This document shows, in pieces, positions 1 to 34,875 of a stretch of DNA of 34,875 nucleotides. The position numbers and the translations under genes were made by a program. Below the pieces are notes generated by a model. It had not been told where the DNA came from and made no database searches. It saw only the letters and a program-made list of their open reading frames with translations. How positions within the stretch are numbered: position 1 is the stretch's first letter; every line of letters starts with the position of its first letter. Source of the DNA: Streptomyces humicola (GTDB lineage Bacteria > Actinomycetota > Actinomycetes > Streptomycetales > Streptomycetaceae); the NCBI RefSeq assembly GCF_024436035.1, contig NZ_JANFNG010000049.1:1-34875 (forward strand). The letters run 5' to 3'.

Positions 1-103
1 GACCGGGCATCTCATGCTCGGCCAGCGTGATCTCCTTACGGCCGAACTCGGCCAGGGAGAGGTCAGCAACCTTGAAGGCGGGGGTTGCGGAGGTCGACGT
101 CAT
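1..103 (-). CDS. ahcY: S-adenosylhomocysteine hydrolase, N-terminal fragment (runs off the window)
   Basis: Only the first 34 codons are in the window. The reverse strand reads [16 protein letters not shown], then [17 protein letters not shown], which is the conserved N-terminus of adenosylhomocysteinase. This enzyme splits S-adenosylhomocysteine into adenosine and homocysteine, clearing the product inhibitor of methyltransferases in the cytosol. The ATG at 103 follows GAGGAG about eight bases upstream, which fixes the start. It is transcribed away from the PTS gene at 509. A terminator-like hairpin lies in its 5' leader. The catalytic and NAD-binding regions are outside the window. Confidence 0.9.
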
Positions 104-508
104 GCGGGGTGCTCCTCGCTGTGTCGGTCGGGAGTGGGCATCGGTCTGTCCGCTGCGGCCGTTCGGCGGGCCCGGACGAGCACGCCGAAAAGGGACCGCC
201 GGGCGGGCCCTCGGTCCTCGTACCGCAGCTCAGTCCGTCGGAGGCCCTCTCTCCCTCGGCCGACCCGTACGATCCATGCGATCCGGGCCGCCCGACCGCC
301 ATCAGCAGCGACGTCTGGCTTCCCGTCGAATCTACACCGAACGGCGCAGCGGAACCCAGCCCATGAGGAGCGCAGCGCCGCGTTCCGGCCAGGACTTCAC
401 TCATGGACCACGGGACCGTTTCGGATCGCTCCGCGCCTGTTGCCGGATGCCCCGGGCGCGGGAACACTCTTGCGCACTCGTGAATGAAGAGCCGAAGGAG
501 ACGATGAC
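104..508. other. Divergent intergenic region between ahcY and the PTS gene
   Basis: About 405 bases lack a convincing gene. The region must hold the promoters for ahcY (minus) and the PTS permease (plus), but I see no clear -35/-10 pair. Its visible elements are the ahcY ribosome binding site (GAGGAG), the hairpin with a U-run at 188-217, and the PTS ribosome binding site GAAGGAG at 494-500. Reading frames that cross it look like chance open frames of high-GC DNA. Confidence 0.6.
188..217 (-). terminator. Terminator-like hairpin with U-run in the ahcY 5' leader
   Basis: Read on the ahcY strand, GGACCG (217-212) can pair with CGGTCC (198-193), and C then TTTT (191-188) follows immediately. 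This has the form of an intrinsic terminator. It lies about 85 bases upstream of the ahcY start, so it could be an attenuator in the ahcY leader or could block transcription coming from the right. I could not match the surrounding bases to the SAH or SAM-IV riboswitch consensus as I remember them. Confidence 0.4.
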
Positions 509-2614
509 GTGACCAGGCCCGCCGAGCCCTCAGAAGGAGCGGGGACCGCAAAGGAGGGGCTGAGGCTGCTCGCGGTCACCGCCTGTCCCACCGGCATCGC
601 CCACACCTACATGGCCGCGGAGAAGCTGTCCCAGGCGGCCGAGGCGATGGGCATAGCGATGAAGGTCGAGACCCAGGGCTCGATCGGGGCAGAAAACGTA
701 CTGTCCGACAACGATGTCGAAGAGGCGGACGGGATCATCATCGCGGCCGACAAGGACGTCGACCTGAGCCGTTTCGTCGGGAAGAGGGTCCTGACCGTCG
801 GCGTCTCGGAGGGGATCAGCCATCCGGAGCGTCTGATCGAGCGGGTGCGCAGCGCGCCGCTCCATGAGGCAGGCAGCGGTCATGCGGCCACATCGGGCGG
901 AGCTCTCGCCGGAGGGGGAAAGGAGCGCAGCGTCGCGTACAAGGCGCTGATGAACGGCGTCAGCTACATGATCCCGTTCGTGGTGGTGGGCGGTCTTCTG
1001 ATCGCGGTGTCGCTCGCCTTCGGCGGTCATCCGCAGGCCAGCGGGGGTCTTGTGATCCCGCCGGGGTCGTTCTGGCAGCACGTGAACGACATCGGCACGA
1101 TCGGTTTCACGCTGATGGTGCCGATCCTGTCCGGTTACATCGCTTACGCGATCGGGGACAGGCCGGCGCTGGTGCCGGGCATGATCGGCGGCTGGATCGC
1201 CAACACGGGTTCGCTGTACGACTCGAAGGCGGGCGCCGGCTTCATCGGCGCGATCGTGACCGGCTTCCTGGCCGGCTATCTGGTGCTGTGGATCAAGAAG
1301 GTCCGGGTGCCGAAGTTCGTGCAGCCGATCATGCCGATCATCGTGATCCCGATCGTCGCGACGACATCGCTCGGCCTGTTCTTCATCTACGTCGTCGGCA
1401 AACCCATCTCGTGGGTGTTCGCGCACCTGACCAGCTGGCTCAGCAGCATGACGGGCACGAGCGCGATCGTGCTCGGCACGATACTCGGCCTGATGATCGC
1501 GTTTGACATGGGCGGGCCGGTCAACAAGACGGCGTTCCTCTTCGGCGCGGGGCTGATCGCCACCGGCCACGAGACGGTCATGGGCATGTGTGCCGCAGCG
1601 ATTCCGGTGATGCCGCTCGGGCAGGGGCTTGCCACGCTGATCCGGCGCCGCCTCTACACCGATCAGGAGCGGGAGACGGGCATCGCTGCGCTCTTCATGG
1701 GCTTCTTCGGCATCTCGGAGGGCGCCATCCCGTTTGCGGCGGCGCGGCCGGCGAAGGTCATTCCAGCGAACATGCTCGGCGGTGCGGTGGCCGGTGCGGT
1801 CGCGGGCATGGCCGGGGTGAAGGACGCGGTGCCGCACGGCGGTCCGATCGTGGGTGTGCTCGGTGCGGTCGGCGGCGTGCCGACGTACTTCATCGCGATC
1901 GTGATCGGTTCTGTGGTGACGGCGCTGGCCACGGTGGCACTCGTCTCGTTCGAGGGGAGGAAGCCGCAGGCGGCGGTGGCTGCCGGGATCCCAGGGCCCG
2001 CGCTTGCCGGCGCCGGTGGCGGTGGCGGTGGTGGCGGCGGCACGGTCGTCGTCTCGTCCGTGTCGTCCGTGCCGCCGTCCGGCCGCGCCAAGGCGGCCAC
2101 AGCGACCGCGGTCGTCGAGGCCCCGCCGCGTACGGCGCGCGTGCCGTCGCCGGACGGCGAGGTGCTCTCCGGTTATCTCACCGAGGAGACGGTCAGGGAG
2201 CAGCTCACCGCGGACGACAAGGAGTCCGCGATCCGGGAGTTGGCCGGGCTGCTGGCCGGTACGGGCAAGGTGACGGACGTCGGGGCGCTGGTCGACGCCG
2301 CGCTCGCCCGCGAGGCACAGGGCACCACGGGCCTGGGCGAGGAAATCGCGATCCCGCATGCCAAGACGGATGCGGTGTCGGCTCCGGTGGTCGGTTTCGC
2401 CCGCTCCACCGACGGCATCGAGTGGGGTGCGGTCGACGGGACGAAGGCCAAGCTCATCTTCATGATCTCGGTGCCGGAGGCGTCCGCCGGGGACGAGCAT
2501 CTGCGGATTCTGGCACTGCTGTCGCGGAAGCTGATGGACACCGAGTTCCGCGAGCGTCTGGCGGAGGCTCCGACGCGGGGCGACATCATGAGGGTGCTGG
2601 CGGAAGTCGACTGA
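509..2614 (+). CDS. PTS fructose-family permease, EIIB-EIIC-EIIA fusion
   Basis: A 701-residue sugar phosphotransferase permease. Residues about 18-115 are a fructose-type EIIB domain with the phosphocysteine motif TACPTGIAHTYMA (Cys26). Residues about 140-490 are the membrane EIIC domain, with many hydrophobic segments and the motif FDMGGPVNKTAF. A glycine run (about 500-512) and a Ser/Pro/Ala linker follow. Residues about 555-701 are EIIA with the phosphohistidine motif IAIPHAK (His617). It would import a sugar with phosphorylation, using phosphate from HPr. The GTG start follows GAAGGAG by eight bases; the nearby ATG at 504 hits a stop at once. The fructose-operon FruA proteins I recall from Streptomyces are ordered A-B-C, so this B-C-A order is notable. 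There is no fruK or fruR next to it. The manA operon converges on it from downstream, so mannose or fructose are both possible substrates. Confidence 0.9.
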   Translation: MTRPAEPSEGAGTAKEGLRLLAVTACPTGIAHTYMAAEKLSQAAEAMGIAMKVETQGSIGAENVLSDNDVEEADGIIIAADKDVDLSRFVGKRVLTVGVSEGISHPERLIERVRSAPLHEAGSGHAATSGGALAGGGKERSVAYKALMNGVSYMIPFVVVGGLLIAVSLAFGGHPQASGGLVIPPGSFWQHVNDIGTIGFTLMVPILSGYIAYAIGDRPALVPGMIGGWIANTGSLYDSKAGAGFIGAIVTGFLAGYLVLWIKKVRVPKFVQPIMPIIVIPIVATTSLGLFFIYVVGKPISWVFAHLTSWLSSMTGTSAIVLGTILGLMIAFDMGGPVNKTAFLFGAGLIATGHETVMGMCAAAIPVMPLGQGLATLIRRRLYTDQERETGIAALFMGFFGISEGAIPFAAARPAKVIPANMLGGAVAGAVAGMAGVKDAVPHGGPIVGVLGAVGGVPTYFIAIVIGSVVTALATVALVSFEGRKPQAAVAAGIPGPALAGAGGGGGGGGGTVVVSSVSSVPPSGRAKAATATAVVEAPPRTARVPSPDGEVLSGYLTEETVREQLTADDKESAIRELAGLLAGTGKVTDVGALVDAALAREAQGTTGLGEEIAIPHAKTDAVSAPVVGFARSTDGIEWGAVDGTKAKLIFMISVPEASAGDEHLRILALLSRKLMDTEFRERLAEAPTRGDIMRVLAEVD

Positions 2615-2622
2615 GCACGGCG

Positions 2623-2669
2623 GTCGTTGGCGTCTCCCCGTAGCGGGATGGCGGGGAGACGTCAACGAC
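2623..2669. terminator. Bidirectional terminator between the PTS gene and manA
   Basis: Bases 2623-2640 pair with 2652-2669 as an 18-bp stem with a single G-U wobble and an 11-base loop. It starts nine bases after the PTS stop and lies about 37 bases beyond the manA stop on the other strand. It is well placed to end both convergent transcripts. Confidence 0.85.
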
Positions 2670-2705
2670 GCCCGTAGGTCCTCAGGTCGCCAGGTCGCCG
2701 GGTCC

Positions 2706-3905
2706 TCAGGCCACGACGGTGGCGCGGAAGAGGGTGCCGTCGCCGCTCGCTTCGACCTGCTCGCCGGCCGGTACGTAGGCGGACTCGCCGCGCGCGAGGT
2801 CGAGCTCGGAGCCGTCCTTGCTGTTCAAGTGCACGGTGCCGGCCGTGCACAGCAGGATCTGCGGGGTCCGGTCGTCGAGGGTGCGCGGTGCGCCGCCCGG
2901 GGCGAGGACGTACCGGGAGAGCCGGAATTCGTCGATCGGCGTGTCGTAGACCTCCTCGCCGTCCTCGCTCGCCTCGGGGCGCAGCACGGCCGGCTCACTG
3001 GGCTCGAACCGTACGATACGCAGCAGTTCGGGCACATCGACGTGCTTCGGCGTCAGGCCGCAGCGCAGCACGTTGTCGGAGTTGGCCATCAGCTCGACGC
3101 CGAGCCCGCCGAGGTAGGCGTGCGGCACGCCCGCGCCCAGGTACAGCGCCTCGCCGGGCTGCAGGCGGACGTAGTTGAGGAGCATGGCCGCGATGACGCC
3201 GGGATCGCCGGGGAAGCTGTGCGCCGCCTTGGCGTAAGCGGCGTAGGCGTCGGCGAACCTGCCGCCCTCCTCGCTGAGCCGCTCGGCCGCCTCCGTCGCC
3301 TCGGTCACCGTCTCGGCGATCGCGTCCCGGTCGGCGGTGAGCACGGCGGCGAGCACCTCGCGCAGCGCCTCGCCCTCGGGCTGGGCGCGCAGGATGTCGA
3401 CGTACGGCTTGAGCCCGTCGACGCCGAGTCCTTCGAGGAGATCGGCGGCTTCGGACGGCTTGCGGAAGCCGCACAGTCCGTCGAAGGGCACGAGCGCGCA
3501 GAGCATCTCGGGCTTGTGGTTGGCGTCCTTGTAGTTGCGGTGCGGCGCGTCGATCGGGATGCCGCGCGCTTCCTCGTCCTCGAACCCGGCCTTCGCCTGC
3601 GCAAGGTCGGGGTGGACCTGCAGGGACAGCGGTGCGCCGGCGGCGAGGATCTTGAACAGGAACGGCAGCCGGGGCCCGAACCGGTCGATGGCGGCCTTGC
3701 CGAGCTCGGCGGGCGGGTCGGCGTCGATCACGTCGTTGAGCGGGACGAGGCCGGATCCCCGGTCGAGGCGCGACGGGGCGCCGGGGTGCGCGCCCATCCA
3801 CAGTTCGGCCTGCGGTTCGCCGGTCGGCTCGGTGCCGAGCAGCTCGGGAATGGCGGTGGTGGAGCCCCAGGCGTAGGGGCGCACGGTGTTGACGAGGCGG
3901 TCCAT
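2706..3905 (-). CDS. manA: Mannose-6-phosphate isomerase, class I
   Basis: A 399-residue enzyme that interconverts mannose-6-phosphate and fructose-6-phosphate in the cytosol. It begins MDRLVNTVRPYAWGS. The metal-binding motif LSLQVHP gives Gln96 and His98, HKPEM gives Glu133, and a later His lies in GVPHAYLGG near residue 260. These are the zinc ligands of type I phosphomannose isomerases, and the length is normal. An AGAGGA ribosome binding site precedes the ATG. It is the last gene of the minus-strand run DUF3499-manB-Trm112-SIS-manA, so it should work with ManB to supply mannose-1-phosphate, the precursor of GDP-mannose. Confidence 0.95.
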   Translation of the reverse strand: MDRLVNTVRPYAWGSTTAIPELLGTEPTGEPQAELWMGAHPGAPSRLDRGSGLVPLNDVIDADPPAELGKAAIDRFGPRLPFLFKILAAGAPLSLQVHPDLAQAKAGFEDEEARGIPIDAPHRNYKDANHKPEMLCALVPFDGLCGFRKPSEAADLLEGLGVDGLKPYVDILRAQPEGEALREVLAAVLTADRDAIAETVTEATEAAERLSEEGGRFADAYAAYAKAAHSFPGDPGVIAAMLLNYVRLQPGEALYLGAGVPHAYLGGLGVELMANSDNVLRCGLTPKHVDVPELLRIVRFEPSEPAVLRPEASEDGEEVYDTPIDEFRLSRYVLAPGGAPRTLDDRTPQILLCTAGTVHLNSKDGSELDLARGESAYVPAGEQVEASGDGTLFRATVVA

Positions 3906-3943
3906 GCGGTGGGTGTTCCTCTTCCGGTCTGGTGCGTCCTGCG

Positions 3944-4028
3944 TGAGCTTGCGTCCAGCATGAGCTTGCGTCGTGCATGTGAGCTTACGTGGCGCTGTTG
4001 TGCGTCTTCTGAGCGTCTTCGCGTCTTC
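3944..4028. repeat. Short direct repeats between manA and the SIS gene
   Basis: TGAGCTTGCGT occurs at 3944-3954 and 3961-3971, with one mismatch at 3980-3990. GCGTCTTC then occurs three times (4002-4009, 4013-4020, 4021-4028). All lie in the 129-base gap between two genes of one operon. The first set is spaced 17 and 19 bases apart. No function can be assigned. Confidence 0.7.
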
Positions 4029-4034
4029 CGGTCG

Positions 4035-5186
4035 TCAGGTGTCGTCGGCCGGGGAGAGCGCGAGGTAGACGGCGGTGAAGTCGGTGAGCGCCATCAGCTC
4101 GGCCAGTGCCTCGGCGGGCGGCCCTGCAGGGGCCTCGATCTCGCTGAGCGGCGTCTCGTGGCTGTCTGCCGCCTCCTGGACGGCGGTGGCGGGCGCCCCG
4201 TCCTGCTCGCGCAGCAGCACGATGCGCAGCCGCAGCGTCTCCGGCTCCTCCTCGACGCGGTCGCGGAAGAAGTCGTGCAGGTCGCCGGAGGCGGGGGTGA
4301 GCGGGCTGCTGAGCAGTGCACTGTGCTCGTCCAGCGCCCCGGGAAGCACGGCGGCGAGCGCCGGGCGCCCGGAGAGCGAGGTGAGCGCGCGGACGAAGCG
4401 CCGGGCCGCGGCGCCGGTCACCGCGCCCTCGCTCCACAGCAGCGGCAGCGATTCGCCGAGCTCTGCGGCGAGGGTCTTGGCCGGGTTGCGGTAGGTCTCG
4501 GTCGCCGGGCCGAAGCGTTCGGCGGCGGTGTCGAGCCGCGACGCGATGGCTTCGACGGCGCTAGGCGGCGCGTTGACCAGGCCTATGCGGTCGGTGAGCG
4601 CGAGCAGCGGGGTGAACAGCGCCCAGAAGGCGCCGGGATCGGCGGGGTGGGGCGGCCTCGGTGCCGCGGATGCAGCCGGTGCCGCCGCCTCGGTGAAGGG
4701 CGGTTGGGCGAAGGGGACGGCGAGTCCGTGCACCTGTTGCAGCGCCTCGGCGAGCGGTGCCTTGGCCGGGGCGACGGCCGCGACGGTGCAGCCGTGCCGG
4801 TAGGCCTGCTCCACCAGGCCGGTCAGCCCCGGCTCGGAGCCGTCGTAGGTGGCCAGGAGCAGAAGGTCGAGCGGGCCCGCCCAGCCGGGGAGCATCCAGC
4901 GCAGCGCCTGGGCGTCGGGCGCGGGGCCGCTCGGCGGCAATGGCAGGACGGGGCAGGCGGCGAGTGCGCCGAGCAGGTCGGCTATGCCGTCCGCCATCAG
5001 CCCAGGTGCGGCGACGATCACCGAGCGGGGACGGCCGTCGGGTTTGAGGTCGGCAACTCCCGCCTCGGCGGCGTGGCGGGCCGCGGTGCGGACCCGGGCG
5101 CCGGCGGCCGCGACACCGAGCAGCAGGCCGCCTGTGTCGGTGCGGGCGAGCGCGTCGGGATTGTCGAGCAGAGACTCGTCGAGCAT
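4035..5186 (-). CDS. SIS-domain protein, phosphoglucose/phosphomannose isomerase-like
   Basis: A 383-residue protein from the position next to manA where Streptomyces genomes carry a SIS-domain (sugar isomerase) protein. It has two alanine-rich alpha/beta halves. The first half contains RSVIVAAPGLMADGIADLL and DLLLLATYDGSEPGL, typical of the glycine- and serine-rich phosphosugar-binding strands of SIS folds. The C-terminal half resembles bacterial phosphoglucose isomerase C-terminal domains. GGAGG precedes the ATG. It lies 48 bases downstream of the Trm112-like gene and upstream of manA, so a role in hexose-phosphate isomerisation or its regulation is inferred. I could not identify catalytic residues. 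Confidence 0.75.
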   Translation of the reverse strand: MLDESLLDNPDALARTDTGGLLLGVAAAGARVRTAARHAAEAGVADLKPDGRPRSVIVAAPGLMADGIADLLGALAACPVLPLPPSGPAPDAQALRWMLPGWAGPLDLLLLATYDGSEPGLTGLVEQAYRHGCTVAAVAPAKAPLAEALQQVHGLAVPFAQPPFTEAAAPAASAAPRPPHPADPGAFWALFTPLLALTDRIGLVNAPPSAVEAIASRLDTAAERFGPATETYRNPAKTLAAELGESLPLLWSEGAVTGAAARRFVRALTSLSGRPALAAVLPGALDEHSALLSSPLTPASGDLHDFFRDRVEEEPETLRLRIVLLREQDGAPATAVQEAADSHETPLSEIEAPAGPPAEALAELMALTDFTAVYLALSPADDT

Positions 5187-5234
5187 CGTGGCCTCCGGCC
5201 TCTTCCGGTCCGCCGGCCGTTCGCAGTCCCGGCG

Positions 5235-5411
5235 TTACGCGGGGCGGCGGGCCTCGTCGATGAGGAGGACCGGGATCCCGTCACGGACGGGGTAGGCCAG
5301 GCCGCAGCGCTCCGCGGTGCAGATGAGCTCACCCGCGGCGGTGTCCTCGCGGAGCGCGGCGTGGCACGCCGGGCAGGCGAGGATCTCCAGAAGGCTGGCT
5401 TCGAGCGGCAT
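5235..5411 (-). CDS. Trm112-like small zinc-ribbon protein
   Basis: A 58-residue protein starting MPLEASLLEILACPACHAAL. It has a CPAC pair near the N-terminus, a later CTAERCGLAYPV segment and a DGIPVLLIDEAR end, all typical of the Trm112/UPF0434 family. Eukaryotic Trm112 is a zinc-binding partner that stabilises methyltransferases; the role of the bacterial forms is less certain. The ATG at 5411 has AGAGGA upstream. The longer open frame reaching 5546 is arginine-rich and does not fit the family. It sits between manB and the SIS gene in the same operon. Confidence 0.9.
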   Translation of the reverse strand: MPLEASLLEILACPACHAALREDTAAGELICTAERCGLAYPVRDGIPVLLIDEARRPA

Positions 5412-5604
5412 GCGGTGTCCTCTTCGGCGGTTCGAGCGGTTTCGGCGGTCGCTGGGGTGTACCGACATTGTGTCGTTCGGCGTGGTCAGCGTACCGCCGG
5501 GACGGCGTCGGCGGAGGCCCGGGAACGGTTCCGGGCCTCCGCCCAACGGGTGTACGCCCTGGTCAGGCGCGCACGTTCACGCGCGCCCTGTCACCTGCGC
5601 CCTG

Positions 5605-6963
5605 TCACGCGCGCACGATCGCGAGGACCTCGTCGCGGACGCGCGCCACGGTCCCGGCGTCGCGCGCCTCGACGTTGAGGCGGAGCAGCGGCTCGGTGTT
5701 GGACGGACGCAGGTTGAACCACCAGTCGTCACCGGTGACGGTGAGCCCGTCGAGCTCGTCGAAGGTGACGCCACGACGGCCCTCGAAGGCGGCGTGCACG
5801 GCCGCGGTGCGCTCGGCCTGGTCGGCGACGGTGGAGTTGATCTCGCCGGATGCGGCGTACCGGTCGTACTCGGCGACCAGCTGCGACAGCGTGTCGTCCT
5901 GGCCGCCGAGAGCCGCGAGCACGTGGAGCGCGGCGAGCATGCCGGTGTCGGCCTTCCAGAAGTCCCGGAAGTAGTAGTGGGCCGAGTGCTCGCCGCCGAA
6001 GATCGCGCCGGTGCGGGCCATCTCCTGCTTGATGAAGGAGTGGCCGACGCGGGTGCGCACCGTGGTGCCGCCGCTCTCCTTGACCACCTCGGGTACCGAC
6101 CAGGAGGTGATCAGGTTGTGGATGATCGTCTCACCCGGGTGCTTGGCCAGCTCGCGGGCGGCGACCAGGGCGGTGATCGCCGACGGGGAGACGGGCTCGC
6201 CGCGCTCGTCGACGACGAAGCAGCGGTCGGCGTCGCCGTCGAAGGCGAGGCCGATGTCGGCGCCGGTCTCGCGGACCTTGGCCTGGAGGTCGACGAGGTT
6301 CTTCGGGTCGAGCGGGTTGGCCTCATGGTTGGGGAAGGTGCCATCGAGCTCGAAGTACATGGGGACGAGGTCGACGGGCAGCCCCTCGAAGACGGTGGGG
6401 ACGGTGTGGCCGCCCATGCCGTTGCCCGCGTCGACGGCGACTTTCAGTCGCCGGATGCCGGTGAGGTCGACCAGGTCGCGCAGGTAGCCGGCGTAGTCGG
6501 CGAGCACGTCGCGCTGGGTGATCGTGCCGGGCGTGGCGTCGGTGGCGGGCAGGCCGCTCTGCGACCACGCCTCGGCGAGCTCGCGGATCTCGGCGAGGCC
6601 GGTGTCCTGGCCGACGGGGGCAGCACCCGCACGGCACATCTTGATGCCGTTGTACTGGGCGGGGTTGTGGCTCGCGGTGAACATCGCACCGGGCAGGTCG
6701 AGCTTGCCGGAGGCGAAGTAGAGCTCATCGGTGGAGCACAGCCCGATCTCCACCACGTCGGCGCCGCGCGAGGCGGCTCCCTGGGCGAAGGCGCGCGACA
6801 GGCCCGGCGACGACGGGCGCATGTCGTGGCCGACGACGATCGCCTTCGCGTCCGTCACCGTGGCGAAGGCGGCGCCGAACAGCTCGGCGAGCACCTCGTC
6901 CCACTGGTCGGGGACGACGCCTCGTACGTCGTACGCCTTCACGATCTGCGACAGGTCGGGCAC
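5605..6963 (-). CDS. manB: Phosphomannomutase/phosphoglucomutase
   Basis: A 452-residue alpha-D-phosphohexomutase that converts mannose-6-phosphate to mannose-1-phosphate, and possibly the glucose equivalents. All four family motifs are visible: the phosphoserine loop TASHNPAQYNG, the metal-binding loop DGDADRC, the sugar-binding GEHSAHYYF, and the phosphate-binding RPSNTEPLLRLN near the C-terminus. The GTG at 6963 begins VPDLSQIVKAYDVRG, the usual N-terminus, with GGAG upstream. The open frame extends to 7248, but the extra residues are not family-like. Together with ManA it feeds GDP-mannose synthesis for envelope glycans. Confidence 0.95.
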   Translation of the reverse strand: MPDLSQIVKAYDVRGVVPDQWDEVLAELFGAAFATVTDAKAIVVGHDMRPSSPGLSRAFAQGAASRGADVVEIGLCSTDELYFASGKLDLPGAMFTASHNPAQYNGIKMCRAGAAPVGQDTGLAEIRELAEAWSQSGLPATDATPGTITQRDVLADYAGYLRDLVDLTGIRRLKVAVDAGNGMGGHTVPTVFEGLPVDLVPMYFELDGTFPNHEANPLDPKNLVDLQAKVRETGADIGLAFDGDADRCFVVDERGEPVSPSAITALVAARELAKHPGETIIHNLITSWSVPEVVKESGGTTVRTRVGHSFIKQEMARTGAIFGGEHSAHYYFRDFWKADTGMLAALHVLAALGGQDDTLSQLVAEYDRYAASGEINSTVADQAERTAAVHAAFEGRRGVTFDELDGLTVTGDDWWFNLRPSNTEPLLRLNVEARDAGTVARVRDEVLAIVRA

Positions 6964-7087
6964 AGCAGCTCCAGTTCCGAAAAAGCGCCCGGATGGCGCC
7001 GCGGACAGCATCAGGGGCACCAACCTACCCGGCCTGACTGAACGCCGGACAGCGGCCAGCACATCGTGTGAAGGAGCGGCGCCGACT

Positions 7088-7117
7088 GTACGTGCGCGTG
7101 TACGTACGTGTACGTGA
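7088..7117. repeat. GTACGTG-rich repeat upstream of manB
   Basis: Overlapping GTACGTG and GTACGTAC units fill 7088-7117, including the self-complementary GTACGTAC at 7100-7107. The tract lies in the 172-base gap between the DUF3499 stop and the manB start. It may be a protein-binding site or simple-sequence drift. Confidence 0.6.
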
Positions 7118-7135
7118 TGTGCGAGGACGTGGTGC

Positions 7136-7552
7136 CTATGACTCGGGTGAGCGCAGCACACGCAGATGGCCGCGGCGGGCGACCTCGACGGGATCGGCCT
7201 CCCCGCCGCCGGGCGCCGCGGGACGTTCCTGCGGGCGGGCGGCCTCACGCACGGCGTTGGCGAGCGCTTCGAGATCGTCGCTGGTGGGGCGGGCGGGGCC
7301 GGAGTCGACGGCGAGCCGGACGACCTCCCAGCCGCGGGGAGCGGTGAGCCGGGCCGAGTGCTCGGAGCACAGGTCGTAGCAGTGCGGCTCGGCGTACGTG
7401 GCGAGCGGCCCGAGGACGGCCGTGGAGTCCGCGTAGACGTACGTCAGCGTCGCGACGGCGGGACGACCGCACGCGGTGCGCGAACAACGACGTACAGGGC
7501 TCACGACGTTGGACGGTACCGCACTCTTGAGCGGGCCGCGACGACTCTCCAC
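7136..7552 (-). CDS. DUF3499 family protein (putative zinc finger)
   Basis: A small protein with the actinobacterial DUF3499 signature RRCSRTACGRPAVATLTYVYAD. Cysteines at about 23, 28, 58 and 62 (CSRTAC and CYDLC) are arranged like a four-Cys zinc site. The C-terminal third is Pro/Ala/Glu-rich and probably disordered. Function is unknown. The start is uncertain: the longest frame uses a GTG at 7552, while a GTG at 7504 (VSPVRRCSR) gives the usual short N-terminus; neither has a strong ribosome binding site. It is the first gene of the manB-manA transcription unit. Confidence 0.85.
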   Translation of the reverse strand: MESRRGPLKSAVPSNVVSPVRRCSRTACGRPAVATLTYVYADSTAVLGPLATYAEPHCYDLCSEHSARLTAPRGWEVVRLAVDSGPARPTSDDLEALANAVREAARPQERPAAPGGGEADPVEVARRGHLRVLRSPES

Positions 7553-7822
7553 GAGGTCACCCGCTCGTGTCGTCCGGCTTCGCCCGGATCACGTCACGTC
7601 GCGCCACATGCGCCCACCTGCGCGGAAACCTCGCCGGCCGAGGCGGCCGACATGGTGACCGGTCGCCGTTCCTGCGCATCGGCGTCCACGAACGATCGAG
7701 AATCGGTCAGACCTACACATATGGTCGGTGCGGATTCGGCAACGATCGGGCATTGAGCGACATCACGGCAGTTGTACGGGCCTTGCGTGCGTGGCGCGCC
7801 GCGACGGCTACCCTGCCAGGTG

Positions 7823-8353
7823 ATGGACACGCCCGTTCCGCCTCACGCAGCCGACACACCGGAGGCACCCGAGACCCCGGAGCCGCAGCAGCCGCCCGGC
7901 CCCCGACGACCCCGCGCGCCGCGGTATCGGGACCGGCACGGCCGCGGGATGCGCGGCCCCCTGGCGCCGCCGCAGGTGCCGCTGTCGGTCAGCCGCTCCG
8001 ACGCCTTCGACGACCTGGTGAGGGACGCCGCCGATCGGCTGGAGAGGCGCTGGCCGCAACTGGCGGAGGTCGAGTTCGCCGTCCAGGACGTCCCGGTACT
8101 GGGGCCCGACGGTGCGGACGACCGCATCGCCGTGGCGGGAGATGACATCGTCCCGCTCGGCCGGCTGATCGCCGCGGGCACCACGGGCAAGGGCTCGCCG
8201 AACCGGATCGTGATCTACCGCAGGCCGGTGGAGATCCGCGCGAAGAACCGCGAGGAGCGGGCGCTGCTCGTCCACGAGGTGGTGGTCGAGCAGGTCGCCG
8301 AGTTGCTCGGGCTCTCGCCGGAGAACGTCGACCCGCGCTACGGCGAGGAATGA
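7823..8353 (+). CDS. Metallopeptidase-family (zincin-like) protein with degenerate HExxH
   Basis: A 176-residue protein with a proline-rich, probably disordered first 45 residues and then a zincin_1-like domain. The motif position reads LVHEVVVEQVAELLGLSPENVD, so the HE of HExxH is present but the second His is Val. As I recall, this matches other Streptomyces members of the family, which would make them poor or inactive zinc proteases. The ATG at 7823 is preferred over an in-frame TTG at 7772. It is divergent from DUF3499 across about 270 bases, which should contain both promoters. Role unknown. Confidence 0.8.
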   Translation: MDTPVPPHAADTPEAPETPEPQQPPGPRRPRAPRYRDRHGRGMRGPLAPPQVPLSVSRSDAFDDLVRDAADRLERRWPQLAEVEFAVQDVPVLGPDGADDRIAVAGDDIVPLGRLIAAGTTGKGSPNRIVIYRRPVEIRAKNREERALLVHEVVVEQVAELLGLSPENVDPRYGEE

Positions 8354-8360
8354 TCCGGCA

Positions 8361-8397
8361 CGAGCGACAGGGCGAGCGCCCCGCCTCGTCGCTCGCC
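8361..8397. terminator. Possible bidirectional terminator between convergent genes
   Basis: CGAGCGAC (8361-8368) pairs with GTCGCTCG (8388-8395). Alternatively GGCGAGCG (8371-8378) pairs with CGCTCGCC (8390-8397). The two hairpins are mutually exclusive. They occupy the 44-base gap between the metallopeptidase stop and the DUF5719 stop. Confidence 0.5.
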
Positions 8398-9912
8398 TCA
8401 TCTCTCCAGGATCGACAGGTCCTGGCCCGCCTGGGGTACGGCGACGGTTCCGCCGTCGTCGCCCATCGGCTGGATGGTGAACATCGGCAGCCCGTCCTGC
8501 GGCAGCTCCAGGGTGCGTGAGGCGTAGACAGGGCCGCCCGAGATCGGCTCGACGGTCACCGCGTACGAGCCGCTGCCCGCGCCGCCCGAGGGCTGCGGCG
8601 GGGCGAAGGCCATGGTCGTACCGCCCTTGACGGTGACCGTCCGGGAGACCGGGGCGCCCCCGCTGGTGCCCGCGGACGCGGTGACCTTGACTGTGGCGTC
8701 GCCGCCCGGCGCGGCCAGCGAGAGCGTGGTGCCCTGCGCCCGGTTGTCGGCGGCCGTGGCTCGCTGGCCGATCGGCCCGGTCGACGGCAGGAACGCCATC
8801 TCCTGGGAGGCTCCGTTGCCCCGCGTGATCCGTACCGCGGCCACGAACGGCGCGGCGTTGCCCGGGTCGGCGGGCGTCAGCACCAGAGATCCGGCCTGGC
8901 CCTGCGTGAGTGACGGGAAGTCGGTGGAAGCGGTCAATCCGTTCTTGACGTCGAGCGTCTGGTTGCCGGCCGGTGTGATGGCGCCGGTGGGGGTGAGCAG
9001 CTGGACCTTCAGATTGGCGTCGCTGGAGCCCGTCGCATAGGCGACGAGGTGGACGGAGGTGGCGTCGGCGGGGATGCCGGGCAGGACGGCGCTGTTGGCG
9101 GGGGCCGCAGCGGCGGGCAGCCAGTCGCTGCCGAGCTTGGTGTCCATCGCCTGGATGGCGGCCCCGACCCGGCCGGTACGGACGGCGACGTGCACGGTCA
9201 GGTCGTTGGCCTGCTCTCCGGTGAGGGTGGAGAGCAGGATCGGGACGCTCGAGTTCGCGGGGATGGTGAGCCCGCTGGCGCCGTTGGTCTGCACGGTGCC
9301 GTTGGAGTCGTACAGCTCGATGTCGGCAACCGCGGGGGTCGGGTCGGGGTTGGTGAGGTGGACGTAGTCCTGGCGGTCGGAGGAGGTGCTCGCACCGGGG
9401 AACCAGAAGTCGGTGCCGGGGGAGGTGCAGGACATTCCGAGCACGCCGCGGCCAGGGCCCACGCCGATGGTGGTGGTCTCCTGGACCGTCCAGCCGGGGG
9501 CGAGGCTACCCGTCGCGGTGCCGACCAGCGGGGCCGCGGAGGACTTGGTGGAGGTGACCGGTTTGCCGGGAGCGGTGAGGGGGTCGACGGGCTGGCCCGC
9601 GCCCGGTGCGTTCTTCACCGTGCCGGTGCCGTCGCCGATCTGGGCGGGCATCAGCTGGGCGGTGCCGCTGCCATTGCCGCTCGGTGCGTTGCTGTCACCC
9701 GGGGGGGTGTACGCGGTGTAGGTGGTGGACGCGTAGTCGGAATCGGTCGGCGCGGGGCACAGCAGTGTCGAGCGCTCGATCGGCTTGCGCACGGCTGCGG
9801 TGGAGACGGGCGTGGTGCCGGCGCCGGAGGGGGCGAGGGCGAAGGCGATCCCGATGACGGCGGCGAGCGCCGCGAGCACGCCGACGAGGGAGACGGTGGT
9901 GCGGTTCATCAC
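8398..9912 (-). CDS. DUF5719 family secreted or membrane-anchored protein
   Basis: A protein of about 504 residues with one N-terminal hydrophobic segment (residues about 7-27, VSLVGVLAALAAVIGIAFAL), then an Ala/Thr/Ser/Gly-rich exported domain of beta character. This fits DUF5719, found in actinobacteria next to the large glycosyltransferase. The glycosyltransferase stop overlaps the start region: GTG at 9912 or ATG at 9909 are both possible and both imply translational coupling. It probably acts outside the membrane with the glycosyltransferase, but no catalytic motif is visible. Confidence 0.8.
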   Translation of the reverse strand: MMNRTTVSLVGVLAALAAVIGIAFALAPSGAGTTPVSTAAVRKPIERSTLLCPAPTDSDYASTTYTAYTPPGDSNAPSGNGSGTAQLMPAQIGDGTGTVKNAPGAGQPVDPLTAPGKPVTSTKSSAAPLVGTATGSLAPGWTVQETTTIGVGPGRGVLGMSCTSPGTDFWFPGASTSSDRQDYVHLTNPDPTPAVADIELYDSNGTVQTNGASGLTIPANSSVPILLSTLTGEQANDLTVHVAVRTGRVGAAIQAMDTKLGSDWLPAAAAPANSAVLPGIPADATSVHLVAYATGSSDANLKVQLLTPTGAITPAGNQTLDVKNGLTASTDFPSLTQGQAGSLVLTPADPGNAAPFVAAVRITRGNGASQEMAFLPSTGPIGQRATAADNRAQGTTLSLAAPGGDATVKVTASAGTSGGAPVSRTVTVKGGTTMAFAPPQPSGGAGSGSYAVTVEPISGGPVYASRTLELPQDGLPMFTIQPMGDDGGTVAVPQAGQDLSILER

Positions 9913-12900
9913 TGGCGCTCGCTCCCGTCCGGGTTGTAGTGCCCGGGGTCGTAGGCCGGGTCGTAGGGCTGCGGGTGCTGCTCGGGATGCTCGGCGTACT
10001 CGGGGTACTCGGCGTATTCCGGGTAGCCGTACTGGCCGTACTCGGCGCCTTGCTCACCCTGCTGGTAGGCGCCCTGCTGGTAGGGGTCGTAGTACCCGTT
10101 CTGGTACTCGCCCTGGCCCTGGTACCCGCCTTGGCTCTGGTACTCGCCGCCCCACTGTTCGTATCCCGGCTGCATCGGCTGGACCGGCTGCTGGGAGTGC
10201 GCGAAGGCGTTCCACTCGTCGCTGCCTGTGCCGCCGTCGCCGGGGGAGGCGTACGCGTCGGCCGGGTACGGGAAGGCCTCCCACGCCTCGCTGCCGCTGC
10301 CGTCCGGCCGGGGCTGCTGCGCGGGGATACCGCCGTCGTCCGCCGCGTCGGACGTCGGCGCGACGGCTTCCGCTACTGCCGCTTCCGCCACTGCCGCTTC
10401 CGCCACTGCCGCTTCCGCCTCGGCCGCGGCGCGCAGCCGCCGCGCCCTGCGCCCTTCGCCGTCGGCCACCTGGGACGCGGTCGCGGCGGCGGCCGCCGCG
10501 CCGTCCTCCGGCAGGTCGTCGTCGATGTCACGGCGCCGGCCGGGCAGCGCGAGCACCACGACGACGAGGGCGAGGAACCCTTGGGCCGAGAGCCAGAGCC
10601 AGTGGGTGACGGGCGCGTCGTATGTCAGGTCGAGATGCCCGCCGTTGGCGGGAAGTTGGAAGCCCTGCGCCCAGCCGTCGACCGTGGTCGGGGTGAGCGG
10701 CTGCCCGTCGAGGGTGGCCCTCCAGCCCGGTGCGGCCGAGTCGGCGAGGCGCAGCACACGCCCGGAGGGCCCGGACGGGATCGTGGTGTGTGCCTCGACC
10801 TTGCCGGCCGCGACGGAGACCGGCGTCCCCGAACCGCTCGGGGAGGTGATCGTGATCCGGGAGACCTCGTTGGCGACGCTCCACAGCTCGGTTCCGTTGG
10901 CCTGGCTGACCCGGTCGAGGCCGGGCGTGCTGTCGAGCACGTTGCTCATTGAGGCCGGCGTGCCCGGCTGCACCAGCACATAGCGCACCGCGTAGCCGCT
11001 GAGCTGGCTGGCCTGGTCGGCGCCCGAGCCCGCGACGAGGTTGGCCACGACCGAGTCGAGACGGCTGTCGTCGCCCGCCTCCGCGGCGATCTCCGCGTCG
11101 CCCATCTGCGCGCCGGCGCCGCGCACGAGCATGTACTTCACATGCCCCGGGTCGCCGTCGAGCACGAGCGTGCGCGCCTGGTCCTGGGTGGAGCTCTCCT
11201 CCGCCACGAACGCGGGCACCTGCTCGGGGTCGCGCCGCCCGAGCGGCCCTGCTGCACCGTCGAGCATCCAGATCGTGGCAGCGATCAGCGGCGCCGCGCC
11301 GGCCGCGACGAGGACGAGGGCGGCCACCGGCTGCCGCCAGCCGAAGCCGGAGGCCGAGATGCGTTCCCGTGCGCCCTCGGCGCCGATCACCGCGGCGGCG
11401 AGCAGCCCGAGGCCGTAGACGAGGGTGGCGGGCCCGGCCCAGGTGGTGCCGTTCTGTCCCGCCGCGGCGAGAAGTCCGACGAGCGCCACGGCCCAGGCGG
11501 TGAGAACCGCGAGCCGCCGCTCGCTGCGGAGCAGGGCGGCGAGGCCGGCGAGCACGATGCCCGTGAGCAAAAACCCGGCCGAGGCCTTGGGGCCGCCGGG
11601 GCTGAGCATCAGCAGGTCGAGTGCGGAAGCATTACCGCCGCGGTAGGTGATACCGGCCTCGCGCAGGAAGAACGAGGGATGGGCGAGGAGCGTGAGCGAC
11701 CAGGGCGCGAGCACCAGCAGCGGGGTGCCGATCACCGCGAGGCTGCGCAGCGCGTGCGGGACGAGCAGGCCGCTCTGGCGGCGTACGACGCGCAGCACCG
11801 CGACCGCGGCGCACAGCGCGACGGCAATCAGCCACACGATCGGCGCGAAGGCCATGGTGACGATGAGCAGCAGTGCGAACGCCCATGTGGCACGCCAGCC
11901 GGGCCGTACGCCACGGGCGACGGCGGAGTCGCTCAGCTGCAGCCCGCCCGCGGCGACGGCGGCGCGTGCCATGAGAGGCAGCAGGATCGCCAGGACGGCG
12001 GTGCCGAGGCGGCCGCCGGCGAGTGCACCGGTCGCGGCGGGCAAGAACGCGTAGGCGACGGCAGCCCAGGCGCGCAGCAGCCGGGACTCGACGAGCGGCC
12101 GCGAGGCGAAGTAGGCGCTCAGGCCCGCGAGCGGCACCGAGCAGACGAGCAGCAGCGTGAGCGCGAGGCCGGTGCTGCCGAAGAGGATCGACGAGGCGAG
12201 CGCGAAGATCGCCAGGTAGGGCGGCGCGGCCTGTGCGCTGCCGCTGGAGACCGCATGCCACGCCCCTGTGTACGCCGCCCACAGGTCGGAGGCGGACGAG
12301 GGCGCGGGCAGCAATGCGCCGCCGGCGAGCGAGCCGCTGCCGAGCAGCCCGCGGCAGGCGATGAGCGAGACGAGCAGCAGGACGGCGAAGAGCATCGGCC
12401 CCGGCTTGTGGGCGATCCTCCGCAGCCGCGCGAACTGCTCGATCTCGAGGAAGTCGGCGTCGTCGTCGCCGGGTCCGGATTCGACGCCGCCACCGTGGCG
12501 TCCGGCCGAGGAGGAGTCGGGCTCGGAGCGGCCGGAGATGTTGCTGTAGACGCCCTCGATGGTGGCGCGCAAAGTGGCGCCGGGTGGTGGGAAGAGCGGC
12601 CGCAGCTCGGACGGCGGCACGACGGGGCGCCCTCTGCGGCGGCGTGCGCCGAGGATGCGTCCCGGGCGCAGCAGGACGGCGAGGAGTCCGGTGAACTCGT
12701 CGAGCGCCTGGCCCGGCACCTTGCCGACGAGGTAGGCGAGGGTGCGCAGCAGGGTGGAGACGACGATGCGCGCGGCGACGTACGGCAGCAGCGCGCCGCG
12801 CGTGTTGGCGAGGAGGGTGTAGACGGCCCCGGCCTTGTCGACCCGGTGCGGGTTGGTGGCGGTACGTCCGGCGCAGTCGACGGTGCGGCGCTCGCGCGAG

Positions 12901-13811
12901 GCGGCCTCGGCGTGGCGGAGCACCGCCTCGGGGGCGACCAGCACGCCGTGGCCCACGGCCTGCGCGCGCCAGCAGAAGTCGACGTCGTCGCGCATCAGAG
13001 GCAGGCGCCGGTCGAATCCGCCAAGCTCCTCCCATACGTCGCGGCGCACGAGCATGCCCGCGGAGGAGACCGAGAGCACCTGGCGGATCTGGTCGTGCTG
13101 GCCCTGGTCCTGTTCGCGGCGTTCGAGGCCGGTCCAACGCCGTCCGCTGCGGGCGATGGTGACGCCGACTTCGAGCAGTGCCCGGCGGTCGTACCAGCTG
13201 CGCAGCTTGGGGCCGATGACGGCGGCGGACGGCGAGGTGTCGGCCACGCGCAGCAGTTCGGCGAGGGCGTTCGGTGCGGGCTCGCAGTCGTCGTGAAGCA
13301 GCCACAGCCATTGCACCGGCTCGGGGTCGTCGGCGCCCTGCGGCTCGGGGTCGTCGTTCCAGGTGCGGGTGGCCGGGTCCCAGCCGCTGCGGCGCTGCAG
13401 ATAGGGCAGGTGTTCGGGGAGTACGGGAGCGGCGGCGCGCACGGCTTCGGCGACGGCGGTGCCGAAGCCGGTGCGCCGGGCGAGGTGGACGACGCGCTCG
13501 GCGCCGAGCGATTCGGTGAGCAGCCGTGCGGTGTCGTCGGCGCTGCCGGTGTCGGCGGCGACGACGCTCTGGACCGGGCGGTCCTGGCCGAGCAGCCCGG
13601 CGAGCGCGTCGGGCAGCCAGCGGGCACCGTCGTGGGCGACGAGCACGGCGGTCACGATGTGACGCGGAAACTCGGGTGGGCGGGTGGGAGCAAACTCCGC
13701 CTGGGCGGTGGGAGCAAACTCCGCCTGGGCGGAAGGTGCGGCGTACGCGCCCTGTTGGCTGTGCACGGACATCGAGGTGCGGGCCCCGGTTCGCTGGACT
13801 GCGGTGGACAC
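9909..13811 (-). CDS. Large membrane glycosyltransferase, family 2 (GT-A) with polytopic domain
   Basis: A 1300-residue protein. Residues about 50-330 form a GT-A domain: TAVLVAHDGARWLPDAL, the Asp pair in WLLHDDCEPAPN, and GGFDRRLPLMRDDVDFCW as acceptor/base region. Residues about 480-870 contain many membrane segments. An extracytoplasmic part and a last membrane helix (SAQGFLALVVVVLAL) follow, then a charged and Tyr/Gln/Gly-rich tail. It would use an activated sugar to make or extend an envelope glycan. The GTG at 13811 gives the longest form; the ATG at 13772 (MSVHSQQG) is an equally good start. It contains an eight-residue tandem repeat near the N-terminus and five-residue repeats before the tail. 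It is coupled to the DUF5719 gene downstream. Confidence 0.85.
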   Translation of the reverse strand: MSTAVQRTGARTSMSVHSQQGAYAAPSAQAEFAPTAQAEFAPTRPPEFPRHIVTAVLVAHDGARWLPDALAGLLGQDRPVQSVVAADTGSADDTARLLTESLGAERVVHLARRTGFGTAVAEAVRAAAPVLPEHLPYLQRRSGWDPATRTWNDDPEPQGADDPEPVQWLWLLHDDCEPAPNALAELLRVADTSPSAAVIGPKLRSWYDRRALLEVGVTIARSGRRWTGLERREQDQGQHDQIRQVLSVSSAGMLVRRDVWEELGGFDRRLPLMRDDVDFCWRAQAVGHGVLVAPEAVLRHAEAASRERRTVDCAGRTATNPHRVDKAGAVYTLLANTRGALLPYVAARIVVSTLLRTLAYLVGKVPGQALDEFTGLLAVLLRPGRILGARRRRGRPVVPPSELRPLFPPPGATLRATIEGVYSNISGRSEPDSSSAGRHGGGVESGPGDDDADFLEIEQFARLRRIAHKPGPMLFAVLLLVSLIACRGLLGSGSLAGGALLPAPSSASDLWAAYTGAWHAVSSGSAQAAPPYLAIFALASSILFGSTGLALTLLLVCSVPLAGLSAYFASRPLVESRLLRAWAAVAYAFLPAATGALAGGRLGTAVLAILLPLMARAAVAAGGLQLSDSAVARGVRPGWRATWAFALLLIVTMAFAPIVWLIAVALCAAVAVLRVVRRQSGLLVPHALRSLAVIGTPLLVLAPWSLTLLAHPSFFLREAGITYRGGNASALDLLMLSPGGPKASAGFLLTGIVLAGLAALLRSERRLAVLTAWAVALVGLLAAAGQNGTTWAGPATLVYGLGLLAAAVIGAEGARERISASGFGWRQPVAALVLVAAGAAPLIAATIWMLDGAAGPLGRRDPEQVPAFVAEESSTQDQARTLVLDGDPGHVKYMLVRGAGAQMGDAEIAAEAGDDSRLDSVVANLVAGSGADQASQLSGYAVRYVLVQPGTPASMSNVLDSTPGLDRVSQANGTELWSVANEVSRITITSPSGSGTPVSVAAGKVEAHTTIPSGPSGRVLRLADSAAPGWRATLDGQPLTPTTVDGWAQGFQLPANGGHLDLTYDAPVTHWLWLSAQGFLALVVVVLALPGRRRDIDDDLPEDGAAAAAATASQVADGEGRRARRLRAAAEAEAAVAEAAVAEAAVAEAVAPTSDAADDGGIPAQQPRPDGSGSEAWEAFPYPADAYASPGDGGTGSDEWNAFAHSQQPVQPMQPGYEQWGGEYQSQGGYQGQGEYQNGYYDPYQQGAYQQGEQGAEYGQYGYPEYAEYPEYAEHPEQHPQPYDPAYDPGHYNPDGSERQ
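10368..10427 (-). repeat. 15-bp tandem repeat in the glycosyltransferase gene
   Basis: Four 15-bp units of the form TTCCGCCACTGCCGC (plus strand) lie at 10368-10382, 10383-10397, 10398-10412 and 10413-10427. The outer two diverge slightly. They encode repeated AEAAV-type pentapeptides between the last membrane helix and the Tyr-rich tail, so copy number changes would keep the frame. Confidence 0.9.
13684..13731 (-). repeat. 24-bp tandem duplication near the glycosyltransferase N-terminus
   Basis: Two identical 24-bp units at 13684-13707 and 13708-13731 encode two copies of AQAEFAPT. The copies are perfect at DNA level, which suggests a recent in-frame duplication in a disordered N-terminal segment. 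Confidence 0.9.
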
Positions 13812-13885
13812 GTGGTGCCCGTACTGACCTGGTACGGCGCTGCGTGTCTCGGACGGCCACCCACACTAACGGCTCAACGACAACG

Positions 13886-13926
13886 GCGGCCCGTCTACCG
13901 GCCGGTGGGCTCGGCGAACGGGCCGC
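13886..13926 (-). terminator. Hairpin downstream of whiB
   Basis: GCGGCCCGT (13886-13894) pairs with ACGGGCCGC (13918-13926) as a perfect 9-bp stem. The 23-base loop contains the palindrome ACCGGCCGGT. It begins about 30 bases past the whiB stop on the minus strand and could end the whiB transcript before the glycosyltransferase gene. Confidence 0.5.
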
Positions 13927-13957
13927 AAGGTTTGTCCGGTTACAGACTGATTGAGTA

Positions 13958-14221
13958 TTAGATGGCGGCTTTCTTCAGCCGACGCCGCTCTCGCTCCGAC
14001 AGCCCGCCCCAGATGCCGAACCGCTCGTCGTTGGCGAGTGCGTATTCGAGGCACTCGGAACGGACCTCACAGGCGAGGCAGACCTTCTTCGCCTCGCGGG
14101 TGGAGCCGCCCTTCTCCGGGAAGAATGATTCGGGGTCGGTCTGCGCACACAGTGCACGCTCCTGCCACCCGAGCTCTTCTTCCGCCTCCTCGCCCAGCAA
14201 CAGCTGGAACTGCTCGGTCAT
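13958..14221 (-). CDS. whiB: WhiB developmental transcription factor (Wbl family)
   Basis: An 87-residue iron-sulfur regulator. It begins MTEQFQLLL and carries the four cluster-binding cysteines Cys25, Cys48, Cys51 and Cys57 (CLACEVRSEC), the turn motif GIWGG at 69-73, and a basic C-terminus (SERERRRLKKAA) for DNA contact. The sequence closely matches Streptomyces WhiB, which acts with WhiA to start sporulation septation in aerial hyphae. The ATG at 14221 follows GAGGGG; the longer frame to 14323 runs through the promoter region. A promoter with TTGACT and TGTAAT lies upstream. The gene stands alone and is divergent from the cysteine dioxygenase unit. Confidence 0.97.
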   Translation of the reverse strand: MTEQFQLLLGEEAEEELGWQERALCAQTDPESFFPEKGGSTREAKKVCLACEVRSECLEYALANDERFGIWGGLSERERRRLKKAAI

Positions 14222-14293
14222 GCGCGCCCCTCGTCCGTCCGTCGCTTCCCCGTGATGCCGTTGTGACCTGCTGTGGCTAACGACACGAGTGAA

Positions 14294-14323
14294 ATTACAA
14301 GTGTGCGGATCCAGGCCAGTCAA
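14294..14323 (-). promoter_or_regulatory. Probable whiB promoter (vegetative type)
   Basis: On the minus strand, TTGACT (14323-14318) and TGTAAT (14299-14294) are separated by 18 bases. This fits a HrdB-type -35/-10 pair, and implies a leader of roughly 65 bases before the whiB ATG. A GACAC pentamer (14282-14286), the core that WhiA recognises, lies just downstream. This is read from sequence only. Confidence 0.55.
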
Positions 14324-14678
14324 GCCGAGATCTGCTATCGGGCCCCTTATTCACTCCGCGGAACCAAGGGTGAGCAGAAAGTGTTCAAATCAGCCCAAAC
14401 CATGACATGAGAATCGTGGGGTCCGACCGGCTCGTCGCACATGCCGGAAGAGACGCCGTAGATCGCCACAGCGTTGCACCTCCCATGGCAGAGCGGACCG
14501 GATCACAGTCTGATCACGGAAGCATAACGACGTTTCCGTGAGCGGATGGTGCGGCACGTATCCGCGCCCCCGGCAGAGCAAACCTTTCGCCAGAGTGACC
14601 AACCGGATCAGGTGAAACATCCAGGGCAGTCCGGGCGTCAAGTTGACAAAGGGCCGGACAACCGCTCTTCTTGAGACC
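14324..14678. promoter_or_regulatory. Regulatory region between whiB and the poly-Cys leader ORF
   Basis: This stretch separates the whiB promoter from the leader ORF at 14679. It contains an inverted repeat, CACGGAA (14515-14521) with TTCCGTG (14534-14540), and a pair of GATCAC direct repeats just before it. TTGACA at 14643-14648 is a perfect -35 element. With an 18-base spacer and a poor -10 (CTTCTT), transcription could start at or near the leader ATG. No convincing protein gene was found; a 44-codon frame at 14407-14541 is possible but unsupported. Confidence 0.5.
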
Positions 14679-14777
14679 ATGCCGAACGAGACCCACGCGC
14701 CGTCCAGGACTCGCACCCGCGAGTCCCGCTGCGCTGTGCGGGTCCTCGGCGCTCTCTCCTGTTGCTGTTGTCGCTGA
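14679..14777 (+). CDS. Cys-rich leader peptide (candidate cysteine attenuator)
   Basis: A 32-codon reading frame runs from ATG 14679 to TGA 14777. It is arginine-rich in the middle and ends in Ser, four consecutive Cys codons (TGT TGC TGT TGT), Arg and stop; a fifth Cys lies at residue 18. Four Cys codons in a row are very unlikely by chance. The frame sits about 100 bases before the cysteine dioxygenase start. Poly-cysteine leaderless short ORFs that act as cysteine-responsive attenuators are known from mycobacteria, and similar Cys-rich leader peptides are annotated in Streptomyces. No clear ribosome binding site precedes the ATG, and TTGACA at 14643 makes a leaderless transcript possible. 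The peptide itself probably has no function; ribosome stalling on the Cys codons would be the signal. Confidence 0.7.
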   Translation: MPNETHAPSRTRTRESRCAVRVLGALSCCCCR

Positions 14778-14880
14778 CTCAGATCGTTCCGATCGACCCG
14801 GCCGATTCCCGGCCACTCCCCGCGACGCAGCACATCCCCGTCTGCGCATCCCACCGTCAGCTCCTGCCTTTGGGACCACC

Positions 14881-15402
14881 GTGCACCGCGCTCTCTCCGA
14901 CATCTCCGTAGCCGGCGACCCGCTCGCCGTCCCCCACCTGCTGCCGCCCGTGGCGCAGCACCCGGCCACCGTCGCCGACTTCTCCGGCCTCGCCCGTGCG
15001 ATAGCCGAAGACCGCGGCCGTTGGGCACCGCTCGTCGACTACGACACGACCACGCGCTGGTACGCCCGTCTCGCCACCGGACCGGGGTACGAGGTCTGGC
15101 TGCTCAGCTGGCTCCCGGGCCAGGGCACCGGACTCCACGACCACGGGCAGTCCTCCGGCGTACTGACCGTGCTGCAGGGCGAGTTGACCGAACGCGCGCT
15201 CGGTGCCTCCGGCGAGACCCGGCGCACGCTCGGCGCGGACGACCAGCGTGTCTTCGCCCCCGGCTATGTGCACGGTGTCGTCAACGACTCCCTCGAACCC
15301 GCGGTCAGCCTGCACATCTACTTCCCGGGCCTGACCGAGATGACCCCGTACACCTCATGCTCGGCTCCTTCAGGCCGGGAACGGGAGTCCGTCCACGACT
15401 GA
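14881..15402 (+). CDS. Cysteine dioxygenase (cupin)
   Basis: A 173-residue cupin enzyme that adds O2 to cysteine to give cysteine sulfinate. Cupin motif 1 reads GTGLHDHGQSSGVLTVLQGEL, with two iron-ligand His (HDH), and motif 2 includes APGYVHGVVND with the third His. The region PGYEVWLLSWLPGQ matches bacterial cysteine dioxygenases. The GTG at 14881 (VHRALSDISVAGDPL) fits the usual N-terminus; the open frame extends further up but overlaps the leader region in another frame. There is no strong ribosome binding site, consistent with control through leader structure. The poly-Cys ORF upstream suggests expression responds to cysteine level. Confidence 0.88.
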   Translation: MHRALSDISVAGDPLAVPHLLPPVAQHPATVADFSGLARAIAEDRGRWAPLVDYDTTTRWYARLATGPGYEVWLLSWLPGQGTGLHDHGQSSGVLTVLQGELTERALGASGETRRTLGADDQRVFAPGYVHGVVNDSLEPAVSLHIYFPGLTEMTPYTSCSAPSGRERESVHD

Positions 15403-15417
15403 CTGGCCCGCCAGTCA
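15400..15417 (+). terminator. Hairpin overlapping the cysteine dioxygenase stop codon
   Basis: TGACTGG (15400-15406) pairs with CCAGTCA (15411-15417) around a CCCG loop. The stop codon TGA is the first part of the stem. A second small hairpin, TCAGCC-TCC-GGCTGA (15439-15453), lies just before fbiA. Either may reduce read-through into fbiA. Confidence 0.5.
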
Positions 15418-15465
15418 TCCACCACCACCCTCAAACGATCAGCCTCCGGCTGACAGACTGGCTCC

Positions 15466-16428
15466 ATGCGAATCGTGGTACTGGCCGGCGGCATCGGGGG
15501 GGCGCGGTTTCTGCGTGGCCTCAAGGCAGCGGCACCTGACGCGGACATCACCGTCATCGGTAACACCGGCGACGACATCCACCTCTTCGGCCTCAAGGTC
15601 TGCCCCGACCTCGACACCGTGATGTACACCTTGGGCGGCGGCATCCACGAGGGGCAGGGCTGGGGCAGGGCCGACGAGACCTTCACGGTGAAGGAGGAGC
15701 TGGCGGCCTACGGCGTCGGCCCCGACTGGTTCGGGCTCGGCGACCGTGATTTCGCCACCCACATCATCCGCACCCAGATGATCACCGCGGGCTATCCGCT
15801 GAGCGCCGTCACCGAGGCGCTGTGCGCACGCTGGCAGCCCGGCGTACGGCTGATCCCGATGACCGACGACCGTGTCGAGACCCACGTCGTCATCGACGCA
15901 CCCGAGGACGGGGGCCGCAAGGCGGTGCACTTCCAGGAGTACTGGGTACGGTTGCACGCCTCCGTGCCCGCGCACGCCGTGCTGCCGGTCGGTGCCGAGC
16001 AGTCCAAGCCGGCGCCCGGGGTGCTGGAGGCAATCGGCGAAGCGGACGTCGTCCTGTTCCCGCCGTCCAATCCCGTCGTCAGCATCGGCACGATCCTCGC
16101 AGTGCCGGGGATGAGAGAGGCGATCGCGGACGCCGGAGTTCCGGTCGTCGGCCTCTCCCCCATCGTCGGCAACGCGCCCGTACGCGGCATGGCCGACAAG
16201 GTGCTCGCCGCCGTCGGAGTGGAGTCCACCGCCGCGGCCGTCGCCAAGCACTACGGCTCCGGCCTGCTCGACGGCTGGCTTGTCGACACGGTGGACGCCG
16301 CCACCGTCGGCGAGGTGGAGGAGGCCGGGATCAACTGTCGCGCGGTGCCACTGATGATGACGGACATCGAAGCGGCCGCGCGGATGGCACGCGAAGCGCT
16401 CGCGCTCGCCAAGGAGGTCTCCTCATGA
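15466..16428 (+). CDS. fbiA: F420 biosynthesis 2-phospho-L-lactate transferase-type enzyme (CofD/FbiA)
   Basis: A 320-residue cytosolic enzyme starting [19 protein letters not shown], the nucleotide-binding loop of CofD/Fbi[21 protein letters not shown] and [14 protein letters not shown] are further family signatures. It joins Fo to a lactyl- or enolpyruvyl-diphosphoguanosine group; in actinobacteria the product is understood to be dehydro-F420-0. The ATG at 15466 has no clear ribosome binding site, and CAGACT at 15454-15459 is placed as a -10 for a leaderless transcript. The stop overlaps the fbiB ATG (ATGA), so the two are translationally coupled. No fbiC is in the window. Confidence 0.95.
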
Positions 16429-17825
16429 CAGCGGCGCGAAGCTCCCACCCGTCTCCCGCCCCTGGCCTCCGGCATGGGGGCCCCCGCGCCCTCGACGGAG
16501 GTGGGCGACGGGAGGGCGTGAGCGCGCCGGCGTACCGGGTGTGGGGGGTGCCGGGGATGCCCGAGGTGCAGCAGGGCGACGATCTCGCCAAGCTCATCGC
16601 CGAGGCGAGCCCGGATCTCGCCGACGGCGACGTCCTCCTGGTCACCTCGAAGATCGTCAGCAAGTCAGAGGGCCGCATCGTCGAGGCCGCCGACCGGGAA
16701 GCGGCGATCGATGCGGAGACGGTCAGGCTCGTCGCGCGGCGCGGGCCGCTGCGGATCGTGGAGAACAAGCAGGGCCTGGTGATGGCCGCGGCCGGGGTGG
16801 ACGCGTCCAACACCCCCGCAGGCACGGTGCTGTTGCTCCCCGAGGACCCCGATGCCTCTGCGCGCCGCATCCGCGCGGGGCTGCGTGACGCGCTCGGTGT
16901 GGACGTCGCCGTCGTCCTCACCGACACCTTCGGCCGCCCCTGGCGCAACGGGCTGATCGACCTCGCCATCGGCACCGCCGGGTTGCGCGTCCTGGACGAC
17001 CTGCGCGGCGGCTCGGACGCGCACGGCAACGCGCTCAGCGCGACGGTGGTTGCGACCGCGGACGAGCTCGCCGCGGCGGGCGAACTGGTCAAGGGCAAGG
17101 CGAACGGGGTGCCGGTCGCCGTCGTCCGCGGGCTGACGCATCTGCTGGAGGACGCGGGCGCGGACGGCCCGGGGGCGCGGTCGCTGACGCGCACCGCCGG
17201 CGAGGACATGTTCCGTCTCGGCACCTCCGAGGCGCTGCGGCAGGCGGTGACGCTGCGGCGTACGGTGCGGGAGTTCACCGACGAGCCGGTCGACGGCGGC
17301 GCGGTGCGGCGCGCGGTCGCGGCCGCCGTGACCGCGCCCGCGCCGCATCACACCACGCCGTGGCGGTTCGTCCTGCTGGAGTCGGCACAGGTGCGGGAGC
17401 GGCTGCTCGACGCGATGCGCGACCGCTGGATTGCGGATCTGCGGTCCGACGGCTTCACCGAGGAGGCGATCGCCCGGCGGGTGCGGCGCGGGGACGTACT
17501 GCGGCATGCGCCGTATCTCGTCGTCCCGTGCCTCGTCGCGGACGGCACGCACGCCTATCCGGACGAGCGGCGGGCCACTGCGGAACGGGAGATGTTCGTC
17601 GTCGCGGCGGGCGCGGCCGTGCAGAACTTTCTTGTGGCGCTGGCCGGAGAGCAGTTGGGGTCGGCATGGGTGTCGTCGACGATGTTCTGTCGCGATGTCG
17701 TCCGGGACGTCCTCGGGCTCCCGGAGGAGTGGGACCCGATGGGCGCGGTCGCCGTCGGCCGCGCGGCGGCCCCGCCGAAGGCGCGCGGTGAGCGGGATGC
17801 CGGGGATTTCATCACCGTGCGATGA
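16425..17825 (+). CDS. fbiB: Bifunctional F420 ligase/reductase FbiB (CofE plus nitroreductase-like domain)
   Basis: A 466-residue two-domain enzyme. Residues about 36-280 are the F420-0:L-glutamate ligase domain ([47 protein letters not shown]). Residues about 285-466 are an FMN-binding nitroreductase-like domain ([28 protein letters not shown]). In mycobacterial FbiB the second domain reduces dehydro-F420-0 while the first adds the glutamate tail. The ATG overlaps the fbiA stop and has a near-perfect AAGGAGGT ribosome binding site. The first 31 residues are Gly/Arg/Pro-rich, unlike the family, and are encoded by a strong inverted repeat. A GTG at 16518 would remove them but has a badly spaced ribosome binding site. 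Confidence 0.95.
16449..16511. repeat. Imperfect inverted repeat inside the 5' end of fbiB
   Basis: Left-arm pieces CCGT, CGCCC and CCTCCG (16449-16471) can pair with CGGAGG, GGGCG and ACGG (16496-16511) with small bulges. The loop holds the perfect palindrome GGGGGCCCCC (16476-16485). It encodes the non-conserved N-terminal extension of FbiB and looks like a small palindromic unit that was inserted or grew there. Confidence 0.6.
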
Positions 17826-17896
17826 GTCGTCCGCCGTCTGGGCTGGGCGAGGCGTCTCCCACCCTGCGCCCGCTCACCGTGACGGGTTCGATCTCC

Positions 17897-18826
17897 CTAG
17901 ATAACGCGAATGTCGTTCGGCGCGAAACGCGGTGCCCGCCGTGGCGGCCGGCGTCCCGCGAGCAGGATCAGCCGGGCGGCGCGGTGCCGCTGCCCGGCAT
18001 ACGGCTGAAGGAGTTCGAGCATCCCCGCATCGTCCGTGCGCCGCTCCCCCGTCAACGCGTAGCCGACCACGTTCGGCAGGTGCAGGTCTCCGACCGTGAT
18101 CGCGTCGGGCGCGCCGTTGCTGCGCTGAAGCGTCTCCGCTGCGGTCCACGGCCCGATCCCGGGAATCAACTGCAGCCTGGCCGCGGCCGCCAGGACATCC
18201 TCCATGCCCGCCGCCTCTTCGAGCCGGCGCGCGACGCGCACCGCCCGCACGATCGTCGCCGCACGCTTGCCGTCGACGCCGGCCCGGTGCCACTCCCACG
18301 ACGGGATGAGCGCCCAGGTACGGGGCTCGGGCATCACCCGCATACCGCTCGCGGGCCCCGGTGCCGGTTCGCCGTGGCGTTGCAGCAGCAACCGCCAGGC
18401 ACGGTACGCCTCGTCGGCGGTGACCTTCTGTTCCAGCACCGCAGGGATGAGCGATTCGAGGACGAGTCCGGTACGGCACAGCCGCAGCCCGGGGTGGCGT
18501 CGGTGCACCTCGTGGACGAGGCGGTGACGAGGCACGAACGCCCCGGGCTCGTCCTCCGCGCCGAGCAGCGACGGCAGCCGGTCGAGCAGCCACTCGGCCC
18601 CCGGCCCCCACGCCTGCGCCTCGATCGCGCCGTCGGCCGACGTGATCCGCAGCGTGCCGGGCCCGGCGGGCGTGCGGGAGGCGCGCCAGACGGAGCCGTC
18701 GTCGCTCATGCGGAAGGCCGGGTCGCCGGGGCCGTGGGCGAGCGGCCCGAGGGTGAGTGCGAGGTCCAGTGGAGCGTCGGGGGTCCACCGGCGCACCGTG
18801 CCCGGATGGGTGCGGGTGTGCTGCAC
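17897..18826 (-). CDS. AlkA-like 3-methyladenine DNA glycosylase (HhH-GPD)
   Basis: A 309-residue base-excision repair glycosylase. The HhH-GPD fold is shown by LESLIPAVLEQKVTADEAY (the ALEQ-type helix), the hairpin LQLIPGIGPWTAAETL, and the catalytic Asp in ITVGDLHLPNVV. The N-terminal part (residues 1-110) resembles the AlkA N-terminal domain. It would remove alkylated bases. The GTG at 18826 has only a weak GGGTGG upstream. An overlapping frame (17874-18830) on the same strand is arginine-rich and has none of these motifs. It converges with fbiB across 71 bases without a clear terminator. Confidence 0.88.
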   Translation of the reverse strand: MQHTRTHPGTVRRWTPDAPLDLALTLGPLAHGPGDPAFRMSDDGSVWRASRTPAGPGTLRITSADGAIEAQAWGPGAEWLLDRLPSLLGAEDEPGAFVPRHRLVHEVHRRHPGLRLCRTGLVLESLIPAVLEQKVTADEAYRAWRLLLQRHGEPAPGPASGMRVMPEPRTWALIPSWEWHRAGVDGKRAATIVRAVRVARRLEEAAGMEDVLAAAARLQLIPGIGPWTAAETLQRSNGAPDAITVGDLHLPNVVGYALTGERRTDDAGMLELLQPYAGQRHRAARLILLAGRRPPRRAPRFAPNDIRVI

Positions 18827-18861
18827 CCACCCGAGCTTAGCCGCGGGCCGCCACGGGCCTG

Positions 18862-18930
18862 CCGGTATCCCTGTTTACCCTGTTTACCGGTATCCCTGTG
18901 CACCCGTATCCGTGTTCACCGGTATCCCTG
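18862..18930. repeat. Direct repeats of CCGGTATCCCTG at the end of the amidase gene
   Basis: CCGGTATCCCTG occurs at 18862-18873, 18887-18898 and 18919-18930, with a degenerate copy at 18903-18914. TGTTTACC is also repeated at 18872-18879 and 18881-18888. The last copy encodes the final residues of the amidase (LQGYR-stop); the others lie just beyond its stop. The array may have grown by duplication of the gene end. Confidence 0.85.
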
Positions 18931-20142
18931 CAGACGCGCGGCCTCCCTGCGCACCTCGGGCAGCTTCGCGTAGAGGCGGGCTCCCGGGCATGTGGTGATG
19001 TTTCCGTCGCGGTGGCCGGAGATGCGGGCGAACCTGACGCGTCGGCCTGCCCGGTACTTGTTGCCGCCGCCGGAGACCAGCCAGACGTTGCCGTCGGCGC
19101 GGTGGCCGTACCGGCCGAGCTTCCATGCGGTCAGGCGTGCCAGGGCGTGAATCGCCGCCGACGACGGCCGTGTCCTGTTGTAGCTGCCGATGACCGCGAT
19201 GCCGACCGTGTTGCGGTTGAAGCCGAAGGTGTGGGCGCCCATGACGGACCGGGAGACTCCGCCTGCGCGGCCCTCGTAGATCCTGCCGCACTTGTCGACG
19301 AGGAAGTTGTAGCCGATGTCACGCCAGTGCAGGCTCCTGACGTGGTAGCGGTAGATGGCGCGGATGATCCTCGGGGCCTCGCTGCAGCTGTAGTGGTTGC
19401 CGGTGGCGGTGTGGTGGACGAAGACCGCCTTGACGGTCGGGTTGTACAGGAAGCCGCCCGAGCGGAGGCGGCGGTTGGCGCCCCAGCCGACCCGCGTGAT
19501 GATCCTCGGCCGCAGTCCGGCGCGTGCCGCTGCGGCGGCACGGTTCCGCGGGGCGGCCTGGGCCGGGAGCACCAGAGGCTCCCCGGCGCCGGCGGGGTCC
19601 GCTGCGCTGCCCGGGTCGACCAGGTCGAGCCTCAGCCCGCGCGGGAGTTGAGGTGTGCCCGCGCGGCGGGTGGCGGCCGTGGGGGCGATGCGCACCTGTA
19701 CGCCGTCGGAGTCGCCGACCCACAGCGGCGGGGTGCTGCCGCGCACATGGTCGCCCTGGCGTTCGACGGAGTTCGGGTCGGGGACGTCGTCGCTGTCCGA
19801 CTCCAGCTGCTGCCAGCCGGACCAGCGGTGGGTCGCGATCGAGCGGGTACGCACCTCCACCGTGCCGTCCAGCTGGGCGAAGGCGTCGTCCCAGGTGATG
19901 CCGAGCAGCGCGAACGGCTTGACAGTCCGTGAGGGGAGTCCTTCGACGTGGGCGGCCGCTATCCCCCGCATGGACGGGGGGCCGCCGAGCGACACGAGGG
20001 GAAGCGTGAGGGTGCTGCCCGCATCGGGTTCGGCAGCGCGCGCCATGGCGTGGAACGCCGACGGCAGGATCAGCGCAGCAGCACAGGCCCACGCCGCCCC
20101 GATCGAGGCCGCCCCGACCGAGCGCAAGATAGTTGGACGCAT
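18916..20142 (-). CDS. Secreted peptidoglycan-recognition-type N-acetylmuramoyl-L-alanine amidase
   Basis: A 408-residue exported protein. The first 36 residues are a Sec-type signal peptide (hydrophobic run, then AMARAAEPD). A variable middle segment, with RTRSIATHRWSGWQQLESD at 98-116, precedes the PGRP/amidase_2 domain at about 214-390. The domain has TRVGWGANRRLR, the zinc ligands His243 (VFVHHTATG), His377 and Cys385 (SGHRDGNITTCPG), and the conserved Tyr278 (GYNFLVDKCGRIYEG). It should cut the bond between muramic acid and L-alanine in the wall. The ATG at 20142 lacks a strong ribosome binding site. It is divergent from the TIGR03089 gene. Confidence 0.92.
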   Translation of the reverse strand: MRPTILRSVGAASIGAAWACAAALILPSAFHAMARAAEPDAGSTLTLPLVSLGGPPSMRGIAAAHVEGLPSRTVKPFALLGITWDDAFAQLDGTVEVRTRSIATHRWSGWQQLESDSDDVPDPNSVERQGDHVRGSTPPLWVGDSDGVQVRIAPTAATRRAGTPQLPRGLRLDLVDPGSAADPAGAGEPLVLPAQAAPRNRAAAAARAGLRPRIITRVGWGANRRLRSGGFLYNPTVKAVFVHHTATGNHYSCSEAPRIIRAIYRYHVRSLHWRDIGYNFLVDKCGRIYEGRAGGVSRSVMGAHTFGFNRNTVGIAVIGSYNRTRPSSAAIHALARLTAWKLGRYGHRADGNVWLVSGGGNKYRAGRRVRFARISGHRDGNITTCPGARLYAKLPEVRREAARLQGYR

Positions 20143-20229
20143 GGAATGAATCGTCGCATAACAGACAGATATGTCTACTCGTCAGCTGATGCCCAGTCCG
20201 CCACCCGACGTAACGTCAGTGGCTGCCCC

Positions 20230-20235
20230 TAACCT
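20230..20235 (+). promoter_or_regulatory. Candidate -10 element for a leaderless TIGR03089 transcript
   Basis: TAACCT lies seven bases before the GTG at 20243, the spacing expected when transcription begins at the start codon. No ribosome binding site is visible in front of this GTG. The -35 region is not clear. Confidence 0.4.
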
Positions 20236-20242
20236 TTCCCGT

Positions 20243-20998
20243 GTGAACGACACAGCCCGCACCCCTGCCGGCCTGCTGGCCGCCGCGCTCGCCGCCGATC
20301 CGGCGCGACCGCTGCTCACGTACTACGACGACGCCACCGGCGAGCGCGTCGAGCTGTCGGTGGCCACCTTCGCCAACTGGGTGGCGAAGACCGCCAACCT
20401 CCTCCAGGACGACCTCGCCGCCTCCCCGGGCGACCGGGTGTCCCTGCTGCTCCCCGCGCACTGGCAGACCGCCGCCTGGCTGATCGCCTGCTTCTCCGCC
20501 GGCGTCGTCGCCGCCCCCGCCGGCGATCCCGCCGCCGCCGACCTCGTCGTCAGCGGGCCGGAGTCGCTCGAGGAGGCGCGGGCGTGCAAGGGGGAGCGGA
20601 TCGCGCTGGCGCTGCGGCCGCTCGGCGCCCGCTTCCCGCAGACCCCGGAGGGCTTCCTCGACTACGCCGTCGAAGTGCCGAGTCAGGGCGACCGTTTCGT
20701 CCCGTACACGCCCGTCGACCCGCAAGCGCCCGCGCTCGCGCTCCCGGACGGCAGCGAGCTCAGCGGCGCCGAGGTCGTCGAGCGTGCCCGGCGCAGCGCC
20801 GGGGCACTGGGGCTCGGGCCCGGGTCACGGCTGTTGTCGGGCCTGGCCTACGACGGCTGGGAGGGCCTGGCCGCCGGGCTGCTCGCACCGCTCGCGGCGG
20901 GCGGCTCCGTGGTGCTCTGCCGCCACCTGCAGCGGCTCGGCCCCGACGAGCTGGCGCGCCGCCGCGAGAGCGAGAAGATCACGCACATGGCCGACTGA
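20243..20998 (+). CDS. TIGR03089 family protein (AMP-binding-like)
   Basis: A 251-residue protein of the actinobacterial TIGR03089 family, related to the N-terminal part of acyl-CoA synthetase/AMP-binding enzymes. PARPLLTYYDDATGERVELS and FANWVAKTANLLQDDL resemble the first part of these enzymes, and AYDGWEGLAAGLLAPLAAGGSVVL a later strand-helix. The P-loop and C-terminal lid of true adenylating enzymes are absent, which is normal for this family, so it is probably not a full ligase. The GTG at 20243 (VNDTARTPAGLL) fits the family start. It lies between the wall amidase and an LCP ligase, but its job is unknown. Confidence 0.85.
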   Translation: MNDTARTPAGLLAAALAADPARPLLTYYDDATGERVELSVATFANWVAKTANLLQDDLAASPGDRVSLLLPAHWQTAAWLIACFSAGVVAAPAGDPAAADLVVSGPESLEEARACKGERIALALRPLGARFPQTPEGFLDYAVEVPSQGDRFVPYTPVDPQAPALALPDGSELSGAEVVERARRSAGALGLGPGSRLLSGLAYDGWEGLAAGLLAPLAAGGSVVLCRHLQRLGPDELARRRESEKITHMAD

Positions 20999-21011
20999 CC
21001 CCTGACCACCC

Positions 21012-21037
21012 GTACGGCCCGCACCCTCGGGCCGTAC
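21012..21037 (+). terminator. Terminator after the TIGR03089 gene
   Basis: GTACGGCCCG (21012-21021) pairs perfectly with CGGGCCGTAC (21028-21037) around a six-base loop, 14 bases after the stop codon. No U-run follows, as is usual for Streptomyces hairpin terminators. Confidence 0.75.
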
Positions 21038-21118
21038 AGGCCTGACTGGGCGACGATCGATGAGGACCGCCGTGACCGCCGCACAATCAGCGCCGCACTG
21101 TCAGGGAGGGGGCCGGAC

Positions 21119-22276
21119 GTGGCCGACAGCGCTCGGACACCCGCATCACGACGACGACGGCGGCGCCGCCGGCTGCGCATGGCCGCGCTCGCCCTGGCCG
21201 CCCTGCTGCTCGCCACCGCCGGAACCGTCTGGTTCCTGTGGCACCAGCTCGACAGCAACATCCACACCGACACCGGTGTGGAGGCAGAGCTGCGCAAGTA
21301 CATGAAGGAACGGCCCGATCCGTCGAGGACAGGCGCGGAGAACGTACTGATCATCGGCACGGACCGCCGCAGCGGTTCCGACGGCTCGTACGGCAGGGAC
21401 ACCGGCACCGCACGCTCCGACACCGTCATCCTGATGCATCTGGCCGCGGGCCGCCGCAGCGTGACGGCGGTGAGCATCCCGCGCGACCTGATGGTCCGCG
21501 TCCCCAGGTGCACCCGGCCGGACGGCAGCCGGACGACGGCCGGGCTCGCCCAGTTCAACTGGGCATTCTCCTGGGGCGGTACGGCCTGCACCATCCGCAC
21601 GGTCGAGCAGCTCACCGGCGTGCGCATCGACCACCACGTGACCGTGGACTTCACCGGCTTCAAGAAGATGGTCGACGCGGTGGGCGGGGTCGAGGTGTGC
21701 ACGCCGTACCCGATCCATGACAAGGAGGCCCGCCTCGACCTGCCCGCGGGACGGCAGATGCTCGACGGCGAGAAGGCGCTGGGATATGTGCGGGCGCGCC
21801 ATGGCTTCGGCGACGGCAGCGACACCGAGCGGATGGACCGGCAGCAGGCCTTCCTCGCCTCGCTGCTGAGGAAGACCGAGAGCGAGGGGGTGCTGCTCGA
21901 TCCGGCGAAGCTCTACCCGGTGCTCGACGCCGCGACGTCGTCGCTGAGCACGGACCCGGGGCTGAACTCGATGTCCAAGCTGTACGACCTGGTGAGCGGC
22001 GTGCAGGACATCCCGATGCGCAGGGTGCGGTTTCTCACGGTGCCGCGCGAGCCGTATCCGTACGACGTCAACCGCGACCAGTTGGTGCAGCCGCAGGCGG
22101 CGGTGCTCTTCGCGGCGCTGCGCGACGACCGGCAGGTGGCGGTGCAATCGCTGGGCCCCGGGCTCCGCCCGCCGGCGTCGTCGCCGCCGGTGACCTCTCC
22201 GCCGCCGGGCGGGGCGGATCCCACCTATCGGGGGACCACCGCGGACCACGACATTTGCCATGAGTCAAACCGCTAG
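21119..22276 (+). CDS. LCP (LytR-CpsA-Psr) family glycopolymer ligase
   Basis: A 385-residue membrane-anchored enzyme. A basic cytoplasmic start (SRRRRRRRRLR) and one membrane helix (about 21-41) precede the LCP domain (about 73-270). LCP motifs seen are IIGTDRRSG, RSDTVILMHL, SIPRDLMVRVP, DFTGFKKMVDAVGGVEVC and LGYVRARHGFGDGSDTERMDRQQ, which hold the Arg and Asp residues that bind pyrophosphate and metal. LCP proteins move polyprenyl-linked glycopolymers onto peptidoglycan outside the membrane. The GTG at 21119 follows an AGGGAGGGGG tract. The Pro-rich C-terminus is probably disordered. The LytR_C gene begins 37 bases later. Confidence 0.93.
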   Translation: MADSARTPASRRRRRRRRLRMAALALAALLLATAGTVWFLWHQLDSNIHTDTGVEAELRKYMKERPDPSRTGAENVLIIGTDRRSGSDGSYGRDTGTARSDTVILMHLAAGRRSVTAVSIPRDLMVRVPRCTRPDGSRTTAGLAQFNWAFSWGGTACTIRTVEQLTGVRIDHHVTVDFTGFKKMVDAVGGVEVCTPYPIHDKEARLDLPAGRQMLDGEKALGYVRARHGFGDGSDTERMDRQQAFLASLLRKTESEGVLLDPAKLYPVLDAATSSLSTDPGLNSMSKLYDLVSGVQDIPMRRVRFLTVPREPYPYDVNRDQLVQPQAAVLFAALRDDRQVAVQSLGPGLRPPASSPPVTSPPPGGADPTYRGTTADHDICHESNR

Positions 22277-22313
22277 AGTGACCCCGCGACGGCGAGGGAG
22301 GGGTTGGTAAACC

Positions 22314-23123
22314 GTGGACCAGCACAGCGGGATCGACCCCGCCGACCAGTGGGTCTTCGATCCGGCGACGGGCAGCTACCAGATGCGCCTCGACGGCGGC
22401 GGCGCGCCCGCGCCGCACTACGAGCCCGCACCCGCGCCGCACTACGAGCCGGCGCCCGCACCCGCACCCGCACCCGCCGACATACCTCCGCGCCCGGAGG
22501 GCCGCGCCGCCGCGCGCGGCCGCCGCCGCGCCGAGCAGCGCAGATCCCCGAGGGGGCGGATACCCGTCTGGCTCGGCTGCACCGCCGCCCTGGCGATTAT
22601 CGGAGGCGGTGTCGGGGGCTATCTGCTCTACGGCCACCGCACCCCCTCGTGCACGTCCGCGTCGACGGCCACGGCCTCGCCCGACCCCTCCCCGACCGTG
22701 AGCCGGACGGCCGATGCCGCCGCCGCGACCGACGCGCTGCGCGGCCCGATGGCCGCACCGATCAACGTCCGCGTCAACATCTTCGACGGCACGGGCAGGT
22801 TCGGCTCCTCGCAGGCCGTGCTCAGCTGGCTGCAGAACAGCAACGGCGTCACCCGCTCCACCAACGCCGGCCCCGCCTCGCACCCGGTCGCCACCACGAC
22901 ACTCGACTACGCCCCGAACCAGGCCGACCAGGCCCGGCGGCTGGCGAAGATGATGGACCTGCCCGCCTCCGCGCTGAAGGAGGGCACCACGATGGCGGCG
23001 TTCCGCCAGCCGATGACGCTCACACTGGGCCGTGACTTCACCGCTCCCGGCCAGCCGTTCGCCACTCCGACGCCCACGACTGCGCCGACACCGGCGAAGG
23101 CCGCGTCCTCGCCGCACTGCTGA
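22314..23123 (+). CDS. LytR_C domain membrane protein
   Basis: A 269-residue protein with a Pro/Ala-rich cytoplasmic part, one membrane helix (PVWLGCTAALAIIGGGVGGYLLYG, about 84-107) and an outer LytR C-terminal domain beginning INVRVNIFDGTGRFGSS near residue 150. This domain normally follows the LCP domain in LytR proteins; here it stands alone, next to an LCP gene that lacks it. The cytoplasmic part has two perfect copies of PAPHYEPA, encoded by an 18-bp block repeated with a 24-bp period (22407-22424, 22431-22448), and a PAPAPA run. The GTG start has GAGGGG upstream. It may bind wall glycan or assist the neighbouring LCP enzyme (inference). Confidence 0.85.
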   Translation: MDQHSGIDPADQWVFDPATGSYQMRLDGGGAPAPHYEPAPAPHYEPAPAPAPAPADIPPRPEGRAAARGRRRAEQRRSPRGRIPVWLGCTAALAIIGGGVGGYLLYGHRTPSCTSASTATASPDPSPTVSRTADAAAATDALRGPMAAPINVRVNIFDGTGRFGSSQAVLSWLQNSNGVTRSTNAGPASHPVATTTLDYAPNQADQARRLAKMMDLPASALKEGTTMAAFRQPMTLTLGRDFTAPGQPFATPTPTTAPTPAKAASSPHC

Positions 23124-23138
23124 GGAAGTCGCCCAGGT

Positions 23139-24143
23139 CTACCGGCGGCTTGCGATGACCTTCCGCGCCAGCGCGCGCGGGCTGGTCAGGAAGCCCCAGC
23201 CCCACGACATGTGCATGGTCGCCAGCGCGACCGGTATCCGCAGCCGCGCCCCCGCGTCCAGGCCTTTCCCGGCCGGCAGCGATCCGAGGGCGATCCCCGC
23301 CACGTACCCAACGGGAACGATCCAGCCGACCGGGTGCACCAGCGCGCCGGCCAGCGCGCCCGCCGCGACGGCGAGCAGGGCCGCGGGCGGCGCGAGATAG
23401 CGCAGATTGATCGAGCCGGAGTGGTAGCGGGCCACGACATGCCTCCACCGCCCGTAGTTGCGGTACTGCTTGGCGAGTTCGCGCACGTTCGGCCGCGGCC
23501 GGTAGGAGACCTTCAGGTCGGGCGAGAACCAGATCAGCCCGCCCGCCTCACGGATGCGGTAGTTCAGCTCCCAGTCCTGGGCGCGGATGAACTCCTCGTT
23601 GTAGCCGCCCTGCTGCTCCAGCACCTCGCGCCGGAAGACCCCGAGGTAGACGGTCTCGGCCGGGCCCGCCACGCCCCCGGTGTGGAACGCCGCGTTGCCG
23701 ACGCCGATCTTCGATGTCATGGCCGCGGCGACGGCCCGTTCCCAGGCGTTCTCGCCCTCCGCGTGCATCACCCCGCCGACGTTCGCGGCGCCCGTCTCGT
23801 CGAGCAGCCGTACCGCGGTGGCGATGTAGTCGGGCGAGAGCATGCCGTGCCCGTCGACGCGGACGACGACGGGGTGGCGGGACGCCTTGACCGCGGCGTT
23901 GAGCGCGGCCGGGGTACGGCCGGAGGGGTTGGGGACGGTGTGGACCCGGGGGTCCTCCCGCACCAGCTCGGCGGCGATCTCGTCGGTACGGTCAGTGGAC
24001 GGACCGAGGGCGATAACGACTTCGAGCTCGCCCGCGTACTGCTGCTCCAGGATGTGCCGGACGGAGGCGCGCAGGTGCCGCTCCTCGTTGAGCACCGGCA
24101 TGATCACGGAGACCGCGGGGGTGTCAGGGGTGGTGGCGTTCAT
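23139..24143 (-). CDS. Family 2 glycosyltransferase, ExoA-like
   Basis: A 334-residue enzyme with a GT-A domain and C-terminal membrane helices. Motifs: VSVIMPVLNEERHLRASV, the metal-site segment VVVRVDGHGMLS (DGH in place of DxD, as in ExoA-type enzymes), GYNEEFIRAQDWELNYRIREAGG as the acceptor/base region, and RPRPNVRELAKQYRNYGRWR. Two or three hydrophobic segments near 255-320 should anchor it. ExoA makes a glucan linkage in succinoglycan; the substrate here is unknown. The ATG at 24143 gives the family N-terminus, and the open frame above it is not family-like. It converges with the LytR_C gene with only 15 bases between. Confidence 0.9.
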   Translation of the reverse strand: MNATTPDTPAVSVIMPVLNEERHLRASVRHILEQQYAGELEVVIALGPSTDRTDEIAAELVREDPRVHTVPNPSGRTPAALNAAVKASRHPVVVRVDGHGMLSPDYIATAVRLLDETGAANVGGVMHAEGENAWERAVAAAMTSKIGVGNAAFHTGGVAGPAETVYLGVFRREVLEQQGGYNEEFIRAQDWELNYRIREAGGLIWFSPDLKVSYRPRPNVRELAKQYRNYGRWRHVVARYHSGSINLRYLAPPAALLAVAAGALAGALVHPVGWIVPVGYVAGIALGSLPAGKGLDAGARLRIPVALATMHMSWGWGFLTSPRALARKVIASRR

Positions 24144-24248
24144 CGGCCCAAACGTTACCGCGAACGGCCCAGTGCGACGCGCGCCGCCCGAGTGGCGCAG
24201 CGGCTGCGGCGGCGTGGATGCGCCGGAGCAGCGCGGCATCCGCCTAGG

Positions 24249-24310
24249 GTGATCGATTCGGCGACCGCTCACATCAACTGATCACATAAACCGATCACGC
24301 GATTCGATCA
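24249..24310 (+). promoter_or_regulatory. Cluster of GATC(A/G) motifs upstream of the second LCP gene
   Basis: TGATCG (24250-24255), TGATCA (24279-24284), CGATCA (24292-24297) and CGATCA (24305-24310) lie within 80 bases of the LCP start; the last three are 13 bases apart. A similar TGATCA/CGATCA pair lies upstream of the third LCP gene (31955-31972). This may be an operator, but no regulator is known to me. Confidence 0.35.
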
Positions 24311-24329
24311 ACGAGGCGGAGGTGCGCTC

Positions 24330-25865
24330 ATGCAGGGACCTGCCCTTGGCCGCCGGACCGGAGCCCGCCCCGCCCCGCGTCACGCCCCACGCCTCGCCCC
24401 GCACAGCACCCCGCGCCATGCGGCCGTCCGCCGCAAGCGCCGCATGATGCGGCTCGCCGGGGTCGTCTCCCTCGCCGTCCTGACCACCAGCGGCCTCAGC
24501 AACGCGGCCATCAGCAGCCTCGGCGAGCACATCGCCCGGATCGACGCCTTCGGGGGACTCGACCACCGCCCCCCGCCCGACCCCGGCACCACCTTCCTGC
24601 TGGTCGGCACCGACGGCCGCGACAGCATCACTCCTGCGGAGAAAAGGCTCTACCACCTGGGTGGCTGGGCATGCCACTGCACCGACACGATCATGCTGGC
24701 GCACCTGTCGGCCGACCGTTCGCGGCTGAGCGTCGTCAGCATCCCCCGCGACACCTACGTGCGGCTCCCGAACCGCGGGCCCGGCGACGGCCGCCGCCCC
24801 GGCACCGGCACCAGCACCAGCACCAGCACCAGCACCAGCCCCGGCACCCATCCCGCCAGGATCAACGCGGCATACGCGGAGGGCGGCCCCAGCCTGACCG
24901 TCCGCATGGTCGAACAGCTGACGCAGGTCCACATCGACCACTACCTGGAGATGGACTTCACCAGCTTCATGCAGACCGTGGACGCCCTCGGCGGCGTCCC
25001 GGTGTGCACCGCCCGCCCGCTCCACGACCCGAAGTCCGGCCTCGTCCTGCCCGCGGGCACCACCGTTCTGGGCGGGGGCCGTGCACTGGAGTATGTGCGC
25101 TCCCGCTACGTCGACGGCACCTCGGACTTCGGCCGCATGGAGCGCCAGCAGCGCTTCATGGCCCAGGTCATCCAGCGCGCGACCAGCAGCGGGGTACTGC
25201 TCGACCCGTCCCGGCTCGCCCGGACGGTGAACACCGCGCTCGCCTCCGTACGCGCCGACAAGCAGCTCAGCTCGGCCGATCTGCTCAATCTGGCGCAGGC
25301 GATGCGGAACTTCTCTCCGAGCTCCTCGGAGTTCACCACCGTTCCGGTCGCCAACGCCCACTTCCGGGTGCCGCATGTCGGGACCACCGTGACGTGGAAC
25401 CAGAAGGCCGCGTCGAAGCTGTTCGACGCCGTCCGTCACGACCACCCGCTCGCCGTCCACCACCGCAAGCGCCATGCGCCCCAGGGCATCCCGGTGGATG
25501 TCGACCCGGCGACGATCAATGTCGAGGTGATGAACGGCACGGGCAGGCCGGGGCTCGCACTGCGCACCGCGGAGGCGTTGCACGCCACCGGATTCTCGGC
25601 CTGGGCGGTGTCGGGCGTCCCGCAGAAGGCGGCCCGTACGGTGATCTCGTACGACCCGCGCTGGGATGACTCCATGCGTTCGCTCGCCACTGCGCTGCCC
25701 GGCTCGGTGCTGCACGCGGTCAAGGGCCAGGGCCCGGTGATGCGGGTGACGGTGGGCTCGGCCTACCGCTCGGTGCGGCAGGTGCGTACCGATGACCCCA
25801 CCCCCTGGGTCGACGACAGCACGGGCATCGCCGCGCTCACCGGCGACCAGGTCGTCTGCTCGTAG
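24330..25865 (+). CDS. LCP family glycopolymer ligase with LytR_C domain
   Basis: A 511-residue protein with a basic N-terminus, one membrane helix (about 41-60), an LCP domain (about 85-300) and a LytR_C domain (about 400-480, INVEVMNGTGRPGLALRTAEAL). LCP motifs: FLLVGTDGRDS, CTDTIMLAHL, SIPRDTYVRLP, DFTSFMQTVDALGGVPVC, LEYVRSRYVDGTSDFGRMERQQRF. A Thr-Ser run from a CACCAG microsatellite is inserted after the IPRD strand. It should attach glycopolymers to peptidoglycan on the outer face of the membrane. The ATG has GGAGGT upstream. It is divergent from the ExoA-like gene and converges with the thioesterase, with a 14-base gap. Confidence 0.93.
   Translation: MQGPALGRRTGARPAPRHAPRLAPHSTPRHAAVRRKRRMMRLAGVVSLAVLTTSGLSNAAISSLGEHIARIDAFGGLDHRPPPDPGTTFLLVGTDGRDSITPAEKRLYHLGGWACHCTDTIMLAHLSADRSRLSVVSIPRDTYVRLPNRGPGDGRRPGTGTSTSTSTSTSPGTHPARINAAYAEGGPSLTVRMVEQLTQVHIDHYLEMDFTSFMQTVDALGGVPVCTARPLHDPKSGLVLPAGTTVLGGGRALEYVRSRYVDGTSDFGRMERQQRFMAQVIQRATSSGVLLDPSRLARTVNTALASVRADKQLSSADLLNLAQAMRNFSPSSSEFTTVPVANAHFRVPHVGTTVTWNQKAASKLFDAVRHDHPLAVHHRKRHAPQGIPVDVDPATINVEVMNGTGRPGLALRTAEALHATGFSAWAVSGVPQKAARTVISYDPRWDDSMRSLATALPGSVLHAVKGQGPVMRVTVGSAYRSVRQVRTDDPTPWVDDSTGIAALTGDQVVCS
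24809..24838 (+). repeat. CACCAG microsatellite inside the LCP gene
   Basis: Five perfect CACCAG units at 24809-24838, flanked by near-copies, encode an alternating Thr-Ser stretch within the LCP domain. Unit gain or loss keeps the frame, so the loop length may vary between strains. Confidence 0.9.
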
Positions 25866-25879
25866 CGGCCCGTGCGACG

Positions 25880-26407
25880 TCAGTCGTCGAGCCCTTCGGC
25901 GGCGCGCTGGTCGCGCAGCTCCATGATCGCGCGGCGCCTGGCGAGCCGGTGGGTGCGGCGGATCTGCGCCTCCTGCCACCGCCGCCGGTCCCGGTCCGTC
26001 TCGGGCACGACCTGCGGCACGGGACGCGGCTTGCCGTCCGCGTCCACCGCTACGAACACCAGGTAGGCGCTGGCGACCTGCTGGGCCGGGGTGGATTCGT
26101 TCCACCGCTCGGCCATCACCCGCACGCCGATCTCCATCGAGCTGCGTCCGGTCCAGTTGACCTGGGCCTTGACGTGCACCAGGTCCCCGATCTTGACCGG
26201 TTCGAGGAACGCCATCTCGTCCATCGCCCCGGTCACCGCAGGACCGCCGGAGTGCCGCCCGGCGACGGCACCTGCGGCGTCATCGACGAGTTTCATGATG
26301 ACGCCGCCGTGCACGGTGCCCAGCAGATTGCTGTGTTGGGCCGACATGATGTGCGAGAGGGTGACCCGCGAAGCAGAGGTGGGCTTCGGGGCGAGGTCGT
26401 CGAGCAT
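25880..26407 (-). CDS. Acyl-CoA thioesterase (hotdog fold)
   Basis: A 175-residue hotdog-fold thioesterase of the acyl-CoA hydrolase (YciA/ACOT) type that releases fatty acid from CoA. The core reads HSNLLGTVHGGVIMKLVDDAAGAVAGRHSGG, with the conserved HGG and the Asp of the active-site helix, then VKIGDLVHVKAQVNWTGRSSMEIGVRV. The C-terminus is a charged helix. The ATG at 26407 has no strong ribosome binding site. A weak hairpin (CGACG 25875-25879 with CGTCG 25885-25889) overlaps its 3' end. The 26-bp inverted repeat lies just upstream, separating it from the DUF1259 gene. Confidence 0.92.
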   Translation of the reverse strand: MLDDLAPKPTSASRVTLSHIMSAQHSNLLGTVHGGVIMKLVDDAAGAVAGRHSGGPAVTGAMDEMAFLEPVKIGDLVHVKAQVNWTGRSSMEIGVRVMAERWNESTPAQQVASAYLVFVAVDADGKPRPVPQVVPETDRDRRRWQEAQIRRTHRLARRRAIMELRDQRAAEGLDD

Positions 26408-26424
26408 GTTCTCTACTCTAGGAC

Positions 26425-26482
26425 GACCCTGGTGGCTAATTACTCAGCGTGCTCAAACGCTGAGTAATTAGCCACCAGGGTC
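26425..26482. repeat. Perfect 26-bp inverted repeat (strong hairpin)
   Basis: Bases 26425-26450 are the exact reverse complement of 26457-26482, with the six-base loop GCTCAA. The arms contain GGTGGCTAATTACTCAG and are far more AT-rich than the surroundings. A third, degenerate copy of the arm (AATTAACCACCAGGA) lies at 26520-26534. CTAGGAC occurs outside the structure on both sides (26418-26424 and 26536-26542). It could be a terminator for the DUF1259 gene on the minus strand, or a small palindromic element. Confidence 0.95.
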
Positions 26483-26549
26483 CGTGAACGAGAGCCACCC
26501 GCCGCAGTGGCGCTGTGCCAATTAACCACCAGGATCTAGGACCTCGGTT

Positions 26550-27734
26550 TCAGGACCCTGCCGTTCCGCCCGAATCGGAGCCGCCGGCGTCGCCCGGGGA
26601 GTCGGACGAGCCCGTGGAGTCGGAGCCGTTCCCGCCCTGGTCGTCGGCAGTTGCGGACGGTGAGACCGACCGCGGATGCGAGGCCGTCGTGGTGGACGGA
26701 TCCGGTGCGGATGCGGGTGCGGGTGCGGGCTGCGGCTTGAGGTTGGTGACGTCGAGCGCCGACCGGAGCTTCGTCGCCAGGGTTGTGGCGTCACCGACCG
26801 CCCAGTAGTGGATGAAGAAGATGCGAGGGCTCTCGTCCAGCATGTGGTTGTGCACCTCGACGGGCCGGATACCGCCCTTGACGAGGGCGGCAAGGACGGG
26901 GTTGACCTCCCCGGCAGTCGCCAGCAGGTCGCCGTTGATCGCGGCCCTGCCGCCGCCCAGGCCCTGGATCTTGATCACGGTGTTGACACCGATCTCCGGG
27001 GGGAGGACGTGCCCGTCGGCGACGATGGTCTCGCGTCGCGGCAGGAAGTACTCGTACATCCGCCCGTCGGCGATGCCCTTGCGGCCGATCGCCTGGTCAA
27101 TGGCCTTCTGGTTGAGGTCGAGGGGGTGCGCGCCGGGCGGCGGGGTCGGCTTGCCGATGTACGGCGCGCCGGTGACGTCGACGACGGACTTCAGGCGCCG
27201 GGCGAGGGAGACCGGGTCGCCCTTGGCCGTGAAGTGCATCCACCAGACCGAGGGGGTGGACTGGGGCAGGTGCTTGTGGATGGCGGTCTGCGTGAACCCT
27301 GCCTCCTGCAACTGCCGTGTGGCGGGCATGATTTCGGGCTCGGTGACGACCAGGTCACCCATGAGGATGACGCCGTCGCAGTAACGGGCGAAGGCCGCGT
27401 CGCCGTTGAGGGCGAGCGACGGCTGGATCTCCACGCCGCCGGCCTTGACCTTCAAGTCCCGGCGCGGGAGGGGAATTCGGAAGACGATGCCGTTGGTCAT
27501 CATCCCGATGCGTCCCATGGCACGCTCGACCGGTTGCCATTCGCCCAGCCGCGTGGGGATAGGCCGCCGTGGATGGCTGCAGTAGGCGGCGGCGTCGTGG
27601 CCGACGTACGCCGAGTCGCCCATGCGGTGCCCGATCGCGCCGACGCACCCGACGAGGGTGAGCGCGAAGGCTGCGATCATGACTGAGACCCGTCGCGGAG
27701 TACCGGTGGATCTGCTCTTCGGGACGGCGGTCAC
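26550..27734 (-). CDS. DUF1259 domain lipoprotein (LppY/LpqO-like)
   Basis: A 394-residue exported lipoprotein. The N-terminus has a basic stretch, a hydrophobic core and the lipobox LVGC (FALTLVGCVG), so lipidation at that Cys is expected. Two similar DUF1259 domains follow (about 60-195 and 210-325). Their matching segments are VILMGDLVVTEPEIMPATRQL and AAINGDLLATAGEVNPVLAAL, then HKHLPQSTPSVWWMHF and HNHMLDESPRIFFIHY. The last 65 residues are Pro/Ser/Gly/Asp-rich and probably disordered. The GTG at 27734 has GAGAGGA upstream, while the longer frame to 27818 does not. The family resembles mycobacterial LppY/LpqO and its function is unknown. It is divergent from the FMN reductase. Confidence 0.88.
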   Translation of the reverse strand: MTAVPKSRSTGTPRRVSVMIAAFALTLVGCVGAIGHRMGDSAYVGHDAAAYCSHPRRPIPTRLGEWQPVERAMGRIGMMTNGIVFRIPLPRRDLKVKAGGVEIQPSLALNGDAAFARYCDGVILMGDLVVTEPEIMPATRQLQEAGFTQTAIHKHLPQSTPSVWWMHFTAKGDPVSLARRLKSVVDVTGAPYIGKPTPPPGAHPLDLNQKAIDQAIGRKGIADGRMYEYFLPRRETIVADGHVLPPEIGVNTVIKIQGLGGGRAAINGDLLATAGEVNPVLAALVKGGIRPVEVHNHMLDESPRIFFIHYWAVGDATTLATKLRSALDVTNLKPQPAPAPASAPDPSTTTASHPRSVSPSATADDQGGNGSDSTGSSDSPGDAGGSDSGGTAGS

Positions 27735-27895
27735 GGGAGTCCTCTCTTCCAGGTCGGGTCTCCCCGCCGACCGGGTGAGGCGCCGACGTAGTGCAGCCTT
27801 CCGTCCAGACGAGTGCATTTATCGGTTTGGCGCATTTTTCCACCCGTACAGCCTATATACCCGTTCTGTCATACAGCCGTACATTCATGGATACA

Positions 27896-27915
27896 GGCTG
27901 CTCGTACGAGCAGCC
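27896..27915. promoter_or_regulatory. 20-bp perfect palindrome upstream of the FMN reductase
   Basis: GGCTGCTCGTACGAGCAGCC reads the same on both strands. It lies 56 bases before the FMN reductase ATG, in the region divergent from the DUF1259 lipoprotein. The flank is AT-rich (GCCTATATACCC) and has repeated ACAGCC/ATACAG words, so promoters are likely here. The palindrome is a good candidate operator for a dimeric regulator. Confidence 0.55.
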
Positions 27916-27970
27916 GCTTCATGCACTTGGTCGCCGCGTCATCGTCGGCCCCGGCAGCGGGAGGACCGCC

Positions 27971-28567
27971 ATGCCCGGAAACACCACTCCGCGGATCGCC
28001 GCGATGACCGCCAGCGTTCGCGAGGGACGCTTCGGTCCGACGGTGACGCGGTGGTTCGTCGACCATGCACGTGAGAGCGCGGGCCTGGACGTCGACGTCA
28101 TCGACCTCGAGGACTTCCCGCTCCCGCTCAAGCAGCCGGACTTCGGCAAGGACCCGTCGCCTCAGTCCGCTCGACTGCTCAACGGCCTGAGCCCCCGTCT
28201 GGCGGCGGCCGACGCATTCGTCGTCGTCACCCCCGAGTACAACCACAGCTTCCCCGCCTCGCTGAAGAACGTCATCGACTGGCACAACCAGGAGTGGCAC
28301 GCCAAGCCGGTCGGCTTCATCTCCTACGGCGGCATCTCCGGCGGCCTGCGCGCCGTCGAACACCTCCGGCTGGTCTTCGCCGAACTGCACGCGGTGACGA
28401 TCCGGGACACGGTGAGCTTCCACGTCGCGTGGGAACAGTTCGATCCGGAGGGCCGGCCCACCAGCCCGGAGGGGTGCAACGCGGCGGCGAAGACGATGCT
28501 CGACCAACTGCTGTGGTGGGCCCGCGCGTTGCGCGAGGCGCGCACGGCGCACCCGTACCAGGTCTGA
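27971..28567 (+). CDS. NADPH-dependent FMN reductase family protein
   Basis: A 198-residue flavodoxin-fold oxidoreductase. AAMTASVREGRFGPTVTRWF is the FMN phosphate loop, LEDFPLPL follows strand two, and VVVTPEYNHSFPASLKNVIDW is the hallmark flavin-binding motif. GFISYGGISGGLRAVEHLR is the last flavin loop. It would reduce FMN, quinones or azo compounds with NAD(P)H. The ATG at 27971 has GGGAGG just upstream, which decides the start. A 20-bp palindrome upstream may control it. Its stop codon lies in a hairpin shared with the short ORF on the other strand. Confidence 0.92.
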   Translation: MPGNTTPRIAAMTASVREGRFGPTVTRWFVDHARESAGLDVDVIDLEDFPLPLKQPDFGKDPSPQSARLLNGLSPRLAAADAFVVVTPEYNHSFPASLKNVIDWHNQEWHAKPVGFISYGGISGGLRAVEHLRLVFAELHAVTIRDTVSFHVAWEQFDPEGRPTSPEGCNAAAKTMLDQLLWWARALREARTAHPYQV

Positions 28568-28590
28568 CGCGGGCGCGGGGCGCGCGTCAG
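28564..28590. terminator. Bidirectional hairpin holding two convergent stop codons
   Basis: CTGACGCG (28564-28571) pairs perfectly with CGCGTCAG (28583-28590) around an 11-base loop. The FMN reductase TGA (28565-28567) and the stop of the minus-strand short ORF (28589-28587) are both in the stem. The symmetry suggests that both are true gene ends. Confidence 0.6.
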
Positions 28591-28706
28591 TCGCGCGGGA
28601 AGTCCTCGGTGACGAACTTGAGGCCGAGGCCGAGCGGCTTCAGGTCGATCTCCTCCCCGAATTCCACCGTCAGCTCGCCGATCCGGCTGCCACACCCGTA
28701 CTCCAT
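28587..28706 (-). CDS. Short ORF or gene remnant, 39 residues
   Basis: An ATG at 28706 opens a frame starting MEYGCGSRIGELTVEFGEE and ending FVTEDFPRD. It has the third-position GC bias of a real gene and its stop lies in a bidirectional terminator stem. The same frame continues upstream without another stop to the methyltransferase TAG at 28730-28728, so the two are in frame. I see no clear ribosome binding site at the ATG. It could be a small protein gene, the C-terminal remnant of a deleted gene, or a stop-separated tail of the methyltransferase. I do not recognise the family. Confidence 0.4.
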   Translation of the reverse strand: MEYGCGSRIGELTVEFGEEIDLKPLGLGLKFVTEDFPRD

Positions 28707-28727
28707 GGAGCTCGACAGCAGCGACTT

Positions 28728-29456
28728 CTAGTCGCAGGCCGCCACCACTAGCCGGAAGCAAGGGCTGCCGTCGGGGCGGCGGCCGAGCTCCGGCAGGTCG
28801 CGCAGGTGCACGGTGAAGCCCGCGCGGGTCAGCTCATCGCGTACGGGGGCGAGGCGGAAGGAGCGGTAGTACATGACGAAGGGCGGACGCCACAACAGGT
28901 TGCGCACCCGCATCGCCGCGTCGAAGGCGAGCACGGCCAGGTAGGACGAGGATCCCGGGCGGGCCGGTGCCGCGATGGGGAAGACGAAGCAGCCACCCGG
29001 CCGCAGCACCGCGTGGACCTGGGCGAACAGGCCGGGCCACTCCCATGGCAGGAAGTGTCCGAACGCCCCGAAACTCACCGCCAGGTCGAAGACCGGCCCG
29101 AACGGCAGCGCACGCGCATCCGCGCGCACCCACGCCACATGCGGCCCGTCCGCTGTCTCCGGCACCGCGCGGCGGCCGACCGCGAGCATGCCCGCACTGA
29201 CGTCGACGCCCGTGATCCGCTCGCGGCACGCCTGCCGCAGGACGCCCATGCCCGCGCCGGTGCCGCAGCACAGGTCCAGGCCGCTGTCGAAGACACCCAT
29301 GGCCTGCACCTGCCGCGCCACGGCGTCGAGAATGGCATCCGGGGTCCGGAACGGGGTGCGATCGAACTTCGGAGCCAGCAGGTCGTAGCCGTGCTCCACC
29401 GACGACAGGGCTTGGCGGGCGAGTTCGACGAACGTCGGACCTTCGGCGGTGACCAT
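28728..29456 (-). CDS. Class I SAM-dependent methyltransferase
   Basis: A 242-residue methyltransferase with a Rossmann-type fold. SAM-binding motif I reads GLDLCCGTGAGMGVLRQAC, the next acidic strand is ITGVDVSAGMLAVG, then WVRADARALPF and FDLAVSFGAFGHFLPWEW. The C-terminal strand pair ends PCFRLVVAACD. The methyl acceptor cannot be told from sequence. The N-terminus (FVELARQALSSVEHGYDLLAPKFDRTPFRTP) is a helical cap seen in small-molecule methyltransferases. It stands alone between the FMN reductase and the STAS gene. Downstream in the same frame is the 39-residue ORF. Confidence 0.9.
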   Translation of the reverse strand: MVTAEGPTFVELARQALSSVEHGYDLLAPKFDRTPFRTPDAILDAVARQVQAMGVFDSGLDLCCGTGAGMGVLRQACRERITGVDVSAGMLAVGRRAVPETADGPHVAWVRADARALPFGPVFDLAVSFGAFGHFLPWEWPGLFAQVHAVLRPGGCFVFPIAAPARPGSSSYLAVLAFDAAMRVRNLLWRPPFVMYYRSFRLAPVRDELTRAGFTVHLRDLPELGRRPDGSPCFRLVVAACD

Positions 29457-29494
29457 CGCCGCCCAGCATACGCAGCCTTATCGCGCCCGAGTGA

Positions 29495-29887
29495 TCACGG
29501 TTGCTCGTCGCCGGCGGCGAGGGCATCGCCCGTGGTGTCGTACAGCGGCAGGGCGTGCGTATCCCCGAGCAGCCTGAAGAGCCGGCGCACGGGCCCCTCC
29601 GGGCACACGAACCGGACCTGGTACCCCTGGCGCCTGGCTCTGCCGTTAATGCTCGCCAGCGTGCTGAGGCCATGGACATCGCAGAAGGTGACACCCGCAA
29701 GATCCACGATGGCCCGGGTGGGACCACCATGGTCGGCGAGAACGACACCCACGAATTCCTGAAGCTGCGGGCAGGTGGCCAGATCGAGCTCGCCTGCCAC
29801 CTCCGCGAGGGACCAGCCGTCGATGCGGCTCGTCGACAGCTCCAGACACGGAGCCGTCATGATCCCGTCTGTGCTCTGCTCGGCCAT
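29495..29887 (-). CDS. STAS-domain protein (anti-anti-sigma factor-like) lacking the usual Ser
   Basis: A 130-residue single STAS domain (about 15-115), of the type that binds anti-sigma kinases. WSLAEVAGELDLATCPQLQEFV and AIVDLAGVTFCDVHGLSTLASI are the defining segments. In regulated family members the residue after that Asp is a Ser or Thr that the partner kinase phosphorylates. Here Asp70 is followed by Val71, so the canonical switch is missing; Ser75 is nearby. It may be constitutively active or a non-switching partner. The ATG has GGAGGT upstream. The HATPase-type gene at 31143 is a possible partner (inference). Confidence 0.9.
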   Translation of the reverse strand: MAEQSTDGIMTAPCLELSTSRIDGWSLAEVAGELDLATCPQLQEFVGVVLADHGGPTRAIVDLAGVTFCDVHGLSTLASINGRARRQGYQVRFVCPEGPVRRLFRLLGDTHALPLYDTTGDALAAGDEQP

Positions 29888-29983
29888 CGCGCACCTCCGC
29901 CGGCGGCCCCCTTCGTGCCAGAGTCGACCGCCCCAGGGATCGTGGCGTAGGGCTGTTCGGCCCCGAGGTCTTCCCCTTATGGC

Positions 29984-30226
29984 TCAGATCGTCGAGATCG
30001 CGTAGCGGATGAAAGCGGTCCACCCGGCGGGGGCGAACGCAAGGGCCGGGCGGGTCGTGTCCTTCGAGTCACGGACGTGGACGGTGTGGGGGCAGGCAGC
30101 GACCTCGACGCAGTTGCCGCCCTCGTTGCCGCTGTATGAGGACTTGCGCCACTCGATTGCTATCTCGACGCAGTTGCCGGCCTCACTACCGCTGTAGCTG
30201 CTCTTGAACCACCGGAGGTTGCTCAT
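29984..30226 (-). CDS. DUF397 family small protein with duplicated N-terminal motif
   Basis: An 80-residue DUF397 protein, the usual partner of XRE/DUF5753 regulators in Streptomyces (the WhiJ and Scr1/Scr2 type gene pairs). The family motif W-x-KSSYSG...NCVEVA occurs twice: residues 6-23 and 26-43. The rest (HVRDSKDTTRPALAFAPAGWTAFI) is the normal C-terminal part. At DNA level the two copies are 60 bases apart (for example CGACGCAGTTGCC at 30106 and 30166). Most family members have one copy. Its start overlaps the XRE stop (ATGA), so translation is coupled. Confidence 0.93.
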   Translation of the reverse strand: MSNLRWFKSSYSGSEAGNCVEIAIEWRKSSYSGNEGGNCVEVAACPHTVHVRDSKDTTRPALAFAPAGWTAFIRYAISTI

Positions 30227-31038
30227 AGCTCCCCTGCCACCTTCTCGATCAACGCGAGCGAGTCCCTGGTCGTCAGGGCTTGCGCACGGATGATCCCATA
30301 GCGCGCCTCAAGTACGCTCAGTTCTATAGGCTTTGAGACCCATTGGCTCACACCCTGGACTTCCACGTACGCCACCTTCTGACGTCCGGCCGTCTCCAGC
30401 AGGACCATCGACCCGTCGAGCCCAGGTTGTTCGTCCGAGTCGAAGTGCATGACCTGGAGTGAGAGATTTCGAAGCCTGGAGCAGTCTGCGAGATGCAGCA
30501 ACTGTTCCTTGAGAACCTCGCGGCCGCCCACCTTGCGATAGAGAACTGACTCATCGATCACGAAGCCCAGGATCGGGAGCGGTTTACGCGTAAGCAAAGC
30601 CTGACGTTCGAGCCGAGCAGCCACGTGACGTTCGATCTCCTCTTCATCGAACGGTGGGCATCGGTAGCCGATCACGGCCTGTGCGTAACGTTCGGTCTGC
30701 AGGAGACCGGGTACAACCATGGCCTCGTACGACTGCAGGCTGACCGCCCCCCGCTCCTCGTCCGCGAACTGCGCAAAAAACGCCCGGTACTTCTCACGCT
30801 CAAGATGTGGCTTCCCCGCCCGCAGCACGCCGTTCGCGTGGAGCACCTCGTCGACCTTGTCGACGAACACGGGGCTCGGTGGTCGCCTCCCCTGCTCCAC
30901 TGACGAGACCGTGTCCAGCGAGTACCCCACAGCCTCCGACAGTTCGGCCTGCGTCATGCCCGTCAAATCACGGAAGAGCTTGACCAGTGCTCCGAAGTAC
31001 CGGAGATTCGAAGACCCTTCACCGCCCACAGCCGCCAC
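30223..31038 (-). CDS. XRE-type helix-turn-helix regulator with DUF5753 domain (WhiJ-like)
   Basis: A 271-residue regulator. The helix-turn-helix (about 14-70) reads LTGMTQAELSEAVGYSLDTVSSVEQGRR. The DUF5753 ligand/partner domain follows (about 95-265), with the signature VPGLLQTERYAQAVI and later DESVLYRKVGG and LQVMHF. The GTG at 31038 follows AGGGGAGG at good spacing, so I prefer it to the longer frame from 31128. It overlaps the DUF397 gene downstream and is divergent from the HATPase gene at 31143. In WhiJ-type groups such proteins repress development or antibiotic genes and are relieved by the DUF397 partner, and the same pairing has been described as toxin-antitoxin-like. Confidence 0.93.
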   Translation of the reverse strand: MAAVGGEGSSNLRYFGALVKLFRDLTGMTQAELSEAVGYSLDTVSSVEQGRRPPSPVFVDKVDEVLHANGVLRAGKPHLEREKYRAFFAQFADEERGAVSLQSYEAMVVPGLLQTERYAQAVIGYRCPPFDEEEIERHVAARLERQALLTRKPLPILGFVIDESVLYRKVGGREVLKEQLLHLADCSRLRNLSLQVMHFDSDEQPGLDGSMVLLETAGRQKVAYVEVQGVSQWVSKPIELSVLEARYGIIRAQALTTRDSLALIEKVAGEL

Positions 31039-31142
31039 CCCGACCGCCTCCCCTCGTACCAGTCCGACGGATCGCCCGTACTCACGCCGCGTACCCGATT
31101 CGTCACTGGTCAGGCTAGACCCGCTCACTGACAGTTGAGGCC

Positions 31143-31538
31143 ATGGAGTCCGAACTTCCCCCGATCGCGCCTGACTTCTGGCAGATGCGGCTGCGTGCCG
31201 ATCCGAGGCACCTCGCCGTCGTACGACGCACCGTGCACACGCAGTTGAGGCTCTGGGGACGCGACAATCTGGCGCGGGAGGCGGCGATGTGCGTGACCGA
31301 GCTGCTCAGCAATGTGCACAAGCACGTCGCCTCGCCCGAGTGCGTCCTCACCCTCCGCGGCACCGAGGACGGCGTGCATGTCACCGTCAGCGACAGCGAA
31401 CCCGAGCTGCCCGTCGTCGGTGAGCCCGACTACCTCTCCGAGCGCGGACGCGGGATGTTCCTGCTCAGCAAGACCGCGGACGAGTGGGGCGCGGTGCCGA
31501 CCGCGACCGGCAAAGACGTCTGGTTCGTACTGCGGTGA
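31143..31538 (+). CDS. ATP-binding protein, HATPase_c (anti-sigma/RsbW-like)
   Basis: A 131-residue GHKL-fold protein. The N-box is AAMCVTELLSNVHKHV (Glu and Asn for Mg-ATP), the G1-like box VHVTVSDSEPELPVV, and the G2-like box LSERGRGMFLLSKTADEWG. These are features of the short Streptomyces anti-sigma kinase-like proteins found in WhiJ and AbaA-type groups. It could sequester a sigma factor or phosphorylate a STAS protein; the STAS protein at 29495 lacks the usual acceptor. A GTTGAGG ribosome binding site precedes the ATG. The next gene overlaps its stop (GTGA). Confidence 0.9.
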   Translation: MESELPPIAPDFWQMRLRADPRHLAVVRRTVHTQLRLWGRDNLAREAAMCVTELLSNVHKHVASPECVLTLRGTEDGVHVTVSDSEPELPVVGEPDYLSERGRGMFLLSKTADEWGAVPTATGKDVWFVLR

Positions 31539-31957
31539 CGCCCGAGCTGATCCACTCGCTCGCCACCTGGACGTGGCTGGAGCGGACCGCGGTGGGGCAG
31601 GTCGCGTTCGTCCTCGTCGCGCCGCGGGCGCACTCCGCCGACGCCGTAAGGGGGCTCGCGGCCGCGCTGGGGCTGCGCGAGCCGTCGTGCCGGCTGCCGT
31701 ACGTGGGCGAGCGCGTGACCGTGCATGGCTCGTCGCGCGCGCGTCTGCACCCCGACGGCTGGGCGCACGCGATCGGGCTCACTGTCGGTGCACGGTGGTC
31801 ACGTTACGTGGTCGAGGGCGGGCCTGTGGCCGTGCTCGTCGGACTCGATCCACTCACGCCATGTGCGCAGCCGGATGCGGTCAATGAGTACGTGATCACC
31901 CGAACCCGCGGAAACCGGCTACGGATGGGAACCGCGTCGATGCGGCGAGTGTGGTGA
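31535..31957 (+). CDS. Hypothetical protein coupled to the HATPase gene
   Basis: A 140-residue protein of unknown function whose GTG start overlaps the HATPase stop. It begins VTPELIHSLATWTWLERTAVGQ and has a compact alpha/beta look (VAFVLVAPRAHS, RWSRYVVEGGPVAVLVGLDP), then a basic end (TRTRGNRLRMG). No signal peptide, membrane helix or known motif is visible. The overlap implies joint expression with the anti-sigma-like protein, so it may be a partner of the WhiJ-type group. Confidence 0.75.
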   Translation: MTPELIHSLATWTWLERTAVGQVAFVLVAPRAHSADAVRGLAAALGLREPSCRLPYVGERVTVHGSSRARLHPDGWAHAIGLTVGARWSRYVVEGGPVAVLVGLDPLTPCAQPDAVNEYVITRTRGNRLRMGTASMRRVW

Positions 31958-32027
31958 TCATGCGTTCGATCATGGAAACGGTGTGACGAATCCATCAGCT
32001 CTGCTACAGGACTGTCCCGAACGGGAC
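31955..32027. promoter_or_regulatory. Motif pair and hairpin upstream of the third LCP gene
   Basis: TGATCA (31955-31960, overlapping the previous stop codon) and CGATCA (31967-31972) are 12 bases apart. GTCCCG (32014-32019) and CGGGAC (32022-32027) form a perfect inverted repeat with a two-base centre. The second may be an operator or a weak terminator. The LCP promoter should lie in this gap, but I cannot place it firmly. Confidence 0.4.
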
Positions 32028-32059
32028 TGATCCCAGGTCGAGCGTGCACACTGCGATGC

Positions 32060-33358
32060 ATGAACGGATGGTCCGAAGGGTGGAACGACGGCAGCGCGCC
32101 GGATGACGGTGCGCGCGTGATGCCGCACGTCCAGCGGCGTGCGGGCAGCTACGGGGGCTATGCACAGCCGCCGCAGCCGTCGCAGGGCGAACCGCCGCTG
32201 CCTCCCGAGCTGTCGCCGCGCAGGGCCGCGGCGTCGCGCGGCGGCGTGCCCCGGCAGGGCATGGCCGACGGGGGCGGTACGACGTACCGCGCGGGCCGCG
32301 GTCCCGGGGGCCCGGGCGGGCCCGGCGGTCCGGGTAGCGGCCGCGGCCGGGTCCGCAGGCCGAGGAGCTGGCGCCGCCGGATCGGCTGGACGGCGCTGAC
32401 GCTGGTCGTCGTGCTCGCGGTGACGTCCGTCGCCACGTACTTCTGGGCGGACTCCAAGCTGACCCGCACCATCGACCTGAGCGCGCTGCCGGACCGCCCC
32501 GCCCTCGGCAAGGGCACCAATTACCTGATCGCCGGCTCGGACAACCGTGGCAACCTCACGCCGCAGCAGCAGCAAGCGCTGCACGTGGGCAGCGACAACG
32601 AGGGCCAGTACGGCAACAGCGACACCATGATGATCCTGCATGTGGGATCGAACGGTGACACGCTGGTGAGCCTGCCGCGCGACAGCTACGTGACGATACC
32701 GGCGTTCACCGGCGCCACCGGCACGCACTACCCGGCGACGAAGCACAAGCTGAACGTGGCCTTCTCCTGGGGCGGCGGGCAGCTGCTGGCGCAGACCGTC
32801 GAATACAACACGGGCATCCACATCGACCACTACGCGGAGATCGGCTTCGGCGGCTTCGTCAATCTCGTCAACACGCTCGGCGGCGTCAACATGTGCCTGA
32901 GCAAGCCGATGGTGGACCAGGCGTCGGGCGCCAACTTCAAGGCCGGATGTCAGACGTTCAACGGCTCGCAGGCACTGTCGTTCGTGCGGGAACGGCACCA
33001 GGAGGCAAACCAGGACCTGGGTCGTGAGCAGCATCAGCAGCAGTTCCTGCAGGCGGTGGCCCACCAGACGGAGACGCCCGGCGTGCTGCTCAACCCGTTC
33101 AAGCTCTACCCGGTGCTCGGCGCCGGGCTGGAGACGCTCAACGTCGACAAGGGCATGAGCCTGTACGACCTGGCGCAGATGATGTTCGCGATGAAGGATG
33201 TCTCCGGCGGCAATGGCAAGTCCATGGTCGTGCCGGTCGGCGACCCGAACTACTACACGGCCACGGACGGCGATGCGCTGCTGTGGGACAAGACCAAGGC
33301 CCAGCAGCTCTTCTCCGAGCTGCAGAACGACCAGCAGGTGACCGTCTCCGGCAACTGA
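32060..33358 (+). CDS. LCP (LytR-CpsA-Psr) family glycopolymer ligase
   Basis: A 432-residue membrane-anchored LCP enzyme. A long Pro/Gly/Arg-rich cytoplasmic part (1-105, with a GPGGPGGPGGPG run) leads to one membrane helix (GWTALTLVVVLAVTSVATYFW, about 109-129). The LCP domain (about 150-345) has YLIAGSDNRGN, NSDTMMILHV, SLPRDSYVTIP, HKLNVAFSWGG, GFGGFVNLVNTLGGVNMC and LSFVRERHQEANQDLGREQHQQQF. No LytR_C domain follows. It should ligate glycopolymers to peptidoglycan. The ATG at 32060 has no strong ribosome binding site. It converges with the DUF2637-like gene through a shared hairpin. Confidence 0.93.
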   Translation: MNGWSEGWNDGSAPDDGARVMPHVQRRAGSYGGYAQPPQPSQGEPPLPPELSPRRAAASRGGVPRQGMADGGGTTYRAGRGPGGPGGPGGPGSGRGRVRRPRSWRRRIGWTALTLVVVLAVTSVATYFWADSKLTRTIDLSALPDRPALGKGTNYLIAGSDNRGNLTPQQQQALHVGSDNEGQYGNSDTMMILHVGSNGDTLVSLPRDSYVTIPAFTGATGTHYPATKHKLNVAFSWGGGQLLAQTVEYNTGIHIDHYAEIGFGGFVNLVNTLGGVNMCLSKPMVDQASGANFKAGCQTFNGSQALSFVRERHQEANQDLGREQHQQQFLQAVAHQTETPGVLLNPFKLYPVLGAGLETLNVDKGMSLYDLAQMMFAMKDVSGGNGKSMVVPVGDPNYYTATDGDALLWDKTKAQQLFSELQNDQQVTVSGN

Positions 33359-33379
33359 CGGCCCGGCCGGGTCAGTTGC
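33351..33379. terminator. Bidirectional terminator holding two convergent stop codons
   Basis: GCAACTGAC (33351-33359) pairs perfectly with GTCAGTTGC (33371-33379) around an 11-base GC loop. The LCP stop TGA (33356-33358) and the stop of the opposite gene (33374-33372) both lie in the stem. Confidence 0.8.
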
Positions 33380-34112
33380 TCTGGCCTGGGGTGCTGCGCT
33401 GACGCGGCAGGGCGTGCTTCGGCGGGTTGGTCAGCGTGATCTGGCGGACCAGTTGGTGGAAGGAGACCAGTGCCGTGACGGGCGGGAGCCCGGCGACGGC
33501 CATGCTGGTCACCGTCTTCTGGGCGTGGGCGACGCAGAGGTAGACGGCGATCAGGGAGAAGAAGACGACCACGGCCCACGAGTGCGAGACGTGACGCTGG
33601 TGGACGGCGGCCCGGAGGATGGAGAGCGAGGCGACCAGCCAGGGGCCGAAGACCAGCAGCGGCCACCATCCGGCGAGTCCCGGCGATACGCCGAGCGACG
33701 CCAGGTGGCGCATCGGGTCGTAGGAGATCATCCCGCCGAGGACGCTCATCATCGTGACGATGGCCGCGGTCGTCGTGGCGATCAGCAGGCTGAGCCAGCG
33801 CAGCAACAGGACCGGGCCGGGGCGGCGGAGCCGGGCGACCAGGCGCAGCAGGCGGTTGCGGCGACGGTGGCTGCGGGCAGCCGACGGGCGGGGCGCCGGT
33901 GAGGAGTACTCGTACGGCTCGTACGCGGCGCCGGTGAACGGGGCATTGCCGTTCCCGCTCGTCGTCGCCGTGCTCTGGGCGAGGAGTTCGGCGAGATCGG
34001 CCTCGAACTGCCACTCTCCGCCGAAGGAATCCATGCCTGTTGACGACGGTGCCGAATACGGGGCAGCGTAGGGATTCACCGGCGGGCGGCGATGCAGAGG
34101 CTCGGTCGTCAC
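33372..34112 (-). CDS. Multi-span membrane protein, DUF2637-like
   Basis: A 246-residue protein with a disordered, charged N-terminal 80 residues and about four membrane segments: LLLRWLSLLIATTTAAIVTMMS, GWWPLLVFGPWLVASLSIL, WAVVVFFSLIAVYLCVAHA and a last weak one near 200-225. The segment ILRAAVHQRHVSHSWAV between helices two and three is typical of the actinobacterial DUF2637 family, whose members are often linked to replicative elements or are chromosomal membrane proteins of unknown role. The GTG at 34112 overlaps the stop of a small upstream ORF. It ends at a terminator shared with the LCP gene. Confidence 0.75.
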   Translation of the reverse strand: MTTEPLHRRPPVNPYAAPYSAPSSTGMDSFGGEWQFEADLAELLAQSTATTSGNGNAPFTGAAYEPYEYSSPAPRPSAARSHRRRNRLLRLVARLRRPGPVLLLRWLSLLIATTTAAIVTMMSVLGGMISYDPMRHLASLGVSPGLAGWWPLLVFGPWLVASLSILRAAVHQRHVSHSWAVVVFFSLIAVYLCVAHAQKTVTSMAVAGLPPVTALVSFHQLVRQITLTNPPKHALPRQRSTPGQSN

Positions 34113-34207
34113 ATCCCCACCAACGACAAGAACTCCATCCCGATGCGGAGTAGTTGATGAAGTTGTCCCATTTGGCGCAAGGCAGGTGGCGGGGTGCCCC
34201 CGTTCAC
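34109..34207 (-). CDS. Small ORF coupled to the DUF2637-like gene
   Basis: A 32-residue frame starts at GTG 34207 with GAGGA seven bases upstream. It reads VNGGTPPPALRQMGQLHQLL, then RIGMEFLSLVGM. Its TGA overlaps the GTG of the next gene (GTGA), so it would be translationally coupled. The ribosome binding site, the overlap and the amphipathic helix-like sequence support a real small gene or leader peptide. I do not recognise a family. Confidence 0.5.
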   Translation of the reverse strand: MNGGTPPPALRQMGQLHQLLRIGMEFLSLVGM

Positions 34208-34272
34208 GGCGAGTCCTCGCGCGCCGTCCCCGCCACTGCGGTTCACTGAATGGTTCAGATGGTTGCGACGGG

Positions 34273-34698
34273 TTACGTCGCGGCGCGCGAGTAGATCTTG
34301 TCGACCCATTCCGCGATCTGCGCCTCCGACAGGTGATGTGCGAGATCGGCTTCGCTGATCATTCCGACGAGCCGTTTGTTCTCGATCACCGGCAGGCGGC
34401 GGATCTGGTGAGACTCCATCTCCTGCATGACATCGCTGACATCGGCGTCGGCGTCGATCCAGCGAGGGGTGCCGTGGGCGAGTTCTCCCGCCGTGGTGCG
34501 GCGGGGGTCTTTGCCCTTCGCCACGCACTCGACGACGATGTCGCGGTCGGTGAGAATTCCACAGAGGCGTTCGTTCTCGTCGGCGATGGGGAGCGCTCCG
34601 ACGTTCATCTCACTCATCAGTTCCGCAGCTCGGTCGAGCATCACCCCTCGGGTGATCCAGGCCGCGCCTGCGTGCATGATCTCTCTGGCAGTGGTCAT
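34273..34698 (-). CDS. CBS-domain pair protein
   Basis: A 141-residue protein made of two CBS motifs (about 8-65 and 72-128): AREIMHAGAAWITRGVMLDRAAELM, VGALPIADENERLCGILTDRDIVVECV, then the second repeat with VSDVMQEMESHQIRRLPVIENKRLVGMISEADL. CBS pairs bind adenosine nucleotides and act as energy sensors. In Streptomyces many such stand-alone proteins exist and their targets are unknown. The ATG at 34698 follows a perfect AGGAGG. It lies 65 bases upstream of the small ORF, and 138 bases past the 3' end of the acyl-CoA dehydrogenase gene. Confidence 0.95.
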   Translation of the reverse strand: MTTAREIMHAGAAWITRGVMLDRAAELMSEMNVGALPIADENERLCGILTDRDIVVECVAKGKDPRRTTAGELAHGTPRWIDADADVSDVMQEMESHQIRRLPVIENKRLVGMISEADLAHHLSEAQIAEWVDKIYSRAAT

Positions 34699-34784
34699 GG
34701 CATTCCTCCTGGATGCGGTGGATGCCGAAGCACTTCCATGCTCCCGCTCCCAGGAGGGGCTCGCCACTGCTACCGGTGGTTGTG

Positions 34785-34815
34785 CCGCTGCCGGCCCCCC
34801 GGCGGCCGGCAGCGG
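34785..34815 (-). terminator. Terminator after the acyl-CoA dehydrogenase gene
   Basis: CCGCTGCCGGCC (34785-34796) pairs perfectly with GGCCGGCAGCGG (34804-34815) around a seven-base loop. It lies 21 bases past the stop codon of the minus-strand gene that enters from the right. Confidence 0.85.
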
Positions 34816-34836
34816 TGTCTGGGGTGGTGGGGGTGG

Positions 34837-34875
34837 TCAGGGGAGGTTGCGGGCCATGACGATGCGCTGGACCTG
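34837..34875 (-). CDS. Acyl-CoA dehydrogenase, C-terminal end (runs off the window)
   Basis: Only the last 12 codons and the stop are present. They read QVQRIVMARNLP, the usual C-terminus of acyl-CoA dehydrogenases after the EGTN segment, which must lie just outside. The enzyme family oxidises acyl-CoA with FAD in fatty acid breakdown. A strong hairpin terminator follows. The call rests on a short segment, but it is a characteristic one. Confidence 0.75.
   Translation of the reverse strand, partial: QVQRIVMARNLP

Follow-up and report, generated by a model that had tools for sequence, protein, structure and literature searches.

A Cys-codon leader ORF conserved upstream of cysteine dioxygenase in Streptomycetaceae, a candidate translational attenuator

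Within the window (the whole 34,875-nucleotide stretch of Streptomyces humicola DNA that was analysed), a profile search identified a gene for cysteine dioxygenase type I (CDO; PF05995, E 1.1e-20), whose start codon is likely the GTG at 14881. The stop codon of a short open reading frame lies 103 nt ahead of this GTG. According to the ORF list and its translation, the short frame at 14679-14777 encodes MPNETHAPSRTRTRESRCAVRVLGALSCCCCR and ends in SCCCCR and a stop, the last Cys codon being followed by CGC and TGA. The initial annotation, which had described a 32-codon frame ending in Ser, four Cys, Arg and stop about 100 bases upstream of a cysteine dioxygenase, is borne out in all these points. 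The frame was also considered as an N-terminal extension of CDO in the frame of the latter, and this was rejected, the Pfam match beginning after the GTG. In S. coelicolor, we take SCO3034 to be whiB, and SCO3035 and SCO5772 to be cysteine dioxygenases, SCO3035 being the gene that presumably matches the CDO of the window. The features of the locus are as follows.

13958-14221, minus strand: WhiB-family regulator, divergent neighbour (PF02467, 3e-27); its start is the second Met of the listed ORF
14643-14648, plus strand: -35 element TTGACA, 36 nt before the A of the leader ATG
14679-14777, plus strand: poly-Cys leader ORF, 32 codons plus TGA, a frame conserved across loci
14694-14738, plus strand: hairpin inside the leader ORF, with the inner stem GGACTCGC (14707-14714) and GCGAGTCC (14719-14726) and the loop ACCC
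14760-14771, plus strand: four consecutive Cys codons (TGT TGC TGT TGT), the putative regulatory codons, in most relatives within the predicted anti-RBS stretch
14782-14794, plus strand: GATCG-TTC-CGATC, a predicted 5-bp hairpin (14782-14786 with 14790-14794), found in 1 of 166 spacers
14825-14842, plus strand: spacer element whose predicted partner is the Cys-codon stretch, with 8.2 expected pairs in the free RNA; GCGACGCAGCA is also present in the sister species
14843-14860, plus strand: spacer element whose predicted partner is the CDO ribosome-binding region, with 9.7 expected pairs in the free RNA (one sequence only)
14872-14883, plus strand: weak SD-like GGGA and the GTG start codon of the dioxygenase
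14881-15402, plus strand: cysteine dioxygenase type I (CDO)
15466-16428, plus strand: CofD (F420 biosynthesis), the next gene 3' of CDO on the same strand (PF01933, 4.2e-59)

The leader was found at every orthologous locus that could be read. A CDO match at E <= 1e-40 is present in 290 of 297 genomes of the family; 110 upstream regions were taken from the better-scoring part of the matches listed, and one of them, a 172-base contig end (L064), was dropped. A Cys-rich short ORF precedes the orthologous CDO gene in all of the remaining 109 loci (91 recognised by a strict rule, 18 more by a relaxed one). Five of the 17 genera were absent from this first set, and 17 further genomes were searched, mainly to fill these genera; in each of their 14 orthologous loci a Cys-rich short ORF was found, preceded by TTGAC at 35-37 nt; the leader of locus L286 has only two Cys near its end. 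The total is thus 123 of 123 readable loci, in all 17 sampled genera. In a second set of 80 loci (from Actinacidiphila, Streptomyces, Streptantibioticus, Streptacidiphilus, Wenjunlia and one unclassified member of the family), the Cys-rich ORF was present in 80 of 80, always with TTGAC spaced as expected for a leaderless start. The 109 loci of the first set and the 80 of the second overlap, and together represent 166 distinct leaders, with 3-11 Cys codons each. Even two loci in which CDO is split between frames (L296, L301) retain the leader, and in one genome (G210), where only a more distant CDO was found, this gene has a leader of the HVDL type. Chance occurrence of the ORF was rejected on these counts. 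The poly-Cys leader of the attenuator kind that the initial annotation had proposed is therefore real and conserved, and a Cys-rich short ORF is kept upstream of the orthologous dioxygenase genes.

The N-terminal part of the leader varies by lineage, while the start, the internal hairpin and the Cys codons near the stop are constant. Presence at every orthologous locus read would also suit a functional Cys-rich microprotein without any cis regulatory role. We regard this as highly improbable: the peptide outside the Cys run changes freely between lineages, its internal part follows an RNA hairpin, and the synonymous choice of TGT matters for a predicted RNA pairing (see below).

The promoter is equally constant. 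TTGACA lies 36 or 37 nt 5' of the start codon in 166 of 166 distinct leaders, and after it comes a conserved -10 region that resembles GGTCTCCTTG but lacks the usual A. The start was set by hand in three loci (L073, L110, L040), and in the second set starts with TTGAC at the right distance were preferred; in the remaining 106 loci of the first set the spacing is independent of such choices. A consensus sigma-70 scan, which demands the -10 A, found no promoter at the leader, and in the window (14657-14678) and its relatives the usual A is missing from the second hexamer position despite the perfect -35. The fixed distance of 36 or 37 nt would place the start of transcription at or next to the leader start codon. 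Judging from this arrangement, the leader is very probably leaderless, as had been suspected from the perfect TTGACA at 14643.

The hairpin inside the leader was examined in 53 of the 80 loci of the second set, namely those with non-duplicate peptides of 26-33 residues. Changes on both sides of the stem were seen in 40 cells; shuffles gave 10.9, and 0 of 500 of them reached 40. Altogether, 91.9% of cells pair, and this falls to 30-46% when the register is slid. The folding energy of the region is only modestly below that of codon shuffles (mean z -0.77). Judged by its covariation, the internal hairpin is an RNA element, and the conservation of the peptide before the Cys run would be due in large part to it.

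The spacer between leader and gene is less uniform. A switch built from GATCG/CGATC blocks had been proposed for it; these blocks can form a 5-bp hairpin in the window, but they are not conserved as such, occurring only in the window among 166 spacers, while the sister species has another, longer hairpin of 13 bp at this place. For the first 45 nt of the spacer, folding is barely stronger than in shuffled sequences (mean z -0.27). The block was consequently rejected as a conserved element. Transcription attenuation by an intrinsic (Rho-independent) terminator was rejected as well, none being found in 14300-15550, a range that includes the spacer between leader and gene. Membership of a known RNA family was likewise discarded: Rfam gave no match up to E 1 in the window at 14450-15000, and none at the gathering cut-off in seven loci of the second set.

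To describe the relation between the leader and the ribosome-binding site (RBS) of CDO, the whole leader and the CDO start were folded in silico with a 28-nt block treated as occupied, and the opening of positions -20 to +12 was scored; the sample comprised the first 109 leaders. In 74 of the 109 the Cys stretch is predicted to close the RBS and a resting ribosome to open it (effect below -2 kcal/mol; mean about 4). The mean opening cost is 14.94 kcal/mol in the free RNA, 15.05 with the ribosome at codon 8, where it has no effect, 12.63 at the first Cys, 11.00 at the last Cys and 11.60 at the stop; at the last Cys the cost falls by more than 1 kcal/mol in 81 of 109 leaders and rises by more than 1 in five. 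Scanning the block along the RNA located the effect (-3.7 to -4.4 kcal/mol) at centres -30 to -10 nt from the leader stop, with -2.4 at 0 nt and -1.0 to +0.4 elsewhere. The predicted partner of the Cys stretch varies by lineage: it is the SD in some (TGTCCCTG with CAGGGACA; CTGTGTTGTCG with CGACGACACAG) and the start codons in others (GTTGTTGCTGTTC with GAACAGCGACAAC).

The effect depends on the order of the codons and on the choice of Cys codons. In 60 of the 166 leaders its mean is -3.97 for the native sequence, -0.88 after codon shuffling, -0.46 with all Cys codons as TGC and -3.85 with all as TGT; the native value exceeds that of its own shuffles in 51 of 60, with a p-value that ignores relatedness. 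Of the 720 Cys codons within the last nine codons, 576 are TGT, compared with 31 of 114 at earlier positions; T stands at 17% of the other NNY codons. The predicted anti-RBS pairing would give this strong TGT bias of the regulatory codons a concrete reason. On the side of the gene, 93 genes begin with Met-Asn-Ser-Asp and are predicted to pair through their start codons; 92 of them use AGY for the Ser.

As a control, sulfite-reductase/cysH operon leaders of the family were folded (71 genomes matched, 30 loci read, 21 usable); no comparable effect was seen in these 21, with means of -0.54 to +0.48 everywhere, and in 9 of the 30 loci read no HVDL-type leader was found by rule. Other measures are weaker. 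An across-family permutation gave 0 of 5000, a result confounded by relatedness, and plain duplex energies are only modestly better than those obtained with the leader shuffled (mean z -0.68) or the start region shuffled (-0.76). Swapping leader and start region between sisters gave a null result (own better in 36, swapped better in 34, 83 pairs, p = 0.70), and therefore lends no support to compensatory evolution of the pairing between Cys stretch and RBS.

Taking into account these observations, we propose that the leader is a leaderless Cys-codon translational attenuator of CDO, conserved across Streptomycetaceae and switched on at low Cys-tRNA, a reading to which we give roughly an even chance of being correct. 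It is supported by the conserved ORF, the promoter spacing, the hairpin covariation and the predicted pairing in most but not all lineages. According to this proposal, transcription would start at or beside the ATG, and a 70S ribosome would load on the 5' end and translate the leader. The internal hairpin would form first and may pace RNA polymerase. Terminal Cys codons left free would then pair with the SD or start-codon region of CDO and keep it closed, while a ribosome resting on them for want of charged tRNA-Cys would prevent this pairing, so that CDO would be translated. The predicted polarity (low Cys-tRNA, on) would be that of biosynthetic attenuators. The leaderless start, the stalling, the direction of control and a part for the leader in thiol oxidation, a state that may deplete charged tRNA-Cys, are what we infer.

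The predicted switch is not evenly distributed. An effect below -2 was obtained for 35 of 43 genes with Met-Asn-Ser-Asp starts, 24 of 26 in a second class, 14 of 30 others and 1 of 10 in the GTG-start class. The leader of the window belongs to this last class and shows an effect of 0.0 (12.7 free versus 12.5-12.8 stalled on the run), that of its sister being -3.4. In the window the Cys stretch is predicted to pair instead with the spacer element at 14825-14842, and a ribosome placed on the first Cys codon of the run reduces the expected pairs between 14843-14860 and the RBS from 9.7 to 0.7 (a prediction for one sequence); the net change is nil because the RBS refolds on itself once this pairing is lost. 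For the species of the window, the switch is thus not predicted by the route of Cys stretch and RBS.

The lack of an RBS effect in the window and most of the GTG-start group would agree with Cys codons that sense cysteine but act on transcription, by Rho termination in the C-rich spacer or by hairpin pausing, rather than on the RBS. The element with clear covariation is the internal hairpin, in our reading similar hairpins are present in HVDL leaders at the sulfite-reductase operon and at two CDO paralogues (CDO2 and CDO3, see below), and the changes published in PMC7181669 and PMC4991794 sit at the RNA level. Such an output remains unlikely in our judgement, as no intrinsic terminator was found in the leader and the RBS pairing predicted in 74 of 109 leaders would need another reason.

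As regards translational attenuation, the folding also predicts a direction. Since the Cys codons are the predicted anti-RBS in most of the folded leaders, a stalled ribosome should open CDO and not close it; the inverted output would require a stall upstream of the pairing stretch. Of the 109 leaders, 51 have an early Cys codon in such a position; a ribosome stalled on it changes the opening cost only slightly (mean -0.64), whereas a ribosome at the stop codon of the same leaders gives a mean of -3.88. The leader could then act by inverted, coupled translation, in which a stall at the early Cys keeps the pairing (off at low cysteine) and ribosomes reaching the end melt it (on at high cysteine). 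We consider this doubtful, albeit a real possibility. Early Cys codons are lacking from the other 58 leaders, where a ribosome stalled at the first Cys is predicted to open the site by a mean of 3.76 and, in 36 of them, by more than 2. Moreover, the early codons are mostly TGC and, in our reading, those situated in the 3' arm of the internal hairpin could exchange TGC and CGC with the pairing kept.

Opening of the site by more than 2 with the ribosome at the stop codon was predicted in 67 of 109 leaders, and Cys is frequent at fixed distances from the stop (at the fourth residue from the end in 82%, at the sixth in 74%). Both facts would suit a TnaC-like arrest peptide, in which high free cysteine arrests the ribosome at the end or stop of the Cys-rich chain, covers the anti-RBS and switches CDO on, with the logic expected for a catabolic gene. 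However, the C-terminal residues differ (CCCR, CRCR, SSC, CRCS, CCI), the arrest is putative, and the fixed Cys positions are equally explained by RNA pairing, so that we hold this explanation to be quite unlikely.

Expression data bear on the polarity from both sides. In Table 1 of PMC4991794, treatment of S. coelicolor with H2O2 raises SCO3035 6.54-fold and SCO5772 8-fold, and SCO6094-6102, SCO4164 and SCO2910 are also up. The rise of SCO3035 together with cysteine-biosynthesis operons fits one polarity for all Cys leaders, and points away from the inverted coupling. As stated in the same source, no gene was up-regulated by H2O2 in a mutant lacking HbpS-SenS-SenR; with this result, and with a change measured at the RNA level, the cause may be transcriptional. 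According to PMC4340878, induction of cysI, cysA and cysM by diamide occurs whether or not NdgR is present. On the other hand, in the feather-degrading Streptomyces SCUT-3 cdo1 is given as 50.2-fold and cdo2 as 8.3-fold up in feather medium (PMC7181669). If these genes correspond to the CDO genes considered here, a putative correspondence, their induction in this cystine-rich medium suggests the opposite polarity and, like catabolic physiology, fits the inverted coupling; CDO made when cysteine is short would be physiologically odd.

On balance, more evidence points away from the inverted direction that was first proposed than toward it: the expectation that low cysteine would lower CDO synthesis is not supported by the anti-RBS folding or by the H2O2 data. 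With the architecture of the preferred translational attenuator, stalling would switch CDO on, in keeping with known attenuators, and the leader probably lets the cell tune CDO to its cysteine supply.

Related Cys leaders occur at other loci. The genome of the window contains two further CDO_I genes on the minus strand. One (CDO2; contig C55, 119563-119997), followed by a rhodanese-domain ORF, is preceded by the leader MSTSRRFFERHHVDLVRVASALCRSGRP, which scores 24.8 with the NCBIfam model NF042934, just below the cut-off of 27. The other (CDO3; contig C8, 29738-30202), followed by a rhodanese-domain match, has the leader VTDTDLRLVRRVHLDLLRFVGCVCRPSC, also below this cut-off; here, the RBS is predicted to become 4-5 kcal/mol easier to open once the Cys region is blocked. 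Among 21 rhodanese and PALP loci of the same genome, three have an HVDL-type leader (two of these being the CDO2 and CDO3 leaders) and one other has a short Cys-rich ORF. An HVDL-type Cys-rich leader ending in RLHVDLCRLASAICPCAVHCPATTR lies about 540 nt 5' of a PALP (cysteine-synthase-like) match at locus L273, possibly a cysM-type operon. At the sulfite reductase/cysH operon of locus L227 (9172-9089, minus strand), an NF042934-type leader, MSRAGIALVGRLHVDLGRMSSAICPAS, was found, whose HVDL region can form a hairpin (GGTCGAC/GTCGACC), so that the motif may be conserved for RNA structure.

In a class-wide sample, a CDO match was present in 86 of 197 genomes; 16 of the matching rows belong to the family itself, and 14 of the others were read upstream. 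CDO genes from two other families of the class (L143, L144) have HVDL/HIDL-type short upstream ORFs with Cys, the second also with an overlapping frame ending in RCCCTAR. Two further CDO loci outside the family (L134, L142) show other Cys-containing frames far upstream, apparently unrelated. Given the HVDL/HIDL-type ORFs of the first two, Cys leaders before CDO may predate the poly-Cys form of Streptomycetaceae. Within the family, two leaders of the orthologous CDO locus in another genus (g11) read SLHVELRRAASALCC; their intermediate form suggests, by sequence, a descent from the HVDL kind. Their frames, L284 1204-1293 (MSVRTASRSLHVELRRAASALCCPRACCL) and L286 1227-1316 (MSARLAHRSLHVELRRAASALCCPRTRRP), look intermediate between HVDL and poly-Cys leaders.

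Known Cys-codon attenuators stand before cysteine-making genes. In this case the Cys leader stands ahead of a gene that destroys cysteine, wherever an orthologous locus could be read in this large, antibiotic-producing family; a search among open-licence PMC papers found none that deals with a leader ORF ahead of cysteine dioxygenase. Should the RNA-based polarity hold, a degradative enzyme would respond in the same sense as the biosynthetic genes, and thiol homeostasis under oxidation in Streptomyces would be seen differently; if the opposite is true, this would be an attenuator wired the other way.

The leader peptide family escapes current annotation models. Those compared were NF042934 (cis_reg_atten, putative leader peptide) and NF042933 and NF042936 (the Cys-rich leaders Ms5788A and Ms4527A). 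None of them matched the leader of the window at E <= 10, and none matched those of seven relatives, so that identity with a known NCBIfam leader was rejected. The L286 leader reaches 14.5 bits against a cut-off of 27, and NF042934 recognises the sulfite-reductase leader of the same genome (31.6 against 27). Like the CDO leader, NF042934-type leaders precede sulfur genes in the same genome; however, the CDO leader is predicted to pair with its own RBS in most of the cases folded, while the sulfite-reductase leaders are not.

Among classical systems, attenuators of the trp/his type likewise combine a run of codons for one amino acid with alternative RNA pairings, but differ from this locus, where no intrinsic terminator was found in 14300-15550. 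TnaC, the leader peptide of tryptophanase, relies on one critical residue and on ligand-induced arrest. It similarly precedes a catabolic gene for an amino acid that it contains; the CDO leader differs in having a Cys run instead of a single critical residue, and ligand-induced arrest is here putative.

The closest parallel is provided by the mycobacterial poly-Cys leaderless short ORF attenuators, which were reportedly described by Canestrari et al. in 2020. Translation attenuation by Cys-codon leaders is cited as established in mycobacteria in passages of PMC9031893 and PMC13236596, the latter stating that the leader pairs with the downstream RBS, which a stalled ribosome should free; such attenuators are also cited in parts of PMC9094748 and PMC4633059. 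The CDO leader shares with them its short length, the apparently leaderless start, a 3' cluster of Cys codons and the position before a sulfur gene. A pairing of leader and RBS that a ribosome would free is a putative further parallel: folding predicts it in 74 of 109 leaders, but neither in the window nor in most of its GTG-start group. It differs in that the downstream gene destroys cysteine rather than making it, and in that the peptide belongs to a different family, outside the NCBIfam models for that group. The strong TGT bias and the covarying hairpin may be further differences. The CDO leader would therefore resemble a known kind of attenuator, but one placed on a catabolic gene and with a peptide form of its own.
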